From an uncultured Arthrobacter sp. (GTDB lineage Bacteria; Actinomycetota; Actinomycetes; Actinomycetales; Micrococcaceae), in NCBI RefSeq assembly GCF_947495145.1, contig NZ_CANLXP010000001.1, positions 236,172 to 300,171 on the forward strand: a stretch of 64,000 nt of DNA, given 5' to 3'. Within the stretch, counting starts at the first letter, position 1, and each line of letters opens with the position of its first letter. Made by a program: the position numbers and the translations under genes. Positions 1 to 64,000 of the stretch are shown here, piece after piece. The notes below the pieces were generated by a model that was not told the DNA's origin, did not search any database, and saw only the letters and a program-made list of their open reading frames with translations.

Positions 1-603
1 GTCGGCAAGGGCCTGTCCGGCGGACGCATCGTCGTGCGGCCGGACCGCGCAAACGTCTTCCGCGCCGACCGCAATGTCATTGCAGGCAACGTGATCGGCT
101 ACGGCGCAACCAGCGGCGAAATCTTCCTCCGCGGGCAGGTGGGGGAGCGGTTCCTGGTACGCAACTCCGGCGCAACCGCCGTCGTTGAAGGCATCGGCGA
201 CCACGGTTGCGAGTACATGACCGGTGGGCAGGCGCTGATCCTCGGACGCACCGGCCGCAACTTCGGAGCCGGTATGTCCGGAGGCACCGCTTATGTACTG
301 GATCTTGACCAGACGCGGGTCAATGTGCAGGCGCTGAACAGCGGTGAACTGAAGCTTGAGGAACTCGATGCCGAAGACATCGAGATTGTCCGCCAGTTGC
401 TTCTGCGTCACCAGGAGGAAACCGAGTCGCCGCTTGCAGCCAAGATGCTCGACGATTTCGAGACAACGGTGCCTCGCCTGACCAAGGTGTTGCCACGCGA
501 CTTTGCACGAGTCCTTGACGCTCGGGCCGCAGCCATCGAAGAGGGCCTCGATCCCGATGGTGAAGAGGTCTGGAACAGAATTTTGGAGGTAACCGGTGGC
601 TGA
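1..603 (+). CDS. gltB: Glutamate synthase large subunit, C-terminal part (5' truncated)
   Basis: This is the last 200 codons of the ferredoxin/NADPH-type glutamate synthase alpha chain; the reading frame is open from base 1, so the gene begins upstream of the window. The visible part is the C-terminal GXGXG beta-helix domain, with repeated glycine-rich turns such as GKGLSGGRIVV and GRTGRNFGAGMSGGTAYV, and the helical tail that follows it. In GOGAT this domain links the amidotransferase and synthase sites that turn 2-oxoglutarate plus glutamine into two glutamates. The stop TGA at 601-603 lies inside the start region of gltD, so the two subunits are translationally coupled. Confidence 0.95.
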   Translation, partial: VGKGLSGGRIVVRPDRANVFRADRNVIAGNVIGYGATSGEIFLRGQVGERFLVRNSGATAVVEGIGDHGCEYMTGGQALILGRTGRNFGAGMSGGTAYVLDLDQTRVNVQALNSGELKLEELDAEDIEIVRQLLLRHQEETESPLAAKMLDDFETTVPRLTKVLPRDFARVLDARAAAIEEGLDPDGEEVWNRILEVTGG

Positions 604-2053
604 CCCACGCGGATTCATGAAGGTGCGCGAGCGTCAGACGCAGCCGCGCAGGCCCGTTCCGGTCCGGATCATGGACTGGAAGGAAGTGTACGAGGCGCAG
701 GAAAAAGGCGTCCTGAAGAGCCAGGCCGGCCGCTGCATGGACTGCGGCATACCGTTCTGCCACCAGGGATGCCCGCTGGGTAACCTGATCCCGGAATGGA
801 ACGACCTCACGTGGCGGGACAAGGGCCGCGAGGCTATTGACCGGCTGCACGCCACAAACAACTTTCCCGAATTCACCGGACGACTATGCCCGGCTCCGTG
901 TGAGGCGTCCTGCGTGCTCGGGATCAACCAGCCTCCGGTGACCATCAAGCAGGTCGAGGTTTCGATCATCGACGAAGCGTTCGACAGCGACTGGGTGCAC
1001 CCGCACCCACCGGAGCGACTTACCGGCAAGACCATCGCCGTCGTCGGCTCCGGCCCCGCCGGCCTGGCTGCTGCCCAGCAGCTCACCCGCGCCGGGCACA
1101 CTGTGGCCGTGTATGAGCGTGACGACCGTATCGGCGGCCTCCTGCGCTACGGGATCCCGGACTTCAAGATGGAAAAAATCCAGATTGATCGCCGGCTTGA
1201 GCAGATGAAGGCCGAGGGCACCCGCTTCCGCGCCGGTGTTGAGGTAGGCCGGGATATCAGTTGGGATCAGCTGCGCCGCCGGTACGATGCCGTCGTGATC
1301 GCCACCGGCGCCACCGTGCCCCGCGACCTGCCCATTCCGGGGCGCGACCTCGATGGTGTGCACTTCGCCATGGAGTACCTCGTTGACGCCAACCGCGTGG
1401 TTGCCGGAGAGGAAATCGAAGACCAGATCCATGCGGAGGGCAAGCACGTTGTCATCCTCGGCGGCGGCGACACGGGCGCCGACTGCATCGGAACCGCCCA
1501 CCGTCACAGGGCGGCGTCGGTGACCACGCTGGCAATCGGGCAGCAGCCGCCGGTCGAGCGCATGCCCAATCAGCCGTGGCCGACCTTCCCCACGCTCTTC
1601 GAAGTCGCCAGCGCACACGAGGAGGGCGGCGAGCGCACCTACCTGGCATCGACGGTCGAATTCGTCGGTGAGAACGGCAAGCTGAAGGCCGTCCGCGTTG
1701 CGGAGACCGAGTTCGTCAACGGCAAGCGCGTGCCCAAAGCCGGAACCGAGCGGGATATCCCGGCGGATCTGGTGTTCCTCGCTCTCGGCTTCACCGGACC
1801 TGAACCTGCCGGAATCGCCGAGCAGCTGGACGCCGGCTTTGACGGGCGCGGTAACGTTGAGCGCGATGGATACTACATGACCAACACGCCCGGGATCTTC
1901 GCTGCAGGCGATGCAGGGCGCGGACAGTCCCTGATCGTTTGGGCTATCGCTGAGGGACGCGCGTGCGCCGCTGCGGTTGATCAGTGGCTGATGGGCCACA
2001 CCAAGCTGCCTGCGCCGGTGGCACCGACAGACCGTGCTCTCAACGTCCTCTGA
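596..2053 (+). CDS. gltD: Glutamate synthase small (beta) subunit
   Basis: GltD passes electrons from NADPH through FAD and Fe-S centres to the GltB synthase site. The 485-residue protein has the N-terminal cysteine cluster (C47, C50, C55, C59, then C98, C102, C106), an FAD-binding GSGPAGL at 151-157 and a second nucleotide-binding GGGDTGAD further on, all as in the family. The GTG start at 596 has a clear GGAGGT at 585-590 and overlaps the gltB stop by 8 bp, which marks a gltBD operon. The length is normal for the family. Confidence 0.97.
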   Translation: MADPRGFMKVRERQTQPRRPVPVRIMDWKEVYEAQEKGVLKSQAGRCMDCGIPFCHQGCPLGNLIPEWNDLTWRDKGREAIDRLHATNNFPEFTGRLCPAPCEASCVLGINQPPVTIKQVEVSIIDEAFDSDWVHPHPPERLTGKTIAVVGSGPAGLAAAQQLTRAGHTVAVYERDDRIGGLLRYGIPDFKMEKIQIDRRLEQMKAEGTRFRAGVEVGRDISWDQLRRRYDAVVIATGATVPRDLPIPGRDLDGVHFAMEYLVDANRVVAGEEIEDQIHAEGKHVVILGGGDTGADCIGTAHRHRAASVTTLAIGQQPPVERMPNQPWPTFPTLFEVASAHEEGGERTYLASTVEFVGENGKLKAVRVAETEFVNGKRVPKAGTERDIPADLVFLALGFTGPEPAGIAEQLDAGFDGRGNVERDGYYMTNTPGIFAAGDAGRGQSLIVWAIAEGRACAAAVDQWLMGHTKLPAPVAPTDRALNVL

Positions 2054-2113
2054 TCCTTCAGGGCCGGCGGAGCGCACAGCAATCCACGAATACGACAGGA
2101 CAGGCAAGGTTTT

Positions 2114-3607
2114 ATGAGACGCGCAAAGATAGTGGCCACTTTCGGCCCGGCAATCGCGAGCTATGAGAACACCCTCGCAGTACTTGAGGCCGGGGTGGAC
2201 GTCGCTCGGATGAACATGAGTCACGGCGACCACACTGTGCACAACCAGACCTACGAATTCGTGCGGAAGGCTGCGGAGGAACTCGGGCGCCCGGTCGGAA
2301 TCTTCGCTGACCTGCAGGGCCCCAAGATCCGCTTGGGCCGCTTCGCCGATGGTCCGCATGTACTGCTCCCGGGTGACACCTTTGTGATCACCACCGAGGA
2401 CGTCGAGGGCACAGCTGAAATCTGCTCTACCACGCACAAGGGACTGCCGCAGGACGTGAACGTCGGTGACACCCTCCTGATCGACGACGGCAAGGTCGCG
2501 ATGCGCGCGGTTGCTGTAGACGATGTCAGCGTCACCGCTGAGGTCACGGTCGGCGGCGCCGTCTCCAACAACAAGGGCATCAACCTGCCCGGAGTGGCGG
2601 TGAATGTTCCCGCCCTGAGCGACAAGGACGAGGAAGACCTCCGCTGGGCAATCCAGCGCGGCGTCGATATGGTGGCGCTTTCCTTCGTACGGAACGCAGC
2701 CGACGTCGACCGCGTGCACGAGATCATGGACGAGGAGGGCCGCCGCGTCCCGGTCATCGCCAAGATCGAGAAGCCGCAGGCGGTTGACGCAATCGAGGAA
2801 ATCATCGATGCGTTCGACGCCATCATGGTCGCACGAGGCGATCTCGGCGTGGAGCTGCCGCTCCAGGACGTTCCCATTGTGCAGAAGCGGGCCGTTGAGC
2901 TCGCCCGCCGCTGGGCCAAGCCGGTCATTGTTGCCACGCAGGTGCTCGAGTCAATGATCGACAATCCCCGCCCCACGCGCGCTGAAGCCTCGGACTGCGC
3001 CAATGCGGTGCTCGACGGCGCCGATGCGGTCATGCTGTCCGGCGAGACCAGCGTGGGCAAGTACCCGATTGAGACGGTCCGCACCATGGCCGACATCATC
3101 GAGTCCACCGAGAAGCACGGTCTTGACCGCGTGCCGCCTCTCGGCAGCAAGCCCAAAACCCGTGGCGGCGCCATCACCCGTGCAGCTGTGGAGATCGCTG
3201 ACCAGCTGGACGCGAAGTACATCTGTACCTTCACCCAGTCGGGTGATTCCGCACGCCGCCTGTCCCGCCTTCGCCCCACGAAGCCGGTCTTCGCGTTCAC
3301 CCCGGTGCAGTCGACGCTCAACACCATGTCACTGATTTGGGGCGTCCAGCCGATGCTCGTGGAGTACGCCGAACACACGGACCAGATGACCGCCCAGGTT
3401 GACCGGGTGCTGTTCGAGCAGAAGCTGGTGGACCTGAACGACCTTGTGGTCATCGCTGCCGGTTCACCTCCCGGCCAGTCAGGCTCAACGAACTCGATCA
3501 AGGTCCACAAGGTAGGCGATATCGCCGACGCCGGCCAGCTGCCTGACCACTACTCACCGAGCAAGGAAAAGGTCGGTCCCTGGCCGGTCAAGAACAAGCA
3601 CAAGTAG
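2114..3607 (+). CDS. pyk: Pyruvate kinase
   Basis: Converts phosphoenolpyruvate and ADP to pyruvate and ATP. The 497-residue protein begins with the family N-terminus (RAKIVATFGPA; substrate loop RMNMSHG), has the catalytic-lysine and metal-ligand segment IAKIEKPQAVDAIEEI followed by MVARGDLGVELP, and ends with the C-terminal allosteric-type domain. The ATG at 2114 is 60 bp after gltD with a modest purine stretch (GGCAAGG) before it. A strong stem-loop at 3662-3695 ends the transcript. The gltBD-pyk order suggests either an operon or a closely placed promoter; the 60-bp gap is enough for one. Confidence 0.97.
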   Translation: MRRAKIVATFGPAIASYENTLAVLEAGVDVARMNMSHGDHTVHNQTYEFVRKAAEELGRPVGIFADLQGPKIRLGRFADGPHVLLPGDTFVITTEDVEGTAEICSTTHKGLPQDVNVGDTLLIDDGKVAMRAVAVDDVSVTAEVTVGGAVSNNKGINLPGVAVNVPALSDKDEEDLRWAIQRGVDMVALSFVRNAADVDRVHEIMDEEGRRVPVIAKIEKPQAVDAIEEIIDAFDAIMVARGDLGVELPLQDVPIVQKRAVELARRWAKPVIVATQVLESMIDNPRPTRAEASDCANAVLDGADAVMLSGETSVGKYPIETVRTMADIIESTEKHGLDRVPPLGSKPKTRGGAITRAAVEIADQLDAKYICTFTQSGDSARRLSRLRPTKPVFAFTPVQSTLNTMSLIWGVQPMLVEYAEHTDQMTAQVDRVLFEQKLVDLNDLVVIAAGSPPGQSGSTNSIKVHKVGDIADAGQLPDHYSPSKEKVGPWPVKNKHK

Positions 3608-3620
3608 CGGTTTGCACAAA

Positions 3621-3656
3621 CACAGCAAACTCAGCAAGCACAGCAAACTCAGCTAG
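3621..3656. repeat. Tandem 18-bp direct repeat after pyk
   Basis: CACAGCAAACTCAGCAAG (3621-3638) is followed directly by CACAGCAAACTCAGCTAG (3639-3656), 17 of 18 bases identical. It sits between the pyk stop and its terminator. It looks like a simple local duplication; no function is evident. Confidence 0.7.
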
Positions 3657-3661
3657 CGCAG

Positions 3662-3695
3662 AAAGGGACCCTGCCTTCAACGGCAAGGTCCCTTT
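3662..3695. terminator. Bidirectional terminator between pyk and the ANTAR regulator
   Basis: The stem AAAGGGACC...GGTCCCTTT, with a further inner GCC/GGC pairing and a TTCAAC loop, lies between two genes that converge. The arms end in A/T runs on both sides, so it can stop transcription from either direction. Confidence 0.85.
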
Positions 3696-3718
3696 CTGTT
3701 TGCGAATAGCGGACGGGC

Positions 3719-4321
3719 CTAGTTGACCTGGTTGATGATGGTTTCAGCCACTTCGCGCATGCTGAGGCGGCGGTCCATTGATGTCTTCTGGATCCAGCGG
3801 AAAGCCTCGGGCTCAGTGAGACCCATCTTTGTGGTGAGCAGGCTCTTGGCGCGCTCCACCAGCTTGCGCGTGGCAAACTGCTCCTGGAGATCTGATACCT
3901 CGTTCTCGAGCGCCTTGATCTCTTCATGACGGGACAGGGCGATTTCGATTGCGGGTACCAGATCGGCGGGGGTGAAGGGCTTGACCACGTAGGCCATGGC
4001 GCCGGCGTCGCGCGCGCGCTCCACGAGTTCCTTCTGGCTGAACGCAGTCAGGAGGACGACGGGGGCGATGCGCGCTTTGACGATCTGCTCCGCGGCAGTG
4101 ATCCCGTCCATGATGGGCATCTTCACGTCCATCAGCACCAGATCGGGCTTGTGCTCCTGTGCCAGCTCTACTGCCTTCTCGCCGTTGTCTGCCTCGGCAA
4201 CGACTTCGTAACCTTCGCCGCGCAGGATCTCCACGATGTCGAGGCGTATGAGGGTTTCATCCTCAGCGACGATCACGCGCCGTGCCGGGCTCGAGTTAGC
4301 TGAGTCGCGGTTTTGAGACAC
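3719..4321 (-). CDS. pdtaR: Response regulator with REC and ANTAR domains (PdtaR-like)
   Basis: A 200-residue two-component response regulator that should bind RNA rather than DNA. The receiver domain (about 14-130) has the acidic pair E20/D21, the phosphoacceptor D65 in LVLMDVKMP, T92 and K114. After a short coiled linker comes a C-terminal ANTAR domain (about 140-195; SLLTTKMGLTEPEAFRWIQ). Domain order and size match M. tuberculosis PdtaR, which acts in transcription antitermination under the PdtaS kinase; no kinase gene is nearby. The GTG start at 4321 is preceded by AGGAG at a good distance. Its location next to pyk, tRNA-Leu and polA is conserved context in actinobacteria. Confidence 0.92.
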   Translation of the reverse strand: MSQNRDSANSSPARRVIVAEDETLIRLDIVEILRGEGYEVVAEADNGEKAVELAQEHKPDLVLMDVKMPIMDGITAAEQIVKARIAPVVLLTAFSQKELVERARDAGAMAYVVKPFTPADLVPAIEIALSRHEEIKALENEVSDLQEQFATRKLVERAKSLLTTKMGLTEPEAFRWIQKTSMDRRLSMREVAETIINQVN

Positions 4322-4487
4322 TGGTGGCTCCTAGGTATGCGTTCAATGATTGCGGTTTTCCGGGTGCAGCAGCCCGGCCATCAGGGCGCGCTGCACCGGT
4401 TCACTGGAACAGCCTATCGGCATGTAGAGTAGATTCGCGCACCCGGAGGTCCTTGAGTCATGGATCTCACGTTGGGTGCGATGCCCG

Positions 4488-4569
4488 GCCCGAATGGCGG
4501 AATTGGCAGACGCGCTGCACTCAAAATGCAGTATCGAAAGGTGTGTGGGTTCGAGTCCCACTTCGGGCA
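4488..4569 (+). tRNA. tRNA-Leu (anticodon CAA)
   Basis: The acceptor arms GCCCGAA (4488-4494) and TTCGGGC (4562-4568) pair perfectly. The anticodon arm is CTGCA-CTCAAAA-TGCAG, giving anticodon CAA, which reads TTG. The T arm is TGGG-TTCGAGT-CCCA. A long variable arm (TATCGAAAGGTGTG region) marks it as a class II tRNA, as expected for leucine. The discriminator is A; the 3' CCA is not encoded. Confidence 0.95.
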
Positions 4570-4574
4570 CTGCT

Positions 4575-4593
4575 GCCGGGGGTAACCCTCGGC
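4575..4593 (+). terminator. Stem-loop after tRNA-Leu
   Basis: GCCGGGGG (4575-4582), loop TAA, CCCTCGGC (4586-4593): eight pairs including one G-U wobble, starting 6 nt after the tRNA. No U tract follows, so it may act as a processing barrier or a U-less terminator. Confidence 0.55.
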
Positions 4594-4638
4594 CTGCTTC
4601 GACCTATCCCGCAACGCTTCGCACTGCATCAACCCGGG

Positions 4639-5121
4639 TCAGCGGGCTTCCCTGATCAGGTTGGTGATGCGGGCGGTGGAGAGCCGCCGGCCCTCCTCGT
4701 CGGTCATCACCACCTCGTGGGTTGCAAGGGTGCGGCCCAGATGTATCGCGGTGGCCGTGCCGGTGACCAGACCGGCAGAAGCTGACCGATGGTGTGTTGC
4801 CCCGATCTCTATGCCGACAGCCTGACGGCCGGGGCCGGCATGAATGCCTGCAGCAAATGAGCCCAGCGTTTCTGCGAGCACCAAATGTGCTCCGCCGTGC
4901 AGGATGCCTGCTACCTGCTGATTTCCCTCGACCGGCATGGTGGCAACCATTCGCTCAGCACCCATTTCCTGGAAAACGATGCCCATCTTCGCAGCGAGCC
5001 GGCCGATGCCGTGAGCGCGCAGCCAGTCGTGCATGTGCGCCGGAACCCCCGCCGCCGCCAGTTCTGCGAGGTAGGGGTGAGCGGCGTCGGGACCTGGGCC
5101 CGGAGTGAATTTGTCATCCAT
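4639..5121 (-). CDS. PaaI-type hotdog thioesterase
   Basis: A 160-residue single hotdog-fold protein that should hydrolyse an acyl-CoA thioester. The family core is visible: a conserved-residue stretch VAGILHGGAHLVLAETLGS, then GIEIGATHHRSASAGLVTGTAT, with the two family segments in normal spacing. The ATG at 5121 was chosen because an upstream in-frame extension would run through the polA start; the protein then begins MDDKFTPGPG. It is divergent from polA with only 19 bp between start codons. A similar acyl-CoA thioesterase lies beside pyk in mycobacteria, although of a different subfamily. The substrate cannot be read from the sequence. Confidence 0.85.
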   Translation of the reverse strand: MDDKFTPGPGPDAAHPYLAELAAAGVPAHMHDWLRAHGIGRLAAKMGIVFQEMGAERMVATMPVEGNQQVAGILHGGAHLVLAETLGSFAAGIHAGPGRQAVGIEIGATHHRSASAGLVTGTATAIHLGRTLATHEVVMTDEEGRRLSTARITNLIREAR

Positions 5122-5127
5122 GGGAAC

Positions 5128-5133
5128 TAGGCT
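5128..5133 (+). promoter_or_regulatory. -10 box of polA (leaderless)
   Basis: TAGGCT, then 7 nt, then the GTG start at 5141. The spacing places the transcription start at or next to the start codon. Confidence 0.6.
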
Positions 5134-5140
5134 GGCACCT

Positions 5141-7930
5141 GTGAGCCAAACAAACCAAACCGTAGTTCCGGACGTGGAGAACACCGTGCAAAGCAGAGTG
5201 CAGGGCAGCGTCCAGCCTGATACCGAGGCCGGTGCTGCGCCTGCACCGGTGAACACCCTGGAGCGCTCCCGCCTGTTGGTCGTCGACGGTCACTCAATGG
5301 CTTTTCGGGCGTTCTATGCGCTGCCGGCTGAGAACTTCTCGACGGATACGGGCCAGCACACCAACGCCGTGTACGGGTTTACCGCCATGCTGATCAACCT
5401 GCTGCGCGACCAGATGCCCACCCACGTGGCAGTGGCATTCGACCTGGATACACCCACGTTCAGGGATACCGAATACACCGAGTACAAGGGCGGGCGCTCA
5501 CGTACCCCAGAGGAGTTCCACGGCCAGATCGACCTGATCATCAAGGTGCTGGAGGCTATGCGCATCCCCACCCTCTCGATGGAGGGCTTCGAAGCCGACG
5601 ACGTCCTCGCCACCCTGGCTGTCGAGGCCGCAGCCCGCGGCTGGGACGTGCAGGTCGTCAGCGGCGACCGTGACGTCTTCCAGCTCGTGAACGACCGCGT
5701 GACGGTGCTGTACCCCAAACAGGGGGTCACCAACATCCCGCAAATGGATGCCAAGGCTGTGGAGGAAAAGTACTTCGTTCCCCCGCACCTCTATTCGGAT
5801 CTTGCGGCGCTGGTGGGGGAAACCGCAGACAATCTTCCAGGAGTACCCGGGGTCGGTCCGAAGACTGCCGCAAAATGGATCCTGAAGTATGGCGGCCTCG
5901 AAGGCATTCTCGAGAACCTGGACGCGATCGGCGGCAAGGTCGGCAACGCGCTGCGCGAGAACATCGAAAACGTCAAGCGCAACCGACGCCTGAACCGTCT
6001 CCTCACTGACCTCGAACTGCCTGTCGATCTGCCGGCGATGGCCGTGCAGCGGCCGGACCGGGATGCCGTCGAGGACCTGTTCGACGCACTGCAGTTCAAT
6101 GTGCTCAGGAAGCGGTTGTTCGATCTCGTCGGAGAGGAAGAAGCAGATACCGCCAGGGATGAGATGGCACCGCCGCAACATCAGGTCCACACAACGGCGG
6201 ATGAACTGACTGGCTGGTTCAACGGAACCAACCAGGCGCCGGCAGCCGTCCAGGTCGTCACCCGGTCCACGAGCGGGGGAGAAGAGGCCATCGGCGTCGC
6301 GCTGGTGACGGCGTCGGCGGCAATGTACGTTCCGTTCGAGGAACTGGACGCTGACGCTGAGCGCGTCGTCGGCCAGTGGCTCCAGGACCTTGATGCCCCC
6401 AAAGTGGTGCATGACTTCAAGGCTGCCTACAAGCTGCTCCACGCCCGCGGCTTCACCCTGGCCGGCGAGGTGGATGACACCGCGATCTCCGGCTACCTCA
6501 TTCAGCCTGACCGGCGCAGCTACGAACTCGCGGACCTCAGCCAGGTTCACCTGAAGCTCACCCTCCCGACGGCGGCCGCTGCCGCCGGCGGTCAGCAGGC
6601 GCTGGCTCTGGAAGAAGAAGACGTCGCAACTCCCGCGGTTGCCGCGGCATTCGCGGCTCTGGAGCTCAGCCGGCATTTCGCCGGCCAACTGGTGGAGCGC
6701 GGCGCGAACCAACTCCTGGCCGGGCTTGAACTGCCCCTTTCAGAGGTGCTGGCGCGCATGGAACTCACGGGAATCAGCGTCGCGGTCGACGGACTCGACC
6801 GTCTCTACGACGACTTCTCGGCGACCATGGCGAACACCAGCGCTGAAGCCTTCAGAATCATCGGAAAGGAGATCAACCTCGGATCACCGAAGCAGCTTCA
6901 GGCTGTGCTGTTCGATGAACTCGCCCTGCCGAAAACCAAAAAGATCAAGACCGGCTACTCCACCGACGCTGATGCCCTCACGGATCTGATCGTCAAGACG
7001 GGGCACCCATTCCTGGAGCAGCTGCTGGCGCACCGCGATGCGTCCAAGCTCCGCCAGACGGTGGAAGGCCTGCGCAAATCAGTGGCCGACGACGGTCGCA
7101 TCCACACCACGTACGTCCAGACGATTGCGGCAACCGGCCGCCTGTCCTCGATGAACCCGAACCTGCAGAACATCCCGATCCGGTCCGACGAAGGTCGCCG
7201 GATCCGGGAGGCATTTGTGGTGGGCCCGGGTTATGAATCGCTGATGACGGCGGACTACTCGCAGATTGAAATGCGCATCATGGCGCACCTGTCCGGCGAC
7301 GAGGGTTTGATTGAGGCGTTCAACGAGGGGGAGGACCTCCACCGTTTCGTCGGCTCGTCCATTTTCCATGTGGCTCCTGAGGACGTCACTAACGCGATGC
7401 GCTCGAAGGTCAAAGCCATGTCCTACGGGCTGGTGTACGGTCTGAGCTCGTTCGGCCTGTCCAAACAGCTGGCGGTTTCTGTTGACGAGGCCCGAACCCT
7501 GATGGGTGACTACTTCGACCGGTTCGGTGCGGTACGGGATTACCTGCGCGGGATCGTTGACCAGGCCCGCAAAGATGGTTTCACCTCCACCATCGAGGGC
7601 AGGCGACGGTATCTGCCGGATCTGTCGAGCGATAACCGCCAGTTGCGGGAGATGGCAGAGCGCGCAGCCCTGAACGCCCCGATCCAGGGCTCGGCAGCCG
7701 ACATCATCAAGAAGGCCATGCTCGGCGTCGATGACGAGCTCCGGTCCCGCAAGCTCATATCACGGATGCTGCTGCAGGTCCACGACGAACTGGTTCTCGA
7801 GATTGCCCCCGGCGAGCGCGATGAGGTTGAGCAGCTGGTCCGGGCCGAAATGGCGGGCGCAGCGGATCTCTCGGTTCCGCTGGACGTTTCGGTGGGAACG
7901 GGCGCCAGCTGGCACGAAGCAGCGCATTAG
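5141..7930 (+). CDS. polA: DNA polymerase I
   Basis: A 929-residue family A polymerase for Okazaki-fragment maturation and repair synthesis. The N-terminal third is a 5'-3' exonuclease (LLVVDGHSMAFRAFYALP; helix-hairpin-helix near GVPGVGPKTAAKWI). The middle domain keeps the fold of the 3'-5' exonuclease but lacks the D-x-E catalytic pair, so proofreading should be absent, as in other actinobacteria. The polymerase domain has motif A DYSQIEMR with D705, motif B RSKVKAMSYGLVYG and motif C VHDELVLE with D882. The GTG at 5141 was preferred over an in-frame GTG at 5105 because a TAGGCT -10 box sits 7 nt before it. Confidence 0.96.
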   Translation: MSQTNQTVVPDVENTVQSRVQGSVQPDTEAGAAPAPVNTLERSRLLVVDGHSMAFRAFYALPAENFSTDTGQHTNAVYGFTAMLINLLRDQMPTHVAVAFDLDTPTFRDTEYTEYKGGRSRTPEEFHGQIDLIIKVLEAMRIPTLSMEGFEADDVLATLAVEAAARGWDVQVVSGDRDVFQLVNDRVTVLYPKQGVTNIPQMDAKAVEEKYFVPPHLYSDLAALVGETADNLPGVPGVGPKTAAKWILKYGGLEGILENLDAIGGKVGNALRENIENVKRNRRLNRLLTDLELPVDLPAMAVQRPDRDAVEDLFDALQFNVLRKRLFDLVGEEEADTARDEMAPPQHQVHTTADELTGWFNGTNQAPAAVQVVTRSTSGGEEAIGVALVTASAAMYVPFEELDADAERVVGQWLQDLDAPKVVHDFKAAYKLLHARGFTLAGEVDDTAISGYLIQPDRRSYELADLSQVHLKLTLPTAAAAAGGQQALALEEEDVATPAVAAAFAALELSRHFAGQLVERGANQLLAGLELPLSEVLARMELTGISVAVDGLDRLYDDFSATMANTSAEAFRIIGKEINLGSPKQLQAVLFDELALPKTKKIKTGYSTDADALTDLIVKTGHPFLEQLLAHRDASKLRQTVEGLRKSVADDGRIHTTYVQTIAATGRLSSMNPNLQNIPIRSDEGRRIREAFVVGPGYESLMTADYSQIEMRIMAHLSGDEGLIEAFNEGEDLHRFVGSSIFHVAPEDVTNAMRSKVKAMSYGLVYGLSSFGLSKQLAVSVDEARTLMGDYFDRFGAVRDYLRGIVDQARKDGFTSTIEGRRRYLPDLSSDNRQLREMAERAALNAPIQGSAADIIKKAMLGVDDELRSRKLISRMLLQVHDELVLEIAPGERDEVEQLVRAEMAGAADLSVPLDVSVGTGASWHEAAH

Positions 7931-7972
7931 GCACAGGCATTCCCAGGCATGGCCTGTAAGGGCCCGGAAGGT

Positions 7973-7978
7973 TAGGGT
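7973..7978 (+). promoter_or_regulatory. -10 box of the Eis-like gene
   Basis: TAGGGT ends 8 nt before the GTG start at 7987, consistent with a leaderless or nearly leaderless transcript. Confidence 0.5.
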
Positions 7979-7986
7979 GGATTCTC

Positions 7987-9300
7987 GTGAGCACGCACAC
8001 GCAGACCGGCACCACAGCACCCCGTATCGAAACCTTTTCCGTGAATGCGGATACCGACACCTCTGCTGACGGCGCACTTGCCGCCTGGTTCGAGGGCGTT
8101 AGCTTCGGCTTCCACGAGGGCAGGTTGGAGGCGGAGGATCTGCCGAAGCTCGCAGAAGCGTACAGGGCGGACGGGCGCATTCTGTGGGGAGCGTATGACG
8201 ACAATCCCGGCCCGCACGCGTGGGATCCGCGCATCCCCGTGGCAACGTACGGCACCATGGTCAATTCGCTCAACGTAGGCGGCGGCAGGTTTCTGGATGC
8301 GCACCTGATCACCGCCGTCACGGTCCGGGCGACGCACCGGCGGCGGGGGCTGCTTCGCCGCATGATGACCGCCGACCTGCAGGCAGCGGGCAGCCGCGGC
8401 CACGCCATTGCTGCGCTCACCGCGTCGGAAGCAACCATCTATGGGCGCTTCGGTTTCGGAACGGCAACCCACACCACCTCAATCGAGGTGGATGTCCGCG
8501 AACGGTTCGCGATCACTTCCGAGCCGTACGGACGGATGGAGGTTGTCGGCGCTGAGGCGGCGGTCGGGCTCACACAGGAGATCTTCGCGGGCTTCCACGC
8601 CCGCTCACTGGGATCGATCGGCCGCCAGTACGCCTATGCACGCCGTTCATCCGGTCTGTGGGGCGAGGAGCGCCCGCAGCCGGACAAGGCGCTGCGCACA
8701 GCCGTCCATTACGACGACGACGGCCGTCCGGATGCTTTCGTCTCCTACTCCTTCGCGGGCTGGGAGAAGACGCCGTACACCATGCGGGTGAAGGATCTCG
8801 TGGCCGTGTCCGATGCCGCCTATCTTGAACTGTGGCGTTACCTCGGCTCACTGGACCTGGTTGAGCGGGTCACTTTCGGCATGGCCCCGGTTCAGGATCC
8901 GCTCCCGTGGGCGCTGGCCGACCGGCGCTGCCGGGAACTGAAGTCTGACGAGGATGTTCTGTGGCTGCGCATCCTGGACCCGGTGGCTGCACTCGAAGCA
9001 AGGGCTTACGAGTCAGACGGTTCGGTGGTGATCCGGGTGAACGATCCACTGGGGCACGCCGATGGCGCTTTCCTGCTTGAGACAGAGGGCGGCAAAGCTG
9101 ACGTGAAGAAGCTCGGCTCAAGTGCTGGCGAAGAGATCGAGATGGATGTCTCAGCGCTCGGGTCGCTCTACCTCGGTGGTGCGGCTGCCTCCACGCTGGC
9201 AAGCGCCGGCCGGATCACAGCCCACTCTGCCGATGGATTGGCAAAGGCGGACCGGTTATTCAGCGTTGCCCGCCAGCCGTATTGCATCACGCACTTCTGA
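7987..9300 (+). CDS. Eis-family GNAT N-acetyltransferase
   Basis: A 437-residue protein of the enhanced intracellular survival (Eis) family: two GNAT-type domains and a C-terminal SCP2-like domain. The acetyl-CoA-binding segment is VTVRATHRRRGLLRRMM. The family block ASEATIYGRFGFG follows and contains the tyrosine that serves as general acid in Eis. The chain ends in Phe (CITHF), matching the C-terminal carboxylate that Eis uses in catalysis. Mycobacterial Eis acetylates aminoglycosides and protein lysines; whether this homologue does so cannot be told here. It stands alone between polA and rpsA. Confidence 0.85.
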   Translation: MSTHTQTGTTAPRIETFSVNADTDTSADGALAAWFEGVSFGFHEGRLEAEDLPKLAEAYRADGRILWGAYDDNPGPHAWDPRIPVATYGTMVNSLNVGGGRFLDAHLITAVTVRATHRRRGLLRRMMTADLQAAGSRGHAIAALTASEATIYGRFGFGTATHTTSIEVDVRERFAITSEPYGRMEVVGAEAAVGLTQEIFAGFHARSLGSIGRQYAYARRSSGLWGEERPQPDKALRTAVHYDDDGRPDAFVSYSFAGWEKTPYTMRVKDLVAVSDAAYLELWRYLGSLDLVERVTFGMAPVQDPLPWALADRRCRELKSDEDVLWLRILDPVAALEARAYESDGSVVIRVNDPLGHADGAFLLETEGGKADVKKLGSSAGEEIEMDVSALGSLYLGGAAASTLASAGRITAHSADGLAKADRLFSVARQPYCITHF

Positions 9301-9309
9301 TTCCACACT

Positions 9310-9339
9310 TTGACCGGCGTTGCGCCCCGACGCTAGACT
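9310..9339 (+). promoter_or_regulatory. Promoter for the rpsA transcript
   Basis: TTGACC at 9310-9315 and TAGACT at 9334-9339 are separated by 18 bp, the best sigma-70-type match in the window. The start point should fall near 9347, leaving a leader of about 165 nt before rpsA. Confidence 0.75.
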
Positions 9340-9347
9340 GGGTGGGC

Positions 9348-9434
9348 ATGTCCCTCGCACAGTGGGTCCTGCATGAGCTTTCCAACATTTTCATCTTCCA
9401 TTTGTCCGCATCCGGGCAGGTTCCTCACGGTTGA
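9348..9434 (+). CDS. Candidate leader peptide ORF upstream of rpsA (28 aa)
   Basis: An ATG lies 8 nt after the -10 box, so this ORF would begin at the very 5' end of the rpsA mRNA. It reads MSLAQWVLHELSN, followed by a hydrophobic IFIFHL stretch, and stops with TGA at 9432-9434, 78 nt before rpsA. It has no Shine-Dalgarno sequence and would need leaderless initiation, which is common in actinobacteria. It may be a regulatory leader or a chance ORF; the exact fit to the predicted transcription start argues for the former. No homologue is recognised. Confidence 0.4.
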   Translation: MSLAQWVLHELSNIFIFHLSASGQVPHG

Positions 9435-9512
9435 TACATCAAAGGTGTGCCAATCCGTGCGGTCCCGCAACAGTCCGGATCAACTCATAATCCACAACGG
9501 AGCCCCAACTAC

Positions 9513-10991
9513 ATGACCATCACCACCACCGAGAAGCCAGGTGCCCCGCAGGTCGCGATCAACGACATCGGCACCGCTGAGGACTTCCTCGCAGCTATTG
9601 ACGCCACCATCAAGTACTTCAACGACGGAGATCTCGTCGAAGGAACGGTAGTCAAGGTTGACCGGGACGAAGTTCTGCTCGACATCGGTTACAAGACCGA
9701 AGGTGTCATCCCTTCCCGCGAGCTTTCCATCAAGCACGATGTCGATCCGGGGGACGTGGTCTCCGTTGGTGACGAGGTTGAAGCGCTTGTCCTCACGAAG
9801 GAAGACAAAGAAGGCCGTCTGATTCTCTCCAAGAAGCGCGCACAGTACGAGCGTGCCTGGGGCGACATCGAGAAGGTCAAGGAAGAAGACGGCGTCGTCA
9901 CCGGTACGGTCATCGAGGTTGTCAAGGGCGGCCTTATCCTCGACATCGGCCTGCGCGGCTTCCTCCCCGCTTCCCTCGTCGAGATGCGTCGTGTCCGCGA
10001 CCTGGCTCCGTACATCGGCCAGCAGATCGAAGCAAAAATCATCGAGCTGGACAAGAACCGCAACAACGTTGTGCTGTCCCGCCGTGCCTGGCTCGAGCAG
10101 ACCCAGTCCGAGGTTCGCTCCACCTTCCTCAACAAGCTGGAAAAGGGTCAGGTCCGTCCGGGCGTCGTGTCCTCCATCGTCAACTTCGGTGCCTTCGTGG
10201 ACCTCGGCGGCGTAGACGGACTGGTCCACGTTTCCGAGCTGTCCTGGAAGCACATCGATCACCCGTCCGAGGTTGTCGAAGTCGGTCAGGAAGTCACCGT
10301 CGAGGTACTCGAAGTCGACCTGGACCGCGAGCGTGTCTCCCTGTCGCTGAAGGCTACGCAGGAAGATCCGTGGCAGACCTTCGCCCGCACCCACGCCCTC
10401 GGCCAGGTTGTTCCGGGTAAGGTCACCAAGCTCGTTCCGTTCGGTGCGTTCGTACGCGTCGAAGACGGCATCGAAGGCCTCGTTCACATCTCCGAGCTCG
10501 CTGTCCGCCACGTTGAACTGGCTGAGCAGGTTGTCTCTGTCGGTGACGAGCTGTTCGTCAAGGTCATCGACATCGACCTCGAGCGCCGCCGTATCTCGCT
10601 GTCCCTCAAGCAGGCCAACGAGGGCGTCGACGCCGACAGCACCGAATTCGATCCGGCTCTCTACGGCATGGCCGCAGAGTACGACGAAGAGGGCAACTAC
10701 AAGTACCCCGAGGGCTTCGATCCGGAGTCCAACGAGTGGCTTGAGGGCTACGAGACGCAGCGCGCGGCTTGGGAAGCGCAGTACGCTGAGGCCCAGTCCC
10801 GCTGGGAGGCTCACAAGAAGCAGGTTGTGCAGCACGCCAACGATGACGCCGCGGCTGTCAACGAGCCTGCAGACTCCGGCACCACCAGCTACTCTTCGGA
10901 GCCGGCTCCTGAGACCAGCAATGCAGGGTCCGGTACCCTCGCATCGGATGAGGCTCTCGCGGCACTGCGTGAGAAGCTGACCGGCAACTAG
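9513..10991 (+). CDS. rpsA: 30S ribosomal protein S1
   Basis: A 492-residue S1 with four S1 RNA-binding repeats at roughly 39-108, 127-190, 212-281 and 297-366, as usual for actinobacteria (E. coli has six), and an acidic, low-complexity C-terminal tail. It helps mRNA reach the ribosome. The ATG at 9513 begins MTITTTEKPG and has CGGAG about 10 nt upstream; the frame stays open further up, but that extension shows no family similarity. A strong promoter, a 165-nt leader with a small ORF, and a perfect terminator frame it as a single-gene transcript. Confidence 0.96.
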   Translation: MTITTTEKPGAPQVAINDIGTAEDFLAAIDATIKYFNDGDLVEGTVVKVDRDEVLLDIGYKTEGVIPSRELSIKHDVDPGDVVSVGDEVEALVLTKEDKEGRLILSKKRAQYERAWGDIEKVKEEDGVVTGTVIEVVKGGLILDIGLRGFLPASLVEMRRVRDLAPYIGQQIEAKIIELDKNRNNVVLSRRAWLEQTQSEVRSTFLNKLEKGQVRPGVVSSIVNFGAFVDLGGVDGLVHVSELSWKHIDHPSEVVEVGQEVTVEVLEVDLDRERVSLSLKATQEDPWQTFARTHALGQVVPGKVTKLVPFGAFVRVEDGIEGLVHISELAVRHVELAEQVVSVGDELFVKVIDIDLERRRISLSLKQANEGVDADSTEFDPALYGMAAEYDEEGNYKYPEGFDPESNEWLEGYETQRAAWEAQYAEAQSRWEAHKKQVVQHANDDAAAVNEPADSGTTSYSSEPAPETSNAGSGTLASDEALAALREKLTGN

Positions 10992-11020
10992 GTCTTACCA
11001 CCTCAGGTCATCTCAGGAAG

Positions 11021-11050
11021 CTCCCGCCCGGTTCAACCGGGCGGGAGTTT
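11021..11050 (+). terminator. rpsA terminator
   Basis: CTCCCGCCCGG (11021-11031), loop TTCAA, CCGGGCGGGAG (11037-11047), then TTT: a perfect 11-bp GC-rich stem, 30 nt after the rpsA stop. Confidence 0.9.
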
Positions 11051-11107
11051 CCTGCGTTAACGCCGCCGTCGTCAACCTCACCGTCGAAGCGGGCATTCGC
11101 CGGAATA

Positions 11108-12235
11108 TCACGCGCGCGTCGACACTGTCACCGTGAATTTGGGGTTGCGTGCAATCTGGCGCGTAGGTCCGACGAGTTTCTCGAGCGATCGTCGGTATTG
11201 CAGGTGGCTGTTCCACACTGTCCATAGCTCGCCGCCCGGACGGAGGACGCGCCCGGCCTCTGCGAAAAGCTTCAGCGCGACACCGGCATGAACGGCGTGG
11301 CCCGAGTGGAACGGCGGATTCAGGACGATTAGTTCGTCCCCGGCTTCCGCTCGTCCTGCCAGCCCGTCCTCCCGCACGACGGCGATTCGCCCGCCGACGC
11401 CGTTCGCTTCGGCTGTAGCCCTGCTTGCGGCAACCGCGGCTGCGGAGGGATCTATGGCTGTGATGGCGAGCGCTGGCCTGCTGAGCGCCAGATATGCGGC
11501 AATGGTGCCGTTTCCGCAGCCGAGGTCCACTGCGGATGCAGCCGCGGGAGCATGCTGCAGGTGCGGGAGCAGGAGTCGGGTACCCGGATCCAGTTTTGCA
11601 CCGCCGAAGGTGGCACCATAGGCGCGCAGCTGTAGCGGGCGGGAGAGGCCGACGTCGTACTCAGCTTTCGCGGGGAAACGGCAGGGCCCTGCGGGAAGTG
11701 GTCCGGCGGCAGTGATTACGCGGGACTTCTGCCGCGCCAGGCCCGCCGAGATCAACTCGAAGTACTTGCCCAGGGTCTGATTCATGGCCGCGGTCATGTG
11801 CTTCACCCGGCCGCCCGCAAGGACGGTTACGCCGGAGGAAGCACTATTGGCGATATGCCAGGCGATCTCCTCGAGCGCGTCGAGCGAGCGGGGGAGCTGC
11901 AGCAGAACCAGGCGGGCGCCGTCGAAAAGGTCCTTGCCAAGCGCAGCGGGAGTGTAGCGCCCGTCCAGCCCGAAGGTGCGCGCATTAGCCGCGAGCGCCC
12001 GTTCACCAGTGAGTGAATCCTGATGCACTCGTACCCGGTCCGCGCCTGCCTGCAGGGCGCCCAGTGTCAGGGCGCCATGCGTGTCACCCACGACGACAAC
12101 CTCGCCAGGTGCGTATTCGCGCAGTGCAACGGATGCCGTAGCGAGAAGGAGCCTATCCGTGGCGTCGACGGCATACAGGTTTTCTGCTTCCACATCGGGC
12201 CAACGCCGCACATCGTCCAGATTGAACTCCGTCAA
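11108..12235 (-). CDS. rlmG: RlmG/RsmC-like rRNA guanine-N2 methyltransferase
   Basis: A 375-residue protein with a degenerate N-terminal Rossmann domain and a C-terminal class I methyltransferase domain. The SAM site is VDLGCGNGTIAAYL and the catalytic motif for exocyclic guanine N2 is LNPPFHSGHAV. Domain order, length and motif match E. coli RlmG (23S rRNA G1835), with RsmC a close relative, so the target nucleotide is inferred. The start is TTG at 12235 (MTEFNLDDV), with a GGTGGG stretch just upstream. It faces away from coaE across 128 bp and converges on the rpsA terminator. Confidence 0.8.
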   Translation of the reverse strand: MTEFNLDDVRRWPDVEAENLYAVDATDRLLLATASVALREYAPGEVVVVGDTHGALTLGALQAGADRVRVHQDSLTGERALAANARTFGLDGRYTPAALGKDLFDGARLVLLQLPRSLDALEEIAWHIANSASSGVTVLAGGRVKHMTAAMNQTLGKYFELISAGLARQKSRVITAAGPLPAGPCRFPAKAEYDVGLSRPLQLRAYGATFGGAKLDPGTRLLLPHLQHAPAAASAVDLGCGNGTIAAYLALSRPALAITAIDPSAAAVAASRATAEANGVGGRIAVVREDGLAGRAEAGDELIVLNPPFHSGHAVHAGVALKLFAEAGRVLRPGGELWTVWNSHLQYRRSLEKLVGPTRQIARNPKFTVTVSTRA

Positions 12236-12350
12236 CGTCCACCCACCTGGATGTCAGTGGCGTAGCGCAGCATCGTCCCGGCGGTCGCAGTCACCGTCCA
12301 AGTGTAGGCATCCCGGACGCCCCTGAGCTTTGGAAGGTCAGCGACGACGG

Positions 12351-12356
12351 TAGCCT
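12351..12356 (+). promoter_or_regulatory. -10 box of coaE (leaderless)
   Basis: TAGCCT, 7 nt, then the ATG at 12364. Confidence 0.55.
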
Positions 12357-12363
12357 TGGGTTC

Positions 12364-13584
12364 ATGCTGAGGGTTGGATTGACGGGCGGGATCGCCGCGG
12401 GCAAGTCTCTGGCTGCATCCGTCCTGCAGGAACTCGGAGCAGTGCTGATTGACGCCGACCACTTGGCGCGCACCGTCGTCGAACCGGGAACTGAGGGTTT
12501 GCGCGAGATCGCCGAGGCGTTTGGGCCGGAGGTGCTGCAGGAGGAAGGCTCGCTGGACCGGCCGGCGCTGGGGAAACGCATCTTCGCTGATCCGGACGGG
12601 CGAGCAACCCTGAACGCGATCATCCACCCGCGTGTCCGTGACGCGGCCGCGGAAGCTGAGTCCGCGGCGCGCGCGGTTTCACCGGGCGCCGTCGTCGTTC
12701 ATGACATCCCGCTCCTGGTGGAAACCGGGCAGGAGGACAGCTTCCACCTCGTCATTGTCATCGACGCGCCGCACCAGATGCGCCTGCGCCGCATGGTGGA
12801 GAAACGTGGAATGACCGAGCAGGAGGCGCGGGGGCGCATCGCGGCGCAGGCCGATTCTTCAACGCGGAACGCGGCAGCCGACGTCGTACTGGTCAACTCC
12901 GGGTCACCGGATGATCTGGTGGGCGCGGTGGAAGCCCTGTGGAGGCAGCGGATCGTCCCGTTTGCCCGGAACATCGAACTTGAGCAGCCAGCCGAACGCA
13001 GGGGCGGGCCGGTGCTGGTGCAAGATGCTGACTGGCCGCGGCAGGCTGCGTTATTGGCGCGTCGGCTGGGGCGGCTGGATCCCCGCGCCCTCCGCGTTGA
13101 TCACATCGGATCCACGTCCGTTCGCGGTCTGCCGGCGAAGGACGTGCTGGATCTGCAGCTGACGGTGGCTTCCCTCCGGGATGCCGATGACCTCTCCGGC
13201 AGCCTTGCCCGGGCGGGCTTTCCCCGGCTTCCCGGTAGCTGGCAGGACACCCCCACGGCAGAGGTGCCGCAGCCGGAGAAGTGGCAAAAGCGGCTGCACT
13301 GCAACGCTGATCCCGAACGCCCTGTCAACCTGCACGTCCGCGTGGAGGGCTCTCCGGGCTGGCAGTACGCGCTGGCATTCCGCGATTGGCTGCGGTCCAA
13401 TTCGGACATAACGGCAGCCTACGCGGCCGAGAAGGAACGGTGCGCTGCAATGCACCGCGAGGACTCCACCACTGCCGGTTACGCTGCCTGCAAGGAAGAC
13501 TGGTTCACCACATTCGCATCCCCCAGACTGAGTAGCTGGAGGAACGACGTCGGCTGGTCGCCGGCACGTTCCCGGCCCTCGTAA
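12364..13584 (+). CDS. coaE: Dephospho-CoA kinase fused to a GrpB domain
   Basis: The N-terminal domain (about 1-200) is dephospho-CoA kinase, the last step of CoA synthesis, with the P-loop GGIAAGKS at 8-15 and the family segments DADHLARTVVEPG and DIPLLVETG. The C-terminal half (about 220-395) is a GrpB/UPF0157 domain of the nucleotidyltransferase superfamily, with VDHIGSTSVRGLPAKDVLDLQ. This fusion is known in actinobacteria, including M. tuberculosis CoaE, where the extra domain is thought to help folding. The total length of 406 fits the fused form. It is leaderless from a TAGCCT box. Confidence 0.93.
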   Translation: MLRVGLTGGIAAGKSLAASVLQELGAVLIDADHLARTVVEPGTEGLREIAEAFGPEVLQEEGSLDRPALGKRIFADPDGRATLNAIIHPRVRDAAAEAESAARAVSPGAVVVHDIPLLVETGQEDSFHLVIVIDAPHQMRLRRMVEKRGMTEQEARGRIAAQADSSTRNAAADVVLVNSGSPDDLVGAVEALWRQRIVPFARNIELEQPAERRGGPVLVQDADWPRQAALLARRLGRLDPRALRVDHIGSTSVRGLPAKDVLDLQLTVASLRDADDLSGSLARAGFPRLPGSWQDTPTAEVPQPEKWQKRLHCNADPERPVNLHVRVEGSPGWQYALAFRDWLRSNSDITAAYAAEKERCAAMHREDSTTAGYAACKEDWFTTFASPRLSSWRNDVGWSPARSRPS

Positions 13585-13620
13585 GCAGTCCGTTCAGCCT
13601 CCAGCAAAGAGCAGCCTTTG

Positions 13621-13637
13621 CGGACAGTCCCTGTCCG
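13621..13637. promoter_or_regulatory. Inverted repeat upstream of uvrB
   Basis: CGGACAG-TCC-CTGTCCG is a perfect 7-bp inverted repeat with a 3-nt centre, 10 bp upstream of the uvrB -10 box and so over the -35 region. It does not match the LexA consensus. It may be an operator or a small terminator of coaE read-through. Confidence 0.45.
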
Positions 13638-13647
13638 GGGTCGGCGG

Positions 13648-13653
13648 TAACGT
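13648..13653 (+). promoter_or_regulatory. -10 box of uvrB (leaderless)
   Basis: TAACGT, 6 nt, then the ATG at 13660. Confidence 0.55.
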
Positions 13654-13659
13654 AAGACT

Positions 13660-15747
13660 ATGAGTCTTGCGCAGGAGATCAACCGTGTTGTCGCTCCCTT
13701 CGAGGTAATCAGCGACTACCAGCCGGCCGGGGACCAGCCCACTGCCATCACCGAACTCGCTGAGCGAATCAACGCCGGCGAGAAGGACGTGGTGCTGCTT
13801 GGCGCCACCGGCACTGGTAAGAGCGCCACCACCGCCTGGCTCATCGAGCAGGTTCAGCGGCCAACCCTGGTGATGGTGCAGAACAAGACCCTCGCTGCGC
13901 AGCTGGCCAACGAATTCCGCGAACTGCTGCCCAATAACGCGGTGGAGTACTTCGTCTCCTACTACGACTACTACCAGCCCGAGGCCTACGTTCCACAGAC
14001 CGATACCTTCATTGAGAAGGACTCGTCGATCAACGAGGAGGTGGAACGGCTCCGGCACTCGGCCACCAACGCGCTCCTGACCCGGCGCGACGTCGTCGTG
14101 GTCGCCACGGTCTCCTGCATCTACGGCCTCGGGACTCCCGAGGAATACGTTGCCGCCATGGTCACCCTTCGGCAGGGCCAGGAGATGAACCGGGATGACC
14201 TGCTGCGCCAGTTCGTCGCAATGCAGTACGTGCGCAATGACATGGACTTTCACCGCGGCACCTTCCGGGTGCGCGGAGACACGGTCGAGATCATTCCCAT
14301 GTATGAGGAGCATGCAATCCGGATCGAGTTCTTCGGCGACGAGGTGGAGCGGATCTATACCCTGCACCCGCTGACGGGCGAGGTGATCCGCGAGGAGACG
14401 GAGATGTATGTCTTCCCGGCCTCGCATTATGTAGCCGGACCGGAACGTATGGGGCGTGCGATCACCCGGATCGAGGACGAACTGCGTGAGCGTCTTCAGG
14501 AGTTGGAGTCACAGAACAAGCTGGTCGAGGCACAGCGGCTGCGCATGCGCACCACCTATGACCTCGAGATGATGCAGCAAATGGGATTCTGCAACGGGAT
14601 CGAGAACTACTCGCGCCACATCGACGGCCGCACGTCAGGTAGTGCGCCACACTGCCTGATCGATTACTTTCCCGATGACTTCCTGCTGGTGGTGGACGAG
14701 TCCCACGTAACCATCCCGCAGATCGGCGCCATGTATGAGGGCGACATGTCCCGCAAGCGCACCCTGGTGGATCACGGCTTCCGGCTGCCGTCCGCGATGG
14801 ACAACCGGCCGCTGAAGTGGGACGAATTCCTGGAGCGAATCGGCCAGACGGTCTACCTTTCGGCAACACCCGGAAAGTACGAGCTCAGCAAGTCCGACGG
14901 TTACGTCCAGCAGATCATCCGGCCCACCGGCCTGGTGGATCCGGAAGTCATCATCAAGCCCAGCAAGGGCCAGATCGATGACCTCCTCGGAGAAATCAAT
15001 GCTCGCGTGGAGCGTGACGAACGAGTTCTCGTCACCACGCTGACCAAGCGCATGGCGGAAGACCTCACGGGTTACCTGCTCGAGCACGGTGTGAAAGTCG
15101 AGTACCTTCACTCGGACGTCGACACCCTGCGCCGGGTGGAACTCCTGCGCGAGCTGCGGATGGGCACCTTTGACGTGCTGGTCGGGATCAACCTGCTGCG
15201 TGAGGGTCTGGACCTTCCCGAGGTCTCCCTTGTCAGCATTCTCGACGCTGACAAGGAGGGCTTCCTGCGCAGCTCTACGTCACTGATCCAGACCATCGGC
15301 CGTGCAGCGCGAAACGTCTCAGGCCAGGTGCACATGTATGCGGACCGGATCACCGATTCGATGGCCAAGGCAATCGAGGAGACCAACCGCCGTCGTGAGA
15401 TCCAGGTTGCCTACAACAAGAAGCACGGTGTGGATCCGCAGCCGTTGCGCAAGCGCATCGCGGACATCACGGACACCATCGCCAAGGAAGACGCCGATAC
15501 GCGCGCGCTTCTGGAGAAGGTTGCGAAGACCTCGAAGGGCAAAGGAAAGGGCAAGGGTTCGGCCATCCGCCACGATGGTCTGGCTGCGGTGCCGGCCGAG
15601 GACCTGACAGACCTGATCAGTCAGCTCACCGCCCAGATGCATGCCGCCGCTGAGGAGCTCCAGTTCGAGCTTGCAGCGCGCCTGCGGGATGAGGTGGGCG
15701 ATCTGAAGAAGGAGCTGCGGCAGATGCAGTCGGCCGGCCACGCCTGA
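13660..15747 (+). CDS. uvrB: Excinuclease ABC subunit B
   Basis: A 695-residue damage-verifying helicase-like subunit of nucleotide excision repair. Walker A is GATGTGKS at 48-55; the beta-hairpin that clamps the DNA strand is in [18 protein letters not shown]; the DEAD-type motif is VVDESHV; helicase motif VI is QTIGRAAR. The C-terminal UVR motif ([17 protein letters not shown]), which contacts UvrC, is intact. Just before it is a Lys/Gly-rich linker (SKGKGKGKG). uvrA and uvrC lie in separate transcripts about 10 and 14 kb away in the window. Confidence 0.98.
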
Positions 15748-15750
15748 TCG

Positions 15751-17517
15751 ATGCGTGAACAGGTCAAAGCCGGCAGCGGGTCATTCACCGAGATCCGGGT
15801 CCACGGCATCGGGGACCATGAGTATTACACCAGCCTCGGGCACCCGATTGAAAAGCGGCTGAACGCCTGGGTGCAGGTTGCGGCGCCTCCGCCGCTGCCG
15901 GATCACCGGTTGCGCATCGTCAACTGGTCCCGATCCCGCCGCCGGAGAACGGGCTTCCTCTGGTACCTCGCTTTCCCCTTCACACTGGCCAATGTTGCGG
16001 GGCGCATGGAGCCCGTTCGCGCCGGTACGGGGCGGACAGCGCTGCTGAGAGCAGCGGTGGGGGTAGTTGCGGCAGTTCTCACCGTTTCGCAGCTTGCCTG
16101 GGTGATCGTTCTCGGGGAGACAGTCCTTGACTACCTGAATTCTCCGCCGGCCCTCATGCGGGCGGTGCCGCTGATCGCCGCAGCCCTGCTCACGGCATGG
16201 CTGGCGTACCGGTACCGGAGCGTGGTGATGGCTCAGTCAGGACAGCATCGGACCCATATTCCGCCGCTGGTGCATTCGGCCATCGTTCTTTGCGTGGGCA
16301 TTCTGCTGACCGTTGCTGCACCCGCCCAGCTCGGCCACGAGGGCTGGCCCTCCACGCCCACGCCTGAAGCCGGGTCCCGCCTGGATGCCATGGCGCTGTG
16401 GATAGCGTTGAGCGTCAGCATCGCGTTCGCCGCGGCGCTGGTGCTGGCCATCAGCAGCAACCTGGGCTCAGGTGGTCGGGACGGCCCCGGCGCGTCCCTC
16501 GCCGCAGCCGGGGTGCTGCTCGCCGTCTCCGTTCCACTCATGCACGCCGTCACGGCCCTGTTTCGCATGGTTCTGGACAACCTGCTGGGTTACGTCACCG
16601 GACTGTTCGGCTGGGTGCCGGGGTCGCGGCCCTATCTTGGCATCCTGCTTTCCTACGACGATCCGGCCGATCCCGGCGACAGCAGGCTCGATCTCTTTCC
16701 GTTCCTCGCGCTGGTCGCCGCTGCGGGCGCTCTGGTGGCCACCGCCGTCGTGCTTGCCTCTGTCCGGGGACCGGGACTGCCGCCGGCGACCGGCGGGAAG
16801 GCCGCGCGTGGGCGCTGGTGGCATGAGGTGTGCGCCCAGGCGCCGCGACTGCTGCCCCTGATCCTCCCGCTTGCGGTGGTGCTGGCGCTGATGGCGATGA
16901 CGACGGCGGTCGCCCTCGGCGAAGGCAGGCTCGGTGGCCCGTGGTTGGCCCTGGCAATCCTGGTGCTGCAGGTCGCCGGTGCGGTGGTGGTGCTGGTTGT
17001 CCTGCTTGGGCAGCTTCACCCGCTCCGGGAAGTACTGGGGAAGATCGCCGATGTCGCAGGCTTCTGGCCCGTCCGGGACCACCCGCTGGCGGGGTCGTCT
17101 TACCGGGACGCAGCAGTGGACGGGATCGCTGGACTCGTGTCCCGGCATGCCGGGGGCGAGGTGGTGCTCGTGGCCCACAGCCAGGGGTCGGTGCTATGCG
17201 CATGGCTGGTGGCACAAGCGCGGCCCGGGCAAGAGCGCCCGCATCTTGTTACGGCGGGTTCGCCGCTTGCCTCGGTGTATGTCCAATTCTTTCCGGCTAC
17301 CTTTACGGAGGCATTGCTGGCCGATGTTGCCGCAGGCACGCGAACCTGGACCAATTATTGGCGGATGACAGATCCGGTCGGATTTCCCATCCCACACGCG
17401 TCAAACCGCGAACTACCGGACCCACGCGCAGACGGAATTGTCCGCAGCCACACCGATTACTGGACCGAGCCGGAAATCGTGGCCAACGTCGCGGAGCTCG
17501 CCCGGCGCCGTGCCTGA
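15751..17517 (+). CDS. Multi-pass membrane protein with split alpha/beta-hydrolase motifs, function unknown
   Basis: A 588-residue protein that I cannot assign to a characterised family. The N-terminus (EIRVHGIGDH, 14-23) and the C-terminal region (VLVAHSQGSVLCAW, with nucleophile-like S477; then LVTAGSPLASVYVQFF) look like the first strand and the nucleophile elbow of an alpha/beta hydrolase of the lipase/DUF-type group. Between them, about residues 95-430, are around eight hydrophobic helices separated by short loops. So the hydrolase fold seems to be interrupted by a membrane domain. The ATG lies 3 bp after the uvrB stop without a clear ribosome-binding site, so translation is probably coupled to uvrB. 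Confidence 0.75.
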   Translation: MREQVKAGSGSFTEIRVHGIGDHEYYTSLGHPIEKRLNAWVQVAAPPPLPDHRLRIVNWSRSRRRRTGFLWYLAFPFTLANVAGRMEPVRAGTGRTALLRAAVGVVAAVLTVSQLAWVIVLGETVLDYLNSPPALMRAVPLIAAALLTAWLAYRYRSVVMAQSGQHRTHIPPLVHSAIVLCVGILLTVAAPAQLGHEGWPSTPTPEAGSRLDAMALWIALSVSIAFAAALVLAISSNLGSGGRDGPGASLAAAGVLLAVSVPLMHAVTALFRMVLDNLLGYVTGLFGWVPGSRPYLGILLSYDDPADPGDSRLDLFPFLALVAAAGALVATAVVLASVRGPGLPPATGGKAARGRWWHEVCAQAPRLLPLILPLAVVLALMAMTTAVALGEGRLGGPWLALAILVLQVAGAVVVLVVLLGQLHPLREVLGKIADVAGFWPVRDHPLAGSSYRDAAVDGIAGLVSRHAGGEVVLVAHSQGSVLCAWLVAQARPGQERPHLVTAGSPLASVYVQFFPATFTEALLADVAAGTRTWTNYWRMTDPVGFPIPHASNRELPDPRADGIVRSHTDYWTEPEIVANVAELARRRA

Positions 17518-17553
17518 CATACGCAATGTTCCCTCATCCGTTCCCGACGCAGG

Positions 17554-17559
17554 TACGAT
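17554..17559 (+). promoter_or_regulatory. -10 box for the terC transcript
   Basis: TACGAT ends 8 nt before the first base of riboswitch helix P1, so transcription would start right at the aptamer. Confidence 0.5.
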
Positions 17560-17567
17560 GGGACCAA

Positions 17568-17668
17568 CGTAGGGGAGTATCCTTTCGCGCTACGAACGTC
17601 AACACGCAGGCCGACGACGGCCAGCCGGGCGTAGCGGCCGCACACAGAATGCGGCGGAGAGACTTGCG
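17568..17668 (+). ncRNA. yybP-ykoY (Mn2+) riboswitch
   Basis: The closing helix P1 is CGTAGG (17568-17573) with CTTGCG (17663-17668), including two G-U wobbles. The conserved internal loop GGAGTA (17574-17579) follows the 5' strand, and GAGA precedes the 3' strand, as in the family. A 7-bp helix CGCTACG (17588-17594)/CGTAGCG (17630-17636) encloses GTCAACACG and a GGCCG-ACGA-CGGCC hairpin. The family senses Mn2+ and is typically found in front of terC/alx and mntP genes, exactly the situation here. Downstream, CCTT-CGA-AAGG (17681-17691) can cover the Shine-Dalgarno of terC, suggesting control at translation. Confidence 0.88.
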
Positions 17669-17698
17669 AATCCCGTTGTACCTTCGAAAGGGTCCCTT

Positions 17699-18733
17699 GT
17701 GCTTGAACTGCCCCTTGCCTTCCAGATAGGCACCTTTGTCGTCCTGGGCCTCGTGCTCCTGTTCGACCTTCTCCTCGTCGTGAAGCGTCCGCACGAGCCT
17801 TCCATGAAGGAAGCCGGACTGTGGGTGTCGTTCTACGTCGGCCTCGCACTGATCTTCGCGGTCATCATGTTTGCGGTTACGGGCCCTGAATTCGGCGGCC
17901 AGTTCGTTGCCGGGTGGGTGACTGAGTACAGCCTGAGCATCGACAACCTGTTTGTCTTCATCATCATCATGGCGAGGTTCTCGGTACCCCGTAAGTACCA
18001 GCAGGAAGTGCTGATGGTGGGCATCATCATCGCGCTGATCCTGCGCGGAATCTTCATCCTCCTCGGCGCCGCGCTGATCAGTAACTTCTCCTGGATCTTC
18101 TACATCTTCGGCGCCTTCCTCCTCTGGACCGCCTACCATCAGGCAAAGGATTCCGGCGAGGAGGAAGAGGACAAGGAAAACAAGCTCATCGCCAAGCTGC
18201 GCGGTGTCCTGCCGATGAGCGAACACTACGACGGCAATAAGATTCGCACCGTGGTCAACGGCAAAAAGGTCTTCACCCCCATGCTCATCGTGTTCGTCAC
18301 GATCGGTCTGACCGACCTGCTGTTTGCGGTGGATTCAATTCCGGCGATCTTCGGTCTGACCGAGAGTGCGTTCATCGTCTTCACCGCGAACCTGTTCGCG
18401 CTCATGGGTTTACGCCAGCTCTACTTCCTCCTGGGTGGCCTGATGACCCGCTTGGTGTTCCTCAAGCACGCGCTCTCGATCATCCTCGCCTTCATCGGTG
18501 TGAAGCTGATCCTGCATGCGATGCATGAGAACGAACTGCCCTTCATCAATGGCGGCCAGCACATTGAGTGGGCCCCCGTGATCCCGACCTTCGCTTCGCT
18601 CGGCTTCATCGTTGCGACGATTGTGGTTGCGGTCATCGCCAGCCTACTGAGCCCAGCCGGCAAGCGTGCCAAGCTCGACGCCGAACTGGCAGCGGATGCC
18701 GAGCGCGCCCGTACCGGCGGGCCCGAATCCTGA
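17699..18733 (+). CDS. terC: TerC/Alx family membrane protein (likely Mn2+ exporter)
   Basis: A 344-residue integral membrane protein with about nine hydrophobic segments and the acidic family signatures SIDNLFVFIIIMARF and GLTDLLFAVDSIPAI, which carry the intramembrane Asp residues. TerC/Alx proteins are linked to Mn2+ export and, in some bacteria, to loading of secreted metalloenzymes. The yybP-ykoY riboswitch directly upstream supports a manganese role over tellurite resistance. The GTG start at 17699 has GAAAGG 8 nt upstream inside a possible sequestering hairpin. A bidirectional terminator follows. Confidence 0.93.
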   Translation: MLELPLAFQIGTFVVLGLVLLFDLLLVVKRPHEPSMKEAGLWVSFYVGLALIFAVIMFAVTGPEFGGQFVAGWVTEYSLSIDNLFVFIIIMARFSVPRKYQQEVLMVGIIIALILRGIFILLGAALISNFSWIFYIFGAFLLWTAYHQAKDSGEEEEDKENKLIAKLRGVLPMSEHYDGNKIRTVVNGKKVFTPMLIVFVTIGLTDLLFAVDSIPAIFGLTESAFIVFTANLFALMGLRQLYFLLGGLMTRLVFLKHALSIILAFIGVKLILHAMHENELPFINGGQHIEWAPVIPTFASLGFIVATIVVAVIASLLSPAGKRAKLDAELAADAERARTGGPES

Positions 18734-18758
18734 TGCACGCCGGATCCTGAGCGCAACG

Positions 18759-18798
18759 AAGGCGCCGCCCCTGCACGGTAGGGGCGGCGCCTTTTTCC
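18759..18798. terminator. Bidirectional terminator between terC and the S33 peptidase
   Basis: AAGGCGCCGCCCCT (18759-18772), loop GCACGGT, AGGGGCGGCGCCTT (18780-18793) then TTT: a perfect 14-bp stem between convergent genes. Confidence 0.92.
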
Positions 18799-18810
18799 GT
18801 GAGCCGAAGC

Positions 18811-20118
18811 CTAGGTCGAGCGGGTCATGGCGAGCAGCCGCGAGAAGATCGCGTCGCCGTCGTCGTGAATGCCGTCGTGGTGGAATTCATCCGTCTCCCA
18901 GACCTGCAGCCCTCGGACGGAGCCCGCTGTCTCCAGGGACAGGTCACGGTCAACGTAGATGTCATCGCTGTAGACGGCGGCTGCTGTGGGTACCGTGTTG
19001 TCGGCCAGTCGCCGGAGGTCATAGAGCGGTCCCCAATCTTCGACGGCGGCGATCCGCTCAGCAGTCTCCTTCAGCGGAACCAGGGCGGGGTCCTCGTCGA
19101 AATACCAGGGGTAGACCATCTCTCCGGTCAACAACGGGTCAGCAGCACCGGGCTTGAAATCCGGGAACTCCTCCAGCACCCGCCAGGCAGCCCAACTTGA
19201 CGCTTGCCCCTGGCAGTAGATGGATTCGTGGAGGAGTGCGTAGAGCGGATTGGAACGCCGGCTGACCACTGGCTGGAGTTGGTCCAGGAAGACAGGGGAG
19301 AGACGTTCTCCGCTGGAGGCCCCGGCGAAGGCGTCCTCGAGCAGGTAATGGAGGGCATCCACCCGCGTGTTGCCGCCGAGGAATGAGCCGACCAGCTGGA
19401 ATCGCTGTGGCGTCAGTCGCTCGCCGGTGGGCAGGAACTCCTCCACGCGCTCCAGATGCCGCATGATGCGCGTGGCGATGGTCCTGTCCCCGGGATAGCG
19501 GGTGAAGTACTCGGCGTTGCGCTTCGCCACGCGATCGAAAGTGGCCCGGTATACCCGATCTGGCGGCCCGACGAGCGGCGCCAGTCCACCCGTGATCAGC
19601 GCACGCTCCATTCCCTCAGGCGCGAGGGAGAGGTAGGAGAGCGTGCAGAATCCGCCGAAGCTTTGCCCGAATACAGTCCATGGCCCGGAGCCGAGTGCGG
19701 CGCGTATCAGTTCAGCGTCCGCGACAATTGAGTCGGCCCGGAAATGGCGCAGGTAGAGCGTCTGCTCGGCGGGGCTGCCGCATTCAGGCAGGGTCACCAG
19801 GTCTGCCGGCGTCGACAGGCCCGTGCCGCGCTGGTCAAGCATCAGAATCCGGAAGTCTCGTGCGGCCGCCTTCATCCACCCTGAGAGCCCGGTGGTGCGG
19901 TTGCCCCGCACTCCCGGTCCGCCCTGCAGGAACAGCAGCCACGGAAGGTGTGCCGCCTCGGCGTCGGTGTGGTCCGTGGAACTGTATTCCCGGGCGAAAA
20001 CCGAGATGCGCTCGCCCTCCGGATCCCGGTGATCGAGCGGGACCGAGAAATAGTGGGGTGTGCTGCGCACTCCGCGCATGACGGTACTCGGCCCGGTCTC
20101 ATGGGTCCCGGACTTCAC
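18811..20118 (-). CDS. Alpha/beta hydrolase, proline iminopeptidase-like (S33)
   Basis: A 435-residue S33-family serine peptidase-like hydrolase. The oxyanion-hole motif LFLQGGPGVRGN, the DQRGTG strand and the nucleophile elbow FGQSFGG are present, as in prolyl aminopeptidases that remove N-terminal proline. A candidate acid is in VYSDDIYVD and a candidate histidine in DEFHHDGIHDDGD. The start chosen is GTG at 20118, which overlaps the stop of the upstream GNAT gene (GTGA), indicating coupling; an ATG at 20079 is an alternative. The protein is cytoplasmic, with no signal peptide. Confidence 0.85.
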   Translation of the reverse strand: MKSGTHETGPSTVMRGVRSTPHYFSVPLDHRDPEGERISVFAREYSSTDHTDAEAAHLPWLLFLQGGPGVRGNRTTGLSGWMKAAARDFRILMLDQRGTGLSTPADLVTLPECGSPAEQTLYLRHFRADSIVADAELIRAALGSGPWTVFGQSFGGFCTLSYLSLAPEGMERALITGGLAPLVGPPDRVYRATFDRVAKRNAEYFTRYPGDRTIATRIMRHLERVEEFLPTGERLTPQRFQLVGSFLGGNTRVDALHYLLEDAFAGASSGERLSPVFLDQLQPVVSRRSNPLYALLHESIYCQGQASSWAAWRVLEEFPDFKPGAADPLLTGEMVYPWYFDEDPALVPLKETAERIAAVEDWGPLYDLRRLADNTVPTAAAVYSDDIYVDRDLSLETAGSVRGLQVWETDEFHHDGIHDDGDAIFSRLLAMTRST

Positions 20119-20597
20119 GCGCCGGTTCCCGCGAACGAAGCCAGTCGGGCCCCGGTCAGCCTGAACGTGGTCCACTCTTCCTGCGGCAGGGCGCCCAGGC
20201 TCCGGTAGAACGTGATGGAAGGTTCGTTCCAGTTCAGCACCGACCACTCCACCCGCGCGTAGCCGCGCTCGGCAGCGATGCCTGCGAGTTTCCGCAGCAG
20301 CGCTTTACCGTAACCGGCGCCGCGCGCTTCGGGCCGCACATACAGGTCTTCAAGGTAGATCCCGTGGACACCCTCCCACGTGGAATAGTTGAGGAACCAG
20401 AGCGCAAATCCCTGGATTCCGCCGTCATCCTCGGCCACGTGGGCGAAGATGCTCGGCGAGGAGCCGAACAGCGCCTCTTCCAGCCCTTCGACCGTGTTGC
20501 TGACGGCGTCAGGTTCCTTCTCATAGACCGCGAGGTCGTGGATCAATTGCAGAATGGTGGGCACGTCGTCGCGACGCGCTTCGCGGATGGGAGTCAT
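20115..20597 (-). CDS. GNAT family N-acetyltransferase (SSAT-like)
   Basis: A 160-residue single-domain GNAT. Its closest look is to the spermidine/spermine or thialysine N-acetyltransferase group: the N-terminal block IREARRDDVPTILQLIHDLA, FALWFLNYSTWEGVHGIYLEDLYVRPEARGAGYGK split across strands 4-5 and the acetyl-CoA loop, and the late WNEPSITFYRSLGA. Substrate is inferred only at the level of small amines. The ATG at 20597 follows a TAGGCT -10 box by 8 nt. The downstream peptidase gene overlaps by 4 bp. Confidence 0.85.
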   Translation of the reverse strand: MTPIREARRDDVPTILQLIHDLAVYEKEPDAVSNTVEGLEEALFGSSPSIFAHVAEDDGGIQGFALWFLNYSTWEGVHGIYLEDLYVRPEARGAGYGKALLRKLAGIAAERGYARVEWSVLNWNEPSITFYRSLGALPQEEWTTFRLTGARLASFAGTGA

Positions 20598-20605
20598 GGT
20601 TCCCA

Positions 20606-20611
20606 AGCCTA
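20606..20611 (-). promoter_or_regulatory. -10 box of the GNAT gene
   Basis: TAGGCT on the minus strand, 8 nt before the ATG at 20597; it lies in the 6-nt zone just before the helicase stop. Confidence 0.5.
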
Positions 20612-20617
20612 GTAGGG

Positions 20618-23152
20618 TCAGGGACCGCCCACCGATGTGATTGCAACAACCGGGAACCCCGCCTCGTCGGAGGCGGCAAGATCAATGGCGGCATTGATGC
20701 CCCAGTCCTGGTCGCCGGACGGGTCCTTGAAGATCTGGCGTACTTCCCATCGACCGGGAAGCTGCCGGATGATCAGCAGGGCCGGACCCCGGGCGTTGGG
20801 GCCGTCGTCGATGTCGTCATGGGCATCGAAGTACCCGTCCATGGCCTCGGCCCAGCGGGAGGCGTCCCAACCCGAGCCCTCGTCCAGCCGGCCAAGCGCT
20901 TCCTCGTCCTCCGCCGCAAAAAGCTGCACCCGCTGGAACATCTCGTTGCGTACCATCACGCGGAAGGCCCGCTCATTTGAGGTGACCGAATCGGGTTCCG
21001 GCGGAAGGTCGACAGTGCCGCTCCCCGAAGGGGCAGCGCCGGCGGCGAGCTGTTCCCATTCGTCGAGCAGGCTCGAATCCACCTGACGGATCAGCTCTCC
21101 GAGCCATTCGATGATGTCGGTCAGATCTTCACGCAGGGCATCCCGGGGAACGGTCTGGCGCAGCGCTTTGAAACAGTCCGCCAGATACCGCAGGAGGATG
21201 CCCTCGGACCGTGCGAGGGAGTAGTACGCGATGTACTCCCCGAAGTTCATCGCCCGCTCATACATGTCGCGCACAACCGATTTGGGGGCGAGTTCGAAGT
21301 CACCGAGCCACGGGGCGCCGGTGCGGTAGGTTTCGAATGCCTGCTGAAGCAGCTCAGCAAGCGGTTGCGGATAGGAAACCTCTTCCAGCAGGGCCATGCG
21401 CTGGTCGTAGTCAACGCCGTCGGCCTTCATGGCGCCGATCGCCTCCCCGCGGGCCTTCTTTTCCTGGGCGTTCAGCACCTGCCGCGGCTTTTCCAGGGTT
21501 GCCTCGATGACCGAGACGACATCGAGCGCGTACGCGGGGCTCTCCGGATCGAGGAGCTCCAGGCTGGCAAGAGCGAAGGGGGAGAGCGGCTGGTTGAGCG
21601 CGAAGTTTGCCTGCAGATGGACCCGCAGCCGAACCGTTCTGCCTTCCTCGTCGGGTTCGGGAAGGCGCTCCACTATTCCGGAGGTGACCAGTTCCCGATA
21701 GATGCTGATGGCCCGCCGCAGATGCGCGAACTGCCGTGCCGGCGGTTCATGGTTGTTCCGCAGCAGGTTCTGGACCGTGCGCAGCGGATCACCCGGGCGT
21801 TCGAGCAGGTTCAGCAACATCGAGTGGCTGACGGCGAAGCTGGACGCGAGAGGTTCCGGAGTGCCCGCCACCAGACGGTCGTAGGTGGGTTTACCCCAGG
21901 AAACGAACCCCTGCGGCGGTTTCTTGCGCACTACCTGACGCAGTTTCTTCTGGTCGTCGCCGAATTTGGCGGTCGCCTTCGCCATGGCTTTGGTATTTTC
22001 CACGACGTGGTCCGGCGCCTGCACCACGACAGTGCCGGAGGTGTCATAACCGGCCCGCCCGGCGCGGCCGGCGATCTGGTGGAACTCCCGCACGTTGAGC
22101 AAGCGGGTGCGCACGCCGTCGTACTTGCTCAGGGCGGTCAGCATGACCGTGCGGATAGGCACGTTGATGCCGACGCCCAGCGTGTCGGTACCGCAGATCA
22201 CCTTGAGCAGCCCGGCCTGGGCGAGCTGTTCCACCAGCCGCCGGTACTTCGGGAGCATTCCGGCATGATGGACACCGATGCCGTGGCGCACCAACCGGTT
22301 CAGTGTCTTGCCGAAGCCGGAGGAGAACCGGAAACTCGCGATGAGCGCGGAAATCCTGTCTTTCTCCTCACGGGTGCAGACATTGATGCTCATCAGGTTC
22401 TGCGCGCGCTCAATCGCCTCCGCCTGACTGAAGTGCACCACATAGACCGGAGCCTGGTGCGTGGACAACAGCTCCTCGAGGGCTTCCTGGAGAGGCTCTT
22501 CCGAGTAGTAGAAGTTGAGCGGAATAGGACGGTCCCCGGAACTGACCAGGACGGTTGCCCGGGAAGTCCGGTCGGTGAGGTCCTTCTCAAAGCGCTCTAC
22601 GTCGCCCAGTGTGGCGGACATCAGAAGGAACTGTGCCTGCGGCAGCTCCAGCAGCGGAACCTGCCACGCCCAGCCGCGCTGCGGATCCGAGTAGAAATGG
22701 AACTCGTCCATGATGACCGTGCCGACCTCTGCCCGATCGCCCTCGCGCAGGGCGATATTCGCCAGGATCTCGGCCGTACAGCAAATGATCGGCGCGTCCT
22801 GGTTCACCGCTGAGTCACCGGTGACCATGCCGACGTTCTCGGCTCCGAAGATAGCGCACAGGGCGAAGAACTTCTCCGAGACGAGCGCCTTGATCGGCGC
22901 GGTGTAGTAACTCCGGTGCCCCTGAGCGATGGCGTGGAAATGGGCAGCCACGGCCACCAGCGACTTCCCCGAACCGGTGGGGGTCGCGAGGATCACGTTG
23001 TTGCCCGACACCAGTTCAAGGACGGCCTCGTCCTGGGCAGGGTAGAGGCTGATTCCGGTGACGGCAGACCACTCGAGGAATGCGGCGTACACGGCGTCGG
23101 CGTCCGGCGCGCCCGGCCGCCCTGTCTGGGGGAGATGGTCCTGGATGCTCAT
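20618..23152 (-). CDS. SKI2/MTR4-like DExH-box helicase with DUF3516-type C-terminus
   Basis: An 844-residue superfamily 2 helicase. Walker A is TPTGSGKS (57-64), motif II is DEFHF (149-153), motif III is SAT, and motif VI is QIAGRAGRAGYD. The C-terminal half is a long helical region typical of actinobacterial proteins annotated as RNA helicase or DUF3516. Mtr4/Ski2 relatives feed RNA into exonucleases; the actual substrate here is unknown. The ATG at 23152 (MSIQDHLPQT) follows a TAGGCT box by 8 nt; the longer open frame above it would overlap the divergent tam promoter. Confidence 0.88.
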   Translation of the reverse strand: MSIQDHLPQTGRPGAPDADAVYAAFLEWSAVTGISLYPAQDEAVLELVSGNNVILATPTGSGKSLVAVAAHFHAIAQGHRSYYTAPIKALVSEKFFALCAIFGAENVGMVTGDSAVNQDAPIICCTAEILANIALREGDRAEVGTVIMDEFHFYSDPQRGWAWQVPLLELPQAQFLLMSATLGDVERFEKDLTDRTSRATVLVSSGDRPIPLNFYYSEEPLQEALEELLSTHQAPVYVVHFSQAEAIERAQNLMSINVCTREEKDRISALIASFRFSSGFGKTLNRLVRHGIGVHHAGMLPKYRRLVEQLAQAGLLKVICGTDTLGVGINVPIRTVMLTALSKYDGVRTRLLNVREFHQIAGRAGRAGYDTSGTVVVQAPDHVVENTKAMAKATAKFGDDQKKLRQVVRKKPPQGFVSWGKPTYDRLVAGTPEPLASSFAVSHSMLLNLLERPGDPLRTVQNLLRNNHEPPARQFAHLRRAISIYRELVTSGIVERLPEPDEEGRTVRLRVHLQANFALNQPLSPFALASLELLDPESPAYALDVVSVIEATLEKPRQVLNAQEKKARGEAIGAMKADGVDYDQRMALLEEVSYPQPLAELLQQAFETYRTGAPWLGDFELAPKSVVRDMYERAMNFGEYIAYYSLARSEGILLRYLADCFKALRQTVPRDALREDLTDIIEWLGELIRQVDSSLLDEWEQLAAGAAPSGSGTVDLPPEPDSVTSNERAFRVMVRNEMFQRVQLFAAEDEEALGRLDEGSGWDASRWAEAMDGYFDAHDDIDDGPNARGPALLIIRQLPGRWEVRQIFKDPSGDQDWGINAAIDLAASDEAGFPVVAITSVGGP

Positions 23153-23160
23153 GTCCGCCC

Positions 23161-23166
23161 AGCCTA
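23161..23166 (-). promoter_or_regulatory. -10 box of the helicase gene
   Basis: TAGGCT on the minus strand, 8 nt before the ATG at 23152; half of a divergent promoter pair. Confidence 0.55.
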
Positions 23167-23181
23167 TCCGTTCGTGCTGGC

Positions 23182-23187
23182 TAAGCT
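23182..23187 (+). promoter_or_regulatory. -10 box of tam (leaderless)
   Basis: TAAGCT, 6 nt, then the ATG at 23194. The two divergent -10 boxes are only 15 bp apart. Confidence 0.55.
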
Positions 23188-23193
23188 TGGCGC

Positions 23194-24015
23194 ATGCGCT
23201 GGGATCCTGCACTCTATGCCGCCTTCTCCGATCACCGATCCAGGCCCTTCTTCGACCTGACAGGCCGCATCAAACATCCGGCTCCGCGGCGCGTGTTCGA
23301 TCTGGGCTGCGGACCAGGTGAGCTGACCGCCGCGCTTGCACGAAGGTGGCCGGATGCAGAGGTGATCGGTGTTGATTCGTCTGCGGAGATGGTTGACCGC
23401 GCCCGGAGTCTGGAGGACACGCCGCCGAACCTTACCTTCACTCTGGCGGATGTCCGCGAGTGGACACCGCCAGAGGGCACCGACGTCGTTGTTTCCAACG
23501 CGGTGCTCCAGTGGGTGCCGGGCCATCAGGAATTACTGGCGCGCTGGGCCGGGGCACTGGAAAAGGGCGCATGGCTTGCGTTTCAGGTGCCGGGCAATTT
23601 CTCGGCGCCCTCGCATGTGCTGATGCGTTCGCTGGCGGAATCGGGGCGCTGGAAGAACCGGCTTGGCACAGTTCTGCGCCACGACGACGCCGTCAGCTCA
23701 CCGGAGGAATACTCCCGCCTCCTGCGCGGGGCGGGCCTGAGAACCGATGCCTGGGAGACAACCTACCAACACCTGCTCGCTGGAGCCGATCCTGTGCTCG
23801 AGTGGGTGCGGGGGACAGGACTTCGTCCGGTGCTGGCCGCCCTTTCCCCTGCAGCGGCGGCGGACTTTGAACGCGCCTACGCGAAGCTGCTCCTTGATGC
23901 CTACCCGAGCGAACCGGACGGCACCACGATTTTCCCCTTCAGGCGGATCTTCGCCGTGGGAGTCAGGTCCACGCCCACGACATCACCATCCCCGCGAACG
24001 CCAGCTCGGCAATGA
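23194..24015 (+). CDS. tam: Trans-aconitate 2-methyltransferase
   Basis: A 273-residue class I SAM-dependent methyltransferase. The N-terminal MRWDPALYAAFSDHRSRPF is the diagnostic Tam segment (W-D-P-x-x-Y-x-x-F). The SAM motif is DLGCGPGELT (36-45), with GVDSSAEMVDRAR as the acidic strand and SNAVLQWVPGH as the post-motif. Tam methylates trans-aconitate, a spontaneous inhibitor by-product of the citrate cycle. The last 33 bp overlap the 3' end of the convergent metallo-hydrolase gene. Confidence 0.9.
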   Translation: MRWDPALYAAFSDHRSRPFFDLTGRIKHPAPRRVFDLGCGPGELTAALARRWPDAEVIGVDSSAEMVDRARSLEDTPPNLTFTLADVREWTPPEGTDVVVSNAVLQWVPGHQELLARWAGALEKGAWLAFQVPGNFSAPSHVLMRSLAESGRWKNRLGTVLRHDDAVSSPEEYSRLLRGAGLRTDAWETTYQHLLAGADPVLEWVRGTGLRPVLAALSPAAAADFERAYAKLLLDAYPSEPDGTTIFPFRRIFAVGVRSTPTTSPSPRTPARQ

Positions 24016-24621
24016 AGGTCGCTCCGCGCCCAGCGTCGTAGGCTTCCCGTGGCCGGGATGCACGATCGTATCGTCGTCGAACCTGTTGAAAATCCGCTCG
24101 ACCACGTCGTTATACAGCGACTCGAAACGCTGTCCATCTCCGCCGGTGTTGCCCACTCCTCCTGGGAAGAGGGAATCGCCGGTGAACAGGTGGGCCGGAC
24201 CGTGCGGGTCCCGGTACACGAGGGCGATGGAACCGGGAGTGTGGCCGCGCAGCGAGATGGCCTCCAGTGTGAAGCCGTCGAACTCCCCGACATCGCCGTG
24301 ATCAAGCGGAACATCGGTGGGCACCGCGATGTCGCTGACATCTGGCGCACCCGCAGCGGTGCGGGCACCTGTTTCTCCCACGATCTCGGCCAGCGCGCGG
24401 ACATGGTCCCAGTGCGAGTGCGTTGTGACGATGAGTGCCAGCTTGGCGGCGCGGTCGGCATCTCCCGCGCCGTCCGCGATCAGGCGACGGATGGCCGGCG
24501 CGTCGTCGGCAGCGTCAATAAGCACCTGCGCGCCTGTCGCCTTCGCCGTGATGAGGTAGACGTTGTTATCCATCTCGGAGACAGAGGTGGATCGGATGGT
24601 CACGTCGGTTAGGTCATGCAT
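23983..24621 (-). CDS. Metallo-beta-lactamase-fold hydrolase (glyoxalase II-like)
   Basis: A 212-residue MBL-fold enzyme with the metal motif THSHWDH (H68, H70, D72, H73), the later GHTPGS histidine, GDSLF aspartate and a final HPGHG. The size and spacing resemble hydroxyacylglutathione hydrolase-like and other small thioesterase members, but actinobacteria use mycothiol, so the natural substrate is open. The ATG at 24621 (MHDLTDVTIR) follows a TAAGGT box by 7 nt. Its 3' end overlaps tam tail to tail. Confidence 0.85.
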   Translation of the reverse strand: MHDLTDVTIRSTSVSEMDNNVYLITAKATGAQVLIDAADDAPAIRRLIADGAGDADRAAKLALIVTTHSHWDHVRALAEIVGETGARTAAGAPDVSDIAVPTDVPLDHGDVGEFDGFTLEAISLRGHTPGSIALVYRDPHGPAHLFTGDSLFPGGVGNTGGDGQRFESLYNDVVERIFNRFDDDTIVHPGHGKPTTLGAERPSLPSWRSRGW

Positions 24622-24628
24622 GGTGGCC

Positions 24629-24634
24629 ACCTTA
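24629..24634 (-). promoter_or_regulatory. -10 box of the MBL-fold gene (leaderless)
   Basis: TAAGGT on the minus strand, 7 nt before the ATG at 24621. Confidence 0.55.
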
Positions 24635-24707
24635 GTCGCGATGGTGGTGCGCCACACCGCATGGCACAATGTGAGCACCTTCCCACTGTCGTCCAGGAGC
24701 GCGCACC

Positions 24708-25085
24708 GTGAATTCTGATGTATCGGCGTGGCTGCGGATTGACCCGAACAGTTCTGTGCCTCCGTATGAGCAGCTGCGCGTACAGATCCTTGATGCTGCC
24801 AACGACGGTTCCCTGCCGGTCGGCACGCGTCTGCCCCCCGTCCGCACCCTTGCCGGTCACCTCGGGGTGGCGGTCAACACCGTTGCGCGGGCTTACCGCG
24901 AACTGGAGCAGGCCCACATCGTCGTTACGCGCTCGCGGGCTGGAACCGTGGTGGCGGCGGCGGGCGATGAAGCGCGGCGCAAGGCGGCGGATGGAGCCGC
25001 TGAGTACGCACGCATCATCAAGGCCAACGGGCTTACGGAGGAGGAAGCAGTCTCCTACTTGCGTGCGGCTCTGCGCCGTCGGTGA
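24708..25085 (+). CDS. GntR-family transcriptional regulator, YtrA subfamily
   Basis: A 125-residue regulator made of an N-terminal winged helix (PPYEQLRVQILDAANDGSLPVGTRLPPVRTLAGHLGVAVNTVARAYREL region, about 18-67) and a short helical C-terminal tail, without a large effector domain. That size is typical of the YtrA group, which often controls ABC transporters. The GTG at 24708 has AGGAG 7 nt upstream. It is followed by uvrA, but the 71-bp gap carries a separate uvrA promoter, so the target is not obvious from context. Confidence 0.9.
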   Translation: MNSDVSAWLRIDPNSSVPPYEQLRVQILDAANDGSLPVGTRLPPVRTLAGHLGVAVNTVARAYRELEQAHIVVTRSRAGTVVAAAGDEARRKAADGAAEYARIIKANGLTEEEAVSYLRAALRRR

Positions 25086-25116
25086 ACATCCGGCGCGACA
25101 CGCCGCGAATACCGCC

Positions 25117-25136
25117 GTTCGAATATGTTTTCGAAC
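25117..25136. promoter_or_regulatory. LexA-type SOS box upstream of uvrA
   Basis: GTTCGAATATGTTTTCGAAC has perfect 7-bp arms GTTCGAA/TTCGAAC around 6 nt. The core CGAAT-ATGT-TTTCG matches the Gram-positive SOS box CGAAC-N4-GTTCG at 8 of 10 arm positions. It ends 11 bp before the uvrA -10 box and so would block the promoter. Confidence 0.75.
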
Positions 25137-25147
25137 ACCCTTTCCAC

Positions 25148-25153
25148 TAAAGT
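25148..25153 (+). promoter_or_regulatory. -10 box of uvrA
   Basis: TAAAGT, 6 nt before GTG 25160 and 3 nt before ATG 25157. The spacing seen at other genes here favours GTG 25160 as the leaderless start. Confidence 0.55.
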
Positions 25154-25156
25154 GAA

Positions 25157-28063
25157 ATGGTGTCTATAGCAACCTCCGTGGATTCCGGTCTTTCCTTCCC
25201 TGACAAAATGCCGCAGGACCTGTCGCGGCTCATCGTCAAGGGTGCACGGGAGCACAACCTGCGCAACGTCGACCTGGACCTCCCGCGGGACGCCATGATC
25301 GTCTTCACCGGCCTCTCGGGTTCCGGCAAATCTTCCCTCGCCTTCGACACCATCTTCGCCGAGGGCCAGCGCCGCTATGTCGAGTCGCTTTCGGCCTATG
25401 CCCGTCAGTTCCTGGGGCAGGTTGACAAGCCGGACGTGGATTTCATCGAGGGTCTCTCGCCGGCCGTGTCGATCGACCAGAAATCGACCAGCAAGAATCC
25501 ACGGTCCACTGTCGGAACCATCACCGAAATCTATGACTATATGCGCCTCCTCTGGGCCCGGGTGGGCCGGCCGCACTGCCCGGTATGCGGGGAAGCAGTC
25601 ATCAAGCAGACGCCCCAGCAAATCGTCGATCAGCTGATGGAGCTCGATGAGGGTACGCGCTTCCAGGTTTTGGCACCCGTGGTGCGGGGCCGGAAGGGTG
25701 AATTCGTCGACCTCTTCCAGGACCTTGCCGCGAAGGGTTACTCCCGCGCACGGGTAGACGGCAACCTGGTCCAGCTGACGGATCCCCCCAAGCTGGGCAA
25801 GCAGTTCAAGCACACCATCGAAGTTGTGGTGGACCGCCTCGTGATCAAGGGCGGCGTCCGGCAGCGTCTGACGGATTCAATCGAAACGGCGCTCAACCTC
25901 GCCGAGGGGCGCGTCCTCACTGACTTCGTTGACCTCGATTCCGATGATCCGCACCGGCTGCGCGCCTTCTCGGAAAACCTGGCGTGCCCCAATGAGCATC
26001 CACTCGCCATCGATGAGATTGAGCCGCGGTCCTTCTCCTTCAACAATCCCTTCGGCGCATGTCCGGCGTGTACTGGTATCGGCACGAAGCTCGAGGTGGA
26101 TGAGGAACTGGTAATTCCCAATCCCGATCTCTCCCTGGGGGAGGGAGCCATCGCGCCGTGGGCGCTGGGCACCGCCACCCTTGAGTACTGGACGCGACTG
26201 CTCGAGGGGCTGTCCAAGGAGCTCGATTTCTCCATGGACACACCGTGGAAGAAGCTGCCTGCGCACGCCCGCGACGCCGCCCTGTATGGCAAGGACCACA
26301 AGGTTGTTGTCCAGTACCGCAACCGCTTCGGCCGGGAGCGCAAGTACAGCACCGGCTTCGAGGGCGCTGTCCAGTACATTCACCGTAAGCACCTCGAGAC
26401 GGAATCCGATTACGCGCGGGACCGCTACGAGGAATACATGCGGCAGATTCCCTGCCCCGAATGCGGCGGCGCACGGCTCAATCCGGCATCGCTGTCCGTC
26501 CTGATCAACGGACGCTCGATCGCTGAAGTTTCGGCCCTGCCCATGCGGGAGTGCAGCGACTTCCTGAACAACCTCGTCCTTACGGGCCGTGAGGCGCAGA
26601 TCGCTTCCCAGGTACTCAAGGAGATCCAGGCAAGGCTCCGTTTCCTGCTCGATGTGGGGCTTGAGTACCTCAACCTCGAACGGGCAGCAGGAACCCTCTC
26701 GGGCGGTGAGGCACAGCGGATCCGACTCGCCACCCAGATCGGCTCGGGCCTGGTCGGCGTGCTGTATGTTTTGGACGAACCGTCCATCGGACTCCACCAG
26801 CGCGACAACCGGCGTCTCATCGAAACCCTGACCCGGCTGAGGAATTTGGGCAACACCCTCATCGTCGTCGAACACGACGAGGACACCATCAATGAGGCCG
26901 ACTGGATCGTCGACATCGGACCGGGAGCAGGTGAACACGGCGGGGAGGTTGTCCACTCCGGTTCGTTGGAGGATCTACTCCGGAACGAGCGGTCCATCAC
27001 CGGCGATTACCTCTCCGGGCGGCGGAGAATCGAGATGCCGGCCAAGCGCCGCAAGATCGACCGCTCCCGCCAGCTCAAAGTTGTGGGAGCCCGCGAACAT
27101 AATTTGAAGGGCGTGGACGCAACCTTCCCCCTCGGAGTGCTGACCGCGGTGACCGGCGTCAGCGGGTCGGGTAAATCCACCCTTGTGAATGAAATTCTGT
27201 ACAAGGTCCTCGCCAACAAGCTCAACGGCGCCAAGCAGGTCGCTGGGCGCCACCGCCGGATCGACGGACTGCAGCACCTGGACAAGGTGATCCACGTTGA
27301 CCAGGGACCCATCGGAAGGACTCCGCGTTCCAATCCCGCAACCTACACCGGAGTTTTCGACAACATCCGGAAGCTGTTCGCGGAAACCACAGAGGCGAAG
27401 GTCCGCGGCTACCTGCCCGGCAGATTCTCCTTCAATGTCAAAGGCGGCAGGTGCGAGGCGTGCTCCGGTGACGGCACGCTGAAGATCGAAATGAACTTCC
27501 TGCCCGACGTCTATGTGCCGTGCGAAGTTTGTCACGGGGCACGGTACAACCGCGAAACCCTCGAGGTGCACTACAAGGGCAAGACGATCGCGGATGTGCT
27601 GGACATGCCGATCGAGGAAGCGGCGGAGTTTTTCGCCGCGTTCACCCCCATTGCGCGGCACCTCACCACCCTGGTGGATGTGGGTCTTGGATACGTGCGG
27701 CTCGGGCAGCCCGCCACCACGCTCTCCGGCGGCGAGGCACAGCGGGTGAAGCTCGCCAGCGAGCTGCAGAAACGTTCGAACGGACGCAGCATCTACGTCC
27801 TTGATGAACCAACCACGGGTCTCCACTTCGAAGACATCCGCAAACTTCTGCAGGTGCTTCAAGGCCTCGTGGACAAGGGAAACACGGTTATCACCATCGA
27901 ACACAACCTGGACGTGATCAAGAGTGCGGACTGGGTAATCGACCTCGGTCCGGATGGAGGCTCGGGCGGCGGCGAGATCATCGCTACGGGTACGCCGGAA
28001 CAGGTGGCGGTCGCAGAAGTGAGCCACACCGGTAAGTTCCTCGCCGAGGTATTGAAGGCCTGA
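25157..28063 (+). CDS. uvrA: Excinuclease ABC subunit A
   Basis: A 968-residue damage sensor of nucleotide excision repair with two ABC ATPase halves. The first Walker A is [14 protein letters not shown], the second [14 protein letters not shown], and both signature motifs (LSGGEAQR) are present. Zinc-binding cysteine pairs are seen at CPVC, CPEC and CEAC...CEVC. The start could be ATG 25157 or the adjacent GTG 25160; the latter fits the -10 spacing better. A third option is the ATG of [17 protein letters not shown] further in, which is where the family homology begins. An SOS box precedes the gene. Confidence 0.97.
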
Positions 28064-28126
28064 CTGCATATTCCTGTAGGGGAATGAAATTTTCAACGCC
28101 TTGCGCCGTTATGGGAAACTTGCTCG

Positions 28127-28831
28127 GTGAAGAATACGCGGCTCCTCGTTTTATTTGATCTGGATGGCACGCTTGTGGATCCGGAGGGTGCCATCACCGG
28201 CGGGATAGCTGAGGCGCTGCGCACCCTTGATCTGCCGGTGCCCGGCGCGGACGAGATGCGCCGCATGGTCGGCCCCGCGCTGGTGCGGTCGCTTCTGGAC
28301 ATTGCGAAAGTGCCTCGGGACCGCGTTGATGAAGTGATCGCGCTGTATCGAGCCGGTTACCGTGCTCATGGCATGGCGGAGAGTAAGCCGTACCCGGGAA
28401 TTGCGGAGACTATCGAGGCGCTCAGGTTGCGCGGCCATCTCATAGCGGTCGCCACCCAGAAGCCCGGGCGCCTTGCACACGAACTTCTCGATATTCAAGG
28501 CATGACACAACTGTTCGAGTCGGTTCATGGCGCGCCGGACGATGAGCGGGCAGCCGCGCTGCTGGACGGGAAGCGGACCATCATCGCGGCTGCTCTGGCT
28601 GAGCATGAGGGCAGCTATGACCGCGCCCTGATGGTAGGCGACCGCGTGCACGACATCGAGGGCGCAACAGACAATGGTCTTGACTGCATCGCAGTCGCAT
28701 GGGGATTCGGCAGCGAACAGGAGTTCGCTGCCGCTGAGCCCGTCGCCGTCGTGTCTTCCGCGGAGGAACTGCTCGAGCAGGTGTCTCGGTATGCGGAGCC
28801 TTGCCGGGCGGTGACCCGTGGGAATTTATGA
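28127..28831 (+). CDS. gph: HAD-family phosphatase (phosphoglycolate phosphatase-like)
   Basis: A 234-residue HAD hydrolase. Motif I is LFDLDGTLVD with the nucleophile D11 and acid D13; motif II threonine is in VATQKPGR; motif III lysine is in LLDGKRTII; motif IV is VGDRVHDIEGA. The cap between 20 and 90 is the helical C1 type seen in Gph and PpaX. The exact substrate (2-phosphoglycolate or pyrophosphate) is not set by these motifs. The start is GTG 28127. The plsC gene overlaps the last 14 bp, so the two are co-translated. Confidence 0.87.
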   Translation: MKNTRLLVLFDLDGTLVDPEGAITGGIAEALRTLDLPVPGADEMRRMVGPALVRSLLDIAKVPRDRVDEVIALYRAGYRAHGMAESKPYPGIAETIEALRLRGHLIAVATQKPGRLAHELLDIQGMTQLFESVHGAPDDERAAALLDGKRTIIAAALAEHEGSYDRALMVGDRVHDIEGATDNGLDCIAVAWGFGSEQEFAAAEPVAVVSSAEELLEQVSRYAEPCRAVTRGNL

Positions 28832-29483
28832 CCTCACCCGGAGCAGCACCAGAGGGCTGATCGCAGGTCTCTGCCGGCCCACCGTCGTCGGATTGGACAA
28901 TGTCCCGGCAAGCGGCGGATTCATCGTTGCGCCCAACCATCTGTCCTTCCTGGACAGCGTCCTCGTGCAGGCACTCATGCCGCGGCCCGTCGCCTTCTTC
29001 GCCAAGGCTGAATATTTTACCGGCACCGGTGTCAAGGGCGCGCTGACGCGATCGTTCTTCGAAGGCGTCGGGTCCATCCCTGTCCAGCGCGGTCAGCAGG
29101 CAGCCAGCGTCCAGGCGCTCAAGACCCTCCTCGGAATGCTTGAGGCGGGGGACGGTGTAGGGATCTACCCGGAGGGAACCCGCTCCCGGGACGGTCTGCT
29201 GTATCGGGGAAGGACCGGCGTGGGGTGGCTTGCCCTGACCACCGGGGCGCCGGTGGTGCCGGTGGGCCTGCTTGGGACTGACAGGCTCCAGCCGGCGGGA
29301 AGCCGCTGGATCCGGCCGCAGCACTTCACCATGAAGATCGGCGAGCCGCTGTATTTCGAGCGGACCGGACCGGACCACTCACTGCCCGCGCGTCGGCAGG
29401 CCACTGACGCCATCATGGACTCCATCGCCGGGCTGACCGGCCAGCGCAGGGCCGCCGGCTACAACAAGGGCCCGACCGAATGA
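28818..29483 (+). CDS. plsC: 1-acyl-sn-glycerol-3-phosphate acyltransferase
   Basis: A 221-residue membrane-associated acyltransferase of phospholipid synthesis, which adds the second acyl chain to make phosphatidic acid. Catalytic motif HX4D is NHLSFLD (H41, D46), the phosphate-binding motif is EGTRS (119-123), and VPVGLLGTD is block IV. The start is GTG 28818, inside the end of the HAD gene. The C-terminus is short and polar. Substrate specificity cannot be read. Confidence 0.9.
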   Translation: MGIYDLTRSSTRGLIAGLCRPTVVGLDNVPASGGFIVAPNHLSFLDSVLVQALMPRPVAFFAKAEYFTGTGVKGALTRSFFEGVGSIPVQRGQQAASVQALKTLLGMLEAGDGVGIYPEGTRSRDGLLYRGRTGVGWLALTTGAPVVPVGLLGTDRLQPAGSRWIRPQHFTMKIGEPLYFERTGPDHSLPARRQATDAIMDSIAGLTGQRRAAGYNKGPTE

Positions 29484-29539
29484 CCTGTCCCACAATGTTG
29501 CCCGGGCCGTCCGGAGAATAGGCAGCAGCGACGCGCCGG

Positions 29540-29545
29540 TAGGAT
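29540..29545 (+). promoter_or_regulatory. -10 box of uvrC (leaderless)
   Basis: TAGGAT, 6 nt, then the GTG at 29552. Confidence 0.6.
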
Positions 29546-29551
29546 ACTGGG

Positions 29552-31558
29552 GTGGCAGATCCAGCAACATACCGCCCGAAGACCGGCGAAATCCCACAGG
29601 ATCCGGGGGTTTACCGGTTCCGGGATCAGCATCGTCGGGTGGTGTACGTCGGGAAGGCGAAGAATCTTCGCTCCCGCCTCAACTCATACTTCGCCAATCC
29701 CCGGGGTCTGTTGCCGCGCACCCGGGCCATGGTCCACACCGCGGCAAGCGTTGAATGGACGGTCGTCGGCAGCGAGCTCGAAGCGCTCCAGCTGGAGTAC
29801 ACCTGGATCAAGGAATTCAACCCGCGGTTCAACGTCATGTTCCGCGACGACAAGTCCTATCCGTATCTGGCGGTCACGCTGGGGGAGAAGTACCCGCGGG
29901 TTCAGGTTATGCGCGGCGCCCGGCGGAAGGACACCCGCTATTTCGGGCCTTTCTACCCGGCGAAAGCCATTCGCGAGACGGTCGACACACTGCTGCGTGT
30001 CTTTCCGGTCCGCACCTGCAGCGCGGGCGTGTTCAAGCGCGCCGAACGTTCCGGCCGGCCCTGCCTGCTGGGGTACATCGACAAGTGTTCCGCACCCTGC
30101 GTCGGACGTATCTCGCCCGAGGATCATCGCGAGCTAGCGGTCCAGTTCTGCGACTTCATGTCCGGGCAGGCAGGCCGCTTCATCCGGGAGCTCGAGCAGA
30201 AGATGTCAGCCGCCGTCGCCGAGCTGGATTACGAATCGGCCGCACGGACCCGCGACGACATCGCAGCCCTCAAGCGGGTATTTGAGCGCAACACCGTCGT
30301 GCTCAGCGAAGACACCGATGCCGATGTGTTTGCCCTCGCCGAGGACGAACTTGAAGCCTCCATCCAGGTATTCCACGTGCGCGGCGGACGTATCCGCGGC
30401 CAGCGCGGATGGATGGTCGAGAAGGTGGAGGACATGAGCACCGCCGACCTTGTCGAGCATCTCCTGCAGCAGGTGTACGGCGAAGGCAGCAGCAGCAATA
30501 ACCGCATCCCGCGCGAAGTCCTCGTGCCCGAAATGCCGAGCAACGAGGAACAGATGCGGGAGTGGTTGTACCGGTTGCGGGGTGCCCGGGTGGATATCCG
30601 CGTGCCGCAGCGTGGGGACAAGGCAACTCTCCTTGGCACCGTGGCGCAGAATGCTGCAGATTCATTGCGGCTTCACAAGAGCCGGCGTGCCGGTGACATC
30701 ACCACGAGGTCCGCTGCCCTGCAGGAACTGCAGGAAGCGCTGAACCTGCCCGAGCCGTTGATGCGGATTGAGTGCTTCGATATCTCCCACGTGCAGGGAA
30801 CCAATGTCGTGGCGTCGATGGTGGTCGTCGAGGACGGGCTGCCGCGCAAGGCCGACTACCGCAGGTTCTCCATCACCGGAGACGCGGCAAGGGATGACAC
30901 CGCTTCCATGTATGACGTCATCTCGCGCCGGTTCCGCAACTACCTTGCCGAGCGCAATCCGCTGGATTCCCTGCCGGGCGACGAGCACGACGACGACGGC
31001 GGCAGCGGTCCGGTGCCGACTGAGCCGAAAGCGCCCGCGCGCCAGAAGTTCGCCTATCCGCCGAATCTGGTTGTGGTCGACGGTGGTCAGCCCCAGGTGC
31101 GCGCGGCTGCACGCGCCCTGGAGGACCTCGGTATCGACGACGTCTTTGTCGTCGGACTGGCGAAACGGCTCGAAGAGGTATGGCTGCCCGAGGGAGACTT
31201 TCCGGTAATCCTTCCCCGGGCCTCCGAGGGATTGTTCCTCCTCCAGCGCATCCGCGACGAGGCACACCGGTTCGCCCTTGCCTATCACCGGCAGAAGCGC
31301 GGAAAGTCCATGACGGTGTCGGTTCTGGACGAGGTACCCGGGCTGGGGCCGGCGAAGCGCCGCGCCCTGCTGAAGCACTTCGGGTCTGTCCGGAAGCTCA
31401 AGGCGGCAAGTGTGGATGAGTTGCAGGAAGTGCAGGGGGTGGGACCTGCCCTGGCGGCAACGATTCGGCGGCAACTGGCGGAAGGCGGCGGCGAAGGAGC
31501 CGACAGGACTCCTGCAGCGGCCGTCAATATGATGACCGGCGAAATACTTGATTCTTAG
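29552..31558 (+). CDS. uvrC: Excinuclease ABC subunit C
   Basis: A 668-residue dual nuclease that makes both incisions in excision repair. The N-terminal GIY-YIG domain is seen as PGVYRF...[14 protein letters not shown] (19-42); the UVR motif that binds UvrB is [20 protein letters not shown]; the RNase H-like nuclease core has [13 protein letters not shown] and VVVDGG; the C-terminal double helix-hairpin-helix is [13 protein letters not shown] and [13 protein letters not shown] Asp/Gly-rich insertion ([10 protein letters not shown]) sits in the nuclease domain. It is the first gene of uvrC-rapZ-yvcK-whiA. Confidence 0.97.
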
Positions 31559-31559
31559 T

Positions 31560-31565
31560 TAGGGT
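31560..31565 (+). promoter_or_regulatory. Possible internal -10 box before rapZ
   Basis: TAGGGT begins 2 nt after the uvrC stop, 32 bp before the ATG at 31598; it could give rapZ-yvcK-whiA its own transcript. Confidence 0.4.
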
Positions 31566-31597
31566 AGACGTGGACGCCGGCCCCGAGGCTGGCTTAC

Positions 31598-32530
31598 ATG
31601 GCGTGCAACGGTGGGATGGAAAACTTACACATGAACGAGACTGACGGTCTTACGCCGGTCAAACCTGCCGAATCCGAGCTGCTCGTAGTCACGGGCATGT
31701 CGGGGGCCGGCCGCAGTACGGCAGCAAACGCGCTCGAAGACCACGGCTGGTACGTCGTGGAGAATCTTCCTCCCCAGATGCTCAGCACCCTGACCGAAAT
31801 CGTCTCCCGCACCCCTGAATCGATCCCCAAGCTTGCGGTCGTCATTGATGTGCGGAGCAAGGAACTGTTCCAGAATGTGCAGGGTTCCCTCGCGGCTCTG
31901 AGGGCGGCCGGCATCACCTACCGCGTACTGTTCCTCGATGCCGCAGACAACACTCTGGTGCGGCGGTTTGAGCAGGGAAGACGCCCGCATCCGCTTCAGG
32001 GCGACGGCCGTATCCTCGACGGCATCTCCGCCGAGCGGGAAGTGCTGAAGGAACTCAAGCATGCATCGGACCTCGTCGTGGACACGACTCAGCTCAACGT
32101 GCACGCACTCGCCACCACCATCACGGAACTGTTCTCCGAATCCGGTCCCATTGTCCTGCGGCTGAACGTCATGAGTTTCGGATTCAAGTACGGCCTGCCG
32201 GTGGATGCCAACTTTGTGGCGGACGTCCGTTTCATCCCGAACCCGCACTGGGTGCCGGTGCTCCGGCCGCAGACCGGCATGGACGAACCGGTGCGCGATT
32301 ACGTGCTTGAGGCCAGCGGAGCCGCTGAATTTATTGACCGGTATGTTAATGCCCTTGAACCTGTTCTTGAGGGCTACCGCCGCGAGAACAAGCATTATGC
32401 CACGATCGCGGTCGGTTGCACCGGCGGCAAGCACCGCTCGGTCGCAGTGACCGAGGAGATCGCCCAGCGGCTTGCACAGTTACCCCGTGTCCAGGTGACC
32501 GCGCACCACCGCGACCTTGGGCGGGAGTAG
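31598..32530 (+). CDS. rapZ: RapZ family nucleotide-binding protein
   Basis: A 310-residue (or 299 if started at ATG 31631) member of the RapZ/YvcJ family. Walker A is GMSGAGRS with Arg where most P-loops have Lys, which is usual for actinobacterial members. The middle [23 protein letters not shown] and the C-terminal [20 protein letters not shown] are family blocks. In E. coli RapZ controls glmS mRNA decay; in Gram-positives the role is less clear. The conserved rapZ-yvcK-whiA order links it to cell-wall and division control. The start is uncertain: GAGG lies 9 nt before 31598. Confidence 0.93.
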
Positions 32531-33561
32531 TGGCCGTCCTTACCGGATCGCTGCCGCTGATTCCTGCCCTGTCGGCCGCGCGTGCTGCCGGGGGGTCGCA
32601 GGACAGCGCCCCTTCGGTGGTCGCCCTGGGCGGCGGCCACGGGCTGTCAGCCTCACTGTCTGCGCTGCGCCTGCTCACCTCTGAGCTAACCGCAATCGTG
32701 ACAGTGGCCGACGACGGCGGCTCGTCCGGGCGCCTGCGCCGCGAGCTCGGCGTCCTCCCGCCGGGAGATCTCCGAATGGCGCTGGCCGCATTGTGCGATG
32801 ACACCGACTGGGGGAGGACCTGGCGGGACGTCATGCAGCACCGTTTCGCTTCCCGCGACGGGGTGGACGGCTCACTCGACAACCATGCACTCGGCAATCT
32901 GCTCATCGTTACGCTGTGGGAACTGCTGGGGGACCCGGTGGCGGGCCTGCAGTGGGCCGGCGCTCTCCTCGGCGCACGCGGGCGCGTGCTGCCCATGGCC
33001 AGCGTGCCGCTGACCATTGAGGGCGATGTCCTCACGGAGGTCGACGGCGGACTGCGGCTCCGCAGGGTCTCCGGCCAGGCACAACTTGCCATGGCGGGAA
33101 GTTCCGGCAACGTCAGCAGCGTCCGGCTGCTCCCGGAAGAAGCACCCGCCTGTGTTGATGCTCTGAACGCCATTGAGCTGGCGGACTGGGTCATTCTCGG
33201 TCCAGGGTCCTGGTACACCTCCGTGCTGCCTCATCTCCTTCTGCCCGAACTGCGGGATGCGCTGTGCGCCACCACCGCTCGGCGGTGCCTGACCATGAAT
33301 CTGACCAATGACACCAAGGAAACCCAGGGGATGAGCGCGGTCGATCATCTCTCGGTGATCAGGCGCTATGCACCCGGGTTTCGCGTTGACGCAGTCGTGG
33401 CAGACCCCTCGGTGGTCGCCGACCAAGCCGAATTCGAAGCGGCGGTTGCAGAGATGGGCGGCCGCGCATTCTTGGGTAAAGTAGGGTCTTCAAGCGGCGG
33501 ACCGGTCCATGACGCGTTGCGCCTGGCAACGGCCTACCACGACATGTTCGGCGAATTCTAG
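32530..33561 (+). CDS. yvcK: YvcK/CuvA family gluconeogenesis and envelope factor
   Basis: A 343-residue CofD-like protein that binds UDP-sugars in other bacteria and is needed for growth on gluconeogenic carbon and for correct wall synthesis (CuvA in mycobacteria). Signature blocks are [18 protein letters not shown] and [17 protein letters not shown], then [10 protein letters not shown] and HALGNLLIV. The GTG start at 32530 shares its G with the rapZ stop (TAGTG), so translation is coupled. An open frame extends upstream within rapZ, but without family similarity. Confidence 0.93.
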
Positions 33562-33571
33562 GAGGGTGTCT

Positions 33572-34552
33572 GTGGCGCTGACCGCGGATGTGAAAGAGGA
33601 ACTCTCACACCTCGACGTTAAGAAATCGTCGGTACGCAAGGCTGAGGTTTCCGCACTCCTGCGCTTCGCCGGCGGCCTGCACATCATCTCCGGGCGCATT
33701 GTCATCGAGGCGGAAGTTGATCTTGCCTCGACTGCGCGCAGACTGCGCACCGCCATTGCAGATGTTTACGGACACAACAGTGAAATCATCGTGGTGTCGG
33801 GAAACGGCTTGAGGCGGGGCAACCGCTACGTCGTGCGGGTGGTGCGGGACGGTGAGTCGCTCGCACGGCAAACCGGGCTGCTGGACAGCCGGGGAAGGCC
33901 AGTGCGCGGGCTGCCGTCCGTCGTCGTCAATGGTTCGGCGGCCGATGCTGAAGCTGTGTGGCGCGGAGCGTTCCTTGCCCACGGGTCGCTGACAGAGCCC
34001 GGGCGCTCATCGGCACTGGAGGTCACCTGTCCGGGCCCGGAGTCGGCACTGGCGCTTGTCGGCGCGGCGCGTCGGCTCGGTATCGCTGCGAAGGCGCGGG
34101 AAGTGCGCGGGGTGGACCGCGTCGTGATCCGGGACGGCGATACCATCGCGGTTCTCCTCACCCGCATGGGCGCCCACGATGCGCTCATGGTGTGGGAGGA
34201 ACGAAGAATGCGCAAGGAGGTCCGCGCCACGGCCAACCGGCTCGCCAATTTTGATGACGCCAACCTGCGGCGGTCGGCGCAGGCCGCTGTCGCAGCAGGA
34301 GCCAGGGTGGAGCGGGCACTGGAAATCCTGGGCGAGGACGTGCCTGACCACCTCAAGTATGCCGGTGAGCTTCGAGTGGCCCACAAGCAGGCGAGCCTTG
34401 ATGAGCTGGGCAGGATAGCTGATCCTCCGATGACCAAGGACGCCATCGCCGGACGCATCCGGCGTCTGCTCGCAATGGCGGACAAGCGCGCCATCGATCT
34501 GGGAATCCCCGGAACCGAGGCCAATGTGACCGCGGACATGTTGGATGACTGA
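33572..34552 (+). CDS. whiA: DNA-binding regulator WhiA
   Basis: A 326-residue protein with an N-terminal LAGLIDADG homing-endonuclease-like domain lacking nuclease residues and a C-terminal helix-turn-helix ([25 protein letters not shown]). WhiA controls sporulation genes in Streptomyces and chromosome segregation and division in non-sporulating Gram-positives. The GTG at 33572 has a strong GGAGGG at 33561-33566 overlapping the yvcK stop. The terminal gene of the rapZ-yvcK-whiA set. Confidence 0.95.
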
Positions 34553-34577
34553 ATCCGTGCATAGGATGGAAGTTCAA

Positions 34578-34613
34578 GGGCCTCCCGCGCGCCGTCAAGG
34601 CTGCGGGGCCCAG
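34578..34613 (+). terminator. Probable whiA terminator
   Basis: GGGCC-TC-CCGC pairs with GCGG-GGCCC around a 14-nt loop (a 9-bp stem with a 2-nt bulge), 26 nt after whiA. No U tract. Confidence 0.45.
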
Positions 34614-34631
34614 CCTGGAGAACAGCAACAG

Positions 34632-34647
34632 CCGGGCTGATGCCCGG
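34632..34647 (+). other. Hairpin in the sodA leader
   Basis: CCGGGC-TGAT-GCCCGG, a perfect 6-bp stem with a tetraloop, ends 17 nt before the sodA Shine-Dalgarno. Possible mRNA-stability element. Confidence 0.4.
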
Positions 34648-34675
34648 AACAGCAATACAGGACATGGAGGATTTC

Positions 34676-35302
34676 GTGAGCGAATACGTACTGCCTGAAC
34701 TCAACTACGACTACTCGGCGCTTGAACCGCACATCTCTGCGCGGATCATGGAGCTGCACCACAGCAAGCACCACGCAGCGTACGTCAAGGGAGCCAACGA
34801 CGCCCTCGCGCAGCTCGCCGAGGCCCGCCAGAAGGGGGACTTCACCAACATCCCCAAGCTGTCCAAGGATCTCGCCTTCCACACCGGCGGACACATCAAC
34901 CACTCCGTGTTCTGGAACAACCTTTCTCCGGACGGCGGCGACAAGCCTGTTGGCGAGCTCGCGGCCGCAATTGATGATGCCTTCGGTTCGTTCGACGCCT
35001 TCCGTGGACACTTCAACGCCGCCGCGCTGAGCCTGCAGGGTTCCGGCTGGGCCCTGCTTGCCTGGGAGCCCATCGGCGGCAACCTCGTCATCGAGCAGCT
35101 CTACGATCAGCAGGGCAACGTTCCCGTTGGAACCACCCCTCTGCTCATGCTGGATATGTGGGAGCACGCGTTCTACCTCGACTACGTGAATGTCAAGGCC
35201 GACTACGTCAAGGCATTCTGGAACATCGTCAACTGGGCCGATGTGGCCCGCCGCTTCCAGGCTGCCCGCAGTAACGCATCAGGTCTTATCACCCTGTCCT
35301 GA
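34676..35302 (+). CDS. sodA: Superoxide dismutase, Mn/Fe family
   Basis: A 208-residue cytoplasmic dismutase. Metal ligands are expected at H28 ([13 protein letters not shown]), a histidine in [12 protein letters not shown], and the Asp and His of [11 protein letters not shown]. The Gln in LQGSGWALL is at the position typical of Mn-type enzymes, so Mn is favoured, which fits with a Mn-responsive terC riboswitch elsewhere in the window. The GTG at 34676 follows TGGAGG by 5 nt; an in-frame ATG at 34640 would add residues lacking family similarity. Confidence 0.94.
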
Positions 35303-35304
35303 TC

Positions 35305-35362
35305 CTTACGCACCGCGTAACCTTTCCCGCCAACCCGGCGGGAAAGGGCGCCGGTGCGTAAG
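35305..35362. terminator. Two-tier hairpin between sodA and gap
   Basis: Outer arms CTTACGCACCG (35305-35315) and CGGTGCGTAAG (35352-35362) and inner arms CCTTTCCCGCC (35321-35331) and GGCGGGAAAGG (35337-35347) are each perfect over 11 bp, separated by a small internal loop and closed by AACCC. It starts 3 nt after the sodA stop. There is no U tract. The right outer arm overlaps TAAGAT (35359-35364), a possible -10 box for gap. Confidence 0.8.
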
Positions 35363-35465
35363 ATGTTGTGCAGCGGCCAGCCCCGAGCGGTCGGTACACG
35401 GGAACGAACGATTTCACAACGCGCACAGTGCGGTGCAAGACATTTCAGTCGCCGGGCAGGTTTGA

Positions 35466-36527
<1,062 letters not shown>

Positions 36528-36534
36528 GGACACT

Positions 36535-37782
36535 GTGAGCTACTCATCGCTGGATGACCTGCTGAGCGTCGGCGTCCGCGGGCGGCGCGTTCTGGTCCGG
36601 TCGGACCTGAACGTGCCGCTCGAGGGCGATCTGCCCAACCTGCGGGTAACCGACGACGGTCGTATTCGCGCTTCCCTGCCGGTTCTGCGCAAGCTCACCG
36701 AGGCCGGCGCTGCGGTGATCGTGATGGCTCACCTCGGCCGCCCGAAGGGTGCCCCCGAGGAGAAGTACTCGCTCAAGCCCGCCGTGGACAGGCTCGCCGA
36801 GCTGGCCGATTTCAGCGTCACCTTCGCTGAAGACGTCACGGGCCCCAGTGCCCGCGAGCGTGCCGATGCCCTTTCCGAGGGGAGCGTCCTCGTTCTGCAG
36901 AACGTCCGATTCGATGCTCGAGAGACCAGCAAGGATGATTCCGAACGGGCTGCATTCGCCGATGAGCTCGTGGAGCTCACCGGCGGCAACGGCGCATATG
37001 TCGATGATGCTTTCGGCGCGGTCCATCGGAAGCATGCAAGCGTCTACGATGTGGCTTCGCTGCTGCCCGCCTACCAGGGCGATCTCGTGAAGGCTGAAGT
37101 GGACGTGCTGCAGCGGCTCACCACTGAACCGGAGCGGCCATTCGTCGTCGTGCTGGGCGGTTCAAAAGTCTCCGACAAGCTGGCAGTCATTGAGAACCTC
37201 ATCGGCACAGCTGACCGGCTGCTGGTCGGCGGCGGCATGGTGTTCACCTTCCTGGCTGCCCAGGGCCACTCAGTCGGTGCGAGCCTGCTTGAAGAAGACC
37301 AGCTCGACGTGGTCCGCGGCTACCTCGGCCGCGCCAAGGAGGCCGGCACTGAGTTCGTGTTGCCCACGGACATCGTGGTTGCGGACAAATTTGCGGCCGA
37401 TGCCGGCCATGAAACCCTTGCTGCTGATGCGATGGAATCCGGTCAGTACGGTGCTACCGGACTTGGACTGGATATCGGTCCTGAATCCGGCGAAGCGTTT
37501 GCGCGCCACATCGGGCAGGCTCGCACGGTCTTCTGGAACGGACCCATGGGGGTGTTCGAGTTCGACGCCTTTGCGGCCGGTACCAAGGCTGTTGCGCAGG
37601 CGCTTGCCGATGCGACAGCGTCGGGGGCGCTCACAGTTGTCGGCGGCGGTGATTCCGCTGCGGCTGTACGCGGGCTCGGTTTTGATGAATCGAGTTTCAG
37701 CCACATCTCCACGGGCGGCGGCGCGAGTCTGGAATACCTTGAGGGCAAGGAACTCCCAGGCTTGACCGCGCTGCAGCGCTGA
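36535..37782 (+). CDS. pgk: Phosphoglycerate kinase
   Basis: A 415-residue kinase that makes ATP from 1,3-bisphosphoglycerate. Substrate motif RSDLNVPL, the AHLGRPKG loop, [15 protein letters not shown] and the nucleotide-binding [13 protein letters not shown] are all present. The GTG at 36535 begins YSSLDDLL after the first residues and lies 7 bp after the gap stop; in-frame sequence above it belongs to gap in another frame. Normal length. Confidence 0.97.
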
Positions 37783-37817
37783 CACCAACACGCAGTACCC
37801 CTAGAACTGGAGAACCC

Positions 37818-38633
37818 ATGACTTCATCGACGAACGGCACCTACGACCGTCGTCCGCTCATCGCCGGCAACTGGAAGATGAACCTGGACCATGTCCAGGC
37901 CATCACCCTGCTGCAGAAACTCGCGTGGACCCTTGAGGACGCCAAGCACGACTATTCACGGGCGGAGGTGGCGGTTTTCCCACCGTTCACCGACCTCCGG
38001 GGAGTGCAGACGCTGGTCAAGGGCGACGACCTCGATGTCGTTTACGGCGGCCAGGACCTCTCGCCTTTCGATTCCGGGGCCTACACCGGTGACACCTCCG
38101 GACAGTTCTTGGGAAAGCTGGGCTGTACATACGTACTCGTAGGTCATTCCGAGCGGCGAACCATCCACGGCGAGTCGGATGAACTCCTGAACCGGAAGGT
38201 TCAGGCGGCCTACCGGCACAACCTCGTTCCCGTCCTGTGCGTGGGCGAGGGACTCGAGGTCCGTCAGGTTGGAACACATGTGGAGCACACGCTCCGGCAG
38301 CTTCGTGACAACGTCGCCGGCCTCAACACCGAGCAGGCGGCCGCTTTGGTGGTCGCCTATGAGCCGGTGTGGGCCATCGGGACCGGTGAAGTTGCAGGGC
38401 CGCACGATGCGCAGGAAATGTGCGCAGCGATCCGGGCGGAACTGGCGGTGCTTTTCGACGATTCGGTGGCTGCCGGAACCCGGCTTCTCTACGGGGGTTC
38501 CGTCAAGGCGTCCAACGCTGCCGCAATCCTCAAGGAACGCGACGTCGACGGCGTGCTTGTCGGCGGAGCGAGCCTTGATGTCGATGAGTTTGCTAACATT
38601 GTCAGGTTCGAGCACCATCTGGTGACCGACTAA
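37818..38633 (+). CDS. tpiA: Triosephosphate isomerase
   Basis: A 271-residue TIM barrel that interconverts dihydroxyacetone phosphate and glyceraldehyde-3-phosphate. Catalytic N18 and K20 in GNWKMN, the histidine in VGHSERR, and the glutamate in [11 protein letters not shown], which begins the mobile loop. The ATG has CTGGAG at a suitable distance. The phosphate-binding end [11 protein letters not shown] and LVGGASLD are intact. Confidence 0.97.
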
Positions 38634-38653
38634 GGTCACGCTGAAAGGTCACC

Positions 38654-38905
38654 GTGGAAATTCTCCGTATCATCCTGTTGGTACTGCTGGGCATCACCAG
38701 CTTGCTGCTGACATTGCTCATTCTGCTGCACAAAGGCAGGGGCGGTGGCATGTCCGACATGTTCGGCGGCGGCATGACAACCAGCATGGGGTCATCCGGA
38801 GTTGCTGAGCGCAACCTCAACCGGTTCACGGTGGCGCTGGGTCTCTGCTGGGGCGTTGTCATCATCGCCCTCGGGCTGATTCAACGCTTCGCCGGAGACT
38901 CCTAG
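38654..38905 (+). CDS. secG: Preprotein translocase subunit SecG
   Basis: An 83-residue membrane protein with two hydrophobic helices (about 3-25 and 60-78) joined by a Gly/Met-rich cytoplasmic loop containing KGRGGGMSDMFGGG, the SecG family mark. It is a non-essential partner in the SecYEG channel. The GTG at 38654 has GAAAGG 6 nt upstream. Its place after tpiA is conserved in actinobacteria. Confidence 0.95.
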   Translation: MEILRIILLVLLGITSLLLTLLILLHKGRGGGMSDMFGGGMTTSMGSSGVAERNLNRFTVALGLCWGVVIIALGLIQRFAGDS

Positions 38906-39005
38906 CAGAGCAGGCGCCGGCACACCGGGCCCTTGGTGCACAGGCACCGCAGAATCGCTTAGGCTATCCCGCGTCCACCATTGCAGGGCGTACACTGAAC
39001 CTCGA

Positions 39006-39047
39006 ATGCAGGTCGTGTGCGGTACTGATGGGAGCAATCCATGGTGA
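39006..39047 (+). CDS. Candidate 13-codon upstream ORF overlapping the rbpA start
   Basis: ATG 39006 lies 9 nt after TACACT (38991-38996). The ORF MQVVCGTDGSNPW stops with a TGA at 39045-39047, inside the ATGGTGA that begins rbpA. It would be translated from a leaderless end and terminate on the rbpA start, which could couple the two. It may also be chance. Confidence 0.25.
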   Translation: MQVVCGTDGSNPW

Positions 39048-39415
39048 ACGCGGGACACGCTTTTAAGGGGTCACGCATCGGTTCGGGCTTCAGCCCGGCT
39101 GCATCCGGGCGTCATCTTGATGCAGAACGAAGACAGGGCGCCGTTGATCGAACGGTGGTGAGCTACTGGTGCCTGGACGGCCACGAGACCAGGCCGACGT
39201 TTGCAAAGCTCACCGAGTCTGAAATCCCCGAGGTATGGGAGTGCGGCCGTTGCGGCAGGCCGGCCGGGAGGTCACCCGGAGTGGATCTAGCTATAGACGG
39301 CGACGAACCGTTCAAGAGCCACCTGCAGTATGTGAAAGAGCGGCGGACTGAGGCAGAAGCGACAAGGGTATTGGAGAATGCGCTGGAGCAGCTGCGCCAG
39401 CGGCACTCCCTCTAG
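39041..39415 (+). CDS. rbpA: RNA polymerase-binding protein RbpA
   Basis: A 124-residue transcription factor that binds the housekeeping sigma factor and RNA polymerase and stabilises open complexes in actinobacteria. The family pattern is visible: a basic N-terminal tail (KGSRIGSGF), a core with a Cys pair (YWCLDGHE... WECGRCGRPAG), and the C-terminal sigma-interacting helix HLQYVKERRTEAEATRVLENALEQL. The start is ATG 39041 with GGGAG 7 nt upstream; GTG 39044 is also possible. It converges on pgl with a 9-bp gap. Confidence 0.92.
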   Translation: MVNAGHAFKGSRIGSGFSPAASGRHLDAERRQGAVDRTVVSYWCLDGHETRPTFAKLTESEIPEVWECGRCGRPAGRSPGVDLAIDGDEPFKSHLQYVKERRTEAEATRVLENALEQLRQRHSL

Positions 39416-39424
39416 CCGTCGCCC

Positions 39425-40234
39425 TTAGCTGGCGTCGGGTTCGGCTGTATCAATCAAACGCCCGGGAAGCTGACTCGCGGCTTCCTGGTCAATCAGCCAT
39501 AACGTCTTGCGTCGGCCACGCGCGCCCGCAGCCGGGACCTGTACCGGGCCTGCGCCGGCGAGTGCAAGTCCGACAGCGCCCGCCTTGTCCTGGCCGGCGA
39601 CCCCCAGCCAGACTTCCTCAGCGGAATTGATTGCTTCAAGCGTGAGACTCACGCGCTCGGGCGGCGGCTTCGGGGCATCGCTGACGCCGACGACAGTCTG
39701 GCCCTTGGTCCGGATTCCGGCCATCTCCGGAAACAGCGAAGCTATATGCGCATCGGGTCCGACACCGAGGAGGAGTATGTCAAACTGCGGAAGACGCGGA
39801 TCCCGCAGCTCCGTTCCTGCTGCCGCCTCCCTGTCCGCTGCTTCCTGGAGGCGCACCGCGTAGTCAGCTGCTGCGTCGTCCTGGTTGCTGAAGGAATCCG
39901 ACGTACCGAACTCATGCACGCGTTCGGCGGATACTCCGATCTGGTCGAGCAGGGCCCCGCGGGCCTGCACGGCATTGCGTTCTTCATGACCTGCGGGCAG
40001 GAACCGCTCGTCGCCCCACCAGAAATCTACCGCCGACCAGTCAACTGCGGACAGCGCAGGGGATTCAGCGACAGCACGGAGCGCACCGATACCCAGTGTT
40101 CCACCGGTAAGAACCACTGTCGCCGTGCCGCGCTCATTCTGGACATCCACGAGGCGCGTGATGAGCCTGGCTGCTACTGACGCCGCCAGGAGTCCTGCGT
40201 CAGGATGGATACTGACTTTCGGTTCAGTGTTCAC
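39425..40234 (-). CDS. pgl: 6-phosphogluconolactonase
   Basis: A 269-residue enzyme of the DevB/Pgl family, second step of the oxidative pentose phosphate pathway. Signature TVVLTGGTLGIGAL, WWGDERFLPAGHEERN and ILLLGVGPDAHIASLFPE are present. The GTG start at 40234 overlaps the end of opcA by 11 bp. Last gene of the six-gene pentose-phosphate operon. Confidence 0.95.
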   Translation of the reverse strand: MNTEPKVSIHPDAGLLAASVAARLITRLVDVQNERGTATVVLTGGTLGIGALRAVAESPALSAVDWSAVDFWWGDERFLPAGHEERNAVQARGALLDQIGVSAERVHEFGTSDSFSNQDDAAADYAVRLQEAADREAAAGTELRDPRLPQFDILLLGVGPDAHIASLFPEMAGIRTKGQTVVGVSDAPKPPPERVSLTLEAINSAEEVWLGVAGQDKAGAVGLALAGAGPVQVPAAGARGRRKTLWLIDQEAASQLPGRLIDTAEPDAS

Positions 40235-41165
40235 TGGTGCGTACGCTCCTCAAATTGGTTCGGGCCAGCCCCTCGGTGATGACTTCCCCGAATACGTCGT
40301 CGGGGTCGAGGCGCCGCAGCTCTTCCGCGAGACAGTCTTGCAGGCTGCGCCGGGGGAGGGAAATCCTTTGTACCGGCTGGTCCGGCTGGTGCAGCTCTGC
40401 CACGGAGCGCCGCGGACGATTCAGCTCCACGTCGCCAGCGCGACGGGAGAGCACAACACGGTGCAGACCGGTCCCCGGCTCTCCAGCCTCGATCGAGACC
40501 GGTGCGTCGAGGGCTAACGTCAGCCAGGCGGCGAGCAGCACCGTGCTGGGGGAGTCGGAGGCTCCCTCCACTGTCACTGCAGTGATGGGCGATCCGTCCA
40601 GCTGTTCCAGAACGGCAGCCAGCTGGATGCGCCAGTTCGTCAGCCTGGTCCACGCGAGATCGGTGTCCCCGGCCTCGTAGGTGCGGCGGATGTTGAAGAG
40701 GGCTGCCGTCGGATCAGACTCGTTCGCAGAATCCGTGATCCGGCGGTGGGCAATGCTGCCGATTGACGTTTGTGCGGCTGCTTCGGGTACCCCGCGTGGC
40801 CACCAGGCGACGATCGGCGCATCCGGCAGCAGGAGCGCTGACACAAGGGACTCGCTTTCCCCTGCCAGCTCACCGTAGCCCCTCAGTACGATCACCTCGG
40901 ATGCTCCTGCGTCTCCACCTACGCGGATCTGGGCGTCGAGGCGCGTCTCCTGGGAGTCCGTGCCCTCGGCCAGCACGATGATCCGGCACGGATGTTCCCG
41001 GCTCGCTTCATTCGCGGCGAGAATTGTCTCCTCCTCATGGCCAGAACGCGTGATGACCACGAGTGTCAGCACACGGCCGAGGGCAACTACGCCGCCCTTG
41101 TCCCGCATGGTCATGATTTCTTTTGAAACCTTGGAGGTTGTTGTATCGGGAAGATCGACGATCAT
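40224..41165 (-). CDS. opcA: Glucose-6-phosphate dehydrogenase assembly protein OpcA
   Basis: A 313-residue protein of the OpcA family, required for full activity of G6PDH in cyanobacteria and actinobacteria. Recognised by MRDKGGVVALGRVLTLVV near the start, LLLPDAPIVAWWPRGVP in the middle and ALDAPVSIEAGEPGTGL later. The ATG at 41165 overlaps the zwf stop by 4 bp (ATGA), so it is translated with its partner enzyme. Confidence 0.95.
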   Translation of the reverse strand: MIVDLPDTTTSKVSKEIMTMRDKGGVVALGRVLTLVVITRSGHEEETILAANEASREHPCRIIVLAEGTDSQETRLDAQIRVGGDAGASEVIVLRGYGELAGESESLVSALLLPDAPIVAWWPRGVPEAAAQTSIGSIAHRRITDSANESDPTAALFNIRRTYEAGDTDLAWTRLTNWRIQLAAVLEQLDGSPITAVTVEGASDSPSTVLLAAWLTLALDAPVSIEAGEPGTGLHRVVLSRRAGDVELNRPRRSVAELHQPDQPVQRISLPRRSLQDCLAEELRRLDPDDVFGEVITEGLARTNLRSVRTSEH

Positions 41166-42703
41166 GGCCGCCTCCAGGTCCTTCCATCGCGGGCTAGCAA
41201 TTCATCAGCGGAGTCCGGACCCCAGCTTCCGGGAACGTACTTCTCAGGAGCTGACGAGAGCGTCGACCAGTACTCCTCAAACGGATCGAGAATCTTCCAC
41301 GACAACTCCACCTCCTGGTGGCGGGGGAACAGCGGCGGTTCTCCGAGCAGCACGTCGAGGATCAGGCGCTCATAGGCTTCAGGGCTGGATTCGGTGAAGG
41401 AGTGGCCGTAACCGAAGTCCATGGTCACGTCACGCACTTCCATCTGTGTCCCGGGCACCTTGGACCCGAAACGGATGGTGGCACCCTCATCGGGCTGGAC
41501 GCGAATGACCACGGCATTCTGTCCGAAATCGCCTTCGTCATGATCGCGGAACAGGAGGTTGGGTGCACGCTTGAAGACAACGGCAATCTCCGTCACCCTG
41601 CGGCCCAATCGCTTTCCCGCCCGCAGATAGAACGGAACACCGCTCCAGCGCCGGGTATTGATGTCCAGCCTGATTGCCGCATAGGTCTCTGTCATCGACT
41701 CGGCCGGAATCCCGTCCTCATCCAGGAAAGCATTGACCAGCTCGCCCCCCTGCCAGCCGCCGTCGTACTGCCCCCTCGCGGAGTGGGTGGACAGATCCTC
41801 AGGCAGTTTGACCGCGGCCAGAACCTTCTCCTTTTCTGCGCGCAGATCTTCCGCGTTGAAGGAAATTGGCTCCTCCATCGCTGTCAGCGCGAGCAACTGG
41901 AGCAGGTGATTCTGAATGACGTCGCGTGCGGCACCGACGCCGTCGTAATAGCCGGCCCGGCCGCCGATTCCGATGTCTTCCGCCATCGTGATCTGGACGT
42001 GATCAACATAGTTGGCATTCCAGAGCGGTTCGAACAGCTGGTTGGCGAAGCGGAGGGCAAGGATGTTCTGGACGGTCTCCTTGCCGAGGTAGTGGTCAAT
42101 GCGGAATACCGCGTCCGGGGGAAACACCTGTTCCACAATCGCGTTCAGTTCACGGGCGGATTCCAGGTTGTGACCGAAGGGCTTCTCGATGACTACCCTG
42201 CGCCATTTGCCTTCCTCCGGCTGGGCCAGCCCGTGCTCGGAGAGCTTTTGGCACACAAGCTCGAACGCCTTCGGCGGGATGGAAAGATAGAACGCGTGGT
42301 TCCCGCGGGTTCCGCGTGTTGAATCGAGTTCCTCGACGGTCTTCCTCAGCTGGACAAAAGCATCGTCGTCGTCGAAGTTTCCCTGGACGAACCGGATACC
42401 CTCCGAGAGCTGTTCCCAGACCGACTCGTCGAACGGCGTCCGCGCGTACTGCTTCACCGAGGAGAGAACCTCCTGCGCGAAGTCCGCATCAGTCCAGTCG
42501 CGGCGACCGAAGCCCACCAGCGCGAAACTTGGGGGCAGCAGCCCGCGGTTTGCAAGGTCGTAGACCGCGGGCATCAGCTTTTTGCGCGCGAGGTCACCGG
42601 TTACGCCGAACAGGACCAGGGACGCGGGACCGGCAATCCGGCTAAGCCGGCGGTCCCGCGGATCCCGCAGCGGATTCCTTGATTTGGTGCTGTTCTCAGG
42701 CAT
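41162..42703 (-). CDS. zwf: Glucose-6-phosphate 1-dehydrogenase
   Basis: A 513-residue dehydrogenase that feeds the oxidative pentose phosphate pathway and makes NADPH. The coenzyme motif is FGVTGDLARKKL, the catalytic histidine is in RIDHYLGKETVQNI, and EKPFGHNL is the substrate lysine/phosphate region. The ATG at 42703 directly abuts the pgi stop, without a gap. Normal length. Confidence 0.97.
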   Translation of the reverse strand: MPENSTKSRNPLRDPRDRRLSRIAGPASLVLFGVTGDLARKKLMPAVYDLANRGLLPPSFALVGFGRRDWTDADFAQEVLSSVKQYARTPFDESVWEQLSEGIRFVQGNFDDDDAFVQLRKTVEELDSTRGTRGNHAFYLSIPPKAFELVCQKLSEHGLAQPEEGKWRRVVIEKPFGHNLESARELNAIVEQVFPPDAVFRIDHYLGKETVQNILALRFANQLFEPLWNANYVDHVQITMAEDIGIGGRAGYYDGVGAARDVIQNHLLQLLALTAMEEPISFNAEDLRAEKEKVLAAVKLPEDLSTHSARGQYDGGWQGGELVNAFLDEDGIPAESMTETYAAIRLDINTRRWSGVPFYLRAGKRLGRRVTEIAVVFKRAPNLLFRDHDEGDFGQNAVVIRVQPDEGATIRFGSKVPGTQMEVRDVTMDFGYGHSFTESSPEAYERLILDVLLGEPPLFPRHQEVELSWKILDPFEEYWSTLSSAPEKYVPGSWGPDSADELLARDGRTWRRP

Positions 42704-44341
42704 CTACCCGTTTCCGTTTTCAGCTGGTCGGCCGGACAAATGATCAATTACTTCGCGAAGCTGGCGAATCCCCGCTGAACGGTCCGCCAAATGCAGACGC
42801 AGGACCGGCCGGCCGGCGTCCGCCAGTACTTGAGCATCGCCCGCAGCCTGGGCCGCGATCAGCTCACCGAAGCTGAAGGGACGCTGAGGGATGTCCAGAT
42901 CCTCCGACGTAGCTCCGGTGATCTGGAGATACGTGCCCACCGGCGTGCCGCCCTTATGGAACTGCCCGGTTGAGTGCAGGAAACGAGGACCCCACCCGAA
43001 AGTCACCGGTCGCCCGGTGATACCTGCAAGAACCGGGCGGATATCGGCCAGTGGAGCCTCCGCGATCCGGTCAAGGTAAGCCTGCACGGCGAGGTAGCCG
43101 TTCGGTTCGAGTGATCCGAAGAGCGATTCCAGCGCTTCGCCGAGGGTAGCCGCTGTGCCGAGCAGAGCTTCGCTTCCGCGCACCTCAACCGCACCGTCAA
43201 CGAAGTTGGGAGCAGCCGCTTCGGGCTGTGCGTCAAGCAACCCCCGTGCTGCCTTCTTTGCCGCCTCGACATCGGGCTGGTCAAACGGGTTGATGCCCAG
43301 GAGCCGGCCGGCGACGGCGGTAGCGAACTCCCACGCCAGGAGTTGGCTGCCAAGGCTGCCTCTGACTGTAATCGCGTTCCCGGTGGGTTCGGTGTTGGAT
43401 TCGGGGGAGACGAGGTGTACCGCAAGCACATCCGGAGCGCCCGAGGACAGCTCAGGAGCCTCCGCCTCCACTACGACGGGCAACACTCCCGTTCCGAGCT
43501 TGCCCGTGGATTCCGCGATGAGCTGCTCAACCCAGTCACCGAGACCTACTATCCCGGACCCTTCGTCAACGAAGACGATCTTGTCGCGCAGCGGGAGGGT
43601 CCCGCCGAGCACTGCGCCGAGGCGCAGACCCACATTGCCGGCGTCGTCGTCGAACAGGAATTCCGAGATCGACTCTGCGTCATCGAGCAGGGTAGCCACG
43701 TCCGCGCCCGCCAGACCTGACGGCACCAGGCCGAAGGCCGTGAGGCCGGAGTATCTGCCGCCCACAAGCGGGTCAGCGTTGAACACGGCACGGTACCCGG
43801 CGGCGCGTGCTGATTCATCAAGCGGTGAATCCGGATCGGTGACGATGATGATGCGGCTCTTCGCATCCACTCCGGCATCCGAGAACGCCTGCTCGAAAAC
43901 CCGACGCTGGGAGTCGGTTTCAACCGTCGACCCCGACTTCGAGGAGACCACTATCGCGGTGCTCTCGAGGCGGTCGGTCAGTGCCGCGCGAACCTGTGCC
44001 GGATCGGTTGAATCAAGCACGGTCAACTCGACGCCTGCGGACCGGGTAATCACCTCGGGTGCGAGGGAGGAACCGCCCATGCCGCAAAGGACGATGCGAT
44101 TCACCCCTTCGCTCTGCAGATCGTTCCGGAGTCGGTCGATTTCAGGAAGCAGGGAGCGGGAGGCATCGATCAGGTCCACCCAGCCCAGCCGGACTGCTGC
44201 CTCGGATTCGGAGTCGGGTCCCCACAAGGTGGAGTCCTTTGCCGCGATCCGCGACGCAACCCGCTCCTGCACCAGTTCCGGAAGAGCGCGCTCGATCGCT
44301 TCAGCGGCGGCCCCGGACGCGTTCACAAAGAGGGTAGCCAT
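42704..44341 (-). CDS. pgi: Glucose-6-phosphate isomerase, actinobacterial pentose-operon type
   Basis: A 545-residue phosphosugar isomerase with two SIS domains. GMGGSSLAPEV and SSKSGSTVETDSQ are the sugar-phosphate loops; the C-terminal ARG-type region lies near PVTFGWGPRFLHSTGQFHKGG. It differs from E. coli Pgi and resembles the isomerase half of the transaldolase-isomerase fusions found in some bacteria. Here it is a separate gene directly downstream of tal. ATG at 44341, 6 bp after the tal stop. It returns fructose-6-phosphate from the non-oxidative branch to glucose-6-phosphate. Confidence 0.92.
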   Translation of the reverse strand: MATLFVNASGAAAEAIERALPELVQERVASRIAAKDSTLWGPDSESEAAVRLGWVDLIDASRSLLPEIDRLRNDLQSEGVNRIVLCGMGGSSLAPEVITRSAGVELTVLDSTDPAQVRAALTDRLESTAIVVSSKSGSTVETDSQRRVFEQAFSDAGVDAKSRIIIVTDPDSPLDESARAAGYRAVFNADPLVGGRYSGLTAFGLVPSGLAGADVATLLDDAESISEFLFDDDAGNVGLRLGAVLGGTLPLRDKIVFVDEGSGIVGLGDWVEQLIAESTGKLGTGVLPVVVEAEAPELSSGAPDVLAVHLVSPESNTEPTGNAITVRGSLGSQLLAWEFATAVAGRLLGINPFDQPDVEAAKKAARGLLDAQPEAAAPNFVDGAVEVRGSEALLGTAATLGEALESLFGSLEPNGYLAVQAYLDRIAEAPLADIRPVLAGITGRPVTFGWGPRFLHSTGQFHKGGTPVGTYLQITGATSEDLDIPQRPFSFGELIAAQAAGDAQVLADAGRPVLRLHLADRSAGIRQLREVIDHLSGRPAENGNG

Positions 44342-44347
44342 GATTGA

Positions 44348-45460
44348 TTAGCCCTTTGCGGAGTCGAGGGCCGTAGTGACTGTCTCGAGAAGCTCGCCCC
44401 AGCTTGCAACGAACTTGTCCAGGCCTTCCTCTTCCAGCAGGTCGACGATCTCCTTGTAGGAGATGCCGATGTTCTCGAGGCGGTCCAGAATCTCATTCGA
44501 ATCGGCGTACGTGCCGGTGACGGTGTCGCCGGTGATGTCGCCGTGATCCGCGGTCGCCTCGAGAGTCTTCTCAGGCATGGTGTTGACGACGCCCTCAGCG
44601 ACCAAACCCGTGACGTACAGCGTGTCCGGGTATGCCGGGTCCTTGACCCCTGTCGAGGCCCAGAGGGGGCGCTGCGGGCGCGCGCCTGCTGCCGCCAGAA
44701 CCTTCCAGCGCTCGGAACCGAAGGCCTCCTCGTAGACCTGGTAGGCGAGGCGGGCGTTGGCTAGGCCTGCCTTGCCGCGCAGCGCCGCTGCTTCCTCGGT
44801 ACCGAGAGCATCAAGGCGCTTGTCAATCTCGGCATCCACACGGGAGACAAAGAACGATGCCACCGAGTGGATGGTGGCGAGGTCGTGTCCGTTCTCCTTC
44901 GCCTGCTCGAGGCCGACCATGAATGCGTTGATGACCTCGCGGTAGCGCTCGAGCGAGAAGATCAACGTCACGTTCACACTGATTCCGGCAGCGAGCGTGG
45001 TTGAAATTGCCTCTAGTCCCTCGACCGTTGCGGGGATCTTGATGAGAACGTTCGTTCGCTGGACCTTGGCGTGGAGTCGCTTCGCCTCCTCGATGGTCCC
45101 AGCAGTGTCCCGCGCCAGACGCGGGTCAACTTCGATTGAAACACGGCCGTCGACGCCGTTTGTCCGCTTGGCCTCTTCCGCGAAGATGTCGCAGGCCTGT
45201 GCGACGTCGTGCGTGGTGATATCGAAAACGGCTCGATCGACGTCGGCACCGGCGTTGGCAAGTGCGCCGACCTGCGCGGCGTAGGACTCGCCCTTCTTCA
45301 GTGCAGCGGCGAAGATGCTCGGGTTGGTGGTGACGCCGACGACGTTGAGTTCCTCGATGAGCCGTTTGAAGGCACCGGAGTTGATTCGCTCACGTGAGAG
45401 GTCATCCAGCCAGATGGACACGCCGGCACTTGAGAGGACGGCGGTGGGAGTGGGAGTCAT
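44348..45460 (-). CDS. tal: Transaldolase
   Basis: A 370-residue class I aldolase of the non-oxidative pentose phosphate pathway. [13 protein letters not shown] and [13 protein letters not shown] open the barrel, the Schiff-base lysine is in [11 protein letters not shown], and [18 protein letters not shown] is a late family block. The ATG at 45460 ([10 protein letters not shown]) follows AAGGAG by 8 nt; a longer in-frame reading upstream crosses tkt in another frame and is not coding. Confidence 0.96.
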
Positions 45461-45509
45461 GGGTTTTTCTCCTTGAACCAGGTGGAATGCGGTGATGGAA
45501 ACGGGCCTG

Positions 45510-47696
45510 TTACTGCTGGTCACCGGTCGATGAAGCGGAAGCACCCGCTGCTGCGGGAGTGCCGTCCGGTGCGTTCCGTGTGCCGGCGGCAGCGATCGAA
45601 TCGCGGGCGGCCTCGACAACGGCTTCGGTTGTGATTCCGAACTCGCGGAAGAGGGTCTTGTAATCGGCCGATGCACCGAAATGCTCCAGCGAAACGGACC
45701 TGCCGGCATCGCCGACCAGGTCCCGCCAGCCCTGGGCAATGCCCGCCTCAACTGAGACACGGGCGCGGATGCCCGACGGGAGGACCGATTCGCGGTACGA
45801 CTCATCCTGCTTGTTGAACCATTCAAGGCAGGGCAGGGACACAACCCGGGCCGCGATGCCGTCCTTCTGCAGTTCGGCGCGGGCCTCGACGGCGAGCTGG
45901 AGCTCGGACCCGGTGGCGATGAGGATGACCTCCGGGTCACCGTCGGGTGCGTCCGCAAGTACGTACGCCCCCTTTGCAACACCGTCGGCTGACGCGAAAA
46001 CTTCTCCGTGCGCTTCGCCGTCCCCGCGCTCCCAGGTCGGGATGTTCTGCCGGGTGAGGACGATACCTGCCGGGTTGGAGGTGTTTTCGAGGATGGTGCG
46101 CCAGGCGACGGCGACCTCGTTCGCGTCGCCCGGGCGGACGACGTCGAGCCCTGGGATGGCACGCAGCGACGCCAGCTGCTCGACCGGCTGGTGGGTTGGA
46201 CCGTCCTCACCGAGACCGATGGAGTCGTGGGTCCACACGTAGATTGCGGGGACTCCCATAAGGGCGCCGAGGCGGATTGCGGGCCGCTGGTAGTCGCTGA
46301 AAATCAGGAACGTTCCTGAGAACGCCCGCGTGCTGCTGTGCATCGCGATGCCGTTGACGATGGCGGCCGCGGCGTGCTCGCGGATGCCGAAGTGCAGAAC
46401 CCGGCCGTACGGGTTTCCGGACCATGCATCCGTCTGCTTGCCCACGGGGACAAATGACGGTGATCCCTCGATGGTGGTGTTGTTCGATTCGGCCAGGTCG
46501 GCGGAGCCGCCCCACAGCTCGGGGAGTACTGGACCAATAGCGCTCAGCACCTTGCCCGAGGCGGCACGGGTGGACATGTCCTTGCCGGCCTCGAACGTTG
46601 GCAGGCTTGCTTCCCAGCCCTCAGGAAGCTCCCGGGCCGAGATCCGCTCGAGCAGTGCCGCGCTGTCGGGATTTGCGGCCTTCCATGCGCTGAAGGTGTC
46701 TTCCCAGCTCTCGCGGGCTTCCTGTCCGCGGTCCACGACTTTCCGGGCGTGCGCCAGCACCTCGTCATCGATCTGGAAGTGCTGTTCAGGGTCGAGTCCG
46801 AGAGCGGACTTGAGCGCTGCCACTTCGTCTTTGCCAAGCGCGGATCCGTGGATTTTTCCGGTGTTCTGCTTGGTGGGCGCAGGCCAGCCGATGATGGTGC
46901 GCAGCGAGATGATCGAGGGACGGGACGTCTCGGCCTTCGCCGCCTTGAGTGCGCCGTACAGCTCAGCGACATCCTCGACGTATTCTCCCGTTTTGGTCCA
47001 GTCGACGCGCTGGGTGTGCCAGCCGTAGGCCGCGTACCGTCCGAGGACATCCTCAGTGAAGGCGATGTCGGTGTCGTCCTCGATGGAGATGTGGTTCTCG
47101 TCGTAGATCACGACCAGGTTGCCCAGTTCCTGGTGCCCGGCGAGGGAGGAGGCCTCGGAGGTCACGCCTTCCTGCAGGTCACCGTCAGAGGCGATAACCC
47201 AGATGGTGTGGTCGAACGGGCTCTCGCCCTCCGGTGCTTCGGGGTCAAGCAACCCGCGCATGCGGCGCTGGGCGTAGGCGAAACCGACGGAGGAAGCGAG
47301 TCCCTGCCCAAGCGGTCCTGTGGTGATTTCGACCCCGGCGGTGTGGCGGTACTCGGGGTGGCCGGGAGTCCGCGATTCCCAGGTGCGCAACGCCTTCAGA
47401 TCATCGAGTTCGAGTCCGTAGCCGGAGAGGAAGAGCTGAATGTAGAGGGTGAGCGAAGTGTGCCCGGGAGAGAGCACAAAGCGGTCACGACCGGTCCACT
47501 CGGGGTTGCTCGGATCATGCCGCATGAATTTCTGGAACAGGAGGTAGGCGGCCGGCGCAAGGCTCATTGCCGTACCCGGGTGCCCGTTTCCCACCTTCTC
47601 GACGGCATCCGCCGCGAGTACACGGATTGCGTCTACCGCGCGCTCATCCAGTTCGTTCCAGTCCAGGTCCTGCTTTTCCAGCTGTGGCACGTTCAC
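45510..47696 (-). CDS. tkt: Transketolase
   Basis: A 728-residue thiamine diphosphate enzyme that moves two-carbon units between sugar phosphates. [14 protein letters not shown] is the N-terminal signature; the cofactor motif is [20 protein letters not shown] ending near [25 protein letters not shown] is the pyrimidine-domain block. The GTG start at 47696 has AGAGAGGGG upstream. First gene of the operon tkt-tal-pgi-zwf-opcA-pgl. Confidence 0.97.
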
Positions 47697-48118
47697 CGGG
47701 CCCCTCTCTTTACGTCACGGCCAGCGCCGCGGCGCCGAGTGGGACTGCGCCACGGAAGCGAAAATCCCCGCGGCCAGCCGGCCGTTCACCGTTGAAAACT
47801 TGAATACTGCTGCGTTTCGACCAAACCGGATCCTTGTACGCTGGGTTGCGACGACGCTCTCCCAAGGAAAAACTCCCTCAGGAAATGGCGTGCGTCCCGG
47901 CGTACGGGAGTGATCCAGGCGATATATGCCACCTTAGCCCTTTCGGCTCGAGATGCGCGTGGGCCGTCCATTTGTGAAGGGTCACACAAAGACACGAACG
48001 ACGGCGCCGCTGTTCCTCCGCACACCGCTCGCTCCTTTTCTACGAGCTGTAAAACAGAGGGGGCAACCGGGTATGATGGCCATGGACTTTATCCTCACTT
48101 CAGAAGCAGAGCATCCTC
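47697..48118. other. Divergent regulatory region between tkt and ctaB (422 bp)
   Basis: No gene is seen. The tkt side has minus-strand -10-like TAAGGT (47931-47936) and TATATC (47921-47926), which would give a leader of over 200 nt. The ctaB side has TATGAT (48072-48077), 41 bp before its GTG. A Rex-like inverted repeat lies at 47972-47989. An ACTCCC/GGGAGT pair flanks 47870-47910 weakly. Base composition is slightly less GC than the genes. Confidence 0.6.
47972..47989. promoter_or_regulatory. Rex-like redox operator upstream of ctaB
   Basis: TTGTGAAGGGTCACACAA fits the Rex consensus TTGTGAA-N4-TTCACAA at 12 of 14 arm positions (left arm perfect, two mismatches in the right). Rex senses NADH/NAD and controls respiratory and heme genes in Streptomyces. 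It lies 130 bp before ctaB and 276 bp before tkt. Confidence 0.45.
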
Positions 48119-49069
48119 GTGAATTTCGACCAGGTGGCAGTTGCGCCCAGCGTGCAACAGGCAGGCAGTGGCGTGTCCCGCAAGCTCCGCGCGTACCTTG
48201 CGCTGACCAAACCCCGGGTCATCGAACTGCTGCTCGTGACAACTCTTCCCACCATGATTTTTGCGCAGGGCGGATTCCCGTCTCTGGGTCTGGTCATCGC
48301 CACCATGGTCGGCGGAGCATTTGCCGCCGGAAGCGCCGGCGCCTTCAACTGCTACCTGGACCGGGACATTGACAAGGTCATGAACCGCACGGTGAACAGG
48401 CCGCTCGTTACGGGTGAAGTGACGCCTCGGGAAGCCCTCATCTTTGCCTGGGCACTCGGCGCGGCAGCGGTAGCCATCCTGTGGTTGGGAACCAATGCCC
48501 TCGCCGCGTGGCTGGGAGTCGCTGCCATCTTCTTCTACGTGGTCATCTACACGCTTATCCTGAAGCGCCGGACGGCTCAGAACATCGTCTGGGGCGGTGC
48601 AGCGGGCTGCATGCCCGTACTCATCGCCTGGGCCGCGGTAACCGGCTCAGTCGAGTGGCCGGCAATCGTTCTCTTCCTGGTGATTTTCCTGTGGACACCG
48701 CCTCACTACTGGCCGCTGTCCATGAAATACAGCGATGACTATAACGCAGCGAATGTTCCCATGCTCGGTGCAATTGCGGGCGCCGGCGTAGTCTCCGTCC
48801 AGGTCGTTCTGTATGCCTGGGCGACCGTGATCTGTTCGCTCCTGCTCGTCCCGGTCGGCGGAGCCGGTTGGGTTTACGCGGCCGCAGCACTCCTCAGCGG
48901 CGGATGGTTCATCCTGGAATCCCACAAACTGCACGCCGCTGCCCGTGCCGGCACTGTGACAGGCAAGGGGGCCATGAAGGTCTTCCATGGATCGATCAGC
49001 TACCTGACCGTGCTGTTCCTCGCTCTCGCCGTTGACCCGTTCGTGGGCGCGGCCATCTTTGCAGGCTGA
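48119..49069 (+). CDS. ctaB: Protoheme IX farnesyltransferase (heme O synthase)
   Basis: A 316-residue UbiA-family prenyltransferase with about nine membrane helices that attaches a farnesyl chain to heme B for cytochrome aa3 oxidase. The first Asp-rich motif is [15 protein letters not shown], with the neighbouring RPLVTGEV; the second lies in [17 protein letters not shown]. The GTG start at 48119 begins [10 protein letters not shown]. ctaA, the next enzyme, lies 1 kb downstream on the other strand. Confidence 0.96.
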
Positions 49070-49087
49070 CAAGCAGCACTTCCCGCC

Positions 49088-49093
49088 TAGGAT
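49088..49093 (+). promoter_or_regulatory. -10 box of the DapA-family gene (leaderless)
   Basis: TAGGAT, 6 nt, then the ATG at 49100; same layout as uvrC. Confidence 0.55.
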
Positions 49094-49099
49094 GGTGGA

Positions 49100-50005
49100 A
49101 TGGTTTTCACCGGAGTCGTTGCCTACCCCCTGACCCCTTTCGCTGATGATGGAGGAGTCAACGCAGCGGAGCTTGCATTGCTGGTCGATCGTCTGGCGCT
49201 GTCCGGGGTTGACTCAGTCACTGTTCTGGGCTCATCCGGCAGCTTTGCCTATCTCGATGCGGACGAACGGAAGCAGGTGCTCGCCTGCGCCGTCGAGGCT
49301 GCTGCCGGGCGATTACCGGTTGCGGTGGGCATCAGCGCCGTCGCTACACGCGAGGTGGTTTCGGGGGCCCGCGTAGCCGAACGGATGGGCGCTGACGGCG
49401 TGGTTCTGTCGCCGGTGTCTTACCTGCCCCTGACGGATGAGGAGCTTATAGCCCTGGTGGAAGAGGTTGCCTCCGCAACCACGCTGCCCATCTGCCTCTA
49501 CAACAATCCATCGACCACGCAGTTCTCCATTGACGTGGAGCTCGTGGGCCGCCTGGCGCATGTGCCGACGCTTGCTGCCTTCAAGGACACTGCCACCACT
49601 CCCGCCGAATTCACTGAACGCGCTGTGCGGCTCCGCAGTGTCCTCGAACGCCCGATCAGCCATGGAGCAAGTGGGGATCCGCTCATCGCTACCGGAGAGG
49701 TTGCGGCGGATGCCTGGCACACGGGCCTTGCCGCTCTGCTTCCGGCCAGTTATCTGGCCTTCAGGGCGGCGGTGTTGGACGGCGACGCCGAGCGGATTGC
49801 CGCGGAGCGGTCCCGGTTGGTGCCTGTGGTCCAGCTGGTGAACCGGCTTCGCAAACTCAGTGGCCTGCACGCTCTGGGCAGGGCGTGCGGGGTGGACGCG
49901 GGAGATCCCCGCCGCCCGCTGCTCCCGATCGCCGGTAGCGACCAGCGGGAACTGGCACGGCTCGCCGAGGCCTTCGACGGCGCCGAGGACAGCGTTTCGC
50001 GCTGA
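49100..50005 (+). CDS. DapA/N-acetylneuraminate lyase superfamily aldolase
   Basis: A 301-residue TIM-barrel lyase. The Schiff-base lysine K162 is in LAAFKDTA and the catalytic tyrosine Y134 in ICLYNNP. The substrate-carboxylate loop is GSSGSF (44-49) rather than the GTTGE of true dihydrodipicolinate synthases, so it is probably a different keto-acid aldolase or dehydratase. It lies alone between ctaB and ctaA and ends 3 bp from the ctaA stop. The substrate is not known. Confidence 0.85.
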   Translation: MVFTGVVAYPLTPFADDGGVNAAELALLVDRLALSGVDSVTVLGSSGSFAYLDADERKQVLACAVEAAAGRLPVAVGISAVATREVVSGARVAERMGADGVVLSPVSYLPLTDEELIALVEEVASATTLPICLYNNPSTTQFSIDVELVGRLAHVPTLAAFKDTATTPAEFTERAVRLRSVLERPISHGASGDPLIATGEVAADAWHTGLAALLPASYLAFRAAVLDGDAERIAAERSRLVPVVQLVNRLRKLSGLHALGRACGVDAGDPRRPLLPIAGSDQRELARLAEAFDGAEDSVSR

Positions 50006-50008
50006 AGC

Positions 50009-50965
50009 TTACTTCCCGCTCGTCCTCGTCACGGAATCGACCCTCCGCCGCGTGAACCCGACGTAAAGCGCATGCGCCATCGCCGCAGTGAGCACGGAGG
50101 CGCCCAGCATGTGCAGCGCAACCAGAGCCACGGGGAGGTGGAGGAAGTGTTGGAGGTAGCCGATCGCGCCCTGGGCGAAGACAACGACAGTGAGCATGAC
50201 CAGCGCGCCGCGCAGCCGCTGCGCAACGTTCAGGCGATAGGCGGCAACCACCAGGACCAGTACCGTCAGCACGAGCAGGTATACCGGCGCTGCATGGATA
50301 CGGGTCATCAGGTCCGGATTGAGATTGTTCCGTGCCGCGCCCGCGTCTCCCGCATGCGGGCCGGACCCGGTGACGACGACGCCGAGCAGCACCGCGATTG
50401 TCACCAGCACTGCGGCAATGACAAGCAGCTGCCGGAGGATGCGCGCTGCACGCGGTTGGGTTTCGGCAGCGGCTTCCGCGGCGGAGAGCCGCGTCCGGTT
50501 CACCAGCACTGTCGCCACCGCGATGAGAATCATCGAGATGATGAAGTGCCAGCCGACCACCCAGGGATTGAGCTGGGTCAGGACGGTGATCCCGCCCACC
50601 ACCGCCTGCGCCGGTATGCCTGCGAGGAGGACGACGGCGGGTACAAAGAGATCGCGGCGTGTCTTCCGCATGTTCCAGAGCGAAACCAGCATGGCAACAG
50701 CTATCGCGGTGAGCACGAACGTGAGAAGACGGTTGCCGAACTCGATCACGCCATGAATGCCCATCTCCGCTGTGGTGACCATGGAGTCGGCGGTGCATCG
50801 GGGCCACTCGGGGCAGCCGAGACCTGACGCGGTCAGGCGCACTGCCCCGCCGGTGACGACGATGAGGATCTGGGAGATGAGCGAGGCAAGGGCGAGCATG
50901 CGGACTGACGGTGTTACCGTCCGGGGCAGGCGATCGGCCATGCGAATGGGGGAGAGCTGAGTCAT
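50009..50965 (-). CDS. ctaA: Heme A synthase
   Basis: A 318-residue CtaA/Cox15 protein with eight predicted membrane helices, which oxidises heme O to heme A. The extracellular cysteine pair C51 and C57 (GLGCPEWPRC) and the heme-ligand histidines in HGVIEFGNRL, VGWHFI, RIHAAPVY and VALHMLGA are present. The ATG at 50965 lies 4 bp after the ABC permease stop, so it is the third gene of that operon. Confidence 0.95.
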   Translation of the reverse strand: MTQLSPIRMADRLPRTVTPSVRMLALASLISQILIVVTGGAVRLTASGLGCPEWPRCTADSMVTTAEMGIHGVIEFGNRLLTFVLTAIAVAMLVSLWNMRKTRRDLFVPAVVLLAGIPAQAVVGGITVLTQLNPWVVGWHFIISMILIAVATVLVNRTRLSAAEAAAETQPRAARILRQLLVIAAVLVTIAVLLGVVVTGSGPHAGDAGAARNNLNPDLMTRIHAAPVYLLVLTVLVLVVAAYRLNVAQRLRGALVMLTVVVFAQGAIGYLQHFLHLPVALVALHMLGASVLTAAMAHALYVGFTRRRVDSVTRTSGK

Positions 50966-50969
50966 GTTC

Positions 50970-51710
50970 CTAACTCCATTTGAACCAGCGGACGGCGGCC
51001 ACTCCTACGACGGCGGCCCAGCCGCAGAGCAGCGCGAAGGACGGGAGATCGAATGCGCCCGAGGTCAGGGCCGCGCGCAGCCCGTCTCCGAGCGCAGCGG
51101 ACGGCAACAGCGCAATGATGGGCTGGATGGCTTCCGGGAGGCTGCTGCGGGGAATGATTATGCCTCCGACTGCGGCAAGGAGCACCCATACCAGGTTCGT
51201 TACCGCGAGGGTGGCTTCCGGCCGGAGGGTGCCGGCGATAAGCAGGCCCAGGGCAGTAAACGCTGCGATTCCCGGGACCAGCATCGCAAGCGCTGGAACA
51301 AGCCCGCCGAGCGGAAGCTGCCACCCGAAGAGGATCGCCGTCGTGCAGATGACCGTGACCTGGATACCAAGCACCGCACCAACAGCGAGAACCTTGCCGA
51401 GGATGAGTCCGCTACGCCCAAGCGGCGTGGTGGAGAGGAACCGAAGCACGCCGTACCGGCGGTCGAATCCTGTGGCGATGCCTTGCCCGGTGAAGGCTGT
51501 GGAGAGTACACACAGCGCAATCACACCGGGGGTTCCAGCTTCAAGCCGCGGCACTTCGAGGACATCGAAGAAGGGTGTGAAAGCGATCGCGGTGAGGGCA
51601 AGAAGCGGCAGCACAATGGCAAGGACAAGCTGTTCGCCGTTGCGGAGCATGGCAACGGTCTCATACCTGCCGTGCTGCAGGACACGCACGGGCAGAGGGG
51701 ATGCGGTCAT
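50970..51710 (-). CDS. ABC-2 type transporter permease
   Basis: A 246-residue membrane protein with about six hydrophobic segments in the ABC-2 export pattern (RYGVLRFLSTTPLGRSGLILGKVLAV is the coupling/cytosolic block). The ATG at 51710 overlaps the ATPase stop (ATGA). The pair sits next to ctaA and sufR, as in other actinobacteria, so a link to heme A or oxidase maturation is possible, but the substrate is unknown. Confidence 0.9.
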   Translation of the reverse strand: MTASPLPVRVLQHGRYETVAMLRNGEQLVLAIVLPLLALTAIAFTPFFDVLEVPRLEAGTPGVIALCVLSTAFTGQGIATGFDRRYGVLRFLSTTPLGRSGLILGKVLAVGAVLGIQVTVICTTAILFGWQLPLGGLVPALAMLVPGIAAFTALGLLIAGTLRPEATLAVTNLVWVLLAAVGGIIIPRSSLPEAIQPIIALLPSAALGDGLRAALTSGAFDLPSFALLCGWAAVVGVAAVRWFKWS

Positions 51711-52654
51711 CGGATGCCCCGTCCGGAAATGTCAAGGAAAACGTCCTCGAGTGAGCGGGAAGTCAGGGAAAGCGAAGCCGGCAGAACTCCCTCTTCCTCC
51801 CACCAGGCCGCGAGGACGGCGAGGTCTTTCGGTGTGAGCGCACCGCTGACCCCGTAGTGTCCGGGCGATCTTTCGGTCAATTGGAGATGTGGAACACGCG
51901 CGAATGGCAGGGTAAGGCCCGCCCGCGCCTCAAACTGAAGCTCCCGTGTCGCGTCCGCGGCGTGAGCAGTGAGTTCCGGAACGGTGCCCTGCCTGACCGT
52001 CCGGCCCTGGTCAAGGATGTATACGTAGTCGGCGAGCTTCTGGGCGTCGTCGAGGAGGTGGGTGGTCAGGATGATTGCCATTCCCTCGGTACGGAGCTCA
52101 CTGATCAGCTCGAAAACGATGTTCCGGGACTGCGGGTCGAGCCCTGCGCTTGGTTCATCGAGAAAGAGTACTTCCGGATCCCCCACGAGGGCGCAGGCCA
52201 GAGCCAGACGCTGCTTCTGCCCGCCGGAAAGCCGCCTCACCGAGGTCCGGGCGAACGAGTCGATTCCGAGCCTGCCGGCCAGGTCGTCCACCTTCAGGGG
52301 CGACGCGAACATGCCTGCGACATGCCTCAGCAGGGGTACGGGGCGGACTGCCGGCGGCAATCCGCCCTCCTGCAGCATGATCCCGACGCGGCTGCGCAAG
52401 TCGGCGCCGGCCCGCCACGGGTCCTCTCCGAGGAGGCGGACGCTGCCCGCGCTGGCCTTTTGGAGGCCTTGCGCGCATTCAAGCGTAGTGGTCTTGCCTG
52501 CTCCATTCGCGCCCAGCAGCGCGGTGACCTGTCCTTTTTCAGCGCAGAGGCTGACGCCGTCGAGCACACGGATCTTCTTGCCGTCAAGGGAGGAGACCGG
52601 GCCGAAGTCCTTGACGAGCCCGCTCACTTCGACGGCGGGAGAGGAGGAACGCAC
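51707..52654 (-). CDS. ABC transporter ATP-binding protein
   Basis: A 315-residue ATPase of the CcmA/drug-exporter type. Walker A GANGAGKTT, Q-loop MLQEGG, signature RRLSGGQKQRLALA, Walker B VLFLDEPSAGLD and the H-loop TTHLLDDAQ are all present; a C-terminal domain of about 80 residues follows. The GTG at 52654 lies 6 nt after a TAGAAT box, which overlaps a CTACGT-c-ACGTAG palindrome. Confidence 0.92.
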   Translation of the reverse strand: MRSSSPAVEVSGLVKDFGPVSSLDGKKIRVLDGVSLCAEKGQVTALLGANGAGKTTTLECAQGLQKASAGSVRLLGEDPWRAGADLRSRVGIMLQEGGLPPAVRPVPLLRHVAGMFASPLKVDDLAGRLGIDSFARTSVRRLSGGQKQRLALACALVGDPEVLFLDEPSAGLDPQSRNIVFELISELRTEGMAIILTTHLLDDAQKLADYVYILDQGRTVRQGTVPELTAHAADATRELQFEARAGLTLPFARVPHLQLTERSPGHYGVSGALTPKDLAVLAAWWEEEGVLPASLSLTSRSLEDVFLDISGRGIR

Positions 52655-52660
52655 CGCATA

Positions 52661-52676
52661 ATTCTACGTCACGTAG
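52661..52676 (-). promoter_or_regulatory. -10 box and palindrome upstream of the ABC operon
   Basis: TAGAAT (52666-52661, minus) is 6 nt before the GTG. CTACGT-C-ACGTAG (52664-52676) is a perfect 13-bp palindrome overlapping it, a candidate operator. Confidence 0.45.
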
Positions 52677-52754
52677 TAACTGCTTCGCCTACCTCTCCCC
52701 GGCACCCTGGTAGGTAGCCTCGCCTTACTGGAGGCGGGTAGCGATCTGGAATAC

Positions 52755-52781
52755 ATTAGGACACGGTTATGTTGTCTTAAT
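52755..52781. promoter_or_regulatory. Inverted repeat in the sufR promoter (candidate SufR operator)
   Basis: ATTAGGACA (52755-52763), 9 nt, TGTCTTAAT (52773-52781); arms match at 8 of 9. It ends 51 bp before sufR and encloses TATGTT, a -10-like hexamer. SufR is autoregulatory in other bacteria, so self-binding is the natural guess. Confidence 0.5.
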
Positions 52782-52831
52782 TGGTTGGGTCATTCCGGCC
52801 TGTTCCCAGCGCACCTTGAGGAGGCCAGGCA

Positions 52832-53668
52832 TTGTCACATTCAGTCGCGTCCGGCCACGCCAGGGTAAGCAGCGGGTTCGAAGGAACTGACGATGCGGAT
52901 TCGCGCCGCGCGGTTGACGAGCGGACGAGAGACAAGGTCCTTTCCGCTGTGCTTGAGCATGGTCCCGTGAGCGCGGCTGAACTGGGTGACCGGCTGGGTT
53001 ACACCTCCGCGGCCGTCCGCCGCCACCTCGACGCGTTGTCGCGTGATGGTCTGATCGAGGTCAAAGTAGTGGGCAGCCGATCGCCGGGCGCCGGACGTCC
53101 GGCTCGCCGCTACGTTCTCAGTCAGCGCGGCCAGACCCGGCTCGGCAACGATTACCTGCATATAGCGCAGGCAGCGCTGGGCCAGCTTGGCGATCTGGCG
53201 GGGCCCGACGCCGTCCGTCAGTTTGCGGCCGGCAGGTTCGCCGACATGGAGGAGCGGTACCGCCCCATCATCGAGTCAGCCGGCGAGCGTCTTGAGGACA
53301 AGGCCGCAGCGCTGGCCGAGGCACTGAGCACTGACGGCTTCGTCGGCTCCACCCGGGAGATCGGCCGGAATGCACCGAACGCGTCCATGCTGAGCGTCCA
53401 ACTCTGTCAGGGCCACTGCCCCATCCAGGAGCTCGCAGCCAGCTTCCCGGACTTCTGCGAGCAGGAGACTGAAGTGTTCGCCCGTCTACTCGGCGTCGAC
53501 GTCCGCAGGCTCTCCACATTGGCAGGAGGCGGTCACGTCTGCACTACACACATACCGATAGGCCGGGTGGCGCGCTCCGGAACCGGCAGTGAACTATCCG
53601 ACAGCCGCACTCCGGCACTGCACACCTACGCAACAAACGTCCCCAAACATCAGCAAGGAAGGCCGTGA
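52832..53668 (+). CDS. sufR: Fe-S cluster-binding repressor SufR
   Basis: A 278-residue regulator with an N-terminal winged helix (about 30-95; [21 protein letters not shown]) and a C-terminal cluster-binding region with C192, C196, C209 and C237, enough for a [4Fe-4S] cluster. It should repress the suf operon when clusters are plentiful. The start is TTG at 52832 with a strong GAGGAGG 7 nt upstream, an unusual start that will limit its level. It overlaps sufB at the stop/start. Confidence 0.93.
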
Positions 53669-55143
53669 TGACGGATCAGACAGATCAGAAGGCATTGGTT
53701 CCCGACGCCGTGCCCGCTTCAGTGGTCAGCGACATCCTCGAGAGGAACCCGGAGCTTCAGGGCATCGGAACCTACGAGTACGGCTGGGCCGACAAGAACG
53801 ACGTCGGCGCAAACGCCCGGCGCGGTCTAAATGAGGATGTCGTTCGTGACATCTCCGCCAAGAAGGGCGAGCCCGAATGGATGCTCGACATGCGGCTCAA
53901 GGGTCTGAAGTACTTCGACCGCAAGCCGATGCCGACGTGGGGTGCTGACCTGTCGGGTATTGACTTCGACAACATCAAGTACTTCGTCCGTTCCACCGAG
54001 AAGCAGGCAACCAGCTGGGAAGAGCTGCCCGAGGACATCAAGAACACGTACGAGAAGCTCGGCATCCCCGAAGCTGAGCGCAACCGTCTGGTTGCGGGCG
54101 TCGCGGCGCAGTACGAGTCCGAGGTCGTGTACCACCAGATCAATGAGGAACTCGAGCGCCAGGGTGTCATCTTCATGGACACTGACACTGCCCTGCGCGA
54201 GCACCCGGAGTTCTTCGAGGAGTACTTCGGCTCTGTGATACCGGTGGGCGACAACAAATTCGGTTCGCTGAACACCGCGGTATGGTCCGGTGGATCTTTT
54301 GTCTACGTACCGCCGGGCGTCCACGTGGAGATTCCGCTGCAGGCCTACTTCCGGATCAACACCGAGAACATGGGCCAGTTCGAGCGCACGTTGATCATCG
54401 CGGACGAGGGCTCCTACGTTCACTACATCGAGGGTTGCACCGCGCCCATCTACACGTCGGACTCGCTGCACTCTGCCGTGGTCGAGATCGTTGTGAAGAA
54501 GAACGCGCGCGTTCGCTACACGACCATCCAGAACTGGTCCAATAACGTCTACAACCTCGTGACCAAGCGTGCCATTGCGCATGAGGGCGCCACCATGGAG
54601 TGGATCGACGGCAACATCGGTTCGAAGGTCACCATGAAGTACCCGGCCGTCTACCTGGTCGGCGAGCACGCCAAGGGCGAGACACTCTCGATCGCGTTCG
54701 CGGGCGAGGGCCAGCACCAGGACACCGGGTCGAAAATGGTCCACATTGCGCCGAACACCAAGTCGTCGATCATCTCCAAGTCGGTTGCCCGAGGAGGCGG
54801 ACGAGCCGCTTACCGTGGGCTCGTTCAGGTCCGTGAGGGTGCATCGCACTCGGCGAATACCGTCCGTTGCGATGCCCTGCTGGTGGACACTATCTCCCGG
54901 TCAGATACGTACCCCTATGTGGACATCCGGGAAGACGACGTCACAATGGGTCACGAGGCTACGGTTTCGCGTGTCAGTGAAGAGCAGCTGTTCTACCTGA
55001 TGTCCCGAGGAATGCCCGAAGATGAGGCAATGGCGATGATCGTGCGCGGATTCATCGAGCCGATTGCCCGGGAGCTCCCAATGGAGTACGCCCTCGAACT
55101 GAACCGCTTGATCGAACTCCAGATGGAAGGAGCCGTAGGCTAA
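53668..55143 (+). CDS. sufB: Fe-S cluster assembly scaffold SufB
   Basis: A 491-residue scaffold of the SufBCD complex, on which clusters are built. It carries the beta-helix core with family blocks [31 protein letters not shown] (candidate sulfur-acceptor cysteine) and [12 protein letters not shown], and ends in the helical region [15 protein letters not shown] that binds SufC. The ATG at 53668 overlaps the sufR stop by 1 nt and follows AAGGAAGG; GTG 53665 is an alternative. Confidence 0.97.
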
Positions 55144-56423
55144 TGGCCGAAACTTCACAGTTGAGCACTGAAATTGCTGAAAGCCCCTCGAGCGAAGCAA
55201 AGGTGGCCATCGATGGCTTCACCGAGGAAGGTGAAAATCTCTCCCCGCTGAACACCGGCACCGAGCAGCATGGCGCACGCCGTCACAGCCACGGCGACGA
55301 GCCGGTTGTGCCCGAGGCTTCCCGCGGTGAGCGCCTCAAGTCCTATCGCCTTGCTGATTTCGCACCGCTGACCGGTCGTGAAGAGGACTGGCGGTTCACC
55401 CCGCTCAAGCGCCTCCGCGGGCTGGACAGCAAGCCGCTGACCGGCCAGGGCCCCACCGTTACTGTGACGGGAGCATCCAATGTCCAGGTGGAAACCGTGG
55501 ACAGGACTGACTCTCGTTTCGGCTCGGCCGCCGTTCCGGAAGACAGGGTTTCGGCTGCCGCCTGGGAAGCTGTCTCAACAGCAACCGTGGTGACAATCCC
55601 GGAGGAAACCGTCGCTGACTGCGAAGTCACCGTGAGCGTACGGGGCACTGACAACACCGTCGCCGCGCAGCACATCATCATTGATGCGCGCCGGTTTTCC
55701 CGGGCAGTAGTGGTCCTTGACCATCACGGCAGCGCAGTGTTGGCCCAGAACGTCGAAATCGTAGTAGGCGACGGCGCTGAACTAACCGTGGTGAGCGTTC
55801 AGGAATGGGATGACGACGCCGTCCACGTCTCCTCCCAGCAGGCAAAGTTGGGCCGCGACGCGCGCTTCAAGCACGTGGTGGTCAGCCTTGGCGGCGACCT
55901 CGTGCGCCTGACCCCGTCGTCGTTCTTCACAGCACCGGGCTCAGAGGTTGAAATGTACGGCCTCTACTTCGCGGATGCCGGTCAGCACCTCGAGCAGCGG
56001 CTGCTCGTTGACCACGCCGTGCCGAACTGCAAATCCCGCGTGACCTACAAGGGCGCCTTGCAGGGGAAGGACGCCCACACCGTCTGGGTAGGCGATGTCC
56101 TCATCCGCAAGGAAGCCGAAGGAACCGACACTTACGAGGTCAACCGCAACCTTGTACTCACTGACGGAGCGCGGTCAGACTCGGTGCCGAACCTCGAAAT
56201 TGAGACCGGCCTGATCGAAGGTGCCGGCCACGCCAGCGCCACCGGCAGGTTCGACGACGAGCACCTGTTCTACCTGATGGCCCGCGGGATTGATGAGAAG
56301 ACCGCACGGCGGCTCGTGGTTCGCGGCTTCCTCAACGAGGTCATCCAGCAGATCAAGGTTCCGGTACTGGAAGAGCGCCTCACGGAAGCCGTGGAGCGCG
56401 AACTGGCTGCAGGGAACTACTGA
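55143..56423 (+). CDS. sufD: Fe-S cluster assembly protein SufD
   Basis: A 426-residue SufB paralogue and partner in SufBC2D. The N-terminal part carries REEDWRFTPLKRLRGL, the centre the beta-helix strands, and the C-terminus the SufC-binding block HLFYLMARGIDEKTARRLVVRGF. Start ATG 55143 overlaps the sufB stop by one nt (TAATG). Compared with E. coli SufD it has an extra polar N-terminal stretch (about 1-60). Confidence 0.95.
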   Translation: MAETSQLSTEIAESPSSEAKVAIDGFTEEGENLSPLNTGTEQHGARRHSHGDEPVVPEASRGERLKSYRLADFAPLTGREEDWRFTPLKRLRGLDSKPLTGQGPTVTVTGASNVQVETVDRTDSRFGSAAVPEDRVSAAAWEAVSTATVVTIPEETVADCEVTVSVRGTDNTVAAQHIIIDARRFSRAVVVLDHHGSAVLAQNVEIVVGDGAELTVVSVQEWDDDAVHVSSQQAKLGRDARFKHVVVSLGGDLVRLTPSSFFTAPGSEVEMYGLYFADAGQHLEQRLLVDHAVPNCKSRVTYKGALQGKDAHTVWVGDVLIRKEAEGTDTYEVNRNLVLTDGARSDSVPNLEIETGLIEGAGHASATGRFDDEHLFYLMARGIDEKTARRLVVRGFLNEVIQQIKVPVLEERLTEAVERELAAGNY

Positions 56424-56800
56424 TGACTGAAGCAGCAACGAATGGAACGGCGCCGAAAGGCGAACTCGTCTGCAACATCGACGATATTGAGGTCAAGCAG
56501 GCTCTGCGCATCCTGATCGATGATTACCCGGTAGCTATCGTGAAGGATTCCGACGGCGGTATTCACGCCATCGGCGACACCTGCTCGCACGCCGATATCT
56601 CCCTTTCCGAGGGCGATATCGAGGGTTGCAGGATCGAATGCTGGGGACACGGTTCCCAGTTCGATCTGCGTAGCGGCATGCCGCTCCAGCTCCCCGCCTA
56701 TGAACCCGTGCCGGTGTTCGCCCTCGAGATACACGGCGATGAGGTCTATGTGGACATCACCACGGTGACCAACTCCGCCGCCGTGCCTGATCGCGGCTAG
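56423..56800 (+). CDS. Rieske-type [2Fe-2S] ferredoxin of the SUF operon
   Basis: A 125-residue protein with a full Rieske motif: C54-x-H56 (CSHAD) and C73-x-x-H76 (CWGHGSQFD). It is a soluble, dioxygenase-type Rieske ferredoxin. Encoded between sufD and sufC, with a TGATG overlap to sufD, it is likely to supply electrons for cluster assembly or to be an early target. This insertion is seen in several actinobacterial suf operons. Confidence 0.92.
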   Translation: MTEAATNGTAPKGELVCNIDDIEVKQALRILIDDYPVAIVKDSDGGIHAIGDTCSHADISLSEGDIEGCRIECWGHGSQFDLRSGMPLQLPAYEPVPVFALEIHGDEVYVDITTVTNSAAVPDRG

Positions 56801-56872
56801 AACGTCCGCGCAGCTAGAACTTTCGACAATTTGAGCAACCCTGCGATGCAGGATGCAAAGGAGAACCCACAG

Positions 56873-57646
56873 ATGTCCACCCTTGAAATCAAGGATCTGC
56901 ACGTCAGCATCGAGACGGAGCAGGGCACCAAGCCCATCCTCAAAGGCGTCAGCCTGACCATCAACACCGGTGAAACCCACGCCATTATGGGCCCGAACGG
57001 CTCGGGCAAATCCACTCTTGCCTCCACGATCGCCGGCCATCCCCGGTACACCGTGGACAGCGGCTCAATCACGCTCGACGGCGAGGACGTGCTGGCGATG
57101 AGCGTCGACGAGCGTGCCCGCGCCGGTCTCTTCCTTGCCATGCAGTATCCCGTCGAGGTTCCCGGCGTAACCATGACGAACTTTTTGCGTACCGCCAAGA
57201 CGGCGCTCGACGGCGAAGCCCCGAGCCTCCGGCACTGGACGAAGGATGTCAAGGAAGCGATGACGCAACTGCGCATCGACGCCGACTTCGCACAGCGCAA
57301 CGTCAACGAGGGCTTCTCCGGCGGCGAGAAGAAGCGTGTTGAGATCCTTCAGCTCGAACTGTTCAAGCCGAAGTTCGCCATCCTCGATGAAACCGACTCG
57401 GGCCTGGACGTCGATGCGTTGAAGGTGGTTTCCGAGGGCGTCAACCGCGAGCACGGCAAGGGTGAGATGGGCACGCTGCTCATCACCCACTACACCCGCA
57501 TCCTCCGGTACATCAAGCCGGACTTCGTACACGTCTTCGTGGACGGCAGGATCGCCGAGCAGGGCGGCCACGAGCTTGCCGACCGCCTGGAGGAAGAGGG
57601 CTACGACCGCTTCCTTGTTCCCGGTACTGCCACCACCGGCGCCTAA
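56873..57646 (+). CDS. sufC: SUF ATPase SufC
   Basis: A 257-residue ABC-type ATPase that drives the SufBCD scaffold. Walker A is GPNGSGKST (40-48), the signature FSGGEKKRVE and Walker B FAILDETDSGLD, the latter with the SufC-specific ETDSGLD. The ATG at 56873 has AAGGAGA upstream; the open frame above it lacks family similarity. Confidence 0.97.
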   Translation: MSTLEIKDLHVSIETEQGTKPILKGVSLTINTGETHAIMGPNGSGKSTLASTIAGHPRYTVDSGSITLDGEDVLAMSVDERARAGLFLAMQYPVEVPGVTMTNFLRTAKTALDGEAPSLRHWTKDVKEAMTQLRIDADFAQRNVNEGFSGGEKKRVEILQLELFKPKFAILDETDSGLDVDALKVVSEGVNREHGKGEMGTLLITHYTRILRYIKPDFVHVFVDGRIAEQGGHELADRLEEEGYDRFLVPGTATTGA

Positions 57647-57677
57647 CACCTGCCTCCCAGAGAAAGGCTCCTGGCAA

Positions 57678-58007
57678 ATGAGCGATGTGAATGCAGCACA
57701 GACATCCCTTGAAGACGTCGAAGAGTCGTTGAAGGACGTCATTGACCCTGAGCTCGGCGTCAACATCGTTGACCTCGGCCTGCTGTACGGGTTGAAGTAC
57801 GCCGACGACGGTGCCCTGCTCATCGACATGACCCTCACCACCGCTGCCTGCCCGCTCACCGATGTAATCGAGGAGCAGGTCGGACAGGCGCTTGACGGGG
57901 TAGTCGACGACTGGAGGCTGAACTGGGTGTGGATGCCGCCATGGGGTCCGGAGCGGATCACCGAGGACGGCCGTGACCAGATGCGGGCGCTCGGCTTCAA
58001 CATCTAG
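57678..58007 (+). CDS. sufT: MIP18/DUF59 family protein SufT
   Basis: A 109-residue MIP18-like protein that helps mature Fe-S proteins. Signature blocks are VIDPELGVNIVDLGLLYG and MTLTTAACPLTD, with the conserved cysteine in AACPL. The ATG at 57678 follows AGAAAGG. It ends the operon, and no cysteine desulfurase or SufU gene lies between it and sufC, in contrast to M. tuberculosis. Confidence 0.93.
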   Translation: MSDVNAAQTSLEDVEESLKDVIDPELGVNIVDLGLLYGLKYADDGALLIDMTLTTAACPLTDVIEEQVGQALDGVVDDWRLNWVWMPPWGPERITEDGRDQMRALGFNI

Positions 58008-58038
58008 GGACTCCTCGGCAGGAGATACCAAAACCAGC

Positions 58039-58089
58039 ATCGAGTCAGCAGGATTGACGAGCATTCACAGTCATTCCTGCTGGCTCGAT
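58039..58089. terminator. Long stem between sufT and the macrodomain gene
   Basis: ATCGAGTCAGCAGGA (58039-58053) and TCCTGCTGGCTCGAT (58075-58089) are complementary over 15 positions, one being a G-U wobble on the plus strand, with a 21-nt loop. It overlaps the macrodomain stop codon. It should serve convergent termination, although there is no U tract. Confidence 0.6.
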
Positions 58090-58610
58090 CGAGTTAACCG
58101 GTCGACTTGTCGGAACACACCGGCGACCCTCTCCGAAAACAGCACGAACCTGACTTCCCGGACGCCGCCGTCGAACTCCGCAATGGTCCTGAAAGCAATC
58201 CGGGCCACTGCTTCCGGATCCCAGCCATAGATGCCGGCGCTGATGGCAGGAAAAGCAACAGAGCGCGCTTGAAGATCGTCGGCGACCTCGAGGCTGCGCC
58301 GGAAGCACGATTCAAGGAGCGCCGGGTCTGTCTGCCCCGCATGACGGTTCGGGCCGACCGTGTGAATAATCCAACGGGCGGGAAGCTGAAAGCCCGGGGT
58401 CGCGACCGCCTGTCCCACGGGCAGCCCGTCGTGCAGCGAGTCCGCCCGGATCGCCCTGCAGGCCACGAGAAGTTCCGGGCCCGCTGCCGCGTGAATCGCG
58501 CCGTCCACTCCGCCACCGCCAAGCAGCGCTGAATTGGCCGCATTGACGACGGCGTCCACCTCCTGGGTCGTGATGTCACCCTGGATGATCCGAACGTCTA
58601 CTGACTGCAC
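58071..58610 (-). CDS. Macrodomain O-acetyl-ADP-ribose deacetylase-like protein
   Basis: A 179-residue MacroD-type macrodomain. Ligand motifs are QGDIT (D12), VVNAANSALLGGGGVDGAIH (N26 and the Gly-rich loop) and FPAISAGIYGWD. Such proteins remove ADP-ribose marks or hydrolyse O-acetyl-ADP-ribose. The GTG at 58610 was chosen for the position of the family N-terminus and the AAGGTGGG stretch upstream; the longer frame above runs into the ligase gene. Divergent from the acyl-CoA ligase. Confidence 0.9.
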   Translation of the reverse strand: MQSVDVRIIQGDITTQEVDAVVNAANSALLGGGGVDGAIHAAAGPELLVACRAIRADSLHDGLPVGQAVATPGFQLPARWIIHTVGPNRHAGQTDPALLESCFRRSLEVADDLQARSVAFPAISAGIYGWDPEAVARIAFRTIAEFDGGVREVRFVLFSERVAGVFRQVDRLTRSSQQE

Positions 58611-58678
58611 CGAGACCCACCTTTCATGAACTGACGCAATGAAGCGCTCTGACGGTCTTACGTGTGCACACAATGTAC

Positions 58679-58684
58679 TAACGT
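58679..58684 (+). promoter_or_regulatory. -10 box of the acyl-CoA ligase gene
   Basis: TAACGT within TGTACTAACGT, 35 bp before the ATG at 58720. Confidence 0.35.
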
Positions 58685-58719
58685 TTGCCGGACCGCCAGA
58701 AGAGGGAAGCGCCCTACCC

Positions 58720-60147
58720 ATGCCCTTCATCGACCGCCTGCTGCATTGGGCCCGAACTGAACCGGACCGTGACGCCGTCGTCGTCGGCGACATCCGAATC
58801 ACCTATGGCGAGTTGGCCGACCGCGCGGCCCGCCTGCAACTGCCGGCGGGCGAAATGATCGGTCTGCTCATCGATCATCCAGCGGATTTTGTAGTCGCCT
58901 TCACAGCGGTTGTCGGCCGCGGCAGGTGCGCTGCCGTCCTCGATTCCGGCTGGCCGAATGACCTGCAGTACCGGATCCTGGACGCACTTGAGCCCGATGC
59001 CGTGCTCACATCAACACGTTTGGCCCAGACATCAGCCGGCGCATACGTGGCCGGGACAGCACTCTCGGACGCGCCCGCCGACGCCCGCTTCTACTGCGGC
59101 TTCACCTCCGGGACGTCGGGGGTACCGAAAGGGTTCGTACGCACTGTCGGGTCCTGGTCAAAGTCGCTGGAGCGCAGCGTCGACTGGTTCGGCCTGACTC
59201 CCGGCCTGCGTGTTTTCGCCCCGGGCCCACTGGCAGCAAGCCTGACCCTCTATGCGCTGGCCGAAAGCCTCTACTCCGGGGCCACCTTCCACTCAGCGCC
59301 GCCCGGCACGCCAATGGCGAGGGGACCGGCCATGGCGCAGGTCCTCCGCTCCGAACGGATCGAACATTTCATCGGCGTCCCGTCCGCTTTGCGCCTCGCG
59401 CTGGGACGCCTCCTGGGGGAGCTGCCCTACCTGCGCACCGTCGTGTCCGGCGGATCCAAACTGTCCGCAGCGGAAACAGCGATTATTCGGCGCCGGGCCC
59501 CAGCGGCCCGGGTCTTCGAGTATTACGGTGCTTCGGAGCTGAGCCTGGTCACCGTGCGCCGCGCGGACGGTGCCGCCGGCGACGACGTCGGTCATCCGTT
59601 TCCAGGGGTCGAAATCCGCATCGATGCCGACGACTTGACAAACAAGCCCGGCGGGACGGGCACCATCCAGGTTCTAACCGATACAGCCATCGAGGGATAC
59701 CTTTTCGGTGACGACGGCCGCGCTTTCCAGCGGCACGGGAACTGGGTTACTGTCCAGGACCGGGGCTGGATTGACGACGACGGTGCGCTCCACCTCACCG
59801 GCCGCCACGGCGACATGGTGGTGGTCGCAGGCACCAACGTCTATCCCTCAGAAATCGAAACAATACTGGCGCGGGCGGGTTATCCAGCAGCCGTCGTACT
59901 GGGAATTCCGGATGTGCACCGGGGATACGTCCTCGCCGCGGTGATTGAGGCGCCGCCGGAAACTGTTCTTGATGCGGTTGGACTGCGGTTCCGGCTGAAG
60001 CAGCTCCTGCCGGCGGTGAAGGTGCCGCAACGGCTGTTCCGGACCGTCTGCCTGCCGTTGACCGCGGCCGGGAAACCGGATCGGATGGCGCTGGAAGCAG
60101 CGGTCCGGGCAGGGGGCGGTGGTGGTGTCATTGAACCTTTTTGCTGA
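58720..60147 (+). CDS. AMP-forming acyl-CoA ligase linked to the biotin transporter
   Basis: A 475-residue member of the adenylate-forming superfamily, somewhat short for a FadD. The ATP-binding P-loop is FTSGTSGVPKGF (128-139), the adenine/acyl region is YYGASELS, GYLFGDD and the hinge DRGWIDDDGALHLTGRHGDM follow, and the terminal catalytic lysine is in AAGKPDRMAL. It should activate a carboxylic acid to an acyl-CoA. In B. subtilis an acyl-CoA ligase (yhfT) and a thiolase (yhfS) are in an operon with a bioY gene under BirA, so the same trio recurs here. The substrate is unknown. ATG 58720 is the likely start. Confidence 0.85.
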   Translation: MPFIDRLLHWARTEPDRDAVVVGDIRITYGELADRAARLQLPAGEMIGLLIDHPADFVVAFTAVVGRGRCAAVLDSGWPNDLQYRILDALEPDAVLTSTRLAQTSAGAYVAGTALSDAPADARFYCGFTSGTSGVPKGFVRTVGSWSKSLERSVDWFGLTPGLRVFAPGPLAASLTLYALAESLYSGATFHSAPPGTPMARGPAMAQVLRSERIEHFIGVPSALRLALGRLLGELPYLRTVVSGGSKLSAAETAIIRRRAPAARVFEYYGASELSLVTVRRADGAAGDDVGHPFPGVEIRIDADDLTNKPGGTGTIQVLTDTAIEGYLFGDDGRAFQRHGNWVTVQDRGWIDDDGALHLTGRHGDMVVVAGTNVYPSEIETILARAGYPAAVVLGIPDVHRGYVLAAVIEAPPETVLDAVGLRFRLKQLLPAVKVPQRLFRTVCLPLTAAGKPDRMALEAAVRAGGGGGVIEPFC

Positions 60148-61312
60148 GGGCCGGCCGGCCGGACGACGCGCCGCAATCGTCCTCTGCCGCCGCACGCCCT
60201 TCGGACGCCTCCGCGGAGTATTCTCAACGATCGAGGCTCATGACCTGCTCGCTGCTGTCCTGCCTGCAGCGCAGGAGGATGCGCGCCTGGCCGCGGAGGA
60301 TATCGACGACGTCATCATCGGCAACGCCACGGGTGGAGGAGGTAACGTGGCGCGCCTTGCGGCGCTCACGGCGGGGTTGCCGGCCGCAGTGCCCGGCCTC
60401 ACCATCGACCGTCAGTGCGCCTCCGGACTGGAGGCGATCGTGCTTGCCTGCAGATTGGTGGAGTCGGGAGCCGGCAGCTGGTTCATCGCCGGGGGAGTCG
60501 AGAGCTGCAGCACCGCACCACTGCGTGCGCATCGGCTCACCTCGTTGCCCGGAGCGCCCGACTTCTACTCCCGCGTACGGTTTGCGCCCGACGCCTACGG
60601 TGATCCCGACGCCGGCGAGGCGGCCGAAAACGTCGCTTCCTCTTTCGGTATCGGGCGCGAGCAGCAGGACCGGTATGCGCTGCTCAGCTACACCCGTACC
60701 ATGGCATCGCTCGATGGGATGGCTGCGGAAATAGTCCCCCTTGCGGGTTGTGACAGTGACGAGACACCGCGCCGTGGAATGACAGCCGCTCTTTTGTCGC
60801 GGTTTCCGGCGGCGTTCAAGGCAGGCGGAAGCGTGACAGCGGGCAACTCCTGTGCTGACGCAGACGGCGCGGTCATCGCGGTCGTCACGAGCATCGAACG
60901 TGCAAGGAAAGCAGGCTTCGGTACGGTGCTTGAATTTCATGACTCCGTTTCCGCTGGCGGGCCGCCTGCCATGTTCGGGACTGCAGGCGCGTACGCTGTG
61001 CGGCAGCTCCTGCAGCGCCTGCGCCTGGGCCCGGATGCTGTCTCCAGCTGGGAGTACAACGAGGCCTTTGCCGCTCAGGTGCTCGCCTCCGCGCAACTGA
61101 TTGGTGTCGATCCCGGCAAACTGAACCTGCACGGCGGGGCCCTGACCTATGGTCACCCTTACGGGGCCTCCGGGGCGATGCTCGTGGCCAACCTGCTCCG
61201 GCAGGTCACCATACCGGGCGCACATGGGCGCGACGACGGCTGGTCAGTCGCGGCAGTCAGCGCTGCCGGCGGCGTCGGGACGGCAGCAGCTTTCCGCCCG
61301 GCCATGCTGTAG
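60119..61312 (+). CDS. Atypical thiolase (acetyl-CoA acyltransferase family)
   Basis: A 397-residue thiolase-fold protein. The acyl-accepting cysteine C100 (DRQCASGLEA), NEAF (N314) and the histidine H346 in GHPYGASGA are in place. The second catalytic cysteine of the family motif CxGGGxG is Ser381 (VSAAGGVG), so normal acid/base chemistry is changed. The start is one of three consecutive GTG codons (60119, 60122, 60125); AGGGGG at 60111 favours the later two. It overlaps the ligase by about 29 bp and is surely co-translated. It faces bioN with 5 bp between stops. Confidence 0.85.
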   Translation: MVVSLNLFAEGRPAGRRAAIVLCRRTPFGRLRGVFSTIEAHDLLAAVLPAAQEDARLAAEDIDDVIIGNATGGGGNVARLAALTAGLPAAVPGLTIDRQCASGLEAIVLACRLVESGAGSWFIAGGVESCSTAPLRAHRLTSLPGAPDFYSRVRFAPDAYGDPDAGEAAENVASSFGIGREQQDRYALLSYTRTMASLDGMAAEIVPLAGCDSDETPRRGMTAALLSRFPAAFKAGGSVTAGNSCADADGAVIAVVTSIERARKAGFGTVLEFHDSVSAGGPPAMFGTAGAYAVRQLLQRLRLGPDAVSSWEYNEAFAAQVLASAQLIGVDPGKLNLHGGALTYGHPYGASGAMLVANLLRQVTIPGAHGRDDGWSVAAVSAAGGVGTAAAFRPAML

Positions 61313-61317
61313 TGAAC

Positions 61318-61959
61318 TCATGACGCGTCGGCGTCGTTCTCTGCATCCATGAGTCCGCGGGCAGCCAGAGCCTCACCCGTCTGGTGCGCATAGGCGACAG
61401 CACCGATGAAGACCGGAAGAATGAGGGCCCGCACATTGCGTTCAAGGCCACGGGCACGGGCGGCGTCGCGGGAATCCTCCGCAGCCCCAACCAAATAGGG
61501 AATGCTCCGCAGCATTAGCGCAACGGTCAGGCCTAACCGATCAGGGTCCGCACCAAGCGGACGCAATGGACGGGCGAGAGAGACAAGGCCATCGAGGAGG
61601 CGCTGGCTCTCGGTAGTCAGGGTCACAAGCAGTGCGGCCAGCACACAGACCACGATGTTCCCGACGACGATGAAAGCCGTCAGCGGTCCTGCGTTGAACC
61701 ACTGGAATGCGCCGAGGATCAGGATGAGCGGCCACATCCGCGTCAGGGGCTGTACCAGCTCGCGGACGGTCAGACGGGCGCCGACCAGGTAGGCCAGGGA
61801 CACCAGACCAGCTGCGGCGAGGGTCGCCCACGCCGAATTCAGGGCCAGAACCAGCACGGACAGTGCAGCTACCGGGATGAACTTCGCGACCAGTGGGGCA
61901 GCATGCAGCATCGAATCCCGCTCAATGTAGGCACCGAGCAAGCTTGCGTGGCCCCTCAC
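61318..61959 (-). CDS. bioN: Biotin ECF transporter transmembrane protein BioN (EcfT)
   Basis: A 213-residue EcfT protein with about five membrane helices and the two Ala-Arg-Gly coupling motifs at 169-171 and 200-202 that contact the ATPases. The family end AYAHQTGEALAARGLMD is typical. The GTG at 61959 overlaps the bioM stop (GTGA). With BioM and BioY it forms a dedicated group I ECF biotin importer. Confidence 0.92.
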   Translation of the reverse strand: MRGHASLLGAYIERDSMLHAAPLVAKFIPVAALSVLVLALNSAWATLAAAGLVSLAYLVGARLTVRELVQPLTRMWPLILILGAFQWFNAGPLTAFIVVGNIVVCVLAALLVTLTTESQRLLDGLVSLARPLRPLGADPDRLGLTVALMLRSIPYLVGAAEDSRDAARARGLERNVRALILPVFIGAVAYAHQTGEALAARGLMDAENDADAS

Positions 61960-62666
61960 AGAGAACCTGCTGCGCCCGTGTCATGCAGGCTGAGCTCCCG
62001 GTAGGCCACTACGGCGTCGGCAGGTGCGCCGTCGAACACTACCCTGCCCGAGTCCACCACCAGCGTGCGGTCCGCTTCGAGAGCAAAGTCCAGGGAGTGG
62101 GTGGTGAAAACTACCTGCTGGCCGAGGCCCCTGAACAGGCTACGCACCCGCCCTTCGTTCCGAAGGTCGAGGAGAGTGGTCGGTTCATCTGCAACGAGGA
62201 TCTTCGGATCGCACGCCAGCACTGTCGCAAGGGCAAGGAGTTGACGTTCGCCGCCCGAAAGGTCATACACGCTTTGATCCGCCAGCGGACCGAGACCGAA
62301 CCGGTCAAGAACCCGCTCACCCGCCGCACGCCGTTCCTCCCGGTTTCGGTAGCGGCGTCGCAGGGACAACTCGACGTCCTCCCGGCCTGTAGGCATTACC
62401 AGCTGGGAAAGCGGGTCCGTGAACATGAAGCCCACGGTGCGTCGGACGGCGGAGCCCCTGGCCGAGGTGTCGAGGCCGTCAACGAGTACCCGGCCGGAGG
62501 TCGGCAGCACCAGCGAGTTGATCAGCTTGAGCAGGGTGGACTTGCCTGAGCCGTTCGCGCCGATGACGCTGATACGTTTTTCGACCAGGGACAGGTGCAG
62601 CGGCGCCAGAATCTGCCGAGGTGCAGGATGTTCAGCCTGCACTGCTGCGCCGTCGAACTGAATCAT
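61956..62666 (-). CDS. bioM: Biotin ECF transporter ATPase BioM (EcfA)
   Basis: A 236-residue ABC ATPase. Walker A is GANGSGKST (36-44), the Q-loop VGFMFTDP, the signature YDLSGGERQLLALA, Walker B ILVADEPTTLLD and the switch TTHSLD. Only one ATPase gene is present, as usual for BioMNY, so the complex would have a homodimer. The ATG at 62666 lies 7 bp after the bioY stop. Confidence 0.93.
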   Translation of the reverse strand: MIQFDGAAVQAEHPAPRQILAPLHLSLVEKRISVIGANGSGKSTLLKLINSLVLPTSGRVLVDGLDTSARGSAVRRTVGFMFTDPLSQLVMPTGREDVELSLRRRYRNREERRAAGERVLDRFGLGPLADQSVYDLSGGERQLLALATVLACDPKILVADEPTTLLDLRNEGRVRSLFRGLGQQVVFTTHSLDFALEADRTLVVDSGRVVFDGAPADAVVAYRELSLHDTGAAGSL

Positions 62667-62673
62667 CGCGGAA

Positions 62674-63318
62674 TCATCCCCGGACCAGGCGGCTGCCCGG
62701 ACGGGATTGGAGGCGGGGGAAGGCCTTGACCACGCTGAGCCCGATCGCGGCAGCGGCAAGGTTCTTCAGGATGTCTCCCGGGAGGAATACGACGTCGGCC
62801 GCAATGGCAGCAGCAAGATCCAGCTTCGCAGTGAGCATCATGCCGATGATCCCGAAGGGGTGCGTAATCAGGAGGCTGGAGATGGTGCACGCACCGAACA
62901 GCGCAAGGAAGCGGAAGCGGTTGATCCGGCGGAAGACAATCCGCGCGAGGAACCCGACAACGAAGGCTACGACCGGAAAGGCAATAATGTAGCCGGCAGA
63001 CGGGCCGAAGAGGACGCCGATGCCGCCACGGAACTGGCTGAAGATCGGCAGGCCGGCAAGCGCGACGGCGACATACAGGCTGAGCGCTGCTGCCCCCCGC
63101 CAAGGCCCGAGGACGATTCCGGTCACCATGATGGCCAGGGTCTGCAGTGTGATGGGCACGCCCACCTGACCCACCGGGATAGCGGGTAGGATGGCACTGA
63201 CGGCTACAACGGCTGCAAAGACCGCGATCAGCGAAAGATCGGTGGCATTCCAGGAAAAACGAGCCCGTGCCGAAGTAGCGGCGGGTGTGGAGTGCGTGGC
63301 CGGGTTCGTATTTTGCAT
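62674..63318 (-). CDS. bioY: Biotin ECF transporter substrate-binding protein BioY
   Basis: A 214-residue S component with six membrane helices that binds biotin. Family blocks are VPITLQTLAIMVTGIVLGPWRGAAALSLYVAVALAGLPIF and GPSAGYIIAFPVVAFVVG, given here in parts, then FLPGDILKNLAAA with the conserved Asp and Lys. It is first in bioY-bioM-bioN. The upstream TAATCT (63367-63372, minus) is a possible -10 box and the perfect palindrome at 63393-63413 lies just above it. Confidence 0.95.
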   Translation of the reverse strand: MQNTNPATHSTPAATSARARFSWNATDLSLIAVFAAVVAVSAILPAIPVGQVGVPITLQTLAIMVTGIVLGPWRGAAALSLYVAVALAGLPIFSQFRGGIGVLFGPSAGYIIAFPVVAFVVGFLARIVFRRINRFRFLALFGACTISSLLITHPFGIIGMMLTAKLDLAAAIAADVVFLPGDILKNLAAAAIGLSVVKAFPRLQSRPGSRLVRG

Positions 63319-63392
63319 CGTGAAGCTTTCTGTGAGATCTACACAACGGTGAGCTGTTACTTACCGAGATTAGTGCGGAGAGAAGCAAACAC

Positions 63393-63413
63393 TTTTGTAG
63401 GATTCCTACAAAA
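63393..63413. promoter_or_regulatory. Perfect 10+1+10 palindrome between bioY and the ABC-F gene
   Basis: Arms TTTTGTAGGA (63393-63402) and TCCTACAAAA (63404-63413) around a single T. The left arm contains TAGGAT (63398-63403), the -10 hexamer used at other genes here, pointing toward the ABC-F gene. It could be an operator over that promoter, or a stem in its leader RNA. Confidence 0.75.
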
Positions 63414-63419
63414 ACGACG

Positions 63420-63438
63420 TCCGGCGTGCGACGCCGGA
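63420..63438 (+). other. Hairpin in the ABC-F leader
   Basis: TCCGGCGT-GCG-ACGCCGGA, a perfect 8-bp stem, directly follows the palindrome and ends 2 nt before the AGGAAAGG of the ABC-F gene, so it could hold the Shine-Dalgarno or act in attenuation. Confidence 0.55.
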
Positions 63439-63458
63439 ACAGGAAAGGTTCAGCCACC

Positions 63459-64000
63459 GTGATTACCGTGTCGAATCTTGAGCTGCGCGCGGGCGCAAGG
63501 CTGCTGATGGACCAGGTCTCCTTCCGGGTGGACCGGGGAGACAAGATCGGGTTGGTCGGGCGCAACGGTGCCGGCAAGACCACCCTGACCCGCGTGCTCG
63601 CGGGCGAGAGCCTCCCGGCGGCCGGCGCAGTCACCCGCAATGGAGAGATCGGCTACCTGCCTCAGGACCCGCGTACGCCCAACATGGAACAGTTGGCACG
63701 CGACCGGATTCTCTCTGCCCGCAACCTCGACGTGGTTGTGGGTAAACTCCGCGACACCCAGGACCAGATGGCCAGCGATGATCCCACGGTCCGGGACAAG
63801 GCCATGGCCCGTTATGACCGCCTGGAATCCGAGTTCCTGGCTCACGGCGGATACGCCGCCGAGGCGGAGGCTGCCGCCATCTCGTCGAACCTCGCACTCC
63901 CCGAGCGGATCCTCAACCAGCCGCTGAAGACTCTTTCCGGCGGCCAGCGCCGACGCGTGGAGCTCGCCCGGATCCTCTACTCCGGTGCGGACACCATGCT
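63459..64000 (+). CDS. ABC-F family ATPase, N-terminal part (3' truncated)
   Basis: The first 180 codons of a ribosome-acting or resistance-type ABC-F protein; the gene runs off the window. Walker A is GRNGAGKTT (34-42), preceded by the ABC-F opening MITVSNLELRAGARLLM, and the signature LSGGQRRRVELA is reached near 160. The N-terminus looks like M. tuberculosis Rv1473, which also follows the suf operon there. The GTG at 63459 has AGGAAAGG about 10 nt upstream. Such genes are often regulated by attenuation, and the leader has two palindromes. Confidence 0.9.
   Translation, partial: MITVSNLELRAGARLLMDQVSFRVDRGDKIGLVGRNGAGKTTLTRVLAGESLPAAGAVTRNGEIGYLPQDPRTPNMEQLARDRILSARNLDVVVGKLRDTQDQMASDDPTVRDKAMARYDRLESEFLAHGGYAAEAEAAAISSNLALPERILNQPLKTLSGGQRRRVELARILYSGADTM

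Follow-up and report, generated by a model that had tools for sequence, protein, structure and literature searches.

The terC locus and its leader

In the window, the 64,000-nt stretch of DNA from an uncultured Arthrobacter sp. that we analyzed, an RNA element of the yybP-ykoY type stands directly 5' of terC and thus in the leader of a gene for a membrane protein of manganese homeostasis (Table 1). The part played by TerC proteins in that process has been controversial, and the recent work cited in PMC13274385 points to manganese export. Between uvrB and the terC leader, an open frame on the forward strand (15751–17517) encodes a 588-aa protein with no Pfam match. Farther along the same strand, the open frame at 34565–35302 encodes an iron/manganese superoxide dismutase. 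The earlier note had tied this enzyme, as a manganese-type dismutase, to the terC leader; Pfam names only an iron/manganese family, we found no link between the two genes, and we dropped the connection in view of the ≈17 kb that separate them.

Table 1. Features of the terC locus, in window coordinates
Feature	Position	Strand	Remarks
Putative -10 promoter box, TACGAT (TANNNT)	17554–17559	+	RNA start would be ≈17565–17567
yybP-ykoY-type aptamer, three-way-junction form	17565–17670	+	R1 match, 104.4 bits
P1 5' strand, CGUAGG	17568–17573	+	6 bp with 17663–17668
L1 5' strand, GGAGUA	17574–17579	+	
P1.2 5' strand, UCC	17580–17582	+	Pairs with GGA, 17656–17658
Junction where helix P2 would be, UUUCG	17583–17587	+	4–8 nt in aligned members
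P3.1 5' strand	17588–17598	+	7 bp, 17588–17594/17630–17636; closing CG/CG pairs, 17597–17598 with 17626–17627
L3 bulge, UCAACAC	17599–17605	+	7 nt
P3.2 hairpin	17606–17625	+	One A-A mismatch in the window; both-sided changes in 6 of 7 pairs
P3.1 3' strand	17626–17636	+	CCGG motif starts at 17625
P4 hairpin, length varies	17637–17655	+	From genus and wider alignments
P1.2 3' strand GGA, L1 3' strand GAGA (17659–17662), P1 3' strand CUUGCG	17656–17668	+	
Shine-Dalgarno region and GTG start, GAAAGGGUCCCUUGUG	17686–17701	+	Predicted to pair with the aptamer 5' strand in the free fold
terC, GTG start, 344 aa, TerC/Alx family	17699–18733	+	PF03741, 172.5 bits; TIGR03718 'R_switched_Alx', 370 bits (cutoff 246.4)

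The aptamer consists of two legs, P1.1-L1-P1.2 and P3.1-L3-P3.2, that meet at a junction with P4. Its landmarks (P1, GGAGUA, GAGA, and the inner 7-bp helix) lie where the earlier note had placed them, and the covariance model R1 and the covariation within the genus agree on these positions. The span of 17568–17698 proposed for the whole element does contain the aptamer, which ends at ≈17668; the remainder, 17669–17698, is a linker carrying the Shine-Dalgarno (SD) sequence. We found neither a P2 helix nor a four-way junction, a stretch of 4 to 8 nt joining P1.2 to P3.1 in all 40 aligned members, the Escherichia coli alx leader included. The three-way-junction form is not new, because the Streptococcus pneumoniae mgtA yybP-ykoY aptamer is reported as one in a review (PMC9495176).

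Covariation and the putative metal site

All 38 genus genomes searched encode TerC-like proteins, and the leader was found at each of the 30 genus loci that we fetched. Alignment A1 comprises 28 genus leaders and leaves out L007, which has a long P4, and L013, whose leader repeats that of L012. In this alignment, 96.1% of the cells of a 33-pair structure can pair, and the covariation score of 0.161 (0.112 when shuffled) was reached by none of 500 shuffles; the count of further pair types, one of five measures, was unexceptional (reached by 73 of 500). RNAalifold independently arrives at this fold in its main helices. Alignment A2 extends to 40 members, the alx leader and 39 fetched loci, and, being aligned to the model and hence leaning towards it, gives both-sided changes in 27 of 33 pairs and a covariation score of 0.561, compared with 0.172 for shuffled alignments and at most 0.090 for slid partners.

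Among these 40 members, every helix includes pairs that change on both sides, the invariant CG/CG pairs excepted. In P1 such changes occur in one of the six pairs within the 28 genus leaders and in three of six across the wider set. All three pairs of P1.2, constant within the genus, change on both sides in the wider set, as do all seven outer pairs of P3.1, the two closing CG/CG pairs of which are constant.

In yybP-ykoY riboswitches, Mn2+ sits between L1 and L3, the Lactococcus lactis site being formed by G9, U39, C40, A41, U44, and C45 (PMC9190785). An invariant adenosine (A41 in L. lactis, A48 in Xanthomonas oryzae) is described as setting the preference for Mn2+ through its N7, and A10 as the cross-helix A-minor base (PMC6754395). 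In the aligned leaders, the L1 sequences GGGAGUA (5') and GAGAC (3') are invariant in 40 of 40 members, the window and alx included, and positions 1, 2, 3, 6, and 7 of the L3 bulge read U, C, A, A, and C in all 40. The window has a 7-nt L3 with an adenosine in third place, closed by the CG/CG pairs. Judged by its place in the sequence, A17601 corresponds to the manganese-sensing adenosine, A41 of L. lactis and A48 of X. oryzae, and A17576 to A10, a residue match assigned in the present analysis. The L3 core agrees with the L. lactis site residues U39, C40, A41, and C45, whereas position 6 is A rather than the U44 of L. lactis.

A covariance model for the alx/terC form and its distribution

R1 is a covariance model built from the 28 genus leaders, the window's own sequence (L001) among them, and its E-values are rough. 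It scores 104.4 bits on the window and, outside its training set, finds the E. coli alx leader at 31.8 bits (E 5e-6 over 82 kb), aligning the alx core base by base; its match on L041 is the same alx leader. The E. coli mntP leader is missed, and therefore R1 covers the alx/terC form and not the class as a whole.

Within the family, R1 matches 182 of 197 genomes and 31 of 32 genera (E ≤ 0.1), which assigns a leader of the Mn2+ class to terC in most of the Micrococcaceae-family genomes sampled. At E ≤ 0.01, the genomes matched number 53 among the 248 of the order sample, 37 of those 53 from other families, and 13 among the 396 of the phylum sample. The family, order, and phylum scans were run with strict filters at the cost of weak matches, and a lack of matches outside the family therefore carries little weight. 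Named records sharing the leader, among the matches listed, are predominantly Arthrobacter and other Micrococcaceae.

The gene downstream is terC in 55 of 58 R1 loci (the best matches, with the window's own included); the three exceptions are L103, where the contig ends, L109, where no gene was identified, and L111. A 15-mer search, for which 80 of at least 118 matching stretches were listed, gave 43 R1-positive loci (E < 0.01) and 37 others. Among these listed matches, terC follows in 42 of the 43 R1-positive loci, as against 0 of 41 R1-negative places that share the 15-mer. Those 41 places fall in the 37 loci, fewer than 300 nt being examinable for four, and L121 and L178, whose R1 scores are weak, were counted as negative. 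The sets of 58 and 43 loci overlap in genomes and are not additive. Two R1 members precede genes for cation P-type ATPases, L111 (by Pfam) and L122 (by eye).

The genome of the window encodes three TerC-like proteins and has a single R1 match, the window's. The two further genes, at G000:C5:117002-117964 and G000:C6:110259-111185, have 55% and 57% identity and no R1 match.

A Coriobacteriaceae MAG, RUG13877, carries numerous scattered copies of an inverted repeat (approximately ACATCGCGG...CCGCGATGT) followed by GTAGGGGAGTATCCCC, at loci L113, L125, L128, L138, L161, L169, L176, L180, L182, L183, L184, L187, and L190. R1 gave no match at these loci, and the repeat is more like one of the REP or MITE type.

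Putative promoter and expression platform

Of 78 distinct leaders, 55 have a putative -10 box of the form TANNNT on the 5' side of the aptamer at a distance of exactly 11 nt, and 63 have one at a distance of 10 to 12 nt. No -35 box was established, and a simple promoter scan did not report the -10 box. Given this spacing, the RNA should start at P1, in agreement with the 5' end observed for the Corynebacterium glutamicum terC leader, which is placed 6 nt within its Rfam match (PMC3890552). The lowest-energy fold of the region adds an outer helix, 17551–17563/17671–17683, that we rejected as a general part of the element because its overlap with the -10 box makes its presence in the RNA improbable. 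Across 79 leaders (one of them a repeat), own upstream and tail segments have only a slight pairing advantage over swapped combinations, matched in 252 of 5000 permutations, and this excess stems mostly from the window's close relatives.

The predicted free fold of the window leader pairs 17565–17576 and 17580–17586 with 17686–17705, covering the SD sequence and the GTG start; in the window's close relatives, the free fold places 19 pairs between the aptamer 5' strand and these sites. The predicted probability that the SD sequence is unpaired is 0.00 in the free fold and 0.39 with the aptamer enforced, and for the relatives L002 to L007 it is 0.00–0.08 and 0.38–0.71, respectively. The aptamer fold is predicted to be 11.7 kcal/mol less stable than the free fold, and the order of co-transcriptional folding would therefore need to favor the aptamer. 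For the window leader, as good an alternative helix arose in 198 of 20,000 shuffles, and among 43 start regions in the window, two of which are the terC start itself, one other scored better.

Across the family, a comparison of 81 leaders with 113 other ribosome-binding regions gave no clear excess of an anti-SD strand. The mean percentile of SD complementarity was 0.40 for the aptamer 5' strand, a barely raised complementarity, and 0.51 for the 3' strand, which has none in excess of the comparison regions, with 3.7% of leaders below 0.05 for each; the window's percentile for the 5' strand is 0.08. The predicted SD-masking helix is thus strong in the window's close relatives and not conserved family-wide. 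In the distant actinobacterial leaders L102, L108, and L110, the P1 3' strand reads CCUCC and has the SD sequence GGAGG as its predicted partner, and L101 and L104 have a shorter version, CCUC.

We also considered the local SD hairpin that had been suggested downstream of the aptamer and rejected it, since it does not rise above shuffles: mean SD pairing in 68 leaders was 0.518, compared with 0.554 in shuffled sequences, and 58 of 60 shuffle sets paired at least as well, although these shuffles retain the C-rich stretch before the SD sequence and so still allow pairing by composition alone.

No terminator-like site lies between the aptamer and the start codon, and control therefore most likely acts on translation. 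The same aptamer might instead be read out in transcription, with termination, either intrinsic or dependent on Rho, in the leader or the first part of terC. We regard this as rather unlikely: the L. lactis and X. oryzae members are described as acting on transcription, a reference title in PMC13274385 names Rho for mntP, and SD masking is not conserved across the family, but P1 is only 30 nt from the start codon. A weak terminator-like hairpin does occur at 17716–17732; the site near the start, however, lies inside the coding sequence and has 5 bp, and the two terminator-like sites found compare with 1.2 expected in shuffles.

Identity of the element and a proposed mechanism

The terC leader is best explained as a yybP-ykoY riboswitch for Mn2+ that acts in cis and has a compact three-way-junction form, a reading to which we assign a probability of roughly 0.85, the response to Mn2+ being part of what we infer. 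By its sequence, the Arthrobacter-type leader is a genuine but divergent member of this known class. The aptamer proposed in the earlier note is borne out by the R1 score, the covarying, conserved fold, the retained core bases of L1 and L3, the resemblance to the alx leader of E. coli, the linkage to terC, and the TIGR03718 assignment of its product; Mn2+ binding and a translational read-out are inferences from these computational observations. The kind of element is already known, and the terC leader adds one member to it. The open-licence papers searched included none on this leader in Arthrobacter.

The ligand could differ from Mn2+ alone. The aptamer might sense Ca2+ besides Mn2+, for which the S. 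pneumoniae mgtA aptamer, reported to have a higher affinity for Ca2+ than for Mn2+ (PMC9495176), is a precedent. Alternatively, it might respond to Mn2+ combined with alkaline pH, as the alx reporter is described as responding to alkaline pH too (PMC9603457). The two R1 members in front of cation P-type ATPase genes would suit such a reading, but all 40 aligned members retain the Mn-discriminating adenosine and the downstream genes are chiefly terC, and we consider it improbable.

The RF00080 covariance search (Rfam 15), proposed earlier as the check on class membership, gave no match in the window at the gathering score, in the 501 bases around the leader at E ≤ 10, or in the window's own genome at E ≤ 0.001. 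At E ≤ 1, it missed all 20 R1-positive loci tested; across 149 family genomes, 29 gave matches at this level and none exceeded the cutoff. The earlier note would have given up the class on such a result, which is indeed what the window yields; but the alx leader goes unreported at E ≤ 5 and the mntP leader reaches 41.6 bits against a cutoff of 45, and because both, described as Mn-responsive yybP-ykoY riboswitches (PMC9603457), also fail the gathering score, the negative result does not refute the class. In the RF00080 alignments, the structure line lacks the P1 pairs and the 3' half departs from the aptamer. That the leader is a conserved fold merely resembling yybP-ykoY and unrelated to it, as the silence of RF00080 in all 20 R1-positive loci and around the window leader might suggest, is very hard to credit, given that the alx leader is picked up by R1 and lines up with the model base by base through the core, and that the members share the L1 and L3 core bases. 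The terC RNA motif is a named motif of proteobacterial range. Between 17400 and 17900 we found no match to it among the other Rfam families at E ≤ 10, where the only match was a weak one to mir-138 (E 8.9) inside terC.

Taking the leader as a Mn2+ riboswitch, we propose that it would most likely turn on a manganese-handling membrane protein at high manganese, a direction suggested by the riboswitch class and the downstream gene. The terC mRNA would begin 1 to 3 nt before P1. At high Mn2+, the ion would bridge L1 and L3 and lock P1/P1.2, leaving the SD sequence and the GTG codon more accessible. The outcome would be synthesis of TerC, a membrane protein of the Alx type that would export Mn or deliver metal. 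At low Mn2+, in the window species and its closest relatives, the 5' strand (17565–17576, 17580–17586) would pair with 17686–17705 and hide the start. We suggest only tentatively, from the predicted folds, that in these relatives the ligand-binding 5' strand (P1, L1, P1.2, and junction) became the anti-SD strand, the platform having been rewired between the P1 strands. If so, the metal site and the ribosome site would compete for the same nucleotides without a separate expression platform, and the rewired platform, if real, would offer a small test case for the evolution of riboswitch output.

The current Rfam model overlooks the compact form, E. coli alx included, and manganese riboswitches are therefore probably under-annotated in Actinobacteria, an annotation gap that the present assignment helps to correct.

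Comparison with known systems

The L. lactis yoaB and X. oryzae riboswitches have L1 in common with the window, as well as an L3 of 7 nt whose third base is the Mn-sensing adenosine (UCAAUUC and ACAUACU, respectively); their crystal structures are four-way junctions with P2, and they are transcriptional, whereas in the window 5 nt replace P2. The leader of C. glutamicum cg2157 (terC), compared at the level of annotation, is likewise assigned to yybP-ykoY and stands at an actinobacterial terC gene (PMC3890552).

A second type of leader (L031, L034, L035, and L036) has the same GGGGAGUA and GAGAC core but differs in carrying GGGGAGUAG..GAGCGAGACC and in the 24 to 46 nt from GGGGAGUA to the L3 motif, compared with 15 to 26 nt in 122 R1 leaders, which leaves room for P2. 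These leaders precede genes with VIT1 domains (by Pfam for L035, by eye for the others), and R1 detects two of them, L035 (19.8 bits) and L036 (15.3 bits), but not L031 or L034. Second-type, yybP-ykoY-like leaders in other genomes of the genus and family score 17.8 to 23 bits with RF00080, within its E ≤ 1 set.

The E. coli alx leader, matched by R1 at 31.8 bits, has GGGGAGUA, CGUCA, CCGG, and GAGAC as the window does. Its 18 nt from GAGUA to CGUCA are too few to accommodate P2, the gene behind it belongs to the TerC family, and RF00080 (Rfam 15) misses this leader as well. It differs from the window leader in its longer P4, the sequence of P1.2, and a further 80 nt between the aptamer and the start codon.
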